Under the pieces are notes generated by a model. That model was not told the origin of the DNA, made no database searches, and saw only the letters and a program-made list of their open reading frames with translations. Source: Globomyces pollinis-pini (taxonomy: Eukaryota; Chytridiomycota; Chytridiomycetes; Rhizophydiales; Globomycetaceae). From it: 56,386 nt of DNA. Every line of letters begins with the position of its first letter. The stretch's first letter is position 1. Where the stretch lies: positions 1,821 through 58,206 of the forward strand of contig MU621185.1 in the NCBI GenBank assembly GCA_025399215.1, read 5' to 3'. This document shows, piece after piece, positions 1 through 56,386 of the stretch. The position numbers and the translations under genes are program-made.

Positions 1-2262
1 GAGCTTTTTGGCCACCAGATAAACTTATACCTAATATATCATCAGCGAGTGCAAATAATTACCCTTTGGTCCAACAAGTGTTTGATCTTCGTTTGGTAAG
101 CTTTGAAAGTCAGGATACAAGTCACATGCTAAGCACACTCTCTTGTACTTGTCTTCATCCATCTCGTCTCCAAACAATATATTCTCTCTAATAGATTGAT
201 TCATGATCCATGCAGTTTGTGCTGCATAACCAACACTTCCATTCACTTGAACATCACCACTGATTTTGATGATTTCTCCCAACAGTGCATGCAATAAGGT
301 GGATTTTCCACTTCCAACTTTTCCAATCACAGCCGTGAAACTGCCCTTAGGTACTTGCAATTGTATGTTTTTCAATATTTCTGTTTCTTCATACGCAAAT
401 GTACCATCAACAATAGACACTGCGACATCAGTATCTGGTGACTTATGCTCAACGTATTCATCCATAGGTTTCTTCAACAACAGGGCTTGAATACGTTCCG
501 CGGAGGTTTGCGACACAAGCAAGGTTGGGTAGAGATCAATAGCTTCAGAAATTGGTTTTTGGACAAGAGCGATGAGTTGGATCAATTGAAATACTACTGA
601 AGGAGTTTGAATGTTCCCAGTAAGACCAAGTACAAGGAAGAGTACGAATGATGCCAGAACATTCCCAAACATCGCAATCCCTAACTGTATGGAAGAATTT
701 AAACTGAGGGATTTCAAATGATCGATTTCTACTTTACGAATACCAAGAATCTTCTTTTTGAAGAGAGAACTCCACCCATACCTAATCATTAACACATTGT
801 AACCACTTACATTTTAATAGTTTTCATGCCGGTCAATACATCAGTTAATAGAGTCACACGTCCATCCGATTGTCCCAACTTTCCTCTACTGGCCACCTGA
901 ACCTTTTCACTTAAACTTGCAAAGACTGGAATAGAGATGATCGTAGTTAGTGGGATAATGACAAAGTACCAACCAATTCTAGAGTACAACATGTAAAATG
1001 CGAAAAACATGGGTAATACATCACCTATTAATGGAACACACCAAACCAATGCCATTCCGATATTACCCACATCACCTTGAATCATGGTTATGATATGTCC
1101 TGTGGTGGCTTGTTTATCATTTGATAAAGAGAAACATCGTTTGAAGATCAAACTTTTACAGGCTTGAGACGATACTTGTTGAACCATGAATGAATAATGG
1201 TAAAGTTGGCCAGTGATGATGGCGGCGGTAAACATAATGAGAGTGTAAAATATCACCACCATCAAACCTGTTTCCAGTGGTTGTCCATTTGCAGTCCCAC
1301 GAGCCTCAACGAAAGTAACCATGAAACCGGTCACAATTCTATATGTTAATTCAGTTTATAGATTACGGAGTGAAAAGACTAAGACAGAAACTGAACGATT
1401 TAATGCTTGACGTTAATATGATATATGGCTTGTAAGTGGTCACCAATGCTCTGATAAATGATGGTTTCTTTTTCTCAAGTTCCAAATCCCAATTTCGCTC
1501 CAATTTTGCACGACACCTTTCAACAGATAGATGGTATGGAATAGCATAAAGATCATCTATAGTCGCATCCAACTTTTTATACAGCAGAAATGCCAGATCG
1601 CGCATCCACACAAACGTCACACCAGTCAAGAATGATACATAATATTCTGGAGATTCTTTTCCTTCAGTCATATGATTTGGTCTCATTTCTATTTTCTTTG
1701 TTGACATGTTTTCCAAAAGAAATACCACCAAAGAGACAGCTGCAAAAGATAAATTGACATAAATCAAGTCAACATCTTCACGTCGTTGATGATTTGTATA
1801 CCCTTTGATGCTAAACACCAACAAGAAGACAATCGAGGAAATACAGATAATGTAGGAACAATATCTAGATTTTACATGGTTTCTCATGCTGACAATTAAT
1901 AGTAAAAGGATGGTGATGGACAAGAACACCATGGCCATCAATTCACCACTGATAGATTTGATAGTTCCCTGAATAGCCATATAGATTGCACCAATAAATT
2001 GTAAAACAAGAAATGCATTTTTAGTGAGGAACGTTAGTTTAGTTTGATTGGTCATTTCCAACGGTAACGTTTCTGGAATATTCTTCAAATATACCAGTCT
2101 CCATATAGAAATAAATGAAATTGCGAGACATAACACAGGAATAGCAATGACGTTCAAGAAACAAGGATTAAAAGACAATAGATTTCCAGACAAAAAGACG
2201 AGTGGGACCTAAATGTTTAGTCTTGTAAATATTGATACCCAATCATCGCATACGGATGACAT
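1..2262 (-). CDS. ABCC/MRP-type ABC transporter, N-terminal part (runs off the left edge)
   Basis: This is the start of a multidrug-resistance-protein-type (ABCC) exporter, an ATP-driven efflux pump of plasma or vacuolar membrane; the substrate is unknown. Reading leftward, the start ATG at 2260-2262 gives MSSVCDDW, joined over a 30-nt intron (2209-2238) to a hydrophobic TMD0 region ending FNPCF-type. A second membrane domain follows, then the first nucleotide-binding domain with Walker A GKVGSGKST and, after the last intron (31-62), the signature LSGGQ at the very edge. Introns at 1339-1366 and 782-810 were placed by frame. TMD0 before the first TMD separates it from short ABCC members. The second half, including NBD2, lies outside the window. 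The family call is firm and the subfamily member is not. Confidence 0.88.
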
Positions 2263-3208
2263 ACTTCAAATCCATACATTTGTGGTTTCCTTTTAAACAT
2301 CTGTGGCTTTTTCCGGATTCACTGACAAAAGCATTTTTTTGGATTCTTACGTTTCACCTACAAATTTTTACAGAGATCATTCCTCAAATATAGTGACCAA
2401 TACAACCACAAAACTATAGTTGATGATGAGAGAGTATTTTCTGACGATTCGTGGTTAAATGACAGTAAATCCTGATCTAATTTTTATGGCCATTGCTTTT
2501 CTCCTGCTTCTCATAATGCTTTTAACGGCGAACGTTCCAATGAAGACAATGCGCAAAACAGCAATCTAAAACCTAGAATGCTGTAGATAGTGGACACAAA
2601 AGGTATATAGTTTTTGTGTAAAATTAAATATGATATTGTATTTAGTGGTTTGTGTTTAGGTTGATAGCGGTATCAGGAACACCATGAAAAAAACCCCATG
2701 TGACAGAATGATTTGTTTCTATCTGGCTTCCAATACTAAATCATTATTTTAATCTGAGAACTTTGACAAATATTTTCGCCCCAGTGAAACACCGATTTTT
2801 GATTTATCAGCAAATACTTTTAACATACTTTACAATTGATTATGGTGCCGGTTCAGACTCTCGTTTCCAGGAATGTTCATAGTAAGTAGAATGAATCATA
2901 TGCCAATTCACATGTATGTACATGATTTGGTATTGACAACATAGTCGTTATTAAAATTACACACTAAATGTTCCTTAAAATATAAAACAGTCATTTTTAT
3001 ACTACAGTGCTTGAACCGGTTTCCCATATCCGAAAACACATTGAACCAAAGTGCATTAAAGTCATAGCAATACAATTAATAGTTTTATTGATGCTATTAG
3101 TAAGAAACTTGGCAATTTAATTCCGTTACTTTGACTAGTTATGAGTCAATGTGATGAATACCAAACCATAAAAGGGTTTGAAAAAATCAAAAAAACAAGA
3201 AACAAAAA
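2263..3208. other. Intergenic region, about 0.95 kb
   Basis: This stretch lies between the divergent ABC transporter and stress-protein genes and must hold both promoters. I see no coding potential with homology, no tRNA-like B box and no repeat array. The last 35 bases before 3209 are very A-rich, which resembles the 5' leaders of strongly expressed fungal genes. Confidence 0.5.
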
Positions 3209-3775
3209 ATGGCAGATTATCTTGAAGAAAAACATAAATCTATTGATATTAATACTAAAAATGCTTTCACTGATCAAACTACTGATTTTGATGCTGTAAA
3301 AGCTACTCCTGCTGCTGGTGGTCGTAATATTTTAGTAGCCGTAGACTTATCTGATGATGCTGCTTATGCTATCGAATTCGCTATTAAAAACTTATTCAAT
3401 CCTCCAGATTTAGTCACTTTTTATATTGCTTTGGAATTTAGACATTTAAATTCTGATGACACTCAAGCTAACATTCGAAGAGAGGTATTAAAAATTGTTG
3501 ACTAATTTATTCAGAAAATGATCCTTATTCATAATCAAGTAAGTGACTTGAAAAAGAAATTCAACAAAGAATTCTTATTCAGAGTACATGGTGAAATGTC
3601 AACTGATGCTCGTGCATCCATCTTAAACAAACTTAAACAAAAGGAACGATCATACACTATGTTGGTAATCGGTTCTAGAGGACAAAGTTTGTTGGAAGGA
3701 GTTGTTCTTGGTTCTGTATCCAATTATCTATTACAAAAGAGTCCAGTTCCAGTGGTTGTAGTAAGACAACCATAG
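3209..3775 (+). CDS. Universal stress protein (UspA-like)
   Basis: A 178-residue universal stress protein, a small nucleotide-binding alpha/beta protein tied to stress responses in many organisms. The N-terminus is about 40 variable residues, followed by the first beta strand NILVAVDLSDDA. The C-terminal half carries the ATP-binding signature G-S-R-G-x9-G-S (GSRGQSLLEGVVLGSVSNYL) and the terminal strand PVPVVVVRQP. The two exons join over a 30-nt intron (3485-3514) with a GACTAAT-like branch sequence; without removal the frame stops. The ATG follows an A-rich leader, suggesting high expression (inference). It stands alone, downstream of a long intergenic region. Confidence 0.88.
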
Positions 3776-3975
3776 TTGAACAAATATAATTACTTTGTAT
3801 CAATGAATTATTTGAAATCGTATGTGTAAAGTTCATGCAATAATCATATGTATACAGTCCATTCAAACTCTTGCTTAAACTCTTTAGATGTGCACAAGTG
3901 TCGTTTTAACACACCTCTATAGTGAGTGAAAAATGTTTCCCTTCAAATGACAAGGTGAGAATGTAATTTTAACAG

Positions 3976-5666
3976 ATGAATAGTGATCCTTTATATCAAA
4001 CATTGCCTAATCCACTTCGTCAAAAAGTATTACAGATGGTGCAAAAGTACCCTGATACTTTGGATGTCATCAATGAAATCATCATGCATTACACACCAGA
4101 ACTGGTTCATAAAAAACAAAAGAAGGATCTATCAACTATAGGATCTCTCATCTATACTCTACCAGATTTCTCCTTCATCTCCCCAATTCGCAAAAAAGTA
4201 TCATTGAAATTACATCAAACAGGTGACTTAACCTTCAATGATTTTGATATATAGGACTGTCTTTAGCAGATTTATCAATACCATATGTAGATATTGATAG
4301 GATACTTTGTTTTGAAACTCCAAATAAATCAAAACTCAATTGGACAGTAGTGATCAAAACAAAATCCACAAGTCATTTAATGAATTCGAATACCATCATA
4401 TTCTCATTTGATGATGTTATTAAAGGATTCAAGATTACACATATTGGTGACAATTTCAAATTGACAAATCGAATTCCAAAACAATTGTTATTTGAAGCCT
4501 TTTCAAAAACAATGCACAAGTTGAATGTAGTTGAACCAGATCCATTATTTGTATCAAAATCAAAATCAAAGTTCATTGATTGTTATAACAGGGCTAAAGA
4601 TGGGTAATTCTATAGTTACATATCAATGATTTCCAATTCCAAACCATTTTATATACCCATTCAAGATTAATGTGATTAGTGTTCTAGTATTCTTTGAAGA
4701 TTCTTTATTTTTCGGATTGAAAAAACCATTAATGTACTTTGATCGTGAAATGATTCAGAATATTCAAATAGTTGGAATAACAAATAGAACATTTAACATA
4801 CACTTGGAATTGAAAGCTAATGATAATGATAAGGAATATGATCTTGATTTAGTTGAATTCAGTTTGATTGACTTGGTTGAAATGGAGTTTGTTGAATCTT
4901 TTATCAGAAGATTTTTGAAACAATCAAATGAATTATCTAGCAATAAAATAAAATCAAAAATGGAAACAGGTGATGCTACAAATCTAGGTTTATATTCGAT
5001 TTTAACTTTGTCTTAGCAGCGGATGTTATTTTGTCAGAAGATGACGAAGATTATATATCTGGACAAGATATTGACGATGTAACTTTATTATTTAAAAGAA
5101 AAAGGTTGCAGAAGAGTTTGACTCGGACCATAATTCAGGTTCCGAAGAAATTGAAGAAGATGAAGATGAAGAAGGATCAGTTGGTCAGTCTATTATAATT
5201 AAATTTAGATTTGGAATCTGAATCCGAAGATGAAAAGGAAACTGAGATTATTCCTAAGCTTGTATCAAAAGCTGCAACCAATACCAAAACGTCCAGTGCA
5301 GCTAACAGAATGAAAGACCAGGCAATGTTAATTGAAAAGCAGAGGCAAGAAAGAAAGGGAATAGCAGCATTTTTCAAGCCAAAGCCTAAACCTAGTGCCA
5401 AGATTGAAGAAGAAGATCTCCAAAGTGCGGCATTTAATACAGATGAGGAAGAAGATATTGAACAAGAGGATGCATCAGAAGAAAATTCAACAAACACAAA
5501 CGATATTGAAGTTGGACAAGATGTTGATGGGGATGAAGACATGCAGGAAGAGGAACCTATTGAAGAAGATATTACAAATGAAGAGGATTTAGAGGAAGCT
5601 CATGACGCTAATAATAACTTGACAGGCGAAGAGGAAGATGAACTTGAATTAGATGACGATGAGTAA
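3976..5666 (+). CDS. RTT106: Histone chaperone Rtt106
   Basis: A 500-residue homologue of Rtt106, which binds H3-H4 and deposits them on newly replicated DNA and in heterochromatin. Six exons join through introns of 32, 76, 29, 26 and 25 nt. The middle part has the tandem PH-like Rttp106 domain, with tell-tale strings such as LFFGLKKPLMYF and GITNRTFNI and the ending EFVESFIRRF. The C-terminal third is strongly acidic, typical of histone chaperones. Within it, around 5340-5390, is RKGIAAFFKPKPKP, which resembles a PCNA-interacting motif but lacks the leading Gln. The 76-nt intron (4604-4679) belongs to the rare long class. The gene ends 45 bases from the convergent FAM32A-like gene. Confidence 0.86.
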
Positions 5667-5711
5667 AATAATAAATATGTTCACGTATTTTTTATTAAGT
5701 GCGATCGTAAA

Positions 5712-6033
5712 CTAACCAGGACCAACTCTAGGAATATCGTTATGCTCTGATAGTTTCGATAAGTATGTGTTAAATTCATTAACTCGTTCTTTATGAGATT
5801 TCTCTGCTAATTTCTCAACCTTTTCATTCAACTATTTTTAAATGAATGACGCATCTACTTACTCTTTTCTGTTTTACTTCCAGAAACTTCAATTCAGCAG
5901 CAGTTTTTGTTCTAGTAGCAGGACTAGTAGTAGCTGGTTGTAGATCAGAATCTTCTTTAGATTTTTTAGATTTCTTTTTCTTCTTCACCTTTCCATCATC
6001 CCCTTTGAGTTTTAATGATCCTCCTGTAAACAT
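5712..6033 (-). CDS. FAM32A-like small nuclear protein
   Basis: A 96-residue protein matching the FAM32A family: GGSLKLKG near the N-terminus, a lysine-rich stretch, then the conserved C-terminal region with KSHKERVNEFNTYL and ending DIPRVGPG. Human FAM32A is known as a late spliceosomal exon-ligation factor; that role is transferred by family only. Two exons join over a 31-nt intron. A stop lies upstream in frame, so ATG at 6031-6033 is the first possible start unless an undetected 5' exon exists; most family members have a few more residues before the KLKG motif. It shares a short divergent promoter with the L22 gene. Confidence 0.75.
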
Positions 6034-6150
6034 AGTGTTTGGTGATGAATCTTCTACTGATGAGTTCTATTTCAACTACCATTTCTTACCCTCAAAATTT
6101 CTAAAAAAAATTTCAATGAAATATTTTTTTCAACTTTTTATACAAACGGA

Positions 6151-6896
6151 ATGATTGTCAGTCCATTCAGGTTCATTCAAAGACAGTTTAAACCAGTATT
6201 CTTACGACCTTATTCAACTGAATTGTCCTCTCCTTTACTCGATGCTGCATTGAAAGATATTCAAAGTACAAAACCTGTTCAGAAGAAACAGTTACCGGAT
6301 TTCTTTACAACTAAAAATATGAGAGTTTCTTCTCAAAAATTAAATCATTTAGCCAGATTAATCAAAGGTTGGTGAATCCATGGATATTAATATACAGGAA
6401 TGTCATTGAATGAAGCTCAATCTCAAATGTCAATGGTATTAAAGAGACGAGGAAAAGATATAGCCAGTAACTTTGATTGATAAATTAATATCTAGGTTTG
6501 ATTCATAGAGTAGGTTCAGTTCTTGATCATAATTATCAATTGAACAAATCAGATTTTTATATCAAACAAGCTTGGGTTGGTAAAGGAACATATTTAAAAA
6601 GAATACGTATTCATGGTCGAGGAAGAATGGGACGAGTTTATCGTCCACAAACACATTTACGAATCAAGATTGCACCATTAGAAAAGTTATCGGTTGATCC
6701 TAAAGAATTAAAGAAACAAGAAGAATTTTTACAATTGAAAAAGATGTTTACCAAACATGAATTGTTTTATACAATGAAAGATAAAAAGCCAATACATCCC
6801 GTTCATCCTCCTTGGTCAAAGAAACCTTGGAAATACCTCACATCTCCAAAATGGACAGATCAAAATGCTGCATTATATCGACCACCAAGCGTGTAA
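6151..6896 (+). CDS. MRPL22: Mitochondrial ribosomal protein uL22m
   Basis: A 228-residue mitochondrial large-subunit ribosomal protein L22. The N-terminus (MIVSPFRFIQRQFKPVFLRP) is basic and lacks acids, as in mitochondrial targeting sequences. The core has the L22 signatures: KNMRVSSQKLNHLARLIKG, the MSLNEAQSQM stretch, and the loop with RIHGRGRMGRVYRPQTHL. Two introns (30 and 29 nt) separate three exons; the 18-residue longer C-terminal tail (PWSKKPWKYL...) is typical of fungal mitochondrial forms. Divergent from the FAM32A-like gene with 117 bp between starts. Confidence 0.9.
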
Positions 6897-7001
6897 TAAA
6901 CATATTTTAAAAGGATTTCTTAAGCATCTATCATGTTCAATGAGACCGATATCTGCAAGTCGGTTTTTTATCTTTCCTAAAAATATTTTTGAGAATTGAA
7001 G

Positions 7002-8381
7002 ATGGTTTTCAACATCGATGATTTAATAAGCAAATGCTATACTAAACAGCTATTACTACCCTCTCAAATCAAAGAGTTATGTGAACGAGTTAAGGAACTA
7101 TTGATACAGGAAGGAAATGTTCCTCAAGTCAAAACTCCCGTCACTGTATCTGTAAAAAATCATCAATTCATTCATTCATTCCAGATAAATTATTTAAATT
7201 TAGGTTGTTGGAGATATTCATGGTCAATTTTATGATTTATTAGAAATATTCAAGATTGGAGGTTATTGTCCTGATGCAAATTATATATTCTTGGGAGATT
7301 ATGTAGATAGAGGTGCTTATTCAGTTGAAGTCATCACTTTATTGATCTGTTTGAAATTAAGATATCCTACAAGAGTAACGTTGGTGAGAGGTAATCACGA
7401 ATCAAGAGCAGTGACAACTACTTATGGTACCTATCAAGTATTAATGATATAGGATTCTATTCAGAATGTATGAGAAAGTTTGATGGTCCGGCTGTTTGGA
7501 CATATTTCACTGATTTGTTTGATTACCTTGTATTGGCAGTGGTGATTGACAATACAATTCTTTGTGTACATGGTGGTATATTATAACCTTGTAACTTATT
7601 CAAAGGGTTAAGTCCATCCATCCATACAATCGATCAAATCAAAGCTATAGACCGATTTAAAGGTAATTATTTTCGTACCTTATGTAAAAACAGAGATTCC
7701 CCACGAAGGTTGATTAATTAATCATTTAAACTATATTCTAGGCCCAATGGCCGATCTAGTGTGGTCAGATCCTATAGCGTATGATACATCAACAGATTGC
7801 CCAGAAAATTATTTCAATGTTTCTTCAAGAGGTGCAGGGTACGTTTTTGGTAAAGCTGTTACAAAAATGTTCCTCGAAATGAATCAGCTTGGACATATAT
7901 GCAGAGCGCATCAGATATGTAAATTTTATAAACTTAATATTTGTAGGTATGGAGGGTTATCAAGTAAGTATAAATATTTAAATTCCTTTTGAACTATCAT
8001 TGGCACAATCTTCAGTTGCTTTATCTAATTGATTGGTTAGATAATGTTTGATGATATGCTCTCAACTGTATGGTCCGCACCAAACTATTGCTACAGAGCT
8101 GGAAATCTGGCTTCTATTTTAGAGATTAGTCCTTCGTTAGAGCGATATTTTAATGTTTTTGATGCATGTCCTGATAATGAACGAGATTTCAAACCAAAAC
8201 AACACACTAGACTTTCATTGCTTTGGGATGAAGATGGATCTGTAGAAAAGAAAAAGAAGATATTGGGAGCTCGGAAAGGACATGCCCATTCGTTAGAAGA
8301 GTATGAGGCCAGTATTCCAGAATTTTCTGGGGTAAATTTTTGTTTGTTAAATTGTAGACTATTGATAAATATTTTACATAA
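7002..8381 (+). CDS. PPG1: Serine/threonine phosphatase PPG1 (PP2A-like)
   Basis: A 356-residue PPP-family phosphatase closest to the PPG1 branch of the PP2A group, which in yeast works with the Far complex. Metal-site motifs are intact: GDIHGQF, GDYVDRG, RGNHES, the HGG stretch and [12 protein letters not shown]1-like strings include [26 protein letters not shown] and the inserted PEDNYF-like segment before [10 protein letters not shown]. Nine exons join over introns of 58, 26, 30, 31, 33, 28, 77 and 26 nt. The end, read over the last intron, is TIDKYFT rather than the PYFL/DYFL tail of PP2A, so C-terminal methylation of the usual kind is not expected. The 58-nt intron looks nested (see findings). 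Confidence 0.88.
7146..7203 (+). other. Candidate nested (twin) intron in PPG1
   Basis: The 58-nt intervening sequence contains an inner GT...AG unit of 33 nt (7152-7184). Removing it leaves an outer unit of exactly 25 nt that itself begins GTATCT and ends TTTAG. Both sizes match the dominant miniature class of this genome. Splicing of the whole 58 nt restores the frame (PVT|VVGDIHG). The nesting is an inference from sequence. Confidence 0.4.
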
Positions 8382-8408
8382 TGTAATAATAATAATAAAG
8401 TATATCAT

Positions 8409-8517
8409 CCAAGCTAAGCAATCAACCTGTAAGCAAGTCTGGCTTGATACAGACTAAGTGGTCCACCTGTCTAGAAGCATGGGTTGACCCAAGCTGAGCA
8501 GTCAACCTTGTAAACAA
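8409..8517 (+). repeat. Imperfect direct repeat downstream of PPG1
   Basis: Two copies of a roughly 28-base sequence starting ccaagct(a/g)agca(a/g)tcaacc lie about 80 bases apart at 8409-8435 and 8489-8517. They fall in the spacer between PPG1 and the Syt1-like gene. The function is unknown; they may be a remnant of a local duplication. Confidence 0.4.
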
Positions 8518-8641
8518 ACATGGTGCATCTACTTGAACAATTTCAGTTTATAAAGTTATACTATTGCTTTCTAGTATTCAGTTAGCGCGTGTGTGTTTTC
8601 AGACACGACCAATGAATTTAGTTTGACCAAAAGCAAAAACA

Positions 8642-11462
8642 ATGCAACCCGAACATACCCAGAATCGCGAAGCAACGGACTTGCATCCAACAATTGAAAC
8701 ACCATTAGTAAGACGTTATACACAGTCATTCCTAAACAGTATGACCAAGCCGGATTTTGCGTCATTATTTCCAGAGTTGTTGGATTCTGATTTGATTACC
8801 AACAAATTTTCAAAGTCAGAACCTCCAAAATTGGATGATGAACGAGGGGCAAGAATTGCTTCTATGATTCGACATCATAAAGATGCTTATACCGATAAAA
8901 CTACGGGTGTAATAAGCATTCCAAAACGGAATACTTCGAATTTTACCATTCCAGACTCAAAGGTTCATTATTGGATTCTAAAAAATATAGGAAAGTGCAA
9001 TGGAAACCTTAAAGTCTTTAACTTCAATCAGTTTATTGAATATTCCAAAATTCAAAGATGGTACAAACGTCCTTGTTAGTAACACATTAGAAATCGTCTC
9101 TCATTCGGCTAGAGAATCTTCACCAATTGATGTAAAATTAGACCCTCCTTCAGTACTTGATTTGCCAATAGAGAATAAGGAATTAATAATTGAATCAACA
9201 GACCTTTTCAACCCAGATTCACCCACAATTTCTACAGACATTGGTTCTTCAGATATCATCTTACCGAGTTCCGATCCTGTTGAATTTGGAAAACAACTCT
9301 TTCATGAAAATTTGGCCAATTATCCTCAAAACAAGATTGCACCAACTATTGGCAAACTGTAAGGTAGCTGTTCTACTAAACTCAATTAGTGGTGATTTTT
9401 CCAAACAAGCCTTAAATGCGTATATGGATTGTTTTGATTTTTCTAATGTATCGTTGGATGAAGCATTCAGGTACTTTTGAAATTAATTAACACATAGATT
9501 GTTATGCCAAAAATTGGAGCTAACTGGAGAAACACAAATGATTGATCGAATACTGTATCAGGTATCTCGCAGATTTTGGGATTGCAATATTGATGCGCAC
9601 CATCTTTATAGAAGTATTGGTAAATTTTTTGTATGTATGGTTTATTTCTTCTTAGATATTGTTTATGGAACGTTATTTTCAATTGTGTTGTTAAACACTG
9701 ATTTAAACACGGTGAATGTTGGTTCAAAGAGTCATAAAAAAATGTCACAAAAGGTGTTTATAAAAAACACTCTGGATTTAATGATCAATATGATTGAAAA
9801 GGATGAAACTATTCAAAAAGATGTTGCTCTACATCCAGATCAGTTTCGTAAATGGAAGAAAGAGCTGGAACAATTATTGAAGGTAAGAAAACATGATTCG
9901 GATTGTTGGAAAATATTCAATCACTCTGTTTTAATTAGAAACCGGGATTAATATTTTAGGATATTTATATATCAGTTAGTAATAATCCAATCATTAGAAT
10001 CACAAGTGATCCGAAACCACCAGAGCTGACACAAGAAATATCTCGATCATCATCATCTTGGTCAATTACTACGCCATCTTTTACTAGTCTATCACATGCC
10101 CCATCAGAGAAAAAAGTCTTGCGGAGGGGGCATTCTGCATCATTACTATCTAATGATACAAGTGGGCAATCTATTGACTCTGTAAACGCTCAATTTTATC
10201 AAATATTATTGGAAGGCGTTTTAATTCGAAAGCATTTGACGGAAAGTAATGGAGATAAGGCAAGGAATCGAAGATGGTCTAAACTCTGGTGTGCTATTCG
10301 AATAAGTAAAGGTGGTGGACCAGAATTGGCATTAGAAAAGCTATCATTTAGTCATACCATTGATCGTGAATATGTGGATAAAGAACTCGATACTCCAATA
10401 TCATACAGTGAGTCAAGTGCATACCCAACTGTTACCCATAAGAATACAATCAAGCTTGAACCAAATAGGCTTAATGTGGGGGAAAAGTTTAATTGTGTAG
10501 ACAATGGATTATCTATACCCCCTCACCCAGTGTTTTCTTCGTCACATGAATACAAGATTTCTAGCTCAAGCGACTATGAACCACTACCATTGGTTCATTC
10601 TTTTACCACTATATTTCACCATGGCAGTGGCCGGAACCATTGCTTTTCGCTTCATTTAGCTGACAATAGAATATTTGTATTTCATTGTCCAAATGAAGAT
10701 TCGCTAAATGCCTGGACCACGACTATTAATTATTGGGCTGCCAGGAAAAGCAGAGAACCTATGAGAGGAGGGATTGGTAATGTTGATTATGGATGGAACA
10801 ACGTTAATTTAGAATCGAGTGACAAGGAACGAGGATACTCAATGGATGCAACAATAAATCGACAACGAGAAAGAATCACTACCGGAACAAGAAGTCATTC
10901 ATCTGACACTAACAGCCAAACGTCATATGTTCAATCTGTAGGGAATTTCAAGAAATCCAAATTGAAATTAGCCAAATGGGAAGAACCTTCCATTTCATAT
11001 AGACTGGTTAGTTCGAAGAATGAGGTAATGTTGATTGGTCATTAAAGATAGATTCAACAACTGGAGAGTATGAAGAAGCAGTTGGAAATAATAAAGAAGG
11101 AAATAGAGGACCACGAGTCCTGCCATTCACCTATGATAAAGATGGTAAGTTGAGACTACTCTCATCAGTGGTAGTTTAGTGATGCCCCACCCTTATGCCA
11201 ACAAGCGATATCGAATTGGGAAAGAAAAAACTACGCTCTGCATCGCGAATTTGAGAAATATGACCTATATGTCGAGTCGCTAACTTCGACAATGGCAGTT
11301 GGTACCCAACCGGATGGGGACAGCCCAATTTTTGGAGAGACGATTGTGACTTCACCTAGTTTCCTACAGCAAAGTCCTGCAAAGTCGTCACCTGCAAGTA
11401 ATTCCTCGCCAACGTCCAAGTTGGATATATTTGAAGTCTTAGCACTTAAGGATAATCTGTAA
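8642..11462 (+). CDS. SYT1: Syt1-like Sec7-PH Arf guanine-nucleotide exchange factor
   Basis: An 854-residue fungal Syt1-type Arf-GEF; in yeast this protein activates Arl1/Arf at the late Golgi. A disordered N-terminal region is followed by a Sec7 domain (starting around FGKQLFHENL), with the catalytic glutamate in GETQMIDRIL and the following YGTLFSIVLLNTDLN helix. Next is a PH domain with the family-typical end LADNRIFVFHCPNEDSLNAW, then a coiled region and a Ser/Pro-rich tail. Eight exons join over introns of 28, 31, 27, 36, 77, 27 and 30 nt; the reading frame is exact over the full length. The 77-nt intron is 9883-9959. Same strand as PPG1 and TAPT1. Confidence 0.85.
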
Positions 11463-11590
11463 TCTGTAATATATATAGTTACTTGAATAGCTCTTCTTTG
11501 ATTGCCTCTGATAATACTTCCTTAAATATCTGTAAATTCTAATTTTATTCTCATTCAATTCCATCTTGTAGTTTTTTTACCTCTTCACTG

Positions 11591-13787
11591 ATGGTTTTGC
11601 TATCACAATTAGCAGACAGTTCATTCCAAAAACACAAGACAAAGAAGCGAAAGAAGAGAAAGAATTCATCAGCTGGTTTGGGAATCTCTCCACTTTCAGT
11701 GTCTTTCAGTGCATCAACATCACCGTTGGAAACCGAACCAGTAAAACAAACTCACTCACCTGTGGAATCTGACCTTGACTCTAATGATCCATTATTGCCA
11801 AATTCAGACCAATTAAATCAAGATGCTGAAGGTTCACAGGTCAACAATAAGACTTTCTTTTTGTTTCAATTATGGGAATACTTCACAGCAGAATTGACCA
11901 GTTCCGATCCTTTAGAAAGCCATCATGCTAAAGAAGAACGGATAAAGAATTTCTTGGGAGTTCCAAAAAGACTTGAGAAGGTAACTTCACCCTTCGTTCA
12001 TGTATTCAGTTGATGTTTTTTGGTTATTTATTATGTTTGGATTCATTCATCTATATATTTACAATATTACCACTTCGAATCTTTATAGCTCTCTACTGTC
12101 TACTGAAAAGGATTATATTTCGGTCAACCCCACTAAAGCCATCACAAAAAACGGATTTGATTAAAGGATTTCTAATCTTGTCGGTATCTGTAGCGATTAG
12201 AGATGTTGATGCTTCAAGATTATATCATTCAATCCGTGGTCAAGCAATTATCAAACTATATGTGATTTTCAATATGTTAGAAGTAACCCAACGAATTTTT
12301 CATAAGTTTTTATAGATTGGAGATAAATTATGCTCTGCATTTGGTCATGATATATTAGACTCGCTTTTCTCAACAACTTCAGAGTCACAAAAAGTTTCCT
12401 CCAGACGATTGAATAGAATAGTTCAATTTGTAGTTGCTGTTGCATACATATCCTTTCATACCCTCATATTATTTTACCAAGTTATGGCCCTTAGTGTAGC
12501 AGCAAATTCTTACAACAATGCCTTATTGACTTTGTTGTTAAGCAATCAATTCATTGAAATTAAAGTATTTGGATCGTTTATTGTCTTACATTTTATAGGG
12601 CAGTGTTTTCAAGAAGTTTGAGAAGGCAAATCTATTTCAGTTGGCATGTGCAGATGTAGTTGAAAGGTTTCAATTGTCTGTATTCCTGTTGATTATTACC
12701 ATACTGAATTGTTTAGAGATTCTAGGCAATGGGGCTTTCAGCGATATCTTCAATTTTTTTATTGAAAGTTTTTCAACAGTTGGTCAGTTAGTTATTAACT
12801 GGTACGTTGATACAAACCCAGAAGCTTCAATCTTCGCAATCAATCCTATGGAAACTTGGGTGTATATTACCAGTATATTCAATCATATTATGAATTCAAA
12901 TGAAATGTACTTGCTACAGATTCTGATGGGACCTGCATTTTTTATTTTTGGCACTGAAATATTTGTTGATTGGTTGAAACATGCCTTCATTGTCAAATTT
13001 AATGGGATAGAGCCGTCTGTATATGAACGATATCAGGATAGTCTTTGTCGAGACTTGTTAGGAAGGGTTGCTAATTCAGAAAGTTCACATAATGCTGCTT
13101 CTAAAACTAATGAATTGGTATTTTTCAAAATAGCTAATTTTCAGTCTTCCATGGATAGGTCTCATATTGTTGCACGTAGAATTGGGTTTGTTTCCATTCC
13201 TTTAGCATGTTTAATTATCCGGGTGGGAAGTCAAATATTATTTATCATTGGTATTATTCCTGAAACTATGGTAGATGAAGGATCTTCATGGGAGCAATCC
13301 AGCAACTATGAAGAAGATACAATAGGTGGTTGGAAGTTGCCAAACAAAATAAATGAATGGATTAAATCGTCCCGAGTAGAGCGAGGGAATCGAACATCTC
13401 CACATTGGACAACATGGTTTATGTCCAGCTTTTGGGGACTATTATCGTTCTATTTATGGTATACAGCAATTCCATTGAACTAACTATAGTATTCTTTTTA
13501 TAAAAGTTTGTTTGGGGTTCTGGCTTCGAAATATGGCGGAAAAACATTTAGATTCTTCACCAAATTCTATATCCCCTAAACCTCAACCTTCGAAACAATC
13601 AAGAGCCTTGTCCTTGCCAACTACGCCTACGAAACCCCACATTGATCTTATTCTGGAAAACCAAACTCCAAATCATTTCTTGCCACAAGATATTTTGTTT
13701 GGAAATTCCAACTTGAACAAAATGGCATCCAATGATAAATTAGATACAATAGATCGATTCACAATGGTCAAAAGCCGAATTGTTTGA
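11591..13787 (+). CDS. TAPT1/Emp65 family membrane protein
   Basis: A 689-residue polytopic protein of the TAPT1/Emp65 (DUF747) family, ER/Golgi membrane proteins; yeast Emp65 is linked to ER folding and the human protein to ciliary or Golgi trafficking. After a basic, Ser-rich N-terminus comes the conserved start FQLWEYFTAELTSSDP, then about seven to eight membrane segments including KRIIFRSTPLKPSQ and the IRDVDASRLYHSIRGQ loop. The IILNC...NPMETWVY region and the KFNGIEPSVYERYQDSL block also fit. Introns are 29, 33, 34 and 31 nt; the last (13459-13489, with a perfect ACTAAC branch site) joins the final membrane helix to a 90-residue tail. It converges on VPS22 with an 81-bp gap. Confidence 0.85.
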
Positions 13788-13868
13788 TTACCATAATATA
13801 AACTTCATTAATACGCAGTTTTGGTAAACAGTAAATATGTTTTATTAACAATTGAATCAAAGAATTCA

Positions 13869-14743
13869 TCAAAAATACAAGCCAGCTATCCAATAAGCAG
13901 GTGGAGTAGCAAATTCATCTATCCAACATATTCCTTCTTTTAATAGAGTATTCTAGAGTGAGAAAGTTTCATTGTCTTACTAAAATATTTTGAGATCTTT
14001 CTTGCTCCCAAGATAGCCTAATGAAGTGTCAATACGTCTAAATTTACTTTGATACAACCATATCCACATTGATATACCCTTTAATCTGTAGAATTAAATG
14101 ATGGTGTTGATTTATTACCTCTGCAAGAGCCAAGACAGCTGAATGATCTACATTAAGCTCTTCTGGCACCGAACGGATCAATTTCTTTGATCCAATGGTA
14201 ATTATACTAATTATTAATGTAAAATCATCAACCTAAATCCATCGCCCAATGGTTTTAAACATTTTAAGCTTTGTATAATATCGTCACTAGGTTGTTAATC
14301 CTGAATGTTGTTTAATAATACTCACTGATTGGTTGAGAATGGTTTCCTCTCATCTTCAACAATTGTTTCTTTAACTCCTCAAATTCAATCAATCCACCAT
14401 TCCTTTCTCTTGTAGAGATACAAATCTGTGCTATTTGAACAGAGACTTGATAATAAAAATCACCAAAACCTAATAATTCAGACCAAAACCCTTTATTGGA
14501 AGCTAAAGGATCAACTCCAACTTGAGAACAAAGTTTCTGAAAATGACCTCTAAATACAGGGTCTTTTTTGATCTCGTCAGCATGATTTTTAGCAAACAAT
14601 TCCAGATTTGTTTTGAATGTTTCTAAAGAAGTTTTCATTTGCTCTAGAGTTTGCTGTTGAATGAGTTCTCCTGCTTTTTGGAAGGTTTCTCTCTGTTTAC
14701 GTTGCTGTTGAATTCCTCGAATACCGGCCTTACGATGTGACAT
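13869..14743 (-). CDS. SNF8: ESCRT-II subunit Vps22/Snf8
   Basis: A 240-residue ESCRT-II component that helps sort ubiquitinated cargo at endosomes. The N-terminus MSHRKAGIRGIQQQR and the helical region matching Snf8 (FRGHFQKLCSQVGVDPLAS, FYYQVSVQIAQICI) are followed by two winged-helix domains with KKLIRSVPEELNVDHSAVL and a terminal FATPPAYWIAGLYF. Six exons join over introns of 35, 26, 33, 30 and 28 nt, each in frame. Length agrees with the family (about 230-260). The start is the first ATG and matches the family N-terminus. Arrestin-related proteins, encoded next door, also act in endosomal sorting, but nothing shows co-regulation. Confidence 0.9.
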
Positions 14744-14851
14744 TTACAACAAAGAAATTCTAACCTTCTGATGAAATAAATTTAATGCAAAATTCAATCA
14801 TTTAGAAATATCTAAGCTGTTTTATTGGACTTTATGGAGAGAATAAAAGAA

Positions 14852-16934
14852 TCAATCCATTTGAACGCATGCTAAAAGCTTATCAATCTCTTGTCCTAAA
14901 TCCATTCTTGGAGTGTCCTTCAAATAGTCTTCAGTAAGAGACACATCACTTCCTTTGGGTCCATTAACGATACTTGGAGCTTTAGTTGGTGGAGGTGGGA
15001 TGTTGAGATTATTGCCATTCAATGACGCGCGAATTGCTGCAGGTGATGGTTTGGCAATTGGTGGTCTTCTTCCCAGAGTTGCCGTTCGAAACGCTTTGCT
15101 GGCAGTGAACTTTGAAGTTGATCTGGTAGAAATCGTTGCGGCCTTCTTGAGCGGAACATCATCTTCATCTGTTTTTATGAATCATCGTGTTTTAATTACC
15201 TTTATCAGATATGCTAAGATTACTTCTGCCATGTAAAGTGGTAGCAGAAGCAAATACTTCATTTTCAACTGGTTCTTCAACTGGATCCGCAACTATATAT
15301 TGTGGTGCAATCACTTCAGGTACAGTATATGGAGAAGGCATACGATGATTACCAATCTCACTGATTGATGAATCACTCTTAAGCATTCTAGAAACTTTAA
15401 GGGATGGAACATCTTTAAGGAATGAGGATGGATGAAGTAATGTAACAGGTAACTCTACTTCAATTGGCTTTCTATGTAATCGTAAGATTTGAACTATTTA
15501 CCCTCCCTTTGGTTGAATAGTGACTATAATCGCGAACGAAACATCAATTAAGTAACCATATCTAATTGATCTTGCGTAAAGCTAAATAGTGTGAGCATGA
15601 TTCTAAATGTACCGGAAGATTCAAGTCCAAGATTAGTTTTCTTCTGTCATTTGGTTCTACTCCTTCCCACTCAACTTGCTCAAAGCCTTCTTGTTGGTCA
15701 TATCCACCTTGTTCTCTCTCAACCCATTCTCTTCCAGCCATACAGCTATGATCTCTAATTTCTAATCCAGGGGATGCAATTTGTTTCTTTTTTAAGGAAT
15801 ATGTTCGCTCAATAAAAGTTCGTTTTGAAAATGAGATAGGGGTGAGTCCACAAACATCTAAATCAAAATCGCTTGGATTGGTAGCAAAAGTCTTGATTTT
15901 ACGAATCAGTTTGACATTCATTCCAATAACCTTGATAAATTAAATTAGAAATCTGATGGATACCTTGCGAGCACTGTCATTGGTGACTTCCACACCAACA
16001 TATCCAATACCCCCACTTGCCCAAACACCGGTTTCTGGGTTACCTTCTGCACCTTGGGTTCGAATAGAGACAGTCAAGTTGATTTTGCCCTTCTTTCCTA
16101 AACCTAAAAAGCCACTGCTAATCTCATCGGTCTTTTCAGCTACCAATGTTCGTTGTCCTTGAACTCCATCAAACTCATTGGTTAGAGAGAATGGTACAGA
16201 TTCCACAACGAATATTTCTTGATAGTAAGCCAACGGATATCTTGGTGAAAGTCCAAATTTACATTCAGCAACACTATCTAATGAATAAAGCAACCTCTTA
16301 CGCTGCTAGTATATATCTTATCCCACCTGCTTTAGGATGCCAGTAAGAGCTAGGTAAAGACGATGGTGGAGCCACAGCAGTTCGAATATGCGCACTATCT
16401 TGTTGAAATCTAGAATTCACAAAAGGCAATGAAAAATCAAAGCAAGTGGTACCCTTTCTTGCACTCCACATGCCATGCTCATCAGCAGGACCTGCAGTGA
16501 CAGCATCGGATGGTACCAAATGTAAATCTTGCATAATATATTCCTTTGTTAAAAACACTCTTGGTGCTATCTTTTTGTCAGTTAAATTTTCTATTCAGGT
16601 ATTGAATATCAAACTAATGGTTACCTTCTAATCCAATAAGGTAGACAGATACCCGACCGAGTTTTGTTAATCCTTCACGATGACAATGTAATCGAAGTTG
16701 ACCCTCTACAACTCCATTGGTAACATACAGATTTCTAAATAGTTGTAGTTCGATTGAGAGGTTGTTGGTTCGCGATACAATATGTTTAGGTGCTACATCA
16801 AAAGGTGGCAAAATTGATGGATTCCGTGCAACTCTTTTCAGAGTATCGATACAAAAGGCTTCTGATAACTCGTTGATAGGTTCGTCAGATGTGGAAGGTA
16901 ATGGCATAGGATTTGCCTGCCATTGACTTGCCAT
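14852..16934 (-). CDS. Alpha-arrestin-like trafficking adaptor
   Basis: A 631-residue protein with arrestin N and C domains. Alpha-arrestins recruit ubiquitin ligases to membrane transporters or signalling proteins. The first sandwich begins near IELQLFRNLYVTNGVVEGQL; the second includes GYVGVEVTNDSARK, the NVKLIRKIKTFA strand and the IRYGYLIDVSFAIIVTIQP segment that becomes readable only after a 31-nt intron (15582-15612). The remaining five introns are 34, 28, 33, 30 and 31 nt. The last 200 residues are low-complexity and Pro/Ser-rich, with no clear PPxY motif seen. Whether it is the Rim8/PalF, Art or another branch cannot be told by eye. Confidence 0.8.
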
Positions 16935-17260
16935 GGTGTGTTTTTTCTAAGAATTTCTTGTTTGCGCGTTATTAAATCTGTCATGTGGCCCATGCTGATG
17001 ATTGTTTATGGTAACAATATAAATATATGTAGAGAAGGAAGTTGAATGAATGATTCCGATTTTAAGAATTACGGCTATGTAAAAACGAGTTTTACCTGAC
17101 ACTTGTACTAACACTAACCTATCATTTTACAATGCCAATTTAGATTAATGTGCTTTATCGCATTTCAAAAAGGTAAAAATACTCAAAGCCTATCTTCGCC
17201 ATGAAGATCATCTTGAGCACTTAGCCACACAGAACCAACTCTGTGATTTACCAAAAAAAA
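16935..17260. other. Divergent promoter region, no gene seen
   Basis: This spacer separates the divergent arrestin and MHS transporter starts. No ORF with homology, repeat or RNA gene was seen. The transporter ATG follows an A-run. Confidence 0.5.
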
Positions 17261-18790
17261 ATGGACACTTATTTAATGGTAGAAAGTCCTTCAGTTCAAC
17301 TTCGTATTGGAATATTCAGTTTTAATCATTAGAATCAACAAACACTTTAGACGGTGATAAGCAAATTAGACCCGAAGACAAGCAAGAGGATGAAAAGGAC
17401 CATAAGATGGGCCCAATAGTTCTCGCTGCCGCCATAGGGACTGTCATTGAATACTATGATTTTTTCATATATGGGACATTGTCTACAACATTGGCATCGA
17501 AGTTTTATCGGACAGGAACCACTGATGGTGATTTGATTTATTGGTTAGGTTCGTATGCAGTGGGATTCTTATTCAGACCCTTTGGTGGTTTGATTTTTGG
17601 AGCTATGGGAGATCTACTAGGTTCTTGTATGGAATACTGATAGTGTAGGGCGAAAAATCACATTCTTGATTACTTTGCTAACAATGGGACTCTGTTCTTT
17701 CTTGATTGGATGTATTCCAACTCTTGAGGGTGAATATTCTATTGGACCTTTGGCTGGATATTTCCTAATCTTTTTACGAATCTTACAAGGTTTGGCACTT
17801 GGTGGTGAATTTGGAGGGGCTGCAATTTATATTGGAGAATATGCACCATTTAACAAACGTGGATATTACACTTCATTTATTATGTTAGCTGCGGCATCAG
17901 GATTAACGTTGTCTTTAATGGTTCTCTTAGTTGTACGATTATCATTAGGAGAAACAGCTTTTGTTCAGTGGGGTTGGAGAATACCATTCTGGTTATCGAT
18001 TATACTTGTCGTTGTTTCCTTAAAGATACGACTACAAATGAAAGAGTCCCCTATTTTTCAACGACTCAAAGACAATGGAGGTGGTGCAACAAGTGCATCT
18101 CACGCCATTAAGTTATCATTCTTTACCTCCTACAACTTGAAATATGTCATGATGTGTTTATTTGGAGCTGCTGTTGGTCAAGGAGCTGTATTTTTCACCA
18201 GTGCATTTTACACCTTAACTTTCACCCAGGCTATATTGAAGACCCCTCTAATTACTTCCTATTTGATTGTAGGGATCCCATTGCTTTTGTCGGCACCATT
18301 CGGAGTACTATTTGGATACTTATCTGATAAATTTGGGCGAAAGCCGTTTATGCTCCTGGGAATGGTATGTTCAGTATTAGCGTGGTATCCAGCATTTATT
18401 GGTTTGCACCATTTCGGGCCTTTTGTTGATCCTAGAGCAAAACCGTTGGTTGCAAATGATGCTCACAGTCCACTCATGATGGGGTTGATAATCTTTGTTT
18501 TGGATTTCTTCACCACTCTATTGTATGCACCGTTATCAGCATTTATGATTGAGTTGTTCCCAACCAACATCCGATATACATCGTTGTCTGTTCCTTATAA
18601 TCTCGGTGTTGGTATTGTAGGAGGGCTTGTACCGGTAGTCGCAATATCAATGACAAGTTTAACAGGAAATATCTATTCCAGTTTATGGTTTCCTATGTTT
18701 ATCACCACTGTTTGTATGTTTGTCAACTTTGCTTTTGTCCCAGAAACGTTTCAAACAGATATAGAGTGTAATGCGGACGACAACAAATAA
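17261..18790 (+). CDS. MFS transporter of the bacterial-type metabolite:H+ symporter (MHS) family
   Basis: A 490-residue 12-TM major facilitator most like bacterial metabolite:H+ symporters (ShiA, ProP, KgtP group), which take up organic acids or osmolytes with protons. Evidence: the start of TM1 AAAIGTVIEYYDFFIYGT, the loop GDLLGRK, the TM4 region RILQGLALGGEFGGAAIYIGE, the second-half loop GYLSDKFGRKP and FPTNIRYTSLSVPYNLG. Two introns are present: 29 nt near the N-terminus, joining MDTYLMVESPSVQL to QSTNTLDG, and 28 nt splitting the GDLLG/RK loop, so the gene is resident in a eukaryote. The substrate cannot be predicted. The family is much commoner in bacteria than in fungi, so old horizontal acquisition is plausible. 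Confidence 0.85.
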
Positions 18791-18936
18791 TGGGCATATG
18801 GATTTTGTACATGCAGCTCTTGGTCTAATATAAAGTGTTCTTCTATTAGATAAATTTATCAATATGCTACTTGTTTAATTACAATATTCAATATTAACAG
18901 CACTTAATTGAGAACTTGATAGTGTTTACAATTATA

Positions 18937-20037
18937 TTATTTTCGTTTATTAATAAGTTTATCATTTCGTCTCTTCGTTACCCTGTTCATCGGTTTGATC
19001 CATTTTCTTTTGGATAATCTTTTCAGGACTCGAACCTGAAAGATTTCGGTTAACGTGGTTAGATGGTCAACATTTCCCATCTCAAGTCCCATGAATGCTG
19101 TTGCTAGATCTTGTACAGGTGGCACACGTATTTCTTCTTCAGCAGCCTCCATATTGTGATCCAAGTCATAGTTAAATATTGATATCTCTTGGGGATGGTT
19201 CTCTACCTCTTCAAAATTGTCTGACATGTCAGTCAAACTAGTAAGCGGTATCACTAGTAGATTGCAATTGTTCAATTGGACATCATCACCGTCTGTAAGA
19301 GTCGTGAAACTGTCTTCATTTGCATCCTCTACTATACAAGGAAAAAATATATCTTGAAGATTGCCTTTGTTCAATTCGTCAACATCATTGTTGAAACTGT
19401 CTTCATTCACGTCTTCAGCTATACGAGAGGTATTGATAGTTTCTTCTTTCTTCAATGCAATTAGATTAATTAGCGCGCTTGGCAAAAACGCTAAGAACAG
19501 ACACAAATCCAGAATCAAAAAAGGCATGAAAACAGCAAAGACGTTGAACAAAATAAAATCCCCGCTTCTGTCTAAATCTCCTGTGTGTGCTGTCAGATTA
19601 TCATGCACACCAGGAAAGAAACGGTAGTCCTGCCAATCTTCTTGCACCATTTTCAGATTCTCCTGCGCATCTTGGCCATTCGGTTCATCAAGGATATGAA
19701 GATGAACTTCATCCTCTTCTTCTTCTTGTTCATTAATTTCTTCATCATGGAAATGGTAATGAACTTCATCTTCCTCTTCTTGTTCATTAATTTCTTCATC
19801 CTGGAAATGGTAATGAAGATCCTCCTCCTTTTCTTCTTGATCATTCATTTCTTCATCATGGAAATGGAAATGAAGATCCTCCCTATCTTCTTCTTGGTCA
19901 TTCATTTCTTCATCATGGAGATGGAAATGGAGATCCTCCTCCTCTTCTTCTTGGTTGTTAGTTTCTTCATTATGGAAATGGAAATGAAGATCTTCCTCCT
20001 CTTCTTCTCGACTGTTAGTTTCTTCATCATGGATCAT
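18937..20037 (-). CDS. Unrecognised acidic/histidine-repeat membrane protein
   Basis: An intronless 366-residue ORF that I do not recognise. Residues 1 to about 115 are five or six tandem copies of a 19-residue unit of the type LHFHFHDEEMNDQEEEEED, each with an H-x-H-x-H strand and an acidic run. Then a linker leads to a long hydrophobic stretch (about residues 155-195: FILFNVFAVFMPFLILDLCL and following) that could span the membrane once or twice. An acidic middle and a strongly basic tail (KRLSKRKWIKPMNRVTKRRN) follow. The HxHxH/acidic array could bind metal ions, but this is a guess. The preceding 240 bases hold related repeats in shifted frames. It may be species-specific. Confidence 0.5.
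   Translation of the reverse strand: MIHDEETNSREEEEEDLHFHFHNEETNNQEEEEEDLHFHLHDEEMNDQEEDREDLHFHFHDEEMNDQEEKEEDLHYHFQDEEINEQEEEDEVHYHFHDEEINEQEEEEDEVHLHILDEPNGQDAQENLKMVQEDWQDYRFFPGVHDNLTAHTGDLDRSGDFILFNVFAVFMPFLILDLCLFLAFLPSALINLIALKKEETINTSRIAEDVNEDSFNNDVDELNKGNLQDIFFPCIVEDANEDSFTTLTDGDDVQLNNCNLLVIPLTSLTDMSDNFEEVENHPQEISIFNYDLDHNMEAAEEEIRVPPVQDLATAFMGLEMGNVDHLTTLTEIFQVRVLKRLSKRKWIKPMNRVTKRRNDKLINKRK
19680..20035 (-). repeat. 57-bp tandem coding repeat (19-residue HxHxH/acidic unit)
   Basis: The 5' part of the acidic gene is built from five to six diverged 57-bp units. Each encodes an H-x-H-x-H strand followed by DEE(M/I)N(D/E)QEE and an acidic run. The period is exact at 19 codons, so copies vary by substitution and not by frame. 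Confidence 0.8.
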
Positions 20038-20271
20038 AATGATTGTGCTTCTTATTCTTCATGATATTCATCATCTCATAATGAGGCAAACCTTCTTGCC
20101 CGTCTTCATGAGATTTATCATCGTCATTAATGAGCAGATCGCCCTGCCCATCTTCATGTATTCATCATAGTCATTAAGGATCAAATCCTCCTGCTCGTCT
20201 TCTTCATGTATTTCACCATTTAGGGATAATTCTCCTAGTTGAAGAATCAGTTGATTCATTTCTTCGTCCAA
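20038..20271 (-). pseudogene. Frameshifted upstream repeats of the acidic gene
   Basis: Upstream of the 366-residue ORF the same strand encodes a short start MDEEMNQLILQLGELSLNGE and further acidic repeats of a shorter HEDGQ(G/E)-type unit, but in two shifted frames: one shift near 20160 and another just before the ATG at 20037. No GT-AG intron of usual size repairs both. It may be a decayed 5' end of the gene, a separate short ORF, or a sequencing artefact. Confidence 0.3.
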
Positions 20272-21358
20272 ATTGAAATTATCCAGTTGGACTACAACAA
20301 TCGTTCTATGCTGGTCGATTTCATTATCTATAACGAAATCCCATACAAAGCGAGACAGTGTCTCACTGGTCGTTATAGATCGTTGATCGATAGCCCCGAA
20401 TCCCGATTGATGGTCTCTGCCATTTATGCCAGGTAGTTAAGTTATCGTTTGGTAACTCCAAACTCTTTCCCCAATCCTAGTGTTATCATACAGATATACT
20501 AACACTTCGTCCGTTGATTTGAGTATCAAATACTGTTAGATTATATAAGTTCTAATCCTGTGCATTTCAGTTTCTCACCGTGCTTCACAAGTTTTAGTAG
20601 AGATCCCCGCTCACGATTTTGTCATGTAAATATGATTTATGATAACTTGAAGTCATATCTTTTGGTCTGATGGTTGTGCTAAAGTACCGAATTAATGTAT
20701 GAGACTCTGACTAATTCTCACTTCATGCAACTTTGCTAGATTAATGCTTCATGATTTATCCTCATCACACTAGCAAGCATTTAATAAACTATTAGTTTTA
20801 CCCATTAAGTTGGATGTAAGTAGATGTCAACACTAGGAACATTTCAAAGTTCACTTCTCAGGGCAATATTGATGGATCGTATGTATTAGCACAATGCTGT
20901 TATGAATTGAGTGGGCTAAACTGATGTTGATGCGTAGGTGTCTTACCTGATCCTTTCGGGAATTGCAATCGAGAAATATTTAATTCCATTTGATGCTTTC
21001 GGTGATAAAGTTTGGTCAAACTGTTGGAAATTATTTGAAGTACTCCGGCTCTGATTGCTTTCAATTGTACAATGGGCTGGTATTTTCTCTGTTCTACAAA
21101 AAGCGCGATATAATGTTTGTTAGAGCAACACGACCGACTCAAATATCAAATAATCCTAGCAATCATTTAAAGATGGATGCTCAAGAACTTTCAATAGGTT
21201 ACAGTGTGTCTACTTGAATGTCATGACTAAATTCTATTGAATAAAGCAAAATGATTATTAGCATCATCAGAAGCTCCTTCAGTTTACTCTCATTCATATT
21301 ATCTTTGGTCTGGTGAGTTTAATTCTGTTCAGGTAAATTTTCTTCAACTTTTCTCCAA
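20272..21358. other. Intergenic region, about 1.1 kb
   Basis: This is the longest gene-poor stretch of the window. The ORFs in it are short and their translations look like noise. I see no tRNA, tandem repeat or transposon ends. It precedes the SRP19 gene and probably contains its promoter. Confidence 0.45.
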
Positions 21359-22028
21359 ATGTCTGATGATGATATTGACAACATGGATTTCGATTTACCA
21401 CCAGAAATGCTACAAGCACCACCATCTGTTCCTGCACCTGTAGAGAATCCTTTTGCTCAAATGATGGACCAGCAAGGGATGGAGTTTCTCTCTCCAATTG
21501 CTGATTTTGACAATTCAAATCTTCAACTAACCAAAAAGTAATTGGTCTATTGAATTAATTTTTAGTTGGACTGTGGTCTACCCGATTTATATTAATGCAG
21601 CTGTCTCTGCTAAGAAAGGACGACGAGTTCCAACACAGGATGCAATTGTTGATCCTACAGCTATTTATATGGCGGAAGCAGTCAAGAAGTTTATCGGATT
21701 AGATGTTGCATTAGAAGTTACCAAACGTCACCCCAGAGATCATTTTACATTTGGAAGGCTAAGGGTCAAATTAAGGTCTGATAAGGGTAAAGCAATCAAT
21801 CCCAACATACAAACTAAATCGCAATTGATATTAAAAATTGCACAAGTTTACGAATCTGCTAAATCACAAATGGAGGATACCGAAGGCAAAGTGAAAGCAT
21901 TTTCTGATCATTCCCGGTCAGTTTTAGCACCATGGAAGGATGAGAGTGAAAAGAAAGAGAGCATTAAAAGCAGTACTTTACCGAAAGCGAATCCAGTCCA
22001 AAGTAAGATTAAAAACAAGAAGAAATAA
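21359..22028 (+). CDS. SEC65: Signal recognition particle 19 kDa subunit (SRP19/Sec65)
   Basis: A 213-residue SRP19 homologue, the subunit that binds SRP RNA helices and primes SRP54 binding for co-translational targeting to the ER. After an acidic N-terminal extension of about 60 residues, the SRP19 fold begins at WTVVYPIYINAAVSAKKGRR, followed by RHPRDHFTFGRLRVKL and the Lys-rich tail ending KSKIKNKKK-like. A 28-nt intron splits the extension from the core. The extra N-terminus is typical of fungal Sec65. Start chosen as the first in-frame ATG. Confidence 0.88.
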
Positions 22029-22156
22029 ATACTTTTATAATTCATTTACGTCTTAATCTAATTCATTCTTGCTTAATTCCAAGGTATTGGAGTGTTGATT
22101 TTAAAATCCAATTCGGTTTGTTTTGGGTGGGCTTACAATGAATGACTTTGCTTTTT

Positions 22157-25100
22157 ATGAGAGATATTTTAGTGGTAGGATTATTCGACTACCAGTCAAC
22201 TGACCCAAATGCATTATGCTTCACTCAAGGAGACGTTATTCAGGTTTTAACAAGGTAAGTGCTTGCTTTCTTATATTAGATTGCCTTCCGGTTGGTGGGA
22301 TGGTGTCCTAAATGGAAAAAGAGGTAGCATTCATTCATTACTCTGATTGATTATATAGGTACAGTTTATTCAATTAAATTTTAGGTATTCGTTGTAATTT
22401 GGTTTAATTAAAGGTACATTAAGTCCAATTCGATTTAATTCTTTAGGTTGGTTTCCTTCAAATTACGTCTCTGCTCCAGAACAATCTCAAATTGTTAGTA
22501 CTCCTGATGAAGTTGTGGAAGATGAAATCTTAGCACCTGTCAAAGTAATTTAATCACCTGTTAACTCTTTTAGCTTCCTTTGAATTGGGGTATAAAGACA
22601 TTAGAAAATGGAAAACATTACTATTTTAACCTATTAACGAACGAAACAAAATGGTCAATCACAGGTCAAAAGTTAGATGGAAATCTTACACCAGATTATA
22701 ATATATCACTGGATATGGAAAATGTAGACCAACAGGACCACACCATTGTATATACTTGGCCTGGCCTATCCACTTATACTATATCAAAAATCCGAAAGTT
22801 ATTGAGAGAAACAAATGAAAAAGCAAAGGAAAAATATCTTGCTACAGCTTCTACAATTGTTGAAGCTATTCGGATCATGTTTTTAGTTTCTAACTGTTCG
22901 ACTAAAGAGTCAGGTATTTTAAAATTTAAACCCATATGAACATAAAACCTTTATTTCACAACGTATTGAACTAATTTTATAGAAATATTACAACCTCATC
23001 AGAATTTGAGGAAAGATCATGCACAAATTCTAAATTGCATCGCAAGAGTCATTTTGGCGGCGAAACTAGCATCTGCTATTTGGCCACCGCCAGATGCGAA
23101 TGATAAATTACTTCAAAGCGCCGATGAATTAGCCAGAGCAGTTCGGCAGTTTACAACAGAAGCAGCAGCCTTAAATTTACAAATCAAAGTCCCAAAAGCG
23201 AATGAATTGGCCGAATATCAAAAAAATTCTGATAATGAACACCAACACAAAAAAATGGACATTGAATTAATTGCACAACTGGAAGAAGTAGTTTTAGATA
23301 TTGTATCAGCTGTATCTGTAGTTAATATTCAACATGAGCCGGTCGCCACTGATGATGGAAGTCCAAAGTCAATCGTTACTTCAAGTTTAGCATCATTAGA
23401 TCTTGTCAAAGCCATGAAAGATATTATATCAAAAATAGGAACGTTTTTGGCTCTGATCGATACATTACCTCTGGATTCTTTGTTTGAAGATCTTACAATA
23501 GATTACAAAGTAAACAGATTGACACTTTTGAATTGTGTAACAGATTTGGTAATGGCCGCCCAAAATAATGCTCTCAATAAAACTCCAAAAGATCAAGAAA
23601 AAGTTCTCTTAGCAATAGAGTTGGTGGAGAAATCTGCAAAAGATTTGTTGATAAGTACAAAGTTTTTGGTAGAAGAAAAAGAGAACATGGAAAATTCAAC
23701 ATTAAAAACATATATTGAACAGTATAGCGTTCCTGGGCCACAAACAGCACAGAAAGGGATTCGACATGCTGCTTCAACCACTTTTAGTGAAGCGCAATCA
23801 CGACCAGCATCCATGTCGACTCATTCAGATCAAAGTCGACAAAATATTTTGTACCCAGATGCGCGTCAACGAAGGCCATCACTAGTTACGTACGAATCAA
23901 ACTATGGGAGCCCTATACCAGATATGAAGCGATTGTCAATGTCCAATCGTGTTTCTATGGCATATTCAGGAACGGGTTCTGATGGGCAGTCAAACAGCCC
24001 ACTTCTAGAAAGGTTTCAATTGCCTTATGGTGATGGTAGGCGAACTTCCGCTTCACGTTCTACTCGTATTTCACATATTAAACATCAGGATGCTTGGTAT
24101 ATGAAACCAGATTATGCCAATGAAGATTTAATGTACAATAACGATGGTTTGGTAAAAGGGGGAACTCTAAGTGCTTTAATTGCAAAGCTTACCAGTCATG
24201 AAAACCCAGATGACTATTTTGTGAGCTGTTTTTTGATGACTTATCGGACTTTCACTACCACAAAAGAATTTTTCAATATGCTAGAAGCCAGATTTGTTTT
24301 GGATATACCTACCAATCTTACTGAAGACGAATTGTTCATCTGGAGCGAATACAAACTGAAACCAATTAGGCAACGAGTCTATGCAGTACTAAAAGCATGG
24401 TTGGAATATCATATTCAAGATACACCAGAAGATCGACTTATTTTAGATGAATTGGAGATTTTTTCAGAAACAGTCATGAAACCATATATGGCAATTTCTT
24501 CACAAACAATATCTAGACTGATTGAAAAAAGAAAAATGCATGGTTTAAAACCATTTCGTACCACGCTACAAGGAAATCGTGATAAAGCTCCTTTACCAAT
24601 ATTACCTAAAAATGTTCGAAAGTTCAAATTATTTGAAATCGATCCACTAGAGCTTGCTCGGCAACTAACTATCATTGAAAGCCAGCTATTTCAAAATATT
24701 GAAACTATGGAGTTTCTTGCAAAGTCTTGGGGCTTAGCCAATTTCACATCTCCAAATGTCGAAGAAATGATATCGATGGCAAATCAAATTACAAATTGGG
24801 TCTCCTTCTCGATTTTACAAGTTCCTGAATCTAAAAAACGAGCCAGAGCAATAGGATTTTTCATTACCTTAGCAGATGTATGTTGAATTTTTTATAATTA
24901 AATTATAGAGATGCGCATCATTAAATAATTTTAACAGTATGATGGCTATTTTAGCTTCATTTAATTCCGCACCAATCCACCGTTTGGCAAAAACATGGGA
25001 TCAAGTTAGTCATCAATATTTGGATTTGTTAGATGCATTACGATCACTCATGTCGAGTGAAAAGAATTTTCAAACATATCGATCCGCTTTACGTCAAACT

Positions 25101-25456
25101 TCGCCCCCTTGTATTCCCTTCTTGGGATTCTATCTAACGGACCTTACATTCATCAAAGATGCCACCACTTCTCATTTAAAAGCTTTCCCAAATCTAATCA
25201 ATTTTTCCAAAATGATGAGAACTGCGGATGTATTGAAAGATACAATCAAATTCCGATCAACATATTCATTGAAATCTGTCCCAGAAATAGAATCATTTTT
25301 AATGGCTGAATTAAAAGCTAACCATGAAGATCAAGAATTGTATGATTTGTCCTTAAAACAAGAAGCAAGAAGGTAAATGTGAAACTATTGATAATGATTA
25401 GAGGTGCTGAAGATGAGAAGATGAAAACATTACTGACTGAGTCAGGCTTGTTTTAA
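22157..25456 (+). CDS. Cdc25-type Ras guanine-nucleotide exchange factor with SH3 and WW domains
   Basis: A 997-residue Ras-GEF. Domains in order: SH3 (about 5-65: LFDYQSTDPNALCFTQGDVI, LPSGWWDGVLNGKRG, WFPSNYV); WW (about 95-125: LPLNWGIKTLENGKHYYFNL, NETKW); a long helical and Ser-rich middle; RasGEF-N (GGTLSALIAKLTSHENPDDY, FLMTYRTFTT); and the catalytic Cdc25 domain (LFEIDPLELARQLTIIE, NFNSMMAI, PCIPFLGFYLTDLTFI). It should load Ras with GTP upstream of cAMP or MAPK signalling. Intron units are 25, an abutting array of 35+26+29+33, then 29, 69, 31 and 29 nt. Removing all of them gives one unbroken frame. The domain order matches fungal SH3-containing Cdc25 proteins. Confidence 0.88.
22324..22446 (+). 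other. Four abutting miniature introns in the Ras-GEF gene
   Basis: The 123-nt interruption of the SH3 domain divides exactly into four GT...AG units with no bases between them: 22324-22358 (35 nt), 22359-22384 (26), 22385-22413 (29) and 22414-22446 (33). Each junction reads AG|GT and each unit has the size of a normal single intron here. Removal of all four joins NGKRG to WFPSNYV. Confidence 0.8.
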
Positions 25457-25675
25457 ATAACAATCATTTTATGATTGAATTATCTCCATTATACTATTTT
25501 TTTAATACATTATCTCATCAAACGACTTTAAGGTTATTTAAGTGCTTATACCATGAACAATCAGTGAATTATAGAAATTCCGGAAAGAAAGAATCTTTGT
25601 AAATAATGCTTTAGTCATTCCTTTACATGATAAATACAAAACGTAAAATGCGAAAAAAGTATGATTTAGTTGAAA

Positions 25676-28517
25676 CTACAAGACAAACAAGAATCTTAAA
25701 TCATCTTGGGACAATTTTGATAAAGAGTCCAATTTTTTTCCAACGGTAGAATCAAATAACGCCTTCTTCTTCTGTTGTAATTCAAGAATACGTGATTCAA
25801 TAGAATTTTCAATGATCATCCTTGTGATCTTGATTGGTCGATGTTGACCAAGCCGATGAATACGATCCATCGCTTGATCCTCTACTGCGGGATTCCACCA
25901 TGGATCCATCACTATGATCAATAATACTCTACCTTACCAAACACTTGCGACGCTTCAGTCAAGTTCAATGCTATCCCACCAGCTTTGAGTGATATCAGAA
26001 ATACAGTCACGGTGGGATCTTTGGTGAATTTTTCAATCACGTTCGCTCTTTGTGTAGGTCCCATTCGACCATCAAGTTTGACAACATTAAACCCACCGCG
26101 AGACAATCGCCAATGTACCCTACCATCAAATTTATCGAATTACAAATCTAAAAAGGATGTGAATTGTGAAAAAACTATGGATTTGATAGTACAATCTTCC
26201 ATCTTTAGCTTATTCAACTCTTCCACTAATGCTAATTTCATTTTAATATATTCTATTCATACCTTCGATTTTTGTAGATGATCTCCAATTTTTTAAATCA
26301 ACTTGATTGACAATACTCATTTGATTCTCCATAGTCTTCTTATCGGAAATGTCCATAGCTGGTTGTGTCAAGTCAATCGAAAGTGAATGAAAACATTTAG
26401 GACAATTGATCGGTTCATGGTCAGGAACGGATTCGAGATATTGCATCGCATCTTCACGACAGAACACCTAATGATGAATACAGTTTCGATTTACATGTTT
26501 GCATTTGCTGGCAATAGGGTCTTCGGCTTCTTCGTGGCATACAACGCATACGAATTTCGAATCTTTCATGGCCAGTTTTGCAGTGACTAGTTCAGGATGG
26601 TTAGCTGCTAATCGCATGCGAGATAGCAGTGAGAAAATGGATGCATAATGGTTAAGGACAGTCCCGGATTGCACATATGTATTGAAAGTTCTACAATTAA
26701 TGAAGATCGTGATGGTACCTCGTAGTTTCCGTATATAAACTCTCATAAAGCTCTTCTTCAGCATCGTTAAAGTAATCTCGCCTGGATACAACAATACGAG
26801 GAGGTAACCCCAATTCATCATTTTTTTCAACTTTCGTTCTTCGTAACATGATACGATCTAACAAGGTATTCAATTTCTTGAACGCTCCCAATCCATTGCC
26901 TTCCGTTCCACTGTCTTGAATAGGTTTCAAAATCTCTTTATTCCACCAACAAAAATGCTGATGAGTAGTGTGTCCACATCCATCACAATATGTACGATCC
27001 GAAAAATGCCATTCTTTCAAACGGCAATCGCAAGATCGACAGAAATAGAATGAGTAAGGGTAGATATTCAATAATCGAATCAACGAATACAATTCACCTA
27101 CTCGGTTCTGCAATGGAGTACCGCTCAAAGACCATTGAAAATCACGTTGAAGTGCGAATGCTGCTTTGGCAGTCGAACTGCTTCGATCCTTGATTGCATG
27201 CGCTTCGTCTAAAACAATCCGACCCCAATGTATTTTATGCAACAAGCTCTTACGTTTTACTAATTCACCTTTCTCTTTAGTGCCATACATCTGTTTGCGA
27301 TATCCAGATTCGAGAATAGCATACGACGTCAATACAACATCATATTTTTCCAATTCAGCTTGTGAAGTTGTACGGCTTGGTCCTACTATAAACAAACAGT
27401 TTCTATACCATGGTGCAAACAAACTCGGAATGTATTCGGTTTCCTATCTATTAACCACAAGCACCATACGTTCGATTCATCAATTCGTTCTTCCATTGAT
27501 TCATAGCACTAGGTTATGAATACAAAGACTCTTACACAGTGGGACATAAGATCAATGTGCGTCGCACACGTTTGGACACCAGTAAGGATATCATTTGGAT
27601 AGTCTTACCCATACCCATTTCGTCGGCTACCATCAATACCAAAATACATACCTAGGATACCGCCTTTGAATCGACTCTTCTCCTGCTGTTGCAGCCACGA
27701 TAACCCTTGCAATTGGAACGGCAACAACGTTACTAATAATCTGCTGTTAATGGGATAGATTACTGTTCGGGTGTTTGTTTGTTGGATAGATCGTAGAGTG
27801 GTTCGTTTGCCAATCGATCCCATACATCTACCAAATCTGGGTGCAATACATTGAAATCCTGGAGTGTTAGCCGACACTAAAAATATGATTGTCGAAATAA
27901 TAGTTATAGACAGTGAGTTGAACTTACCGGTCTTACAACTTTTCCTTTTGCTTTTGGTGTTGGTCGAGGGACAACTGCTGTCGTCTCAACTGCTGCAGCA
28001 GCTGTTGTCTCAACTACTGTAGCAGCTGTTGTCGATTCTCCTACCACAGGTACTGCCGCTGTTGGTGCTTTAGTACGTTTGACAGGTTGAACGATCTCAT
28101 CATCAGTATCTACGAACTCCGAAATGGTATCTTGAGATTCAGAAGTGGAAATGATTGAAAACACTGAATCCGAATCGTTTTCGAATTCGTCAATGGTGTC
28201 CTGTACAGTTTTCCAAATTGTAGATGGTTTATTAGATTTGACTGGTGATTTAGACGGTCTGGTTTTTGAAGATAGTTTGGGTTTGTAAGGTGTTTTCTTA
28301 ATTAATACCATTGGTTTTGAACTCGATGAAGATTGTTTTAGTCGTTTACTAGGTCCTTGAATGTCATCCGAATGCATATTTTCTTTATCTAAATTAAGTA
28401 CTTCCAAGGATTACCATCAGAGGACGAATGTACTGATTCCTGTGTTGGTGAAATTGAATGCACAATGTCGTTTTCTGTTTCTTTTGTGGTCTTTTTGAGT
28501 CTGGCACTTCTTCTCAT
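25676..28517 (-). CDS. RAD16: Rad16-like SNF2 ATPase with RING finger
   Basis: An 831-residue homologue of Rad16, the SNF2 ATPase/RING subunit that scans non-transcribed DNA in global nucleotide-excision repair. Start ATG 28515-28517 gives [10 protein letters not shown] Ser-rich N-terminus is followed by [14 protein letters not shown], Walker [10 protein letters not shown] (after a 25-nt intron), [12 protein letters not shown], the Rad16-specific zinc region ([15 protein letters not shown]), a RING finger and helicase C ([42 protein letters not shown]). In the RING (CVVC...CKHVFCRED...CPKC) the sixth cysteine is Asp. Twelve introns of 24-51 nt keep one frame. The third-last exon of the ATPase lobe follows a tandem TAGTAG acceptor. 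Confidence 0.9.
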
Positions 28518-28718
28518 TTAATTTGAAAAGAATTGGAGTTAGTTGATCCACATGTTTGATGGAACGAGATCTGGAAAATATTTTTTGTACACACCATTCC
28601 ATTGACTTGGAATATTGATTTACTGCTTAGCAGTGCTGGTTATTACAAGTATCGACTGCGATAAAATCACAAGAAATGGTAAAGATAAAGGAGTGTATTT
28701 ATTAAAAGTGAATGAGGT

Positions 28719-29888
28719 TTAATTCTTTTTGTTAAAGTAAGCCTTGATTTCATCACCACCAAAGACCATGCAAACAGTAAGGTAAACAGACAAACCAATA
28801 CGGGGAGTGACACCACGGTAAAAACCTCTAATTCCCTGTTCTTTCCAAATCCATTTCGCACAAGAAGCAATCGTCATGTTGGCAGGTCGAGAAGAATCTT
28901 TAATTTGAGATTGCATCTGGAGAGTTAATTTTAGAACTTTACGTTAACACGGATGACTTCAATAGGTTGGTTCCAGCATGCAAGGGCCCCACCAATGACG
29001 GAGGATGTGAGACGTTCAAGGATGGATAATTTTTGAGACCGAGTCGATTCTGGTCTGAGAGAGACGATTGTGGATTCGACTAGTCGGGAAATACCTAATC
29101 GAGAACCCCAATTGGTAAGTTGACGTAAAGCTGAAAGTTTAATAGAAATGAATGATTACCTAGAGTGAATGAGAAACAAAATGATGATACCGACAGCGTT
29201 GACACCTTTATTAATTCCAACAATGCCTTCGCGTTTAAAGATATCAGCTGCGACGGCCCAAGTAGATTGAGTAGGACCAGTAGATCGATGACGAGTGACT
29301 TCGACAGTTTTCATAAAAGTGCAGAAACCCATGGTAGTGTATGCTTGAAATTAGATGACAATAACATACCTTGGGCGACTCCACCACCCATTCCACCTAA
29401 CGATTAGAAATAGAACCAAACCCAAAACTCCGGCAGTAGTTTTGGATAACCCAAAAGTCGAAGCATGATATTCAATTTCTGAACTGGTGAACAGCAAGAC
29501 ACCTCCCTTTGTACTAGCTAAAGATAAAATATAAAGAGTATGTGGTACCTATAACGATGAGAAATTCAAAGGGGTACCTAAAAAGTTAGGATGGATGAAG
29601 TACCTTCGATCCAAGCCCAAGGGATTAGACCTCTCCAGAAACCTGGTAAGCCGGACTTTGCATGAATATTAGAGATAGCAGTGATCAATCCTTGGCCTTT
29701 ATTAGCGGCCATATGAGTTTTAACGACTTCAAATGGTTGACCAAGAGTAGAGACTTCAAAGACCTGAATAACAGCACCGATAGCGATGTTTTTGTAATTG
29801 ACAGGTTTCTAGATAGTGAGATACTGCGAAAGGTTACTTTTGAGACAGACATTTGAGGTAAGTTTTGATTTTTCAGTTCAGCAGACAT
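28719..29888 (-). CDS. YHM2: Mitochondrial citrate/2-oxoglutarate carrier Yhm2
   Basis: A 305-residue mitochondrial carrier matching Yhm2, which exchanges citrate for 2-oxoglutarate and feeds cytosolic NADPH. Carrier motifs: PFEVVKTHM in the first repeat and PIEVIRVNM in the third. Yhm2-specific strings are NYKNIAIGAVIQVFEVSTLG, FWRGLIPWAWIE, MGFCTFMKTVEVTRHRS, GINKGVNAV and RQLTNWGSR. Intron units read 29, an abutting 26+29+31 set, 25, 26, an abutting 31+29 pair and 26 nt; the spliced frame is continuous and length fits the family. It is divergent from the Sfi1-like gene over a 240-bp spacer. Confidence 0.9.
29131..29190 (-). other. Two abutting miniature introns in YHM2
   Basis: Read on the minus strand, the 60-nt interruption is two complete GT...AG units in direct contact: 29160-29190 (31 nt) then 29131-29159 (29 nt, with a TTAAAC-like branch region). 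Removing both joins GINKGVNAV to ALRQLTNWG in frame. Confidence 0.75.
29518..29603 (-). other. Three abutting miniature introns in YHM2
   Basis: On the minus strand an 86-nt interruption splits exactly into 29578-29603 (26 nt, branch CCTAAC), 29549-29577 (29 nt) and 29518-29548 (31 nt). All three begin GTAC and end AG, with AG|GT at each contact. Removal joins PWAWIE to ASTKGG, as conserved in Yhm2 proteins. Confidence 0.8.
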
Positions 29889-30128
29889 AGGAATGGTATG
29901 GAATATTAGCAAATGGTTATGATTCGAGTTAAAATATTGATACTAGTTACGGTAATTAAATGCCTAGTGGCTCTTAAATGAATGTCATTTAACAGTCATT
30001 AAACGATAAGAACGATGCTCAGTTCTTATCTATCGACTAAATACTTGCTATAATTAATCGTATATGAGTAGTAATTAAGTAGTCATTTTATTGAGAATTC
30101 ATTGGGTAAACAAGTTTCTTATTTTTCA

Positions 30129-33100
30129 ATGAACACAGTAGAACAACACTGTCTTGATCCACATTCACATTACGAATATAAACTACAATCCACACTATTC
30201 TTGAATTGGTTCAACTACCACCTGCGTATCTGGAGATCTTACACAAGAGCTGTCTGTCACTACAATTACTCATTATACAGATCTGCTTTCTCTCGATGGT
30301 TGTCAGCTCTCATCCCTATTTCGCATCGTAATCTCTTCAACCCTCACTCTTCTTTAGGTAATAATACCCTTCTAAGAAATGCACTACTCGCCTTGCGTTC
30401 TTATCGCAATATCAGACTTGCCAAATTATCAGCTTCTCTCGACGCTGTTCGCTGCTACTCCAATACACTCTCGACTTCCTGCTTCCGTTATTGGAAAAAA
30501 GCACTTTCTTTCAGAGTACTTGCGAATTCTACAAACGCTAAATACAATACGAAATTGAAATCTAAATATTTGTTATCTTGGAATCACTCTCTAAAATCGA
30601 AATTGAAATTGAAGTATGCACAGAATAATTACTTGGATACTTTAAAATTAAAACATTTCAAAATCTGGACAAACTCTTTGCTCATAACTGCACAGTCACA
30701 TTCAATTCACTCTAAATACTTGCTCGCTATCACCAAGCGCTACTGGAAATCCTGGACTTCGTTGTTCGCAAAGCAAAATCACTTGAATTCTATCCTTGCC
30801 ATCCATCACAACAGTCAAAAACGTTCTTATTTCTTGAAATGGAATTGGTACACTAAATTATACTCTTCCTTAAATGCACTCTCTGGTATAACTACTATAT
30901 ACTCATCATAGTACAATTTAATTCATTGGAAATGGATCACTGCAGAGCATCTGTCTTTTACCAATGGAAATCGAAAACAACACAATCTATTACTCTCCAA
31001 TTAAATTATATCAAGTCTAGTAATCTACATATCTACACCATTAAAAAGCAATTCCTAGCCGCTTGGATATCAAGTACATTTTTTAATCTCATTTTAGAGT
31101 ACCTCCTTCGTCAACAGCACCACAAAACTCTTACAAAAGTCATCACATTTAACAATTCTAAACTGTTGCGAAAATCACTTTTTGCATTACAATCTCTCGT
31201 CCATCAATCGCACATATCCATTCGCCACTACCACAAAAAGGTATACACTACGACTAACATCAGCTCACTACTACTCTTTTTTACTATTGGATTGAAAAAC
31301 ATAAATCGAAACTACGCACCCGATACCTTTTGGAACTGGAACCTGGTATAAAATTCCATGATAAGTCCCTATTGCGAAAATCCATTATTGCACTTACAGC
31401 CAATCGCCTTCAGAATCAACATCACCGTCGTTTAGAAGTTAGTGCGACGGGTCATGATCGACACCGTAAACTTGTTACTGTATTTCGACATTGGGCACAA
31501 ACTACTACTCAAAAACAGATTTATAAAATAGCCAAAACGAAATCAGATTTAGCTTACATACGATCACTTTTAATGGGCACATTTGAGAAATGGCTAGTGG
31601 CTGTTATGGATCGGCACGATGACCGTCGTAAAACGAGAGTGGTAATATTTCTACGCTAATGATAGGCGTCGACGTATTACCGAAATGAGCTCCTTCGGCG
31701 AGGTTTGAATGCGTTTATCGTGAATGCGTGTGACGCTGTACATGCTCGGACTGAATGGGAGTATGCAACCTCTCATCATGATCGTGCTCTGCAACACCGA
31801 GCACTGAAGCATTGGGAGTGTTTTGTATCTGCGACTCGGGAACAGCGCCGTCGAGTAGCTGCTGCGGATCAGTTTCGGCATCAGTGGGGGCTGAGACGTG
31901 TGTGGGCGAGATGGGAGCAGGTAATATGATGATGATTAACTTTTAGCGGATTGTGTATGATAGGCAGATGGAAGTAAAGTGGCGGTTGGCTGAAGCCCAT
32001 CATGAGCGCGTTTTGGTCCATCGCTACTTGAGTGCCTTGGCTACATATTGTACGAATATCAATAACTTTCGCGCTGCCTTTCTTGCATTTCGACACCATC
32101 AAGCTGTATCTGCATTCCGCAGTTACTTTCTCGTTTGGAAGTCACGAGCAGTACAGTACAGTCACAAACTACAACTGGCAAATCGTGTAGTTGATTCTCG
32201 ATTAATCGAAACTACCAAACAGGTATGCGAAACTTAAACTTATTCAAGTTGTTTATCTATTGGCGAAGACTGTCAGCACAATCTCGAGCGAAAACACTGC
32301 GTTTGGATCGGTTATGTAGCGTCCTACAGCAAACTAAGGCCGACCGTAATATTTATATATTAATCCATAGATGTGCTAAGTAGTTTACTTACGCACTGGA
32401 AATCCCGTTGCCAGACCCGTCTACGCATCAAGCGGTGGACAGTGAAAGCTGATCGACATTTCAAACGTCATACATGTCTCAAAAACATAAGATACTGGAG
32501 TAAAGTTGCACAACATCGACGATGGATAACATACCATACTCAGCGTGCAATCCAACACCACCACTCCAACCTTGTCGCAACCCATCTGCACCTTTGGGTA
32601 CATCGGCGGCCGGACTGGAAAGCGATATATACACGGCGATATACAGTTCCCATCACCATGTGGAGTATTCAACTGAATGCCAAGGCATTCCGCGCATGGC
32701 GTTTGTTTGTTGCAGATAAGCGACAGACAGATTCGTATGTACAACAAGCATTAGCAGTGCGGCAACAGTTTTTGACACAGTTTGCAGTTCGGAGTTTGTA
32801 TGAGGTAAAGGGGTATTTTTTGATTGTAGGTCGGAGAACGAATATGTCGTGAGCGGGAACGGGCAGTGGTATGGGCCAGTGAGCGAGAGAAGCGATTAGC
32901 ATTCAAATATGGGTATCGATGGCGAAAGTTCAAAAAGAGGCGTGAGGTCAAGGCTGGTGTGGATCTGAATTTGGAGCGATCTTTGGTGGTTCAGAATAGT
33001 AAAGTATGGGATGGGATTTGTTTTGCACCTAGACCTGTCCCACGTAAGCCGGAGTTTTTGTTTGATCCAGAATCTAATTTGTTCAAACCATTAGCCGCTG

Positions 33101-33678
33101 ATTTATGCACGCGACTGATAGCTGATGGGTGTCCAGATCGTAGTTCAGAGTACGATCGATTGGTAAAAGGCGCTGATGTTGTTTCAGATGTAAATACCCC
33201 CGTTTTCAATATTCCATTGGACTCTATTGCCACTTCAAGTACTAGCATATCTGCAACCATGAACACTCAGATGAAAGGTGAATCACAACCATTATCAAAG
33301 CCTATTGACCAAGCGCATAATCTAACAAAACTATCCCCAACAGAGCCATACACCCGCATGCCACTACTACATCATGAAACCGCACCAGGCATAGATCACC
33401 ACCATGAAATCGAAACCATCAAAACCGATTTGCTAGAATATCACAAACTATTCCAAATTTACTACCAAAACAAGAAAAGGTTAGCTGACCTTCAATCGGA
33501 GCTTGATACTTACCAAACCACTTTCCTGTCACATACACTGCCGTTTGATTTGAAAGAAGTATTGGTGAATATGCAAGTTGTGAGTGCTGCTGTATCTGAA
33601 TTTGAGGAACGACGGTTGTTTGTGCTGGAACATGTTCGTGTAATACGAGAGCGACTGGATTTACTTTTACGTGATTGA
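30129..33678 (+). CDS. Sfi1-like centrin-binding repeat protein
   Basis: An 1124-residue protein made almost entirely of degenerate helical repeats of about 23-33 residues with an aromatic/Trp core (for example LFLNWFNYHLRIWRSY, SRWLSALI, CFRYWKKALSF, KHFKIWTNSL, KRYWKSWTSL, FLKWNWYTKLY, LLTHWKSRCQTRLRIKRW). This is the pattern of Sfi1, the filament that binds centrins in the half-bridge of spindle pole bodies and in centriole-linked structures. The C-terminal 80 residues form a coiled coil. Seven introns of 23-26 nt are removed; one (23 nt) carries ACTAAC. The first ATG in frame is at 30129. Codon use is unremarkable apart from a GC-richer stretch near 31700-32000. Confidence 0.72.
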
Positions 33679-34025
33679 ATCTGGTTGTTTTTGATTTAAT
33701 CCCTATAGATACTTAATTATTTAAGTTTATTTTGTAAATATATATGTATATGAATATGTGGATAAGATCTCGCCTCATAAGATGGGTTACGTGTAATCCC
33801 CAATTAATTCAAATTGTATTTGGACACCAAAAAAACCGTAATAAGTTTCATGAAATGCAATAGATAAATAGTATGATAAATGAATGAGGTCTATGACACC
33901 GAAACCAATAAGCTAAGACCAGATCCAATCATTTCTATTGTTATTTCATGGAAAACAAATAATACATTTTTACTCTGATCAATAATCAAAACGTAAAGAA
34001 AAAATATATTCAAATTGATTTACAA
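33679..34025. other. Intergenic region, no gene seen
   Basis: AT-rich spacer between two genes on the same strand. It should contain the 3' end of the Sfi1-like transcript and the promoter of the next gene. No repeats or RNA genes were seen. Confidence 0.45.
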
Positions 34026-36922
34026 ATGAATGATTGGAAAGAAATCACAAATGATTCGGATTTCGAAGACTTTATATCCAATAACTTTGTCTGTGTATTA
34101 TTCTATGCATTTCGTATCGACAAATCTAGCACGTCTATTGATGTTGTTCGTAGATTAATGATTGATTTAGGTGTTCCATACACGAAAATCGATGGATTGG
34201 CAAATCATGTAATCTATTCACCAAAAATTGATTTTTTTAAATTGTAGCATCATATATTGACGAAATATAAGCAAGATTCTTTACCATGTATTCAATATTT
34301 TTCGAAAAGCAACGTATGGAATCAATCAATAGATTTAAACAATTTCCAATTAATTGAACAAACTGTTTTTGATTATATTAAACAAACTTCATTGGTCAAG
34401 GCGCCGACTTCTTCAAAAGAGTTTGATGTATTGATATCAAAAGGATTGAGTTTAACGTACTATTTCGCGAATGTGAATGATTTACATATACATACCATAC
34501 AAACAATGGATTTATTATCAACATACTATCAAGATGTTCAATTCGTATGTGTTGATGCAAGGAATCCACAAATGGTGGTAACAAATTTAATTGATGATAA
34601 TCTATTAGGAATTAGTCATGAAACGAAATGTTAAAATGTTTCCAGGATTTCAATTCTCAAGTAATGGAATATTAATGGATTATCATCCTGAATTGATTTA
34701 CGATGTTCGAGTGATACTTGAAAGTTTATATCCAACAATTGTAAATGTACCAAAAGGTAGACAAATGGTTGAAGAATCATTTTCTAAAAAAATTCAAACA
34801 AGTCAACGTCATCGAAGACCTACGATTTTCAAATTACCAAATGATACTAATCCTCAGAATAATTCCAGATCAGTATCCATTGATGTTAATGGGGAAAAGA
34901 AAAAGAATTCAATATTTAATGTTATCTCTGAAGCTGTTAAACAAAATACATTGAATCAAGCAAAAGATTACGAAAAAAATGTGTTTTTGGGTAAGTTAAT
35001 ATAGTATTAATGTTTTAGCTGGTCCTAAACGATCAGTTTCGTTAGATAAATACTTGAAAAATTATGATTTTGATGACCAAGAAGAAGATGATATACTGAA
35101 TAGTTATATTTTACCTAATCATGCACTTTTAGTTGATACTCCACAGACGAGTTTCAGTCTTGATGAGAGCACTAATCTTGATGGAAGCTCAAGGAGAGGA
35201 ACTAATGAACTTTTACCAGAATCTAGTTTTATTTCTCAATTACCATCCAAAGGATTACCTCCTCCAAGAATGTCCAAGAAATATTCATTTGGGAAACCAG
35301 TTTCGTTTTACAAAGCCAAGAGTATCATAAAGTTTTCACTAAATACTTAGAGGATTTTGGAAATATTCAAGCCATGTCGTTCGATTCTATTAGTTCAGCA
35401 TGGGAAAGCCAAGGTTTGTTTTATTGATACTTACCATAGATGATGTTAATAATTTATCTCGAACTTCCTTGGCCGACCAGAAAGAGCCATTGGAATCAAT
35501 TTCAATCCCGATTTCCAACATAACAAAACCAGAATTGAAAACTGTTTCTTTGTTGATACCAGAACCAGAAATACCAAAAACAATTCCAAATCAACCAAAG
35601 ATCAATCATTTTCATACTGCAACACTAACAGAAAATGTTACGAAACCCGACATTTCAGTTAAAATCAACGAAATCAAAATCGATCCAATCATAAAGGTTG
35701 ATGTACCAATTAAACCTGTTGATGTACCAATCAAAACTGTTGATGAAAGAGCGAATAAATCAACTTTAGAATTACCCCCAATGATAGATTTAGTGCTTGC
35801 CAACAGAGCCAACTCCATGATGACCAATGAAACTCAAATGAAGCTAGAAAAGTCAGTAGACTTATTTCCATCTATAGGACAACTAAAAACAACTTCCTCA
35901 TCAACTATCAAATCAGTTCATTGTAAGTAACGTTAATTTGACCAATTAGATAATATATTTACACAACCAAACCCAGACAAATCTTGTGTGGAGAAACTAT
36001 TTCAAGCCTTTCAAACAGTATACCAAAACCAACAAATTAACGGTTTGAATTAATCTATTTTAATCATAAAGGCATACCAATTCGAAAAGAGAATAGTCTA
36101 TTAAATGCTTCAATTCTCGAAGCGACAAAAAAGAATCGAGAGTAAATGAAAAATTAAACAAACTGATTTGTAGTTCAACAAATCAAAAAGATTACAATCA
36201 TAAGGGACAAACGTTAACAGTTAAAGAATTCTTATCTACTGGATTAATGAAAGAAAATGTAGACCCGGATCTGGAACATAAAGATAAATCTACTCATTTC
36301 AACAACATGAATTTTATCAAAAACGAAATGAATTCAAATCTTCAGTTTCATTTATCCGATAAAGGTAATCACAATTTGGTTTATGTTTAGAAATGCGAGT
36401 GAAAGATGATACCATGACGTATTTGAATGGAAATGTAAAGGTATTCTGTTGAAATACAAATTATTACAATTAGGAGTTTACAATAGATTCAAAAGGTCAT
36501 GAAAGTTTTAGTACTTCAGGATATGGAGTGAAATTTATGGATCAAGAACCTTCATTTCCAATCATAGAAAGTAAAAGTAAACATCGAAAGAAGGGAAAGA
36601 AATTCCAACCTAAACGAACAAAGAAAACTGTCTATGATTATGGTAACTCAATTAAATGTTAAATTCAAAAGATCCAACACTGTATGTACCTGAAAAACCA
36701 AAACCGAAACCAGTGATCCAACCAAAGATTAAAAGGCCATTACCCGATTATTTTGTGGCCACCCATCATGATGATAGTAACTTACGTTATTCACTAACTA
36801 TAGATGAAAGTGAAGACGGAAATTTGGATCACTTGATATCAGTTAGTAAACCTTCCAAAAAAATTAGTAACAATCTTGTTATGGATCTAAATTATAGATC
36901 ATGTATTTCCACCATTGTATAG
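34026..36922 (+). CDS. Unrecognised 855-residue multi-exon protein
   Basis: Twelve exons join over eleven introns (26-39 nt) into a single 855-residue frame; I do not recognise the product. The first 200 residues look like an alpha/beta fold reminiscent of a thioredoxin-like domain (NFVCVLFYAFRIDKSS at the position of a TRX beta strand and helix), but no CxxC motif is present. The rest is largely disordered and charged, with KPVDVPIKTVDE-type near-repeats around 35700, a basic cluster HRKKGKKFQPKRTKK near 36590 and a conserved-looking end DYFVATHHDDSNLRYSLTID. Its exon structure and frame conservation argue that it is a real gene. It converges on PIG-L with an 85-bp gap. Confidence 0.65.
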
Positions 36923-37007
36923 CATTACACTATGACATTAGATTACAACACATAATAAAATATAATAACAAGTACTGATGGAAATTATATTTATTGATAT
37001 TAGTAAT

Positions 37008-37927
37008 TCAATTTGACGTCATTTTTGAAGAATTTCCTTGATAAACATGTAACTCATTTAATATCATGTATCGAGATGTGAAAAGGTATAGATGACGAAA
37101 CCAAACCATTTGAGATTCATGTTGATACATTGCTAATCTACCATTAATACTATAAAAGAATAAAGTTAATTCATATTGAATACTATTCAGTAACAGTAGA
37201 TATAAACCAAATTCGAGTTGAATCTTCTTTAGCATTTAATTTAGTCCAAAATGCACCAAATAAAAAACTATACTTTATCATAATTGGAACACTTTGTAGT
37301 GTATATAATTTCTGTTTGAATATTCCTTGATCAATTGCATCAGATACTGCATGGTATATGGATATATGATTCGTATGACCTGATACACCATAATCATCAA
37401 ATGTAATCAACTAAATTTTAAATTTGATGATTACATTACTTGATCAATTTGATGACTCTTCATATAGGTTTTGATATGTTTTACAATATCTTTATTGGAC
37501 CATTGTATTGTCATTGAATCTGGTAACTTTGAATCATCCAAACATTTAAAATTATTAATTCCTATTATAAAGATACAATGTAACTTACCAAGTATTTTAC
37601 AACTAGATTCCAATTCTAGTTGACGTTTTGATCCTAATCCTTGATCATTACCAATAGATAAACAAAGTAAATGAACTTTGGATATTTTGGAAAGTGATTG
37701 AATAGTAGGAGAAAAGAACATACATTCTATTATAAATTGAATGGTCATTTACCATCATCTGGATGTGCAATAATAATCAAGATCGATTTCTTTGAAAAGG
37801 TATTTAAAGTATTTGAATTCATGGTTTCTGTTAGATAAGTCCATATAAAAAATGGGGTTAGGATTAGAAAGGATAAAGTCCAGAATAACGCAGGGGAAAT
37901 GAGCCAGTTTAGCTTTGAAGTTTCCAT
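37008..37927 (-). CDS. GPI12: GlcNAc-PI de-N-acetylase (PIG-L/Gpi12)
   Basis: A 270-residue ER enzyme that removes the acetyl group from GlcNAc-phosphatidylinositol, the second step of GPI-anchor synthesis. An N-terminal membrane anchor (LISPALFWTLSFLILTPFFI) precedes the zinc-site motif AHPDDE, which is completed across a 26-nt intron. LLCLSIGNDQGLGSKRQLEL, then TFDDYGVSGHTNH with the second histidine motif, and the C-terminal WFRHLYLFTSRYMILNEL follow. Further introns are 27, 29 and 25 nt. The ATG at 37925-37927 is the first in frame. Length and motifs fit the family. Confidence 0.9.
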
Positions 37928-38070
37928 AAAGTGATTGATAAAAAGCAAAGAATATTTAATACGCGAAGAAACTTGTACTTTAAATGAGAATCAATAGAAC
38001 AATGTTGGTCAATTGTTTATATTTTAAATAATTTGATTAAACCATCAACCAAGTATACATCTTTGTTCAT

Positions 38071-39336
38071 TTATTCTTGACGTAAACGATATTCTTTACG
38101 ATATCGTAGAGAAAATTCAGAATTTCGGGAGAGAATGACAAAAGTTGCTACTCCATCAATGATCGGATACTGTTTGTTTTTCAAAACATCTTGAAGTGTC
38201 AGACATACATAACGATGTGCTGCACTTTGAGATGGTGCTTGATTTGCATTACATGTTTTGAGAACAGAAATTAACTCGGTTTTATCATTTTTGTTTCCTG
38301 GATAGGTTTCAAAATACCAATCAAGAGTTTGAGGATGGTATAAATGATTTGGATCCCATGGTGCTGGTTCACTAAACATATGTTCAAAGTGTGCATAAAA
38401 TGTGTCTAATTCCGAAAACGAAGCAATAACATCAGATTGATTGAATTCTGGGTACAAAAAGATAACGGGAAATGTTAATGTTCCATCAGATAGTAATTCG
38501 ATTCTATTGGTAGGAGCGTCTGGATGTTGAAGAGTCAGCAGATCGTCTTCTTCCTCATTAATTGGTAGACTTACAAAGTTATAGTTTCGCTTTCTTTTCA
38601 TGGATTCCAAATATTCAGCTTCTTCCCGTTTCTTTTGTTCCTTGATTTTTCTTAATCTGTCCAATTCTTTTAAATCTTCCTTACGTTTTCTTAATTTCTT
38701 CAAATCATTTGGGAAATGAATGTTTTGAGAATCAACCTCCATCGCTCTTAAACAGCAATCAATTCCTTCATCCACTTTAAGTTATTATATGATTGTTCAA
38801 ATACCTTTATCAAGTGCTATTAAAGCCTTAATGGATCTAAAATAAGCTTTCACATTTTTGGGATTGAATTTAATAGCTCTAGTACAATCATATAATACCG
38901 AACCAAAATTGCCTAACAAATTAATTGGAATCATTTTACCTAATTCTAAATTGACAGCTGCTCTGTTTGAATACAAAATTGAATTTAATTCATTATCATT
39001 AGCTTTAGCTGAAATTCCTTTTGTATAATACTTTATAGCATCCTTAAATTTTATCTTTCCAGCAGCATAACAAGCATTTCCTTGAATTTTAAAGTTTTCA
39101 GCAGTTTCTAATGTTATGAATGGATAATATCAAATACCTTCTGGAGTTCCTTCAAATACTAATGATTGAATTGCAGTTAATGTATCAGCATCTTCTGATT
39201 CTTCAACATATGAATCCATGAATAATGGATGATTTAGTACCGAGTCAATTCTTTCTTTGTCTGATTTTGCATTGAATTGTTCAGGTCCTTGTCCAATACT
39301 CGCTTTATTAAGCAAAGCATCCAATGTCTCTGTCAT
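38071..39336 (-). CDS. CNS1: Hsp90 co-chaperone Cns1/TTC4 (TPR protein)
   Basis: A 392-residue Cns1/TTC4 homologue. The N-terminal part includes NHPLFMDSYVEE, then three TPR repeats (NACYAAGKIKFKDAIKYYTK, NSILYSNRAAVNLELGNF, AYFRSIKALIALDKVDEGI) that would bind the EEVD tails of Hsp90/Hsp70. A charged helix and the C-terminal wheel domain (LTFPVIFLYPEFNQSDVI, FYAHFEHMF, PWDPNHLYHPQTLDWYFE) follow. Introns of 30, 27 and 30 nt. It lies head-to-tail with a J-domain gene, so two chaperone partners are neighbours, which may be coincidence. Confidence 0.88.
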
Positions 39337-39455
39337 TAAAAAAGAAAAAAATTTAAAAAGGTTATTTTAAACCATACAGTACATACAATGGTTAGTAAAT
39401 ACATTGGGTAGATATAGTAATAATTTTATATTTCAATACTTCAATTCTATAGAGA

Positions 39456-40793
39456 TTATTTCCAATTCTTCAATTGAGCACAATTAGGCATGTCCATTTT
39501 TTGAGCACGTTCAAGCAAGTCCTTGTCAACGGAAAACCAACTGTTTGCTTGACGGATATAATGTGATTGCGTTTCTCGTTCTCTACTACATTGAATTCGA
39601 ATATGTTGTAAATACTACAGATTAAAATAACAAAAAATTATTACATCCCCTTCCACTTGATCATTCAATTGTTTTTGTTTTCTAGTACTTGGAAATCTTT
39701 TCTGATAAGATTTTGCATTGACATAGTATTTAATATTATTTGGTTTGGAGACTTTTTCCACATTATAATCGTATGATTGACGGAATGAAAATGGATCGTC
39801 TTCACTTGAAAATATGGAAACAGCTGTCAGAAGTATTAGCAATAAAATGGGTAATAGTTGGAAAACAGTTGCTGGTAAATTATCTCCTGGAGCATTACGT
39901 TGAGCATTTCTAGTCCGTGTTCGAAATTGAGGGCCAGCATTAAAAGCTTAAAAAATTAGAGAGATTAAAAGTTGTACCAAAGCCTGGACCACCCATTCCA
40001 CCAAAGGCACCCCCACCCATGAACATTCTGATTAAATCTTCTGGTGATAATTCTCCTTGAAATTGATGATGTCCTCCAAAACCATGTCCAAATCCAGGAT
40101 GGAAACCTCCACCTCCACCTCCTCTGGAATTTGATTCACTGTCTATACCGAATCGATCGTAATTCGATCTTTTGTCTGTTTCTCCTAATACAGTCCAAGC
40201 ATGACTTAGCGCTAATAATAATGAAAAAAAAAGATGATTTATACCCTATTATAAAATTAAAGAAGATTTTATACCTTGAACGCTTCATCAGTACCTGGGG
40301 CCCCACATTTATCAGGATGAAATTTCAAAGCAGCCTTTTTATGAGAATCATTTCAAGATAACCTTTCTGTAAGCTTTTTTTATATCATTATCAGAACAAG
40401 ATTTTTCCAAACCCAAGACTCCATATAAATCACCTTTTGATTTATAAGCCAATATTTTTTTAATTCCAGCAACTTGTTCTTGAGTATATGGTCTAGTATC
40501 AGGTTTTGAATTTGGTTTATTTTCAACTTTCTGATCATTTGAAGTTTTTTGAGTTTGTTTTTTTGGATTTGCTTTTATAAAAGAAAACTAATAAAATTAA
40601 TATCCTGATATGAATATGAATATGAATAGTATATCAATTAATAAGTATCAATAATTAGTACCCATTTTAAAGCATTTTCAGATTCGTGTAATCTTATACT
40701 TTTTTCAGCGAATTTGATAGCAGCGATAGTATCACCTTCATGATACTTTTTTTTTGAAATTTCTAAACATCTTTCAGCTTCGTCTTTATTCAT
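39456..40793 (-). CDS. ER-membrane J-protein of the DNAJB12/DNAJB14 type
   Basis: A 370-residue Hsp40. The N-terminal helix MNKDEAERCLEISKKKYHEG is typical of DNAJB12-like proteins, followed by the J domain (LYGVLGLEKSCSDNDIKKAY, HPD in KFHPDKC, then KALSHAWTVLG and SNYDRFG), a Gly/Phe-rich region, one membrane span (FQLLPILLLILLTAVSIF) and a DUF1977 domain. It should recruit Hsp70 to ER membrane-protein quality control. Introns on the minus strand: 40588-40661 (74 nt), 40335-40362 (28), 40246-40274 (29), 40212-40244 (33), 39947-39977 (31) and 39615-39644 (30). The coding length is a multiple of three only if the lone base 40245 is an exon. Start ATG at 40791-40793. Confidence 0.87.
40212..40274 (-). 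other. Two introns flanking a one-nucleotide exon
   Basis: On the minus strand, intron 40246-40274 (29 nt, GTATAA...ATAATAG) is followed by a single G (complement of base 40245) and intron 40212-40244 (33 nt, GTATAAATC...TTATTAG). Codons join as AAG + G + CG to give K-A in AFKALSHAWTV, the expected J-domain helix. Treating the 63 nt as one intron gives AAG CGC TAA, an immediate stop. Confidence 0.75.
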
Positions 40794-40877
40794 TCAAGTG
40801 ATAATGAAAATGTGAAAAAATGAAATGTGGAGAATTGTATCTTTCTACGTGGAATGAAACAATCAATTAAATGAATT

Positions 40878-40945
40878 ACTACTACTAGTAGTAGTTAGTA
40901 GTAGTAGTAATAGTAGTTAATAGTAAATAGTAAATAGTAATAGTG
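40878..40945. repeat. AGT/TAG trinucleotide microsatellite
   Basis: An imperfect (TAG)n/(AGTA)n run in the 207-bp spacer between the divergent J-protein and EF-hand genes. It sits in the shared promoter region. Confidence 0.7.
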
Positions 40946-41000
40946 CACACAGTGATGTCATTCAAATGTCATTCATAGCTAATTTAAAACTCTTCTTGTA

Positions 41001-41803
41001 ATGATTTCTATAAATGGATTATCAAACTCAATCGATGCTATCGAAGAATTAGAAGCTAATGATATACTACCAGATTTACCTTTAAAAGTTACTTTACCAA
41101 TAGAATTACCTCCTATACATCCTATCGTAAATACTAATGATAATCATTCAATCATAAATACTAACGAGAAACAAAAGAATAGACAAAAAATGTCTTTTAT
41201 TAGAAGAGGTATTCAATCATTTATTAATTTATGGTAGCTTCTGTTGTTGTAAAACCAAAAGGTTCTCATAGACCTTCTTCAACTCAAAATCATGGAGGAT
41301 TAGATGAAGAAACAATTAAAATATTCTTTGCAACTCATGGTTTATCTTCCAGTGATTTGGACATTGGTTTCGATTTTATAAGTCAAGATAAATCAAAAAT
41401 TACTCCTGCTGATGTTCGAAAGTTTGCAAAAGAATATTTCCCGAATTTACCACCTGAAGCATTAAAGGTATTGGAAGATTGGAAAGAAACTGTAACAAAA
41501 GATCAAATGGCTTCTTTGTTACTCAACAAAATTCTACTTTCTTCCCCATATGAAGATGCTTTCAAAGTAACTTATACTACCTTTAATCAAGTAGTGGTTG
41601 AATCCTGATATTGATGGTCGATTACATTCTACGCAATTGAAAACGATCTCCTCTAGATTAAACAAGTTCAAAAAGGCAAGAAAATTCGATGTACAATACA
41701 GATAAATATTAATATTTCATAGGCTTGGTTGATTGTTCAAAAATTTGACCAAGATCGCGATGGTTTCATTGGTCTTGAAGATTTCAAGCGAATGGCACTA
41801 TAA
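41001..41803 (+). CDS. Calmodulin-like EF-hand protein
   Basis: A 237-residue protein with a low-complexity N-terminus and EF-hand pairs after about residue 90. The last loop, FDQDRDGFIGLEDFKRM, has D-x-D-x-D-G and Asp instead of Glu at position 12. A preceding loop, WLNPDIDGRLHSTQL, is degenerate, and earlier helices (FFATHGLSSSDLDIGFDFIS) look like a non-binding EF-hand. It probably acts as a calcium-responsive or purely structural adaptor. Introns of 29, 28 and 32 nt are needed for the frame. The specific family member is not recognised. A 40-bp imperfect tandem repeat lies just after the stop. Confidence 0.72.
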
Positions 41804-41815
41804 AAAAAGGAACCT

Positions 41816-41881
41816 GTACCATATATGTTTGTAGTTATATAAACTTTTCTCACTTGTACCATATCTGTTTGTAGTTATAAA
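41816..41881 (+). repeat. 40-bp imperfect tandem repeat in a 3' flank
   Basis: Two copies beginning gtaccatat(a/c)tgtttgtagtt start at 41816 and 41856 directly downstream of the EF-hand stop codon. They probably lie in its 3' UTR. Confidence 0.6.
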
Positions 41882-41959
41882 ATTGTATTATAGAGGTTAA
41901 AAAACAAAACTGTATTGAAACAATAAGCATAAATAATTTAAAAAAAGATTGCTGAGAAT

Positions 41960-43552
41960 CTAAGCGACTAGTGGTTGTATGACTGGCAACGAAAAGGGGC
42001 ATATGATTGTATCTGATTCATGTAACTCTTCACAGCCACGACTACCTCGAACGTTTTGGTCTTCAGCATGGCCAAATACGTATGAACTATATTTACTGTT
42101 TTTCCAATCATCAAGCGTTTGGATCTTGGAGACTTGTGGTACCGACGACTTTAAGCTTTTCAACGAGCGACACATTACCACAGTGCTTTGAGTCAAATCT
42201 AAAATATTATTATCAAATCATTACCAGCATTGTTCACTTTTCCAGATGGTGACCGAAGGCCGCTCATTCCAATTAAAGTTTTGAACCCTTACAGGATAAA
42301 CAACCAAGTTACTTTACCATTGTTCAACTTTCTGCTTGTCTTCAATAAAGTATGTTTTGTTGATGGCTGAGTACCGGTATTTAAATCCGAATCAAGTTGG
42401 ATTTTTTCATGAACCCGTTCAGAAGTTTTTCTGTTCTTTGATTTAGAGAGGAAAGGAAGTTTGAAACATTCTAAAAGTTAAACAATCGGAATTTTACTCC
42501 ATTTCTTGCTATGTTTGGTATTTTCCTTCACCTCAACATTTTCCACTGATGATTTGCTTTCTTTCGTTTCATCATTTAATTTGTTCATGTCTTCAGTGGA
42601 AGATTGGACTTCACTAGCTGTGTTAGTCATAGCGTCATTCAGGACTTCAGACTTGATAGTCGGTTCAACGGATTCACTTTCCGGAACCTTATCATTCTTG
42701 AAAAAATTACACACCCCTAAAATATTAATGAGTCAATTTCATATGGTTTTACTCTTGAAAAAGGTAAGTTTAGATCGTTTTGTATCGGTTGATGCAGTTT
42801 CTAGCATTAAATAAATCACAGCCAAGCATTACTCGTATCATTACCAGCTTGTCTCTTTTTGGCACGGTTTTTAAGGTAACACTGTCGATAGTGTTCAATA
42901 TCAAGTAACTGAGGGAATAGGATTTCGTACACAGCTAATGCCACTATAACCATTACAAAACAGAATAGATTACCGTTAGATTCAAAAGAAACTATAGGTT
43001 TAGTAATCAAGTATCATTACGTTCGCTTCGGTAGTCATTATATCTTTTTCTACGTGGATACGGATAGGGTGGTTCTTTACGAGTATAATGTCGTTTACGA
43101 GAAGCAGAACATGGTTTTTTGTAACTGGATGAGTTTCCCATGTTTCGTTTTGTTTGTTTCTTTCGTTGTTGCTCTTCAAAACGTTCAAATAAAATATTTT
43201 GTTCATCAGGTTTTTTAGATTTCTTTGTTTTCTTGGTTCTAGTAGGATTTACGTCCATTGGTTTGGTTTCTGTCGTATTGGTGACATCTTGCATAAAATG
43301 GAACTGGCATCTCGGTTGTTGTGGTTTTTGTGGTTGATGTTCCGTTGGTTTTGTTGGTTCGGTACAAGTTTCAAACGTTTTCATGAAATGGAATTGTGGT
43401 TTAGGTTTTTGATTCATACTAGGTTTTAGCGATTCTTTAGTATCCATATCCACAACTTTTGAATTCGTTGCAGGTTTTTCAATTTGTATTTCAGATAGGT
43501 CTAAAATCTCTTGTAAATCAAAGGTACATTTTGGACTTCTTAAAGAGTTCAT
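41960..43552 (-). CDS. Unrecognised single-pass membrane protein
   Basis: Seven exons join over introns of 29, 44, 36, 27, 30 and 26 nt into one 466-residue frame that I cannot assign. The N-terminal 170 residues are low-complexity, with two copies of QFHFM and a basic cluster (YPYPRRKRYNDYRSE). Then comes one membrane segment (LFCFVMVIVALAVYEILFPQ) followed by a short basic patch (LKNRAKKRQ), a Ser/Glu-rich linker and a C-terminal region with SKIQTLDDWKNSKYSSYVFG. Several introns carry clear branch sites such as TACTAAAC, which supports the model. There is no signal peptide. Membrane topology and role are unknown. Confidence 0.6.
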
Positions 43553-43866
43553 CTGTTTTTCTTTAGGTATTTTGAAATAATGTTAAACTAATTTTTAAAC
43601 GCGACATTAATTTATCAAATGACACATGAATCATGACCATGACGCGTTTTCCATCCCATCTTCAAATTACAAAGTAATTTGCTTATATATTGCTTTGAAT
43701 TTAATTATTAAAATACAAAATGAATTTGTAAAATCACTTTAGAATTTACATGATTTTTGAATATATTACCACAGTATTGAAATCCAATCATTTCTATTAC
43801 ACTCTACTAATACATTCATTAATAATAATTTATGGTTTTCAATTTACCAAAAAAAAAAAGTGATGA
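43553..43866. other. Divergent promoter region, no gene seen
   Basis: Very AT-rich spacer between the unrecognised membrane-protein gene (-) and the EST1/SMG6-like gene (+), ending in a run of ten A. Nothing else was recognised. Confidence 0.45.
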
Positions 43867-46476
43867 ATGGAAACCAAAAACGAAAAACCAAGAAATAAAT
43901 CAAAGAAACAAAATACTCAAAAGAATAAAAATTTGAAATCAAATCAAAAACCAAAACCAAGAGAAAATTTGGGAAATAGAACTTTATTTGATCCAAATCA
44001 AAAAACTATTCATTCAATCAATAAAGTATCAGAAAATAATCATACTGTAAATAATCAAAGAACAATTCATTCCATCAAAAAAGTACAAGAAAATAATCAA
44101 AGAGATGATCAAAATATCATGGAAAACAATACAAGCATTTCAACAAAACCACCTCATGACAGTACAGAAATAACTAAACTCAAGGAAACTTATAAATCTA
44201 TTTGCGAGTTGGAAGCATCTATAAAAAACCAATCATTTAATGATGTTCAACTAGATCAACGATTAGTGTATACAATAATATACTAATATTTTAGATTAGC
44301 ACAATTCTATAACACTTTAATTGGATTGGATTATAAATTGGCCATGAAATACGATTTAAACAACCGTCAATGGAAAAATATAGTTTACTCTTTAATAGGA
44401 ATGCTTAGGAATAACAAAGAAGAATTGGATGATTTTGAAAATTTAAAGTGGAAGAATTATTTCAATTCCATTTTACAATTCTATGAAGGACAATTAAATG
44501 AATTAGTTGCCAAATCACCATCAAAACCATACTGGTTGAAACATCTTTTGAATATTGGTGATCTCTTTCGATATCAAGCTCGTTATTTGACCAACACCGA
44601 TGACGAAAGGAATGAATTCTTGATGCAAGCTAATTTATGTTATCTTCAAAGTGCTTTAATCAATCCGCAAAATGGTATTCTAATTGAATTCATTGGCAGG
44701 ATTTTGTTGGAATCAATTGGCAATTGTATCAAATATTCAAGGGTTATTTATGCAAGAGATCATGTATAGATTGATTTCTTTGTGTGTGAAACAACCTTTT
44801 CTGGACAATCGTGAAATGATATTAGATTCTTTTCAAAAAGGTATAGATGTCAAAACATCCAACAAGGATTCCAGTTTGATTTTAAATGGTATACAATCAA
44901 AAACAATTTTTGAATTTGAAAGTTTATTTCTACAGATTCATCATACCCTTTTTTCCAAAATTAGGTAAATCAGTTTAGTTTGACGCTAGTGTTGATATCC
45001 TTGAAACCGAATTAACAAAAGTCAACAAACTTCTGGATAATGCATATGATGATATGATCAACTTGTCAACAGAAAATCATTTGAATTGGTGGTTGACTCT
45101 ATCCATGATTTTTATATCAAACATGTACCTCACTATTCATCATCCACATTTTGAAAAATCGGCCATAGAGGCTTTGACAGATCATTATGTTCGTTTGACT
45201 CATATGATTCTCAAATGGGTGTTGACAAAATTGATACTGTTTGAAAAAGTTTCGCACCACCCTTTAACCATTTTTGTTCATTTGATGTTGAATTGGATTC
45301 TGGTATGTGACATCCCATTATTCTACCATGAGGTAATTTACCAATGAAATGAACCACTTTAGCAATATAAGTTGACCTGGTTAAAGTTATCAAAACTGAT
45401 GAAGGTCTTGAATATGGAAGAGGAATATTCAACAGTAGATTCCTTGAATTTGGAAAATCTGGTTGGATTACAAGAAGATCAATTGTTACGTGGGTTCGGA
45501 CCATTGAATCGACAAACTCCTGATATTTCCTTTGAACAAGTCTTAAGAATGTCGCATTTCATTCGACTTGCAGAAGATGATTCAAAGAATAGATTTATGC
45601 GAATTTATCAGTTGTACACGTGTATCCCAACAGTAAATTGTTTTGTTATTGTTGATCATAGGATTGTCTTCCCAATCAGCAAATCGGAACTGATGAAAGT
45701 TCTAAAATAGCAGTGATTGATTTTGAAGACTTTGAATTAGAGTCTAATGAAGTTTCAAAAACCGAATATGACTTTGAGGAATTCGATGAAAGTGATTCAC
45801 CGGGTGTGGTTTTGGATACAATTCATCAGCCTATTGTAAAAGATGAGGACACTCTTCGTAAAGTAGAGTTGATCATTTTAGATTCTGACTCTGAACATGA
45901 ATTATCTCCAGACTTGATTGCATTGAAAGTAGGTGTTTTTTTAGTCTCACATTTTTAGAGTCGTAGAGAAAAATTGTCTAAAACGGTCAAGGAGAAGTCC
46001 AATAAGGTTGTTTTGATACCAGGTACTACTACCATCATTATTGATACGAATTGCTTTTTGCGAGATATTAATCGAATTAAATCGCTCATGATATCTAAAA
46101 CGTTTCATTTTGTGATACCATTAGTAGGTATGCACATTATCTTTCATTTATTCTGTTAGTTGTATCTGAATTGGATGGACTGTGTAACAACGAAGGAACG
46201 TTAGGAGAAAATGCAATCGATTGTTTAACTTTTATTGAATCCAACATGAATCTGAACTTATTTCAAGTGATGACATCCAAAGGGAATCCAATGAATTCAT
46301 TAACTGTTCGAAGTGAAACTTGGGATGACCAATATGAATCGGCTGATGATGTTATTTTGGGAATAGCTAGAATGATTGAATCCACTTGTTTGGTTACGAA
46401 TGATGTGAACTTGAGATTGAAGGCTCGAACTGTTGGTGTACCAGTTCTTCCATCCGTCGCATCCTTGTTTCAATAA
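43867..46476 (+). CDS. EST1/SMG6-like protein with C-terminal PIN nuclease domain
   Basis: An 803-residue protein combining an EST1/SMG 14-3-3-like and TPR helical domain with a PIN endonuclease domain, as in SMG6/EST1A. A Lys/Asn-rich N-terminus is followed by the EST1 core: KPYWLKHLLNIGDLFRYQAR, LCYLQSALINPQNGFCWNQL and the DNA/RNA-binding block LQEDQLLRGFGPLN. An acidic linker leads to the PIN domain with its acidic active-site residues in IIIDTNCF, SELDGL, ESADDVIL and TNDVNLRLKA. It should act in nonsense-mediated decay and perhaps telomere maintenance. Introns are 27, 25, 25, 30, 29, 30 and 32 nt; one falls between PLV and VSELDGL. Confidence 0.85.
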
Positions 46477-46602
46477 ACTATTGCTATTAAATACATTATG
46501 TTGGTTTTTCTGGTGAATTCACGACCCTTTCATATTGTACTGGACTATATTGTCCGTCCTTCGCCCTTTATTTTTTCTTTCAAGAATTGGGTTTCTAAAA
46601 AA

Positions 46603-47753
46603 ATGTACCGACCAGCGTTAACATTTTTTGCTGGAATCTCAGTTGGATCCGTTGTAACCATCTCACTATCAAAATACATTGAGAATAGAAATACAAAACA
46701 AACCACCACATTAGAATCAACCGTACAAAAGTCTACAAATAATTCCATTGAAACTGTTAATGGTAGTTTACGGTTTGGAATTCCAACATCCATTTCAGAT
46801 ACTTTGGTTAGAGATGCTTATAGTACTTGTAAAACGTTAATATGTAGTTTTGAACTATAATCGATCTTTACGAAATCCTACTTGGGTAAATTTATTCACA
46901 ATTAAAGTAAATGATAGGTTGCTGAACATTTAACTGCTGATAGTTTAAATGTGATTGATAAATCCATTAAACCAGATAGAAAACTTTCTCATTTCAAAGA
47001 AGATGATATGATTCCTAAAATGTTTCGTGCCAAATTGGCTGATTATGTAGGATCTGGACTTGATCGGTAAGAGATATGGTTATATTTTCTATAAGAATTT
47101 CGTCTCTATTTGTTCATTTCACAATCTAATGTTTTTTTGTAGTGGTCATTTAGCACCGGCAGTTAATATACAATCAAGATTTGATACTTAGGCTGATGTA
47201 CAAGGTTCACAAAAAGCTCTGGATGAAACGTTCTATCGTATTCCAATATCTTTCATATTGTAGTTTCCAACATGTCCCCACAAGTTCCAATTGGATTCAA
47301 TCGTGGTTATTGGGCATATCTTGAAAATTTTGTTCGTACGTTAACAACTGAATTTCAAGATGTTTTTGTAATTAGTGGACCATTATATTTACCAAAAAAA
47401 GAAACTGATGGACGTTATTATGTGAAATATCAAATGATTGGAGAACCACCCAACGTTGCTGTTCCTACTCATTTCTTTAAAGGTATCTTTAATTCTTCCT
47501 TTAAACTATTTTTTCAGTTATTTTAACTCAAAGAAACAATAATTATTACAAAGCAGCGTTTGTGTTACCAAATCAATCGATTGATAGTCAAACACCATTG
47601 ACTTCATTTATGGTTCCATTAGATTCTATTGAATCATCAGCTGGGATTGAATTTTTTCCTGATATTAAACAACATCAGGTTTTAAATCTATGTAATATCG
47701 TTCCATGTCAATTAAAGAATTTCAAAAATCAAGTATCCAAATCACTTGAATAA
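46603..47753 (+). CDS. NUC1: Mitochondrial DNA/RNA nuclease Nuc1/EndoG
   Basis: A 296-residue mitochondrial EndoG-type nuclease. An N-terminal membrane/targeting helix (TFFAGISVGSVVTISLSKY) is followed by FGIPTSISD, YILNYNRSLRNPTW, the catalytic DRGHLAPA (split by a 76-nt intron), ETFYLSNMSPQ and VFVISGPLYLP. Introns: 25, 32, 76 (47067-47142), 30, 26 and 71 nt (47483-47553), two of them in the rare long class. An in-frame ATG at 46498 would add 35 residues, but the family typically begins M-Y-R, so 46603 is preferred. It starts 126 bp after the SMG6-like stop. Confidence 0.9.
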
Positions 47754-48105
47754 ACTCATGATTTTATTATTAATTTGTTGCTTATTGTATGGATTCCTTT
47801 TCCTTGTGAGTTGCGGTAAGGACACGATTAAGGCTTTTTTCAAGACGAGAGGGAAATGCTTTTCAAGACCTTTGAATTGAGTATAGAGTCAATCACAACA
47901 AAACATATATAGATATGGTAAATATTTGTATATCAGTTTAATAGAACTGATGAATATAAATTATTGTTCAAGTCAGTTCATTAGATACTAATTTACTATC
48001 GAAATGTTAGCCATTTCATACAAGTTGATTCATATACGTTCTTGCGTGATTTATCTGAAGGGTGTTCTATCCTACCAACGAAATGTTTTTTCTTTAATTT
48101 CTTTC
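47754..48105. other. Intergenic region with a possible in-frame upstream start
   Basis: Spacer between NUC1 and VPS74. The frame of Vps74 is open back to an ATG at 48004, which would add 34 residues of no known similarity. Otherwise no gene, repeat or RNA was seen. Confidence 0.4.
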
Positions 48106-49221
48106 ATGAGTAGTGGAATAACACAAAGAAGAAGACATAATGTTGAAGAAACGCCCGTGGAACCGGCACCTGGACCTTCAGCTTTTGTACCTGAAGATTA
48201 TGATGAGGATGATGTCAAAGGAAATAAGGGGAAGGATTTAACCTTAATGGAAGAAATTTTATTATTAGGACTTAAAGATAGTGAAGTAAATGTCAGTTGT
48301 TTAGCTTAATTCAAGGGTTTATTGTCATTTTGGAATGATAATATTTCTTATGTATGCATTGTGACTATTTTTTTATATCTTTAACTAGGTATTTGGGAAA
48401 TTATGTTCATTAACATTAGGTAATTATCTTTATAAGCAGAATTATTTTTATGATACTCCTTTTGCTTCTTCAGCGCTTTGTTTTAACACCATATAGGTTT
48501 TACGAGGAACTATTTTAATAGAATTATCATTCAGAGGACGAATTAATGTTGTCAAGGATCCAAGGAAACCACCATTTCATGAAAGAATGATTCAAGTCAT
48601 AGATGAACGATTAACTGGAGAAGTTTTGTTAGATGAAACTTTGCGATACATTAAAACAGATACCGATTCCATTGCCAATTGGATTGACCTATTGAGTGGT
48701 ATTGAGTTGTTAAGTTGATATCAATTAGGGGAAACTTGGAATTTATATAAAATTGGTTATCAATTAAAACAAGTTCGAGAAAGAATTGCTAAAGGATTGG
48801 TGGATAAAGGTGTGCTTCGTACCGAAAAGAAGAGGTATTTTTTATTCTTGTGTTTAACCTTTAGCTTTGTTTTATTTGATGTACCAACACATCCTGTATC
48901 AAATCCCAAAGTGAAAGAAGCTTTAATTCAGCGAATAGTAGATTGCTTATTGGGAAGAGGTGCAGCACCTAATAGAAGAACCATTGCTTGTGTTTGTGCA
49001 GCATACGCTGCCAATGTACTAGAAAATGCATTTGTTGGACTCTCTCATGCACAACGAGAACAAGCCTTTTTGAAAGTAGATGAGTACCTTAAACAACATG
49101 CAGATTTAACGGAAAAATCCAAATCCATTGGAACAACAGAAGTTATGGCAGGGTATGATATTTTCTTGTACTAATACACAGTGTTTTTATGGTGTACTCT
49201 AAGATGGATAGTATACTTTAA
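48106..49221 (+). CDS. VPS74: Golgi PI4P-binding protein Vps74/GOLPH3
   Basis: A 283-residue Vps74/GOLPH3 protein that binds PI4P and retains glycosyltransferases in the Golgi. It begins MSSGITQRRRHN with an acidic stretch, then the core LTLMEEILLLGLKDSEGLLS, NDNISYVLRGTILIEL, the PI4P-pocket region INVVKDPRKPPFHERM, QVRERIAKGLVDKGVLRTEK and the C-terminal helix with ANVLENAFVGL. It ends VFMVYSKMDSIL after a 29-nt intron. Intron units: 30, an abutting 37+31+77 set, 30, 30 and 29 nt. Length and motifs fit the family. An upstream in-frame ATG exists but is not conserved. Confidence 0.92.
48352..48496 (+). other. Three abutting introns in VPS74
   Basis: The 145-nt interruption between NDNISY and VLRGTILIE divides into three GT...AG units in contact: 48352-48388 (37 nt, with TTAACTAG end), 48389-48419 (31 nt, with TTAAC branch) and 48420-48496 (77 nt, with TTAAC branch). 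Both junctions read AG|GT. Confidence 0.8.
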
Positions 49222-49453
49222 TTAATAAATACAAAAGGGTTTTAAGACACAAACAACTCTAGATCAAATTACAATTTTTTTTTTAGTTTCCTATTTACTA
49301 GATCTTCCAAGAGCTTCTTAAGTGCTTGAATGGACACTACTACTGGTCCTTATATATGTCATTTACCCTCTGTTGTCTGGGTATGATCTTGTAATTGTTG
49401 ATCTCAAGCCCCTTCTTTCTTTTTTTCTTCCTAAAGATCAACGTAAATAAAAC

Positions 49454-51268
49454 ATGGTAGTCTCCATCCCGCTTCTAACTCTCCATAGTCTGGTCTATCT
49501 GCTACAAGAATCTTTCAAGAAAATGCTACTGAAGAAAGAGCTGAAAATGCTCGTTTAGCTTCGTTTGTTGGGGCTATTGCTGTGGGAGATCTCGTCAAAA
49601 GTACTTTGGGTCCTAAAGGAATGGTAATTTACTATTGATCCTCAATGATTAGGATAAAATATTACAATCACTTTCAGATAATAAGAATGTCATGGTTACT
49701 AATGATGGAGCAACCATTTTGAAATCTATTGCTTTGGACAATGCAGCTGCCAAAGTTTTAGTCAGTAAGAAAATCAAGTTTTAATTTGCAAAGATATTTC
49801 AAAGGTTCAAGATGATGAAGTTGGGGATGGTACCACCTCTGTTTGTGTGTTGGCTGCCGAACTTTTAAGAGAAGGTGAACGATTGGTTAATCAAAAAGTT
49901 CACCCTCAAACTATTATTGACGGATATCGTATTGCTTCTGCTACTGCTTTCAAAGCATTGGAAGCATCCGCATTGGACAACTCGAAAAACAAAGAATTAT
50001 TCAGAAAAGATCTTATCAACATTGCCAAGACAACTTTATCCTCAAAAGTTTTATCACAAGATAAGGAATATTTTGCTACTTTGGCTGTTGATGCTGTACT
50101 CCGATTAAAGGGTAGTACCAACTTGGATCATATTCAAATCATTAAAAAGAATGGTGGAAAATTAACTGACTCATATTTGGATGAAGGTATACTATTTATT
50201 TAATCCGGAAGGTTTCATTTTGGACAAAAAAATTGGTGTCAATCAACCAAAACGTGTGGAAAATGCCAAAATTTTAATTGCTAATACTCGTAATTCTGTT
50301 TCGATTAATATCTAGCTATGGACACTGATAAAATCAAAATCTTTGGTGCTAGAGTTCGAGTGGATGCCACTGGGAAATTAGCTGATCTTGAACGTGCAGA
50401 AAAAGACAAAATGAGGGCAAAGGTCGAAAAAATCAAAGATCACGGAATTAATTGCTTTGTTAATCGTCAATTGATCTATAATTATCCAGAACAATTGTTT
50501 GCTGATAGTGGTGTTACTGCAATTGAACATGCTGATTTTGATGGAGTAGAACGATTGGCACTTGTGACTGGTAAGAAGAATTTTGTTGGTAACCCTGTAG
50601 GTGGTGAGATTTGTTCCACATTCGATCATCCTGAATTGGTTAAGTTGGGACACTGTGATCTTATTGAAGAAATCATTATTGGTGAAGATAAACTTATTAA
50701 ATTTTCCGGTGTTGCAGCTGGTGAAGCTTGTACCATTGTTCTTCGTGGAGCTACAAACCAACTTTTAGATGAAGCTGAACGTTCACTACATGATGCGCTC
50801 TGTGTCTTATCTCAATCTATTGAAGAGCCAAGAACTGTCCTCGGTGGTGGTTGCTCAGAGATGTTGATGGCAAAGGCTGTTGATGAAATTGCAGTTACTA
50901 CTCCAGGAAAGCAAGCTTTAGCAATTGAATCATTTGCTCGTGCTCTTCGTCAAGTAAATTCATTTTTATTAAAATACAGCTTCCTACCATTCTTGCTGAT
51001 AATGCTGGTTACGATTCTTCCGATCTTGTTGCTCGTCTTCGAGCCGCTCATGCTTCTGGAAAGTCCACCTTTGGACTTGATATGTACAATGGAGATATTG
51101 CAGATGTGTCTACTCTTGGAATTACTGAATCCTTCAAGTTAAAGAGACAGGTTTTATTATCTGCGTCCGAAGCTACTGAAATGATTCTTCGTGTTGATGA
51201 TATTATTCGTTGTGCCCCAAGGTAACTATTTGATGATTTAATTGTTTAGACAACGTGCTCGTGAATAA
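49454..51268 (+). CDS. CCT2: Chaperonin CCT subunit beta (TCP-1 beta)
   Basis: A 529-residue CCT-beta subunit of the cytosolic TRiC chaperonin that folds actin and tubulin. Nine exons; signatures include [41 protein letters not shown], the ATP-site [36 protein letters not shown] and the C-terminal [14 protein letters not shown]. The first intron (49457-49488, 32 nt) follows the ATG codon immediately. Another (50571-50600) is 30 nt, a multiple of three without an in-frame stop, so its retention would add ten residues inside LVTG|GEI. Length is exactly family-like. Confidence 0.95.
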
Positions 51269-51445
51269 CTTTAATAATCATCTAAGTATTTTTTTGAATA
51301 ATATAGTTGGTGCTTTAAATATCAATTGGCTTGGAATTTTGATGTTTATGAGTTATTCAATTAACGTTGATTAATTCAAAAGAAACGTCATCATTAAACT
51401 CTCCTAAAGTTTCATAGAAATCCTCCATCTAAATTTCATTCAATA

Positions 51446-52216
51446 ATGGATGTCACATTAATTCTAAGTGTGTCTAGCTTAGTAATGTGTTCCATTATGG
51501 CAATTTGTGCAGTAACCTTTATCATACACGAATTCATTTACTTGAGGAGCAGATTAACGATTTTCAATGGATGCTGCGTATCAATATTTATCTCAAAAGC
51601 CATCCATCTCTATTGTGAATATCAAATCCCACTAGTAACAAACACGAAAATGGAAGAAGTCTATTGGAAATTGGGATGTTTTCTAATGAATTCCACCTGT
51701 CATTCACCTTATCTTACATTCCTCTATTTTCGAACAACTTGCGTGTTTGTATTAGCAAAACCATGGGAAAGACAATTAATCAAATATTTCGTAATTTTTA
51801 CAATATTTTCTTACAACATTGGATCCTTTGCAGTATTTTTACCATTGAATCTTGAACAATATCAAATTGTTTATGGTATCTCATCCCTTATTGCTTCCAT
51901 ATTAGTATTTGTCAATGATATCTTTTATATGTTAAGATTTCGATTGTTACTCAAAATGTTTAAAAATGTTCAAGCACAAAATTCAACAATTGATGGAAAG
52001 GTTTGGACTGAACAAACGATTGATTTCAAACCAAAGATCGTATCACAATATGGATTAGTGATGACACTTTTACAGTTGGGTTGTTTACTCAATTATATTT
52101 TTAGATTGGTATTCAAACAACGGTTGTTTGATATTCCAATTGATTTATGTTTAGTGTCTGCCTATATAACAATGTTTGCTATGAAATTAAAATTAGATCA
52201 TCTGCATTCTAAATAA
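51446..52216 (+). CDS. Seven-TM orphan membrane protein, copy 1
   Basis: An intronless 256-residue polytopic protein with about seven hydrophobic segments, starting MDVTLILSVSSLVMCSIMAI and including FNGCCVSIFISKAIHLY, KLGCFLMNS, FRTTCVFVLAKPWERQLIKY, YGISSLIASILVFVNDIF and a final helix before KLKLDHLHSK. The topology is GPCR-like but I recognise no known receptor family. Short loops and an intracellular-looking basic C-tail fit a receptor or a transport protein. It is followed 410 bp later by a clear paralogue. The absence of introns is unusual for this window. Confidence 0.6.
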   Translation: MDVTLILSVSSLVMCSIMAICAVTFIIHEFIYLRSRLTIFNGCCVSIFISKAIHLYCEYQIPLVTNTKMEEVYWKLGCFLMNSTCHSPYLTFLYFRTTCVFVLAKPWERQLIKYFVIFTIFSYNIGSFAVFLPLNLEQYQIVYGISSLIASILVFVNDIFYMLRFRLLLKMFKNVQAQNSTIDGKVWTEQTIDFKPKIVSQYGLVMTLLQLGCLLNYIFRLVFKQRLFDIPIDLCLVSAYITMFAMKLKLDHLHSK

Positions 52217-52626
52217 ATTGTTCATGATATGTATATACAAGATTTAATAATTTGTGTTGAACTATGTTTGTCTTATCGTGTGCCCTTTTTCCTGATCCGC
52301 CAACCAAAGTCTCAACATGCAGCCATTGAGGTGGTAAAGTAATGGTTATAAAGTTTACAATTAGAGGAAGTGGCAGTAAAGTATTCAATCATTGCGAAGA
52401 TGCATCTTATCTGAGTTCATTGAGAAATTATCATATTGGTGGTATATCAAATCAAGATCAGATATGTAACCATGCAAAACGATATTTCCAGGATAGAATG
52501 GTTAAAGGTAAAATATAATAAATAGTAAGTTGTCCAGAATATTGATACTTTAAGATCAGTCTTGTATTAAGATTTGATAAAACACGTCATTCACTCACAC
52601 TTTCCATACTTTTCTTGTAAAATAGA
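52217..52626. other. Spacer between the paired 7-TM genes
   Basis: AT-rich and without recognised genes. It should carry the promoter of copy 2. I found no clear remnant of a third copy, though this was judged by eye. Confidence 0.4.
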
Positions 52627-53373
52627 ATGAATGTGACACTCATTCTAAGTATATCCAGCTTAGTGTTTTGTTCCATTATGGCAATCTGTGCAGTAACCTT
52701 TATCATATACGAATTTATATATATGAAGAGTAGATTAACGATTTTTAATGGTTGTTGCGTATCAATATTTATCTCAAAATCTATACATCTATTTTGTGAA
52801 TACGAAATCCCACTGGTGGGAAACCCGAAAATGGTAGAAGTCTATTGGAAATTGGGATGTTTTCTAATGAATTCTGCATGTTATTCACCGTATATTATAT
52901 TGTTATACTTTCGAACAACTTGTATGTTTGTATTGGCAAAACCATGGGAACGTCAATTGATCAAATATTTGTCAATCTTGGGTATAATTGCGTTTAATGT
53001 TGGATCACTTGGAGTATTTATGCCTTTGAATATGGAACAGTATCAAACAGTTTATGGAATTTCGTCTATCTTTGCATCAATGTTTGTATTCGTGAATGAT
53101 ATTTTTTATATGGTACGATTTCAACGATTACTGAAAATCTCAAAAAATCCCCCAATGGCAAGTTTAAAGAATGATAACAACCAGGTACCCAGAATAATAG
53201 CACAGTATGGTGCAGTGATGATAATTTTGCAGTTAGTTTGTTTGTTCAATTATATCGCCAGAGTGGCATTACAAGAACGTCTATTTGATATCCCTAGTAA
53301 TTTCTGCCAAGTGACTGGTTACACAACATTGTTTGCTATGAAGTTCAAGTTGGATCAAATAAAATCTTCATAA
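52627..53373 (+). CDS. Seven-TM orphan membrane protein, copy 2
   Basis: A 248-residue paralogue of the preceding gene, collinear over its whole length with shared runs such as ICAVTFII-EFIY, RLTIFNGCCVSIFISK, VYWKLGCFLMNS, LAKPWERQLIKY and FVNDIFYM. Divergence is concentrated in the third intracellular-looking loop (MASLKNDNNQVPRIIAQ against a longer form in copy 1) and in the fourth membrane segment. Intronless as well. The two probably come from one local duplication and may bind different ligands if they are receptors (inference). Confidence 0.6.
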   Translation: MNVTLILSISSLVFCSIMAICAVTFIIYEFIYMKSRLTIFNGCCVSIFISKSIHLFCEYEIPLVGNPKMVEVYWKLGCFLMNSACYSPYIILLYFRTTCMFVLAKPWERQLIKYLSILGIIAFNVGSLGVFMPLNMEQYQTVYGISSIFASMFVFVNDIFYMVRFQRLLKISKNPPMASLKNDNNQVPRIIAQYGAVMIILQLVCLFNYIARVALQERLFDIPSNFCQVTGYTTLFAMKFKLDQIKSS

Positions 53374-53628
53374 ATTGATAAATTATTTTTTGTCGTAAGA
53401 TGGTTTACCCAATGGCCTAAATCATCTTGATTTGGTTTTAAAAAGATACGCGCGTTGCGGAAAATAATCATCAATGACATATGATAGAGAACTTAACTGT
53501 GATCTTTTCAATTATCAAATAATTATAAAATAAGCTATTTGGTGTTTTTCAGAATCACGTCATCAGCCACATTCTGATGCTTACCTCATCCATCGTTTAT
53601 CCACCATCGTTCACTCTCTTCTCTGTCA

Positions 53629-54543
53629 ATGATAAACAATAAAATGTCATCCAATTACCAAAGAGTCAAATTGCATTATCAGTCGTTGCTTTCGTATGTA
53701 TTCTTTTCTTTATTTACTGATCGTAGAGAGCACTACACTTGGATGTTTGGTGATTCAACTCTGACGTATAAATCAAATTTACAGATACTCTCTCAGTTCT
53801 TGCCAAAGGCTAAGGATGGTTTTAATTTAGCTATCGATCTTGGATGTGGTACTGGATTTCAAACGATTCCCTTGTTACAGTTGGATTACAATGTGATTGC
53901 TATTGACAGTTCACCTCAGTTGATAGATGAACTACAAATCGTCGCTAAAAGTCGAAACTTGATTGATAAATTAAATACCATAGAAGGGGACCTGGTCAAT
54001 TTTCCTACACTGAAAGATGAGGTAACCCCTGATTCACCAAATGTAATCATATGTATGGGTGACACGTTGAGTAAGCTCCTATAGTTTAAATTTATTTCTA
54101 GCACATTTGGATTCATTAGAAACCATCGAAGGGTTATTCCGAAAAACATTCTCTACACTACACGAAAATGGAATATTTCTCTTACAGTTTAGAGATTTGT
54201 CACGACCACTAGTTGATACAGATAGATTTATTCCCATAAGATCAGATGAGCGAACTGTGTTCACTTGCTTTTTAGAGTGGGAGAATAATGCAACAGAGGA
54301 GGATGGTACTGGTTGTACCATCAAGGTTAATGATCTAATACATGTTAAAAAAGGTAATTTGGTTCAAAAGAATATAACATTGTAGGAATTGGTGCTTGGG
54401 AGTTATGCACTTCGTGGTATCATAAATTGGCAGTATCTCAATCTTGGTGCTTGAATTTACTGAAATCAATTGGTTTCCATATAGTTGAATCTGATAACAA
54501 TAATGGAATGATTTTTATTTTTGCTTCGAAAAGAGAACAATAA
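53629..54543 (+). CDS. Class I SAM-dependent methyltransferase
   Basis: A 272-residue methyltransferase with motif I LAIDLGCGTGFQTIPLLQL, the acidic end of beta strand 2 in VIAIDSSPQLI, motif IV region ICMGDTL and post-motif NGIFLLQFRDLSRP. The N-terminal EHYTWMFGD is typical of small-molecule methyltransferases in this group; the substrate is unknown. Introns of 33, 31 and 32 nt are removed. The start is the first ATG at 53629, with another in-frame ATG five codons on. Confidence 0.82.
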
Positions 54544-55336
54544 CTTCTTCGTGTGATTTGTAAACTAATATACACAAAAGTGGACAGTTTAGTTGTATTG
54601 GACAAAGAATAGTAATGATACAACTGATATACCGTTTTGTCTATTTTGAATAAGAAATAGATAAGTTTTCTCATCTACAGTTTCGATGCTGAAAAAAGGC
54701 TGTGTTCTGTATTTACACAAACACATGCACTTCAAAGGTAGTCACGCTATCAAATCTACTTTTTCAATATGGCCAACATTATAATTACATCACTAATGGC
54801 CCAAACTAAATCCCTTTAAAGACTTTCCATTAGGCTTATCGTTCATGATTAGATATGATAATATGCCAGGAGAACGTTTGCAAAGTGTCTGAGGTAACTA
54901 TCACATTTCATTCACTTCTTGTAACTTCTCGTAAGATGAATTATGAGTCGTAATTCATCATTAGCGAATATCTTACACGGTCGAAGAATGGTTCAAGGGG
55001 TTTTATATGTTTGAAAAGTAGTCATAGAATATAATAGATATAAAACACAATACAGTAACTATTGAAGACATTATTGCGACAATTCAAAATACAAGAGACA
55101 TTCTTATACAGTCAGTTGATCTTGGATAACTTTCCTCTGCCATTTAATTGGGAAACTATGACTCATAAAAACTTTGTGTTTACGCACATGTATCAATTTG
55201 TGCTTTTTTTTCGGAATTGTTTCGTTGGTAAGTTAATAATTTCCCAATCCATCTAAAACAATGGGGACTTTGAGCAGTGTGCCACATTTGGTAGAATATA
55301 AATTATAGAAGAATTTTACATCGAATGTAGAAGGAA
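54544..55336. other. Intergenic region, about 0.8 kb
   Basis: AT-rich and without a convincing ORF, tRNA or repeat. The one short frame here (55062-55256) lacks an ATG start and has no recognisable product. It should hold the promoter of the hydrolase gene. Confidence 0.45.
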
Positions 55337-56188
55337 ATGCAAGTAAAAGTCACAATTACAGTTAAAAACAAGGAACAGAATCCGATTTGTCCATGTAAAG
55401 AAACTTTCAAATGGGAAGGAAATCCTTCTGGTCAAAGTTCTTCTTTCGCTGGGTTTGATAGTTATATAACAGACAAATCTTTGGTGAAAAGCACTGATGC
55501 AGTAATTTTATACATTCATGATGCGATGGGTTGGAAGTTTGGAAATGGTCGTCTATTGGCCGATGCTTATGCGTTTGAAACTGGTCTTCAAGTAATAATG
55601 CCGGATTTGTTCAACGGTGCATTATGGTGCTCTGCCAGTGCTAAAGAATGTATTCTACAAGGTAAACCATTGGCTGAGGATGACGCTCAATTCTCTCACT
55701 GTACTGTGAATGATAAATTAGTTTGGGGTGAAGAATTTCGGGCAAATATAGTACAAGAAGATGTAGTGCAACGTTTGGAAACTATAATTGGTGCATTACG
55801 AGAGCAATATCCAAACGCAAAAATCTTTTCCACTGGGTTTTGCTGGGGAGGTAAATACTCAACCATGACAGGTATCCTTGGGCTGGTAGATGCATTTGCA
55901 ACCCACCATCCAACTGGCTCAAAAACTTTGGATCTCACTGGTATCAAGATCCCTGGTATCTTTAACATTTCCGATGATGATATCTCACCCGATGGTCAGT
56001 TTCCACAAACGCTTATTGACACGGTTCAAGCTCTGGTCAGTCCACCACAAGAATTGTATGTTTATGAGAATATGTTTCATGGGTTCACGTCTCGAGGGAA
56101 TCCTGAGACTCCTTTGGTGATGGAAGCTCAGATTCTAGCATTGAATAGAACTGTGACTTTCTTTCTATCACAGCTTGCAACAAAATAA
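55337..56188 (+). CDS. Dienelactone-hydrolase-family protein
   Basis: An intronless 283-residue alpha/beta hydrolase of the dienelactone hydrolase family. The nucleophile motif GFCWGG carries Cys instead of the usual Ser, typical of this family. The acid is likely in the NISDDDISPDG region and the catalytic His in MFHGF. The N-terminal 60 residues include ILYIHDAMGW and DLFNG, as in fungal members that act on unknown, often secondary-metabolite, esters. The substrate cannot be predicted. The lack of introns is unusual here. Confidence 0.85.
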   Translation: MQVKVTITVKNKEQNPICPCKETFKWEGNPSGQSSSFAGFDSYITDKSLVKSTDAVILYIHDAMGWKFGNGRLLADAYAFETGLQVIMPDLFNGALWCSASAKECILQGKPLAEDDAQFSHCTVNDKLVWGEEFRANIVQEDVVQRLETIIGALREQYPNAKIFSTGFCWGGKYSTMTGILGLVDAFATHHPTGSKTLDLTGIKIPGIFNISDDDISPDGQFPQTLIDTVQALVSPPQELYVYENMFHGFTSRGNPETPLVMEAQILALNRTVTFFLSQLATK

Positions 56189-56386
56189 ATATGCTTCTAT
56201 TCTATCATGGTTATTTCAGAATTACATGTGATGAATCTTTTAAGGCCATTTCAGAATTAAAGTGATAGATCTTTTTACAACAATTACTAGTTTGAATATG
56301 AAATTGAGGAAACAAAATTATGAGATTGATTGATTTTAATTCTATCTTTCTACAATTGCATAGTTCCGTTTGCAAGAATTTTAACT

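Follow-up and report, generated by a model that had tools for sequence, protein, structure and literature searches.

The J-protein gene and its two-intron array

The window, the whole stretch of 56,386 nucleotides of Globomyces pollinis-pini DNA analyzed here, carries on its minus strand a gene whose structure, Pfam matches, and homologs identify its product as a J-protein of the DNAJB12/14 type. An N-terminal extension is followed by a J domain (DnaJ, PF00226, 75.8 bits) and a DUF1977 domain (PF09320, 85.5 bits), which is the plan of DNAJB12/14, and alignment with homologs places the HPDK of the J domain where it is expected, so that HPD and DUF1977 occur together as in proteins of this type. 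A hydrophobic stretch, LLPILLLILLTAVSIF, lies between the two domains; the DNAJB12/14 family is located in the ER membrane. The locus was found once in its assembly, and a search of the same genome for a second copy or allele returned none besides the locus itself. Scans of the window against Rfam (gathering threshold) and for tRNAs gave no match. The features of the gene discussed here are as follows.

39456..40793, minus strand: DNAJB12/14-like J-protein gene, seven exons, 370 amino acids, J domain and DUF1977
40661-40588, minus strand: intron 1, 74 nt
40275..40334, minus strand: 60-nt exon upstream of the two-intron array, ending ..GATGAAGCGTTCAAG (D-E-A-F-K)
40246..40274, minus strand: 29-nt intron, phase 0, GTATAA..AATAG, full sequence GTATAAAATCTTCTTTAATTTTATAATAG
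40245..40245, minus strand: predicted one-nucleotide exon (G), opening the Ala codon GCG
40212..40244, minus strand: 33-nt intron, phase 1, GTATAA..TTAG, full sequence GTATAAATCATCTTTTTTTTTCATTATTATTAG
39978..40211, minus strand: 234-nt exon downstream of the two-intron array, beginning CGCTAAGTCATGC (..A-L-S-H-A-W)

An alternative acceptor for intron 1 at 40572 (90 nt) was rejected, as it puts the frame off by one.

A sequence-only reading of this stretch had placed a 29-nt and a 33-nt intron around a single G, and these coordinates hold on the minus strand. An AG precedes the G at 40245 and a GT follows it (contact AG/G/GT), and this G is needed for both the reading frame and the conserved protein. 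With the G kept, the coding sequence is 1113 nt long, a multiple of three as had been claimed, and encodes 370 amino acids in seven exons. With the G skipped, AAG is joined to CG and reads AAG CGC TAA, the early stop that the same reading had foreseen. Its claim that AAG GCG CTA (K-A-L) restores a conserved helix of the J domain is likewise borne out, helix III being complete and gapless only when both introns are removed and the G is kept. Between the outer sites of the array there is a single AG and a single GT, so the G is the only possible middle exon with GT-AG sites. The 33-nt intron (40244-40212) has a length that is a multiple of three and is free of stops; its retention would therefore stay in frame and add GINHLFFSLLL. 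We put the probability that the G at 40245 is indeed an exon, as predicted, at about 0.85, with the comparison of homologs doing most of the work in this case.

Splicing solutions, homologs, and rival readings

We enumerated every way of splicing one or two introns of at least 15 nt out of the stretch between DKCGAP and HAWTVL, allowing GT or GC at the donor and AG at the acceptor. The sole solution that retains all conserved residues is 29 nt + G + 33 nt, which reads DKCGAPGTDEAFKALS; among one-intron solutions (GT or GC donors, at least 15 nt), none keeps DKCGAPGTDEAFKALS, so the junction does not behave as an ordinary single intron. The one-nucleotide exon is the best supported reading, as the sequence-only reading had it, but the latter had overlooked that four one-intron GT-AG readings also keep the frame: introns of 95, 83, and 77 nt, and the 29-nt intron alone. 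Each comes at a cost to the protein, with the 29-nt intron alone adding 11 residues, the 83-nt intron losing GTDEAFK, the 77-nt intron losing FKALS, and the 95-nt intron losing more. Further solutions with GC donors or two-intron combinations each lose residues or keep an insert. The whole-gene model score is 70.3 for the one-nucleotide exon, 65.4 with the 33-nt stretch kept, and 60.1, 52.7, and 50.4 for the 83-, 77-, and 95-nt introns, respectively; a single 63-nt intron scores -22.6 and leaves eight stops. The Pfam DnaJ match reaches 75.8 bits with the one-nucleotide exon vs 64.3 bits with the 33-nt stretch kept.

Homologs of the J-protein were compared by how far HPDK lies from the YDxxG motif (the spacing) in the 120 listed of 165 found. 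A spacing of 28, which corresponds to the model with the one-nucleotide exon, is found in 86 of these 120; the other spacings are 34 (ten proteins), 29 (two), 26 (one), 37 (one, P0021), and 21 (one, P0001). The proteins with spacings of 34, 29, and 26 fall within P0106-P0119 and are, by length and listed domains, mostly other DnaJ types, as are a few of the 86 with a spacing of 28. Nineteen of the 120 do not fit the spacing expression; a printed stretch is available for 14 of them, and in 13 of these 14 the EAFK region is, by eye, continuous, with no visible insert or loss. In an alignment with 16 homologs, the 15 other than P0001 have GTDEAFKA or a close variant, ungapped, and the solved J domain of human DNAJB12 (2ctp) aligns without a gap to the protein read with the one-nucleotide exon.

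The closest protein, at 98% identity in the search table (best 120 of 165), belongs to Globomyces sp. JEL0801, a chytrid of the order Rhizophydiales. Its public model, P0001, does not use the one-nucleotide exon: it is short of GTDEAFK and nothing else at this junction, the loss expected from the 83-nt intron. The two J-proteins differ by two substitutions (NAQRNAPGD in the window vs NAQHNAAGD in JEL0801) and the REV3 proteins described below are identical at 1850 of 1910 aligned residues; these differences indicate that JEL0801 is a genome distinct from that of the window. A DNAJB12-like protein of Chytriomyces hyalinus (P0021) is nine residues longer at the very position of the array, with the insert between EAFK and AISHAF. 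This insert may be a short intron retained in that model, in which case an intron at this codon would be old.

To place the two introns among those of the genome, we used a self-trained gene finder with no minimum exon length, trained on 256 kb (the window together with 100 kb from contig C1 and 100 kb from contig C2). It predicts 99 genes with 628 introns of median length 29 nt, 585 of which measure 23-39 nt; a single 63-nt intron would thus be atypical here. Both array introns are ordinary for this genome: the percentiles of the 29-nt and 33-nt introns among the 628 are 0.76 and 0.51 for the donor, 0.79 and 0.66 for the acceptor, and 0.79 and 0.74 for content, and those of their branch-like motifs among 570 short introns are 0.89 and 0.58. 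The gene finder picked the 29 + 1 + 33 structure unforced, with a small circularity in that the J-protein gene had supplied four of the six seed introns, the 29-nt intron among them. The exon at 40245 is the sole internal exon shorter than 5 nt among the 540 predicted in the 256 kb. The gene finder also fused the J-protein gene to its downstream neighbor by a 179-nt "intron", an artifact, since the J-protein gene has an in-frame stop codon at 39456-39458. In a control with an artificial frameshift next to each of 400 introns, a nearby exon of 1-2 nt "explained" 12 cases, two of these being the real site; spurious rescue amounts to about 10 of 400, or about 2.5%, and the gene-finder model alone therefore does not prove a one-nucleotide exon.

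Of the rival readings, splicing of the 29-nt intron alone would leave the 33-nt stretch as exon, with GINHLFFSLLL added to helix III in all products or in an alternative isoform. The junction would then read AAG-GGTATAAATC, in frame and stop-free, with GT-AG sites only; the J domain is still found by Pfam at 64.3 bits, the model score of 65.4 lies only 4.9 under the best, and the insert annotated in P0021 sits at the same point in a relative. However, the corresponding spacing of 39 occurs in none of the 101 homologs that fitted the expression (of 120 listed), the 33-nt stretch ends exactly at a good donor and a good acceptor and has the typical length and a T-rich content, and 11 mostly hydrophobic residues would break into helix III, all of which makes this reading improbable. 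An error of sequencing or assembly, or decay of the gene, would offer a different way out: if the true genome were one base longer, one intron of 63-64 nt would suffice. A frame problem is the classic sign of such an error, and the simulated frameshifts that received spurious exons show how it could mislead. Against it stand the otherwise intact J-protein gene, the atypical length of a 63-nt intron in this genome, and the odd model of JEL0801, a distinct genome compared here by its proteins, which is most easily explained if its DNA has the same frame; we regard an error or decay as very unlikely.

The protein model of JEL0801 itself implies a single 83-nt phase-1 intron (40294-40212), which would remove, besides the array, the following stretch.

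40275..40294, minus strand: stretch lost with the 83-nt intron besides the array, first base 40294; deletes GTDEAFK

This intron is canonical and in frame, and at this junction it reproduces the public model P0001 (GCCCCAG joined to CGCTAAG), but it deletes seven residues of helix III, its spacing occurs among the 120 listed homologs in P0001 alone, and its model score is below that of the one-nucleotide exon, with the 77-nt and 95-nt readings lower still. We hold it to be more doubtful even than a sequencing error. Least credible of all is one intron with non-canonical ends (GT-TA or TA-AG): from the sequence it would yield the same product, AAG GCG CTA, yet it calls for unusual splice sites where two ordinary introns explain everything, and we know of no intron class with such ends.

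Arrays of abutting introns and predicted two-nucleotide exons

Among predicted introns 45-160 nt long, 7 of 35 can be cut without remainder into GT..AG units measuring 22-38 nt and joined by AG/GT contacts, as compared with a mean of 0.55 and a maximum of 3 in 300 dinucleotide shuffles put through the same test. Intron arrays with AG/GT contacts are thus real in this genome. Across the whole genome, the pattern AGGTAW..TAG/GTAW..TAG has 281 matches vs 91 for the reversed pattern. Contacts with additional bases are not enriched genome-wide: one-base contacts number 6 vs 17 reversed for G and 6 vs 40 reversed for A, C, or T, and two-base contacts 14 vs 90 reversed, where the patterns describe one donor and acceptor type only and overlapping matches are counted apart. 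The zero-base contact is the rule, and contacts of one or two bases are rare exceptions and not an enriched class.

Several arrays can be followed unit by unit. One on contig C1 reads 25+27+29+28+29. Within the window, the genes at 28719-29888 (minus strand), 22157-25567 (plus strand), and 48106-49174 (plus strand) have predicted introns of 86, 60, 90, and 145 nt. Those of 86, 60, and 90 nt are made up entirely of abutting GT..AG units (26+29+31, 31+29, and 35+26+29, respectively), and the 145-nt intron has AG/GT contacts at 37 and 68. The arrays 26+29+31 and 31+29 lie within one gene and 35+26+29 in another. An array of near-identical 27-nt intron-like units (GTATACTCTTTGTTGTTTTAATGTTAG and variants; G000:C68:15902-16038, plus strand) looks like a tandem duplication of a whole intron unit.

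The 29-nt and 33-nt introns of the J-protein gene reach a likeness score of 13.0, above 99.7% of 5000 randomly drawn intron pairs (mean 3.8), which we grade as suggestive because both introns are T- and A-rich. Array neighbors in general are slightly more alike than the neighboring introns of a gene, with means of 5.5 (14 pairs) vs 4.0 (473 pairs). A link between the single G and arrays of this kind had been proposed from the sequence. It is made plausible by the AG/GT arrays, the alike introns, and two sites with predicted two-nucleotide exons, with the reservation that AG/N/GT and AG/NN/GT contacts both fall below the reversed control.

The pattern matches for contacts of one or two bases comprise 26 rows, of which 13 were examined with the gene finder: six loci from the G-contact pattern (two at the same place) and seven chosen as intron-like. 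For three of the 13, namely the J-protein gene and the following two genes, the gene finder placed an exon of 1-2 nt at the pattern site.

G000:C48:45537-52823 (loci L037, L039), minus strand: REV3 (DNA polymerase zeta), predicted 2-nt exon CG between 26-nt and 28-nt introns
L041:1370-1944 (G000:C215), plus strand: RidA/2-aminomuconate-deaminase-like gene, predicted 2-nt exon GA between 32-nt and 27-nt introns

In the remaining examined matches the gene finder chose no exon of 1-2 nt at the pattern site; those on C106 and C7 lie in predicted intergenic DNA. On C51 (L038, G000:C51:4300-7300), a gene model has introns of 45 and 92 nt and 1-nt exons, and its 92-nt intron contains AG/GT and AG/TT/GT contacts. 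These exons were left uncounted, as the model is poorly supported and they lie away from the pattern site.

The predicted CG exon of REV3 completes the zinc finger CLVCNILCVEAICDSC (PF14260, 45.9 bits). Measured between the two CxxC pairs in the 120 homologs listed of 1000 found, the spacing of 8 given by the CG model occurs in 19, including Boothiomyces, Spizellomyces, and Rhizophlyctis; the other spacings are 10 in 84, 12 in ten, 11 in three, and 13 in one (Kappamyces), with three unfitted. In JEL0801, the REV3 model (P0121) runs into the 26-nt intron and ends NILCVEGMNMFFNI, without a zinc finger. Other in-frame GT-AG solutions are a 63-nt intron, at the cost of VEA, and a 57-nt intron, at the cost of the second CxxC pair, and two further in-frame solutions pair the CG exon with other sites. 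The 26-nt and 28-nt introns are not alike (score 4.0).

The predicted GA exon of the RidA-like gene completes a W-E-G-V motif, as in its closest relatives P0241 (NPDNQSWEGVIE) and P0243 (NPDNQSWEGVVE), and all in-frame solutions found use this exon. Among the 120 homologs listed of 400 found, WEGV occurs in 19 and [WYH]xG[VA] in the same region in 118; these counts use the printed motifs, and those from the spacing expression were set aside, as it hit the wrong stretch in many rows. Together, the REV3 and RidA-like genes suggest that two-nucleotide exons recur in this genome; with sites chosen by pattern and by eye, they bear on the recurrence of the class and not on its frequency.

Possible mechanism and relation to known systems

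In the mechanism that we propose, the G at 40245 is a single-nucleotide exon used constitutively, and the intron on either side is recognized by intron definition as a unit of ~30 nt. The two introns would be removed successively, since with a single exon base between them the first acceptor and the second donor could not be bound together, and either order would yield AAG/G/CGCTA. Just ahead of the second donor, the three bases are AGG whether or not the first intron has been removed, which leaves the donor context unchanged. Pairing of the outer sites would produce a 63-nt intron and an immediate stop, an outcome made unlikely by the intron lengths of this genome; stepwise splicing, by way of AAG GCG CTA (K-A-L), would restore helix III in the J domain of a DNAJB12/14-type co-chaperone. 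Intron definition for short introns has been concluded in filamentous ascomycetes (PMC5639578), and its operation in this chytrid is an assumption of the model.

The site could represent an off-by-one version of the abutting AG/GT arrays. It probably arose when a copy of the neighboring intron landed one base from an existing intron or, alternatively, when an AG/GT contact became AG/G/GT with the loss of one exon base. A simple tandem duplication is unlikely to be the sole origin, because the mRNA would then gain a base unless one was lost as well. The sequence, the frame, the conservation, the intron statistics, and the presence of arrays are observations, whereas splicing as such, its order, constitutive use of the exon, and its origin are inferred from them; the explanation by a one-nucleotide exon seems to us highly probable.

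That a one-nucleotide exon is known from a plant gene had been mentioned in the sequence-only reading and agrees with the literature, where a fungal case has been published as well (PMC4674806; PMC12940212). In Arabidopsis thaliana APC11, a single A lies inside a 422-nt intervening sequence, as demonstrated with cDNA and mutant reporters (PMC4674806). Both APC11 and the site at 40245 have one base between AG and GT that is needed for the frame, and the APC11 exon is constitutive; whereas APC11 is documented by cDNA and mutants over a 422-nt stretch, the site at 40245 spans 63 nt and is known from its sequence (PMC4674806). Closer still is Fusarium CYP621A, for which 18 RNA reads support a single-nucleotide exon that its authors describe as the second case known and the first from a fungal gene, suggesting that a cryptic AGGGT exon compensated a lost base (PMC12940212). 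The two fungal sites share the identical AGGGT contact, a conserved motif that needs the exon, and gene models that missed it (PMC12940212). They differ in that the intervening sequence of CYP621A measures 139 nt in F. graminearum (median intron 56 nt), in contrast to introns of 29 and 33 nt here, and in that the accessible text on CYP621A mentions no intron arrays, which the present genome has (PMC12940212).

Stwintrons of the Pezizomycotina likewise involve two introns, consecutive removal, and intron definition, but their internal intron breaks a splice element of the external one, whereas the two introns at 40245 have complete ends with one exon base between them (PMC5639578). Their GT..AG ends are complete, donor and acceptor are uninterrupted, and the G is exonic, with the branch element placed by motif prediction, so we do not read the site as a stwintron. 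Drosophila ratchet points, or zero-nucleotide exons, combine an adjoining acceptor and donor with stepwise removal, and the AG/GT arrays of this genome resemble chains of them; ratchet points lie in long introns and leave no base, in contrast to the units of ~30 nt and the one base left at 40245 (PMC8605326). With its AG/G/GT contact, the site itself is not a ratchet point, although AG/GT arrays occur elsewhere in the genome. A one-nucleotide exon of mitochondrial cox1 has been reported in placozoans. A phrase search found no nuclear one-nucleotide exons beyond the plant and Fusarium cases and a stricter one had no hits, which does not establish priority, and the literature listings on chytrid short introns and adjacent introns held nothing on point.

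The predicted exon at 40245 would thus be of a known type in a setting that is new as far as we have seen, that of ultrashort introns and arrays: a further one-nucleotide exon, flanked by a 29-nt and a 33-nt intron, in a genome where introns abut in chains. Contacts of zero, one, and two bases could be compared in one organism, making the use of splice sites one base apart directly testable. On a broader view, to which we give even odds, exons of zero, one, and two nucleotides would form a natural series in the Globomyces lineage, in which ultrashort introns multiply into arrays spliced unit by unit and small shifts of the contact give rise to the smallest exons. If so, the one-nucleotide exon would serve as a built-in reporter that array units are excised singly and not as one long intron, and the arrays would be a testable birthplace of microexons. 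Such sites also pose a problem for annotation, as seen in the nearest annotated genome, whose DNAJB12-like model is without seven conserved residues and whose REV3 model is without its zinc finger.
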